DNA of 6,368 nt from Methylovirgula sp. (GTDB taxonomy: Bacteria; Pseudomonadota; Alphaproteobacteria; Rhizobiales; Beijerinckiaceae): positions 1 through 6,368 of the forward strand of contig JASHVQ010000199.1 in the NCBI GenBank assembly GCA_030044485.1, in the 5' to 3' direction. The notes under the pieces are model-generated. The model was not told the origin of the DNA, did no database searches, and saw only the letters and a program-made list of their open reading frames with translations. Made by a program: the position numbers and the translations under genes. Shown here piece by piece: positions 1-6,368 of the stretch (positions are counted from its first letter, which is position 1; every line of letters starts with the position of its first letter).

Positions 1-1
1 G

Positions 2-832
2 GACCAATTGGTCCAGCTGCTTCAGGACCGCGTCTCGGCGGGCGGGGCCTCCGCGCTCGACCTGGCGCGCGAGCGCATCAACCGGTCGGAGATCATTCTG
101 GCGTTGAGCGATCTGGAACAGGCCGCCGCCGAGGCGCGAGTCGGGCTCGCGACCGCCATAGGTATTTCGGCCGAGGCCCTCGATGGCGTAGATTTGAGCA
201 TGGACGTTTTCGACCATCCCCCCGCCCCGGCCGGGACCTATAGCGCGTGGCGGCGCCAGGCTTTGACGCAGCGCAGCGACATCCAGGCGAGCCTGCAGGC
301 CTATTCCGCCGCGCAGGCCGCACTCGGCCTCGCCATCGCCAACCAATTTCCGAACATTACCTTGAGCCCGGGCTATACTTACCAGTACGGGATCAACCAG
401 TACGAACTCAATCTCAGCGCGACGCTTCCGATTTTCAATCAGAACCAGGGGCCGATCGCCGAGGCCCTCGCCAAGCGTCAGGAGGCAGCCGCCACGTTCA
501 CCGCCCTGCAGGCTGAGGTCATCGGGGCCATCGACCAAGCCGCCACCGCCTATCGTCACTCCTCCAGCACCTTGGCCAGCGCCGACGCGCTGCTTGCCGA
601 AGAAGAACAGCGCGCCAGCCAAATGAAGAACTCCTTCCGGGCCGGCGCGGTCGACCGTCCGACCTTGGTCACCTCGCAAGTGGAGGAATCCCTGACGGCG
701 CTCTCGCATTTCGACGCGCTCGTGCGTCAGCGTCAGGCGCTCGGCTTGCTGGAGGACGCCTTGCAGCACTCGCTCTACGGACCCGATGTCATCTCGCCCA
801 CGCTCACGCGGGATCCGGAGTCGTCGTCGTGA
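2..832 (+). CDS. TolC-family outer-membrane efflux channel (CusC/CzcC-like), 5' partial
   Basis: This is the C-terminal 276 residues of an outer-membrane factor, the trimeric channel-tunnel that exports substrate from an RND pump out of the cell. The frame is open from the window edge. The TTG at 8 is internal, not a start, so the signal peptide and roughly the first 150 residues of a usual 420-470 residue protein lie upstream. Visible family marks are a long Ala/Gln/Glu-rich helix (about residues 15-55), the second-repeat RSDIQA motif (91-96; RPDL.A is the common form), a beta segment with alternating Tyr (about 119-140), and the conserved PIFNQNQGPIAEA stretch (143-155), followed by a second long coiled helix (about 155-255). 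The stop TGA (830-832) overlaps the adaptor's GTG start. Co-location with the adaptor and a CusA/CzcA-type pump points to metal efflux. The family is certain; the substrate is inferred only from neighbours. Confidence 0.94.
   Translation, partial: DQLVQLLQDRVSAGGASALDLARERINRSEIILALSDLEQAAAEARVGLATAIGISAEALDGVDLSMDVFDHPPAPAGTYSAWRRQALTQRSDIQASLQAYSAAQAALGLAIANQFPNITLSPGYTYQYGINQYELNLSATLPIFNQNQGPIAEALAKRQEAAATFTALQAEVIGAIDQAATAYRHSSSTLASADALLAEEEQRASQMKNSFRAGAVDRPTLVTSQVEESLTALSHFDALVRQRQALGLLEDALQHSLYGPDVISPTLTRDPESSS
817..820 (+). promoter_or_regulatory. Shine-Dalgarno GGAG for the adaptor gene
   Basis: GGAG lies 8 bases before the GTG at 829, inside the 3' end of the channel gene. It supports the overlapping GTG as the real start and coupling of the two genes. 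Confidence 0.6.
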
Positions 833-1893
833 CGGCGCCCTCGGCATCCTGGCGGCGCGCCTTGTTTGCAGCCGTCCTGGTTCTGGGCGCGGGCGCGGCG
901 GCCGTCTCCCTCCTCCATTCCCTGGTAGGCCAGACGCGAGCCGACGATGACGACGATGCCGAGAGCGTCGCCAATCCGCCGACGCGCGTCGTGATCAAGA
1001 ACGGCATCGCCATTCTGACGTTGAGCGCCGCGGATCTGCAAAATGCCGGTATTGAAAGCGCCCGCCTGGCGCGCGCTCCCGAGATAGATTCGGTCGTGGG
1101 CTTCGCGACGGTTCTCGATCCCACGCCGCTCGCCGATTTGAGCAGCCGATATCGCGACGCGGAGGCGCAGGTCGAAAGTGCCACCGCCAAGCTCGCCGTC
1201 TCCAGCGCCGCTTTCGATCGCGCCCAAATCCTCTACAGAGATCAGCAGAACATCTCAACCGCCCAACTGCAGAACGCGCAAAGCGCATTCGAACTCGACC
1301 AAGTGGCACTCGCCGCCGCACGCGCCCATCTCGGCGGCGTGGCGGCCAGCATTCGCCAAGCTTGGGGAAGCGCGCTCGGCACCGCGCTGATCGACAACGC
1401 ACCGCTGCTCAACGAACTCCTGGCGCGCAACATCTATCTCGTCAAAGTCACGCTGCCTCCCAGTGTCGATACCCCGAGCCCGCCCGAGACCGCGGATGCG
1501 AGGCTGAACGACCGCACCATCGTGCGGCTCAACTACATCTCCTTGGCGGCAACCACCAATCCGAAACTGCAAGGCATCAGCTATTTCTACACCGCCCCGG
1601 CCCAGGAGGGGCTGCTGCCCGGCCTTAATCTCGAGACGACGCTCGGCGTTCGATTGGCGCAGCGCGGCTGGATCGTGCCGAATTCGGCGGTGGTGTGGCT
1701 CGAAGGCCAGGCCTGGATCTACATACGCACCGATCCCAAGACCTTCATCCGGCAAAGGATCTCGCCCGACCGTCCCGCCGCCGACGACGGCTATATCGTT
1801 ACCGGCCTGCCGCCGAACGCCGACGTCGCGGTGCACGGCGCGCAAATGCTGCTCTCCGAGGAGTTCCGCGCCCAGGTCCCGGTCGAGGATTAA
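829..1893 (+). CDS. Periplasmic adaptor (membrane fusion protein) of the RND metal efflux system
   Basis: This 354-residue protein is likely the adaptor linking the inner-membrane pump to the outer-membrane channel. An N-terminal hydrophobic segment (about residues 11-34, after the basic SWRR) is a signal-anchor or signal peptide. It is followed by a run of five Asp (39-43) that could bind metal or be a linker. Residues about 105-175 form an Ala/Gln-rich helical hairpin (RYRDAEAQVESATAKL down, STAQLQNAQSAFELDQ back) typical of adaptors. Residues about 200-280 fit the beta-barrel part, with the usual late motif LLPGLNLETTLG (262-273), and PNSAVVWLEGQAWIYI (284-299) matches the membrane-proximal domain seen in adaptors. 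The flanking barrel-sandwich halves with the usual Gly-rich lipoyl motif are not apparent: VLDPTPL (95-101) leads directly into the hairpin. The protein is somewhat shorter than typical CusB/CzcB. The GTG start is chosen for its 4-base overlap with the upstream stop and its GGAG. Adaptor role is confident from context and fold pattern; the exact subfamily is not. Confidence 0.88.
   Translation: MTAPSASWRRALFAAVLVLGAGAAAVSLLHSLVGQTRADDDDDAESVANPPTRVVIKNGIAILTLSAADLQNAGIESARLARAPEIDSVVGFATVLDPTPLADLSSRYRDAEAQVESATAKLAVSSAAFDRAQILYRDQQNISTAQLQNAQSAFELDQVALAAARAHLGGVAASIRQAWGSALGTALIDNAPLLNELLARNIYLVKVTLPPSVDTPSPPETADARLNDRTIVRLNYISLAATTNPKLQGISYFYTAPAQEGLLPGLNLETTLGVRLAQRGWIVPNSAVVWLEGQAWIYIRTDPKTFIRQRISPDRPAADDGYIVTGLPPNADVAVHGAQMLLSEEFRAQVPVED
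1885..1889 (+). promoter_or_regulatory. Shine-Dalgarno GAGGA for the RND pump gene
   Basis: GAGGA sits inside the last codons of the adaptor gene, 9 bases before the ATG at 1899 and 6 before an in-frame GTG at 1896. It fixes the start to one of these two codons and rejects the longer open frame that extends up to 1695 inside the adaptor gene. Confidence 0.6.
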
Positions 1894-1898
1894 CGGTG

Positions 1899-4800
1899 AT
1901 GCGCGTCGCCGGTTTTCAGGCCTTCATCATCCGCTTCGCGCTGCGCTTTCGCGGCATCATCGTCGTCCTCTCCGCCCTGCTCGTCGCCTACGGCATCTAT
2001 GTGCTGAGCCACGCGAGCTACGACGCCTTTCCGGAATTCGCCCCGCCCCAGGTCGACGTGCAGACGGAAGCGCCGGGCTTCGCCTCCGAACAGGTCGAGA
2101 CTTTGGTTACCCGGCCGATCGAAGCGGCGATCAATGGCGCGCCCAATCTGCAACGCATCACGTCGAGCTCGATCCAGGGCCTTTCCGACATCAAGGTCTA
2201 TTTCGATCCGAGCACGGACCTTTTCCATGACCGGCAGCTGGTCGCCGAGCGCCTTTCGGTCGTGGTCGCTCAATTGCCGGCGGGAGTCGAACCGCCGGCG
2301 ATGACGCCGCTCACCTCATCGGCCGCGACCGTTCTGGTGATCGGCTTCACCTCGTCCAAACTCTCGCTGATGCAGCTGCGCACCGTCGCCAAATGGACGG
2401 TGCGCCCGAGCCTTCTGTCGGTACCCGGTGTGGCCGGCGCCGAGATTTTCGGCGGCGAAGAAAAATCGACGCAGATCCTCGTCCATCCCGATCGGCTCAT
2501 CCGCTTCGGCCTGAGCATGGAAGACGTTCTCGCCGCGGCGCGACGCTCGACCGGTGTGCGCGGCGCCGGGTTCGTCAGCACGCCGAACCAGCAGATCACC
2601 TTGCAGACCGACACGCAGGCGATCGGTGCGGCCGACATCGCGCGTACGGTCGTGGCGCGACAGGAAGGCGGCAGCGTCACGTTGGGAGATGTCGCGGACG
2701 TCATCGAAGCGCCGGAACCGGCCATCGGCGGCGCCGCCATCATGGGCGAGCCCGGCGTCGTCATGAACATCGACGAGCAATATGGCGCCAACACGCTCGA
2801 CGTCACCAAGGAGATCGAGGCGGCGCTCGCCGACCTTCAACCAACTTTGAAGGCCGAGGGCGTGACCCTGCATGGCGGACTTTTCCGCCCCGCCAACTTC
2901 ATCATCGCCGCGACCGACAATCTGCGCGTCTCGTTGCTGATCGGCGGCGTTCTCGTCGTCGCCGTGCTCATTCTTTTCCTGTTCGATCTGCGTGCCGCGG
3001 CGATTTGCTGCTCGGCGATCCCGATCTCGCTGCTCGCCGCCGTCGTGGTGCTGCAGCAATATGGCGTGACGCTCAATACCATGACGCTCGGCGGACTGGC
3101 GATCGCCCTCGGTGAGGTCGTCGACGACGCGGTCATCGGCATCGAAAACATCACGCGGCGGCTGCGCGAGAACCGGCAGCGAAGCGAGCCGCGCCCGGCG
3201 GCGCGCGTCGTGCTCGAGGCGACCTATGAGGTTCGCAGCGCCGTCGTCTATGCGACCTTCGCCGTGCTTCTCGTCTTCCTGCCGGTCGTCACGCTCGCGG
3301 GCGTGGCCGGCCGCCTGTTCGCTCCCCTCGGTCTCACCTACATCTTCGCGGTTCTGGCCTCGCTCATCGTCGCCGTCACCGTGACGCCGGCGATGTCGCT
3401 GCTCTTCCTGCCGAACCACACTAAGGAGCGCGTACCGCCCGTGGTGCGTTGGACGCGCGGCCGATACGAAGCGATTTTGCAGCGCGTGGTACGCGCTCCG
3501 CGCCTGGCCATTGCCTTCGCCGCGGTGCTCACGTTCGGCGGAATCGCCCTGCTGCCGCTGTTTGGCGAAACCTTTCTTCCCGACCTGCAGGAAGGCCATT
3601 TCATCGTACATATGACCGTCATGCCGGGGACGGCCACATACGAGTCTCTGCGCATGGGAGCGCGCGTGACCGCGGTTCTCGAAAAACTGCCCATCGTCCG
3701 CACGGTCGCCCAACGGGTCGGGCGCGCCGAACGCGCCGCCGCCGGCGACACGCATGGCCTGCATCAGAGCGAATTCGAAGTGGAGCTCACCACGCCTTCC
3801 GGCGACGCCGCGAAGAACGCCAAGACGAATATTCTGCGCCACCTGACGAATTTCCCGGGCGTCAATTTCTCCGCCAATACATTCTTGACGGAGCGCGTCA
3901 ACGAGACCTTCTCCGGCTATACGACGCCGGTCGCGGTGAACGTCTACGGCCGCGACCTCGATGTCATCAACGATACGGCGCAGCGCGTCGCCGACGTTTT
4001 GCGCGGCATTCCCGGCGCGACTTCGGTGGAGATGGAATCGCCGCTTGGCCTGCCGCAGATCATGATCAAGCTGCGCCCCGTCGATCTACAGCGCTGGGGC
4101 TTCGATCCGGCCGGCATCCTCGATGTCATTCGCACCGCCTATCAGGGCGACATCGTCGGCCAAACCTACGAGGGCGACCGGGTCTTCGACGTGGTCGTTC
4201 GGCTCGCGCCGCGCCAGGGCAATATCGCCGACATTCGCGATCTGCCGATCGCCGCCCCGGACGGCACTTACGTCCACCTGAGCCAGGTGGCCGACGTCAA
4301 GGCCTCCTCCGGACTCTATGAAATCCAGCATCAAGGAGGCCGCAGGCTGCAATCGGTCACGCTCGACGTGCAGGGACGCGATCCCACCTCCTTCGTCGCC
4401 GACGCGCGCCGCGCCATTTCGGAAAAGGTGAAACTGCCGCCCGACACTTACATCGTCTATTCGGGCGCCGCCGAAGGACAGGCGCAAGCGCAAGCCGACC
4501 TCACGCTGAAAGGTCTTTTCGCCGGCATCGGCATTGCGCTTCTGCTTTCGGTGGTCACGCGCAATTGGCGCAATCTTCTCATCACCATGGCCAACCTGCC
4601 CTTCGCGCTCGTGGGCGGGGTCGTGGCGGTTTTCTTTTCAGGCGGCGTTTTGTCGCTCGGCTCGCTCGTCGGCTTCGTGACGCTCTTCGGCATCACCTTG
4701 CGTAATTCGATGATGATGATCTCGCATTACGAGCATCTGGTCGCGGTCGACGCGCAACAATGGCGCTTGGAGACGGCCGTGCGCGGCGCGGGCGACCGGC

Positions 4801-5084
4801 TCGCGGCGGTGCTCATGACCTCGCTCGTTACCGGCCTCGGCCTTCTGCCCCTCGCACTCGGATCGGCAGCTCCCGGCCGCGAAATCGAAGGGCCCATGGC
4901 CATGGTCATTCTCGGCGGCCTGTTCACATCGACCGCGCTCAACCTCTTCGTTCTTCCGCCGCTCGCCCTGCGCTACGGACGCTTCTCCGCCGTCACCGGC
5001 GGCGACGAACTTCTCGATGCGGCGGACGCGCCGGTTCCCGAAAACGACCGCGCGCCCGTCCCCGCCCTCGCCCCTTCGGAATGA
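1899..5084 (+). CDS. CusA/CzcA-family heavy-metal efflux RND transporter (inner-membrane proton antiporter)
   Basis: This 1061-residue protein is full length for the HME-RND family (about 1040-1070). It trades protons for metal ions and feeds the adaptor/channel conduit. The order is TM1 (about 13-35), periplasmic porter domain 1 opening with YDAFPEFAPPQVDVQTEAPG (41-60), TM2-6 (about 344-502), TM7 (about 535-553), porter domain 2, then TM8-12 (about 871-1020). TM4 carries AIALGEVVDDAVIGIEN (401-417). D409 and E416 match the essential proton-relay Asp and the Glu of the VDxAVxxxEN signature. The first Asp of CzcA (DFG) is Ala here, as in CusA. ETFLPDLQEG (557-566) and GRAERA (608-613) are further family marks. 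Aligned by eye, the CusA Met triad positions read H571, Q623 and E669, so Cu(I)/Ag(I) use is not supported; Co/Zn/Ni/Cd-type or another ion is possible. The C-terminal tail (about 1035-1061) is Pro/Asp-rich. GTG 1896 is an alternative start one codon earlier. Family is certain, substrate open. Confidence 0.97.
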   Translation: MRVAGFQAFIIRFALRFRGIIVVLSALLVAYGIYVLSHASYDAFPEFAPPQVDVQTEAPGFASEQVETLVTRPIEAAINGAPNLQRITSSSIQGLSDIKVYFDPSTDLFHDRQLVAERLSVVVAQLPAGVEPPAMTPLTSSAATVLVIGFTSSKLSLMQLRTVAKWTVRPSLLSVPGVAGAEIFGGEEKSTQILVHPDRLIRFGLSMEDVLAAARRSTGVRGAGFVSTPNQQITLQTDTQAIGAADIARTVVARQEGGSVTLGDVADVIEAPEPAIGGAAIMGEPGVVMNIDEQYGANTLDVTKEIEAALADLQPTLKAEGVTLHGGLFRPANFIIAATDNLRVSLLIGGVLVVAVLILFLFDLRAAAICCSAIPISLLAAVVVLQQYGVTLNTMTLGGLAIALGEVVDDAVIGIENITRRLRENRQRSEPRPAARVVLEATYEVRSAVVYATFAVLLVFLPVVTLAGVAGRLFAPLGLTYIFAVLASLIVAVTVTPAMSLLFLPNHTKERVPPVVRWTRGRYEAILQRVVRAPRLAIAFAAVLTFGGIALLPLFGETFLPDLQEGHFIVHMTVMPGTATYESLRMGARVTAVLEKLPIVRTVAQRVGRAERAAAGDTHGLHQSEFEVELTTPSGDAAKNAKTNILRHLTNFPGVNFSANTFLTERVNETFSGYTTPVAVNVYGRDLDVINDTAQRVADVLRGIPGATSVEMESPLGLPQIMIKLRPVDLQRWGFDPAGILDVIRTAYQGDIVGQTYEGDRVFDVVVRLAPRQGNIADIRDLPIAAPDGTYVHLSQVADVKASSGLYEIQHQGGRRLQSVTLDVQGRDPTSFVADARRAISEKVKLPPDTYIVYSGAAEGQAQAQADLTLKGLFAGIGIALLLSVVTRNWRNLLITMANLPFALVGGVVAVFFSGGVLSLGSLVGFVTLFGITLRNSMMMISHYEHLVAVDAQQWRLETAVRGAGDRLAAVLMTSLVTGLGLLPLALGSAAPGREIEGPMAMVILGGLFTSTALNLFVLPPLALRYGRFSAVTGGDELLDAADAPVPENDRAPVPALAPSE

Positions 5085-5090
5085 CAGCCG

Positions 5091-5567
5091 CTAATTCAGC
5101 GCCTTCCAATTGTCGGCGAAGAACCCGCGCGCGTCGAGCCCGCCGCTCATTTCGCCGGGCGCGGCCTTGCCGCCCACGCAGCGCCAGACATAGGCCGTAT
5201 CATGGCCCGTGACATACATGGGAATGAAATCCGAACCCGGATTGCTCCGGCACCATGCGTCGGCGGGCGGCATGTCCTTGCTGAGATTGGCCTTCCCGCA
5301 AGGCAGATTGGCACCGACCGTGCAGAGCATCACATGTCCGCCGGCGCAGCGGTAATAGCTCGTCTCGAGCGCATATTTTCCGTCGATTCCGAAAATGTGC
5401 TGCAGCGGCGCGGCGAGCGCCGCGACGGCAGGGCGCAGCTGATCGTCGTTGACGACCCGCGCGCAATAGCGGCGCGGCGTCTCGGCTGCTTTTGGGCTTG
5501 CCGCCGCGCAAAATAGGCCCGCGATAAGCGCCAGGATGAATCGAATGTCGTAGGGGCTTGGGCTCAT
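5091..5567 (-). CDS. Exported six-cysteine protein of unknown function
   Basis: This 158-residue protein has an N-terminal signal peptide (hydrophobic core about residues 9-23, IRFILALIAGLFCAAASPKA, likely cleavage near AxA at 24-28), so it should act in the periplasm or outside. The mature part has six Cys (35, 74, 82, 90, 106, 130), enough for three disulfides. Distinct short motifs are YRCAGGHVMLC (72-82), NLPCGKA (87-93), WCRSNPGSDFIPMYVTGHDTAYVWRCVG (105-132) and a C-terminal FFADNWKALN. I recall similar hypothetical proteins ending in DNWKE-type tails in Hyphomicrobiales, but no function is known to me. The ATG at 5567 is chosen because GGAGG lies 5 bases upstream and the signal peptide begins directly; an ATG 16 codons earlier would put a charged extension before the signal. 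The gene converges on the metal pump with a 6-base gap and is divergent from leuA. No link in function to either is evident. Confidence 0.86.
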   Translation of the reverse strand: MSPSPYDIRFILALIAGLFCAAASPKAAETPRRYCARVVNDDQLRPAVAALAAPLQHIFGIDGKYALETSYYRCAGGHVMLCTVGANLPCGKANLSKDMPPADAWCRSNPGSDFIPMYVTGHDTAYVWRCVGGKAAPGEMSGGLDARGFFADNWKALN

Positions 5568-5572
5568 CCGAT

Positions 5573-5577
5573 CCTCC
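5573..5577 (-). promoter_or_regulatory. Strong Shine-Dalgarno GGAGG for the exported Cys-rich protein
   Basis: On the minus strand GGAGG precedes the ATG at 5567 by 5 bases. It is the best ribosome binding site in the window and decides the start codon of the six-cysteine protein. Confidence 0.7.
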
Positions 5578-5635
5578 AGCTTACAGTCCTGCAAGCGCCG
5601 CCCGGCGCCGTGCAACCCTTATTAGAGCGCTGATC

Positions 5636-5641
5636 TATAAT
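5636..5641 (+). promoter_or_regulatory. TATAAT, possible -10 element
   Basis: A perfect TATAAT occurs on the plus strand in the A/T-richer part of the divergent region. No good -35 is found at the right distance (CAACCC at 17 bases, TGCAAC at 19), so it may be fortuitous. If used, it would give a leuA transcript with an untranslated leader of more than 300 bases. Confidence 0.25.
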
Positions 5642-5647
5642 GCATAT

Positions 5648-5678
5648 TTGACAAGTCTGCGGCATGGGTTCGTAGCTT
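5648..5678 (+). promoter_or_regulatory. Candidate leuA promoter with consensus -35 TTGACA
   Basis: TTGACA at 5648-5653 is a perfect -35 box. The -10 is weak: CGTAGC at 17 bases or TAGCTT at 19 bases. A second weaker pair closer to the leader is TTGCTC (5730-5735) and TTAAAT (5752-5757) with a 16-base spacer. Either could drive the leader and leuA; the choice cannot be made from sequence alone. Confidence 0.3.
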
Positions 5679-5761
5679 CTTCGGGGCGTGGCATCGAGGC
5701 ATCGCAAAGCGGCGCCCTTTCGTCCCGCCTTGCTCTTCAGCGGCGCTTCGATTAAATCTCC

Positions 5762-5790
5762 TTGGCCAATTGGAATCGTTTCGAAATTCG
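5762..5790. repeat. Cluster of overlapping small palindromes
   Basis: TTGGCCAA (5762-5769) overlaps CCAATTGG (5766-5773), and TTTCGAAA (5779-5786) overlaps CGAAATTCG (5782-5790). Four symmetric elements in 29 bases lie between the possible promoters and the leader peptide. They could be an operator for a dimeric regulator or a chance result of local composition; no known operator is recognised. Confidence 0.3.
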
Positions 5791-5855
5791 AGGTCGCTGT
5801 GCATTCTTCGGCAAAGCCGCTCCGCAAGAGCCCGACGCGGTCTTTCGCGCCGGTT

Positions 5856-5915
5856 GTGGCGTGCCGGCGCCCGACTTTCCTGTGGACCAGCCTGCTTCTC
5901 CTTAGGCGCCCCTGA
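5856..5915 (+). CDS. Leucine-rich leader peptide of leuA (attenuator peptide)
   Basis: A short frame starting at GTG 5856 encodes 19 residues ending LWTSLLLLRRP. Four consecutive Leu codons (CTG CTT CTC CTT, 5892-5903) plus one at 5880 make five Leu of 19, and the TGA at 5913-5915 lies 72 bases before leuA. A run of codons for the end product just before its biosynthetic gene is the hallmark of ribosome-mediated attenuation, as in the enterobacterial leu operon. The ribosome would sense charged tRNA-Leu; the peptide itself probably has no function. The start is uncertain. GTG 5856 has no clear Shine-Dalgarno sequence, while an in-frame GTG at 5799 has GAGG 5 bases upstream (5790-5793) and would give 38 residues with the same end. 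The C-terminal part and stop are what matter and are the same for both. Confidence 0.62.
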   Translation: MACRRPTFLWTSLLLLRRP

Positions 5916-5979
5916 GGGCCGCCGGGGCTATGCCCAGGTCCTTGGGGGATCGCGTGAGCAAGCCGCCACTCGAAGCAGG
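5891..5979 (+). promoter_or_regulatory. leuA attenuator region: alternative RNA hairpins and Shine-Dalgarno masking
   Basis: Several mutually exclusive pairings are possible. (1) Stem GGCG-CCC (5905-5911) with GGG-C-CGCC (5916-5923), loop CTGA, one bulged C, spans the leader stop. (2) GCCCC (5908-5912) with GGGGC (5924-5928). (3) GGGC (5925-5928) with GCCC (5932-5935). (4) CCCAG (5933-5937) with TTGGG (5942-5946). (5) GGACC (5884-5888) with GGTCC (5937-5941). (6) TCGCGTG (5950-5956) with CACTCGA (5967-5973), one mismatch. (7) CCTGCTTC (5891-5898, the Leu codons) with GAAGCAGG (5972-5979), perfect and overlapping the leuA Shine-Dalgarno. No T-run follows any hairpin before leuA, so a standard intrinsic terminator is not seen. 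Attenuator identity is inferred from the leader peptide; the mechanism is open. Confidence 0.45.
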
Positions 5980-5980
5980 A
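5977..5980 (+). promoter_or_regulatory. Shine-Dalgarno AGGA for leuA
   Basis: AGGA lies 7 bases before the ATG at 5988 and fixes the leuA start. Its first three bases are within the 8-base segment complementary to the leader Leu codons. Confidence 0.6.
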
Positions 5981-5987
5981 AAATTCC

Positions 5988-6368
5988 ATGACCCAACCGA
6001 ACGATAAAAACGGCGCGAGCCCAGCCGACCGAGTGCTCATCTTCGATACGACGCTGCGCGACGGCGAGCAATCGCCCGGCGCCTCGATGACTCTCGAAGA
6101 AAAGCTCGAAGTCGCCGAGCTTCTCGATGCCATGGGCGTCGACGTCATCGAAGCCGGATTCCCGATCGCCTCCGAAGGCGATTTCGAGGCGGTGAGCGAA
6201 GTCGCGCGGCGCGTCAAGCGCGCAAGCGTCGCCGGGCTTGCCCGTTCGGCGGCCAAGGACATCGACCGCGCCGGCGAGGCGCTCCGCCTGGCGGTGCGGC
6301 CGCGTATCCACACGTTCATTTCGACATCGCCGCTGCACATGAAATTCAAGCTCAACAAAGAGCCGGCC
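5988..6368 (+). CDS. leuA: 2-isopropylmalate synthase, N-terminal part (3' end cut by window)
   Basis: LeuA condenses acetyl-CoA with 2-oxoisovalerate to 2-isopropylmalate, the first committed and feedback-regulated step of leucine synthesis, in the cytoplasm. The window holds residues 1-127 of a protein usually of about 510-550. After a short hydrophilic lead (1-14), strand 1 of the TIM barrel reads [20 protein letters not shown] (15-34). The LRDGEQ-x10-K pattern (23-39) matches the isopropylmalate/homocitrate synthase signature, with R24 catalytic and D25 a metal ligand by family knowledge. E55AGFP59 and [15 protein letters not shown] (108-122) are further hallmarks of this enzyme over homocitrate or citramalate synthases, though the C-terminal regulatory domain is not visible to confirm. 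ATG 5988 has AGGA 7 bases upstream. The Leu-rich leader peptide upstream suggests control by leucyl-tRNA charging in addition to enzyme feedback. Confidence 0.96.

Follow-up and report, generated by a model that had tools for sequence, protein, structure and literature searches.

A short leucine-rich reading frame ahead of leuA is a widespread and real leader frame without an entry in Rfam 15. On comparative sequence evidence it quite probably controls leuA by translational attenuation, with its Leu codons serving at once as leucine sensor and as the strand that pairs with the leuA Shine-Dalgarno (SD) sequence (the anti-SD strand). The frame itself, a hairpin containing its stop codon, the complementarity between Leu run and leuA SD in the window, and the co-variation of this pairing across genomes are evident from the sequences. 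The window is the whole 6,368-nucleotide stretch analysed, from a contig of Methylovirgula sp.; all features of the leader and leuA lie on its forward strand.

The leader frame and its conservation

The leuA gene starts with ATG at position 5988 and is cut by the window end (5988–6368). Its frame matches 2-isopropylmalate synthase models over the N-terminal 127 amino acids (best NF002087, E 9.8e-57), with a score below the whole-protein cut-off, which is expected when the gene is truncated. Upstream, the leader frame ends with CTG TGG ACC AGC CTG CTT CTC CTT AGG CGC CCC TGA (5880–5915), encoding the C-terminus LWTSLLLLRRP-stop, and 72 bases lie between its TGA (5913–5915) and the leuA ATG; direct reading thus confirms the four-Leu frame reported at this distance by the initial annotation. 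The four Leu codons, CTG CTT CTC CTT (5892–5903), are the likely sensor.

The frame had been assigned a GTG start at 5856, where the SD is weak (-2.4 kcal/mol). GTG 5799 is in frame, gives a predicted product of 38 amino acids (5799–5915) and follows GAGGT (5790–5794), a predicted SD of -8.0 kcal/mol. A GTG aligns with it in two close relatives, L002 (SD -3.6) and L003 (SD -7.0), the latter with an additional later GTG (SD -7.5). Because of the stronger SD and the aligned codons, the leader probably starts at 5799, and position 5856 is the less likely choice. An in-frame start with an SD energy of -5 or lower is present in 52% of 89 loci, compared with 12% and 15% in the other two frames.

A leuA homology search of 60 genomes (the window's own included) gave matches in 57 (E ≤ 0.001), and 30 loci were retrieved, the window counting as one of them (L001). 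A Leu-rich frame ending in Pro-stop precedes leuA in 29 of the 30, the sole exception being L021, and this recurrence indicates that the frame is more than chance; end-product codons just before a biosynthetic gene are thus conserved in relatives, and the Leu run, Pro and stop are kept while the flanks vary. Four Leu residues in a row are not universal among the 29 frame ends. The suggestion that the Trp codon before the Leu run and the terminal RRP are lineage-conserved fares less well: the window is the only one of the 29 peptides with Trp at that position, so that a conserved Trp sensor is rejected, and Pro and the stop are retained but RRP as such varies. In the window's predicted fold the Trp codon pairs with CCA at 5986–5988.

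Larger counts derive from 208 loci, some overlapping and the window's own included, of which 202 were parsed and 195 are distinct. Those dropped before the parsing counts were L021 and L199, which have leuA without the element by the rule used, and L049, L051, L057 and L166, which are without a LeuA motif of the sought type. Greedy removal of loci with at least 82% identity over 180 nt of leuA reduced the 195 to 90. The set includes 120 loci (L061–L180) from a pattern scan, preselected for CTTA and CCCCTGA.

Pro is preceded by R in 108 of the 195 distinct loci, by S in 38, C in 29, G in 18 and N in 2 (the parser for these counts itself required CCC before the stop), and the stop is TGA in 189, TAG in four and TAA in two, with the hairpin pairing kept despite the change. 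Codon use at the last Leu was taken from the 78 distinct loci outside the pattern set, where it is CTT in 76 and CTA in two, followed by A in 76; by comparison, CTT accounts for 31 of 597 Leu codons in the leuA coding starts of the 90 loci. CTC-CTT reads as an anti-SD core, which may be one reason for the CTT preference, but the near-invariance of CTT-A (window 5901–5904) is only partly explained by SD pairing, since the SD partners vary. An Arg codon replaces the middle Leu in 31 of the 90 dereplicated leaders, often as CTT CGA CTT (L067, L072, L088, L102, L196 and others), and this third or so of the leaders dilutes the argument for a sensor. Arg-codon leaders with record titles are often of Acetobacteraceae, Rhodospirillales or Caulobacter type.

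The stop-codon hairpin

The leader stop lies within the 5′ arm of a conserved hairpin (5909–5948) with arms CCCCTGAGGGCC (5909–5920) and GGTCCTTGGGGG (5937–5948) and the core CCCCTGA...TCAGGGG. In the 29-locus alignment 97.1% of stem cells are paired compared with 88.9% in shuffles; seven of 13 pairs are changed on both sides (3.1 in shuffles) and 22 cells carry double changes (4.0 in shuffles). None of 500 shuffles, which ignore relatedness, is as high on any of these measures, and slid versions of the stem reach at most 60.6% paired. The CCC/GGG base of the stem is unvarying in these 29 loci, for which CCCCT and GGGG were an entry rule that excluded only L021, and the CTT-A ahead of it is almost invariant. 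In two further loci, L199 and L213, the hairpin is retained but its 5′ arm reads TGG where the stop would be, and the frames end later.

The enterobacterial leu operon attenuator, presumably Rfam family RF00512 (Leu_leader), shares with the window a leader peptide upstream of leuA with four Leu codons in a row. The element described here differs in being without an Rfam match, in usually lacking a U-tract after the hairpin and, as proposed below, in that it would mask the SD instead of terminating transcription. A T run of at least four within 15 nt after the hairpin occurs in five of the 90 loci, a little more often than in coding windows (1.9%), and is not present in the window; a T run of at least five anywhere before leuA occurs in seven of the 90. 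An intrinsic terminator as a general rule is rejected, the U-tract being absent in 85 of the 90 loci. Classical transcription attenuation, in which the hairpin or one overlapping it ends transcription once the ribosome finishes the leader, is consequently unlikely: the tandem Leu codons, the strong G+C-rich hairpin at the stop and the few loci with T runs are in its favour, but it leaves the co-variation of the Leu run with the SD unexplained, and with the stop inside the stem a finishing ribosome would open the hairpin and not favour it. The ribosome-mediated leucine attenuation first suggested for this locus therefore stands in part; the conserved leader most likely governs leuA by stalling, as judged from sequence, and the control is probably not of the enterobacterial transcriptional type.

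The usual absence of a U-tract and the 33–128 nt spacer between hairpin and leuA would also suit a Rho-dependent mechanism, in which leader translation governs access of Rho to the spacer. This is very unlikely, as the spacer is not conserved in length and shows no co-variation with the Leu run over its first 26 nt (z -0.48), and the co-variation of the SD is again left without an explanation. Highly improbable is the proposal, made by Seliverstov et al. for the LEU element discussed below, that the hairpin is the binding site of some protein and the Leu frame a minor matter. The unvarying stem base, the nearly fixed CTT-A and the two loci with TGG for the stop agree with it, but the frame keeps start and SD signals, Leu codons and a stop in any of three forms, none of which a pure protein site needs. 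Under translational attenuation the hairpin probably keeps the long-range pair between Leu run and SD compact, and a ribosome terminating at the stop would open it.

Predicted pairing of the Leu run with the leuA ribosome-binding site

Within the Leu run of the window, CCTGCTTC (5891–5898) is perfectly complementary to the leuA SD region GAAGCAGG (5972–5979). In the minimum-energy fold, CCUGCUUC (5891–5898) pairs with these same bases, enclosing the hairpin, so that the SD region is predicted to be masked by the Leu run. The fold energy is -53.5 (z -2.06), and six of 200 shuffles fold as well. The Leu-run/SD duplex has an energy of -18.6 kcal/mol, compared with a mean of -9.8 kcal/mol over all 90 SD regions (rank 1.1%).

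In a swap test, the 22 nt preceding the hairpin in every leader were matched once against the SD region of the leuA that follows and once against SD regions from other genomes. The own partner is favoured in the 195 loci (z -11.8) and in the 90 dereplicated loci, where own pairs average -12.9 kcal/mol and swapped pairs -10.5 (z -9.0; 0/5000 permutations as low). A position scan places the peak between leader positions -18 to -9, which are the Leu codons, and leuA positions -16 to -5; two smaller bumps, at leader -36 to -29 (z 2.8) and leuA -28 to -21 (z 2.6), are without explanation. Control pairs gave z -0.57 for the upstream segment -60 to -38 with the SD, z -2.16 for -90 to -68 with the SD, z +1.46 for the Leu run with the coding start and z +0.11 for the Leu run with leuA -50 to -24. 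The effect persists when only the 40 of 90 loci obtained otherwise than by the pattern scan are used (z -7.8) and when SD scoring plays no part in the choice of starts (z -8.3), and it is seen in leaders both without (z -6.6, 59 loci) and with a middle Arg codon (z -5.2, 31 loci).

Leu codons are rich in pyrimidines and SDs in purines, and the complementarity could be a by-product of this composition, with regulation by another route. Some pairing is found between Leu runs and SDs in general (all-pair mean -10.75, compared with -9.90 for shuffled SD regions), and reversing either the SD or the Leu run still leaves z -2.6, so that composition explains about 0.7 of the 2.45 kcal/mol difference; the upstream control at z -2.16 likewise points to a share for composition. 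That own SDs beat swapped ones of the same composition by this 2.45 kcal/mol, within clades too, makes a pure by-product scarcely credible. Of 2075 within-clade comparisons, which share sequences and are not independent, 1478 favour own pairing, 577 favour the swapped partner and 20 are ties.

The pairing is a population-level signal: it stands out strongly in the window, but not at all loci. For 66 of the 90 loci the own SD falls in the best half, and for only 27 in the best tenth, so that a fair share of them pair weakly or not at all; helices of at least seven pairs occur in 36 of the 90, with 18.6 expected from swaps.

When the Leu run is blocked in silico, the SD becomes more accessible, its mean unpaired probability going from 0.334 to 0.484 (58 of 90 loci up, 16 down), compared with 0.359 when an equal upstream stretch is blocked (31 up, 24 down); in the window, blocking of the Leu run takes it from 0.22 to 0.48. 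This exposure fits a stalled ribosome freeing leuA. Masking of the downstream SD by the strand that would lie under the stalled ribosome is thus found computationally, clearly in the window and statistically across loci.

Under the preferred reading, ribosomes would pass the Leu codons when leucine is plentiful and dissociate after reaching the stop within the hairpin. The Leu run, no longer occupied, would base-pair with the leuA SD, and the long stem thus formed around the hairpin would prevent initiation. When leucine is scarce, a ribosome held up at the Leu codons would cover the anti-SD strand, leaving the SD open and leuA translated; since these codons are complementary to the leuA ribosome-binding site, such stalling would likely free the gene for translation. 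In translational attenuators of the ermC and cat type a stalled leader ribosome likewise frees a masked SD, but drugs are sensed there, whereas in the present element the anti-SD strand would consist of the very codons at which the ribosome stalls.

The window fold also contains an outer stem, in which 5882–5886 is predicted to pair with 5985–5989, a segment that covers the A and T of the leuA ATG. This stem is confined to the window fold; across loci there is no excess for own partners at leuA -8 to -1 (z 0.3), leuA -4 to +3 (z -0.5) or leader -28 to -21 (z 0.6), and it was rejected as a general feature. Other long-range contacts gained no support either, six swap tests between other parts giving z -1.63 to +0.89.

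Distribution and relation to known systems

A covariance model (R1) built from the 29 loci was searched with strict filters against genomes of the order, class and phylum; it matches 167 of 199, 65 of 289 and 32 of 249 genomes, respectively, in sets that overlap and each include the window's genome, and all 32 in the phylum search are marked as the same class or nearer. Among 20 listed of the 32 order genomes without a match, 12 have orthologous leuA (E < 1e-39). Inspection by eye and a search for Leu-rich frames in these 12 found the element in two (L212 and L217), the TGG variant in L213 and no element in nine. The order-wide figure is therefore somewhat low, and real absences within the order exist.

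The pattern scan, which required no Leu codon beyond CTTA, returned at least 120 stretches. A LeuA-type motif lies 128–225 nt downstream in 119 of the 120 listed, and the remaining one (L166) lies 183 nt short of the point where its fetched stretch ends. Matches include methylotrophs and acetic acid bacteria; 79 of 80 listed titles name what we take, from general knowledge, to be alphaproteobacterial taxa, and one says only Proteobacteria. Rfam 15 gives no gathering match in the window; at E up to 5 there is one chance match to sR20, on the other strand inside leuA, and in 20 of the 30 loci the Rfam search found only tRNAs.

In family f50 the same leader and hairpin also stand ahead of a different LeuA protein family; loci with this arrangement are L049, L051, L057 and L239–L245, and the protein-family call rests on L051, whose LeuA scores above the cut-offs of both PRK03739 and TIGR00970. 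Since the leader precedes LeuA of this type as well, it seems from the sequences to go with LeuA function rather than a single gene lineage. Of 19 order genomes with a PRK03739/TIGR00970-type LeuA, seven have the element before it by rule, 11 are without it and L255 was unparsed; of those 11, two (G137 and G218) do have an R1 match directly upstream. Pairing of the Leu run with the SD is weak before this LeuA type (-3.8 to -12.9 kcal/mol, seven loci).

The closest known system appears to be the LEU element of Actinobacteria, a different phylum, likened here by its published description: a leuA leader frame with a Leu run that pairs with the leuA SD and a pseudoknot, and with no terminator described (Seliverstov et al. 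2005, PMC1262725). Its authors favoured a protein-binding site because of earlier Streptomyces mutants (PMC1262725). The Streptomyces lividans leuA leader is given as MRFGLLLLSCRGEGL-stop, without a typical terminator (PMC8079986). A leader frame with a Leu run upstream of leuA is common to both systems as described, as is pairing of that run with the SD, here by computation only. The differences are that the stop here lies inside the conserved CCCCUGA/UCAGGGG stem, that the peptide ends in Pro, and that swap tests gave no pseudoknot signal of the kind described for LEU (hairpin interior with spacer z -0.92, with SD region z -1.63; without pseudoknot-aware folding). The element may thus be seen as a variant of a LEU-type leader with a stop-codon hairpin, which would work like the Leu-run/SD part of LEU as described.

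Closer in taxonomy, published accounts treat the alphaproteobacterial ilv leader and trpL as attenuators of transcription (PMC4117421, PMC10117765), and by term counts "leuA" does not occur in the main texts of those two papers. As described, they resemble the present element as ribosome-sensed leader peptides of the same class. Vitreschak et al. 2004 is reportedly among the works on leader attenuators of this ilv/trpL type. That work aside, no paper on an alphaproteobacterial leuA leader was found in open-licence PMC titles and abstract beginnings among the matches listed.

A broader reading is tentative, and we hold it at somewhat less than even chance. It would make the element a leucine switch of many families within the class, not in Rfam, in which the Leu codons are both sensor and anti-SD strand, the stop is embedded in a conserved stem that a ribosome has to open in order to finish, and codon choice is set by the SD of each species; the likeness to LEU would then reflect ancient shared control or convergence, and in some lineages the switch would also precede LeuA of the other family. 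If true, leuA in most of the order and parts of the class would be under a testable, translation-level leucine control, synonymous codon choice in a regulatory frame would track the sequence of a distant ribosome-binding site, and another phylum would supply comparative evidence for the sort of Leu-run/SD pairing put forward earlier for Actinobacteria and not settled there.

The remainder of the window holds other genes. A frame of 174 amino acids on the reverse strand (5091–5615), between the RND gene and leuA, is without an NCBIfam match. Positions 2–5084 likely constitute a heavy-metal RND efflux operon; frames 2–832 and 829–1893 ahead of the pump are taken as outer-membrane and fusion proteins from their position only, and the pump itself (about 1893–5084) matches the CusA/CzcA family model with 661.8 bits, below the cut-off of 701.45.
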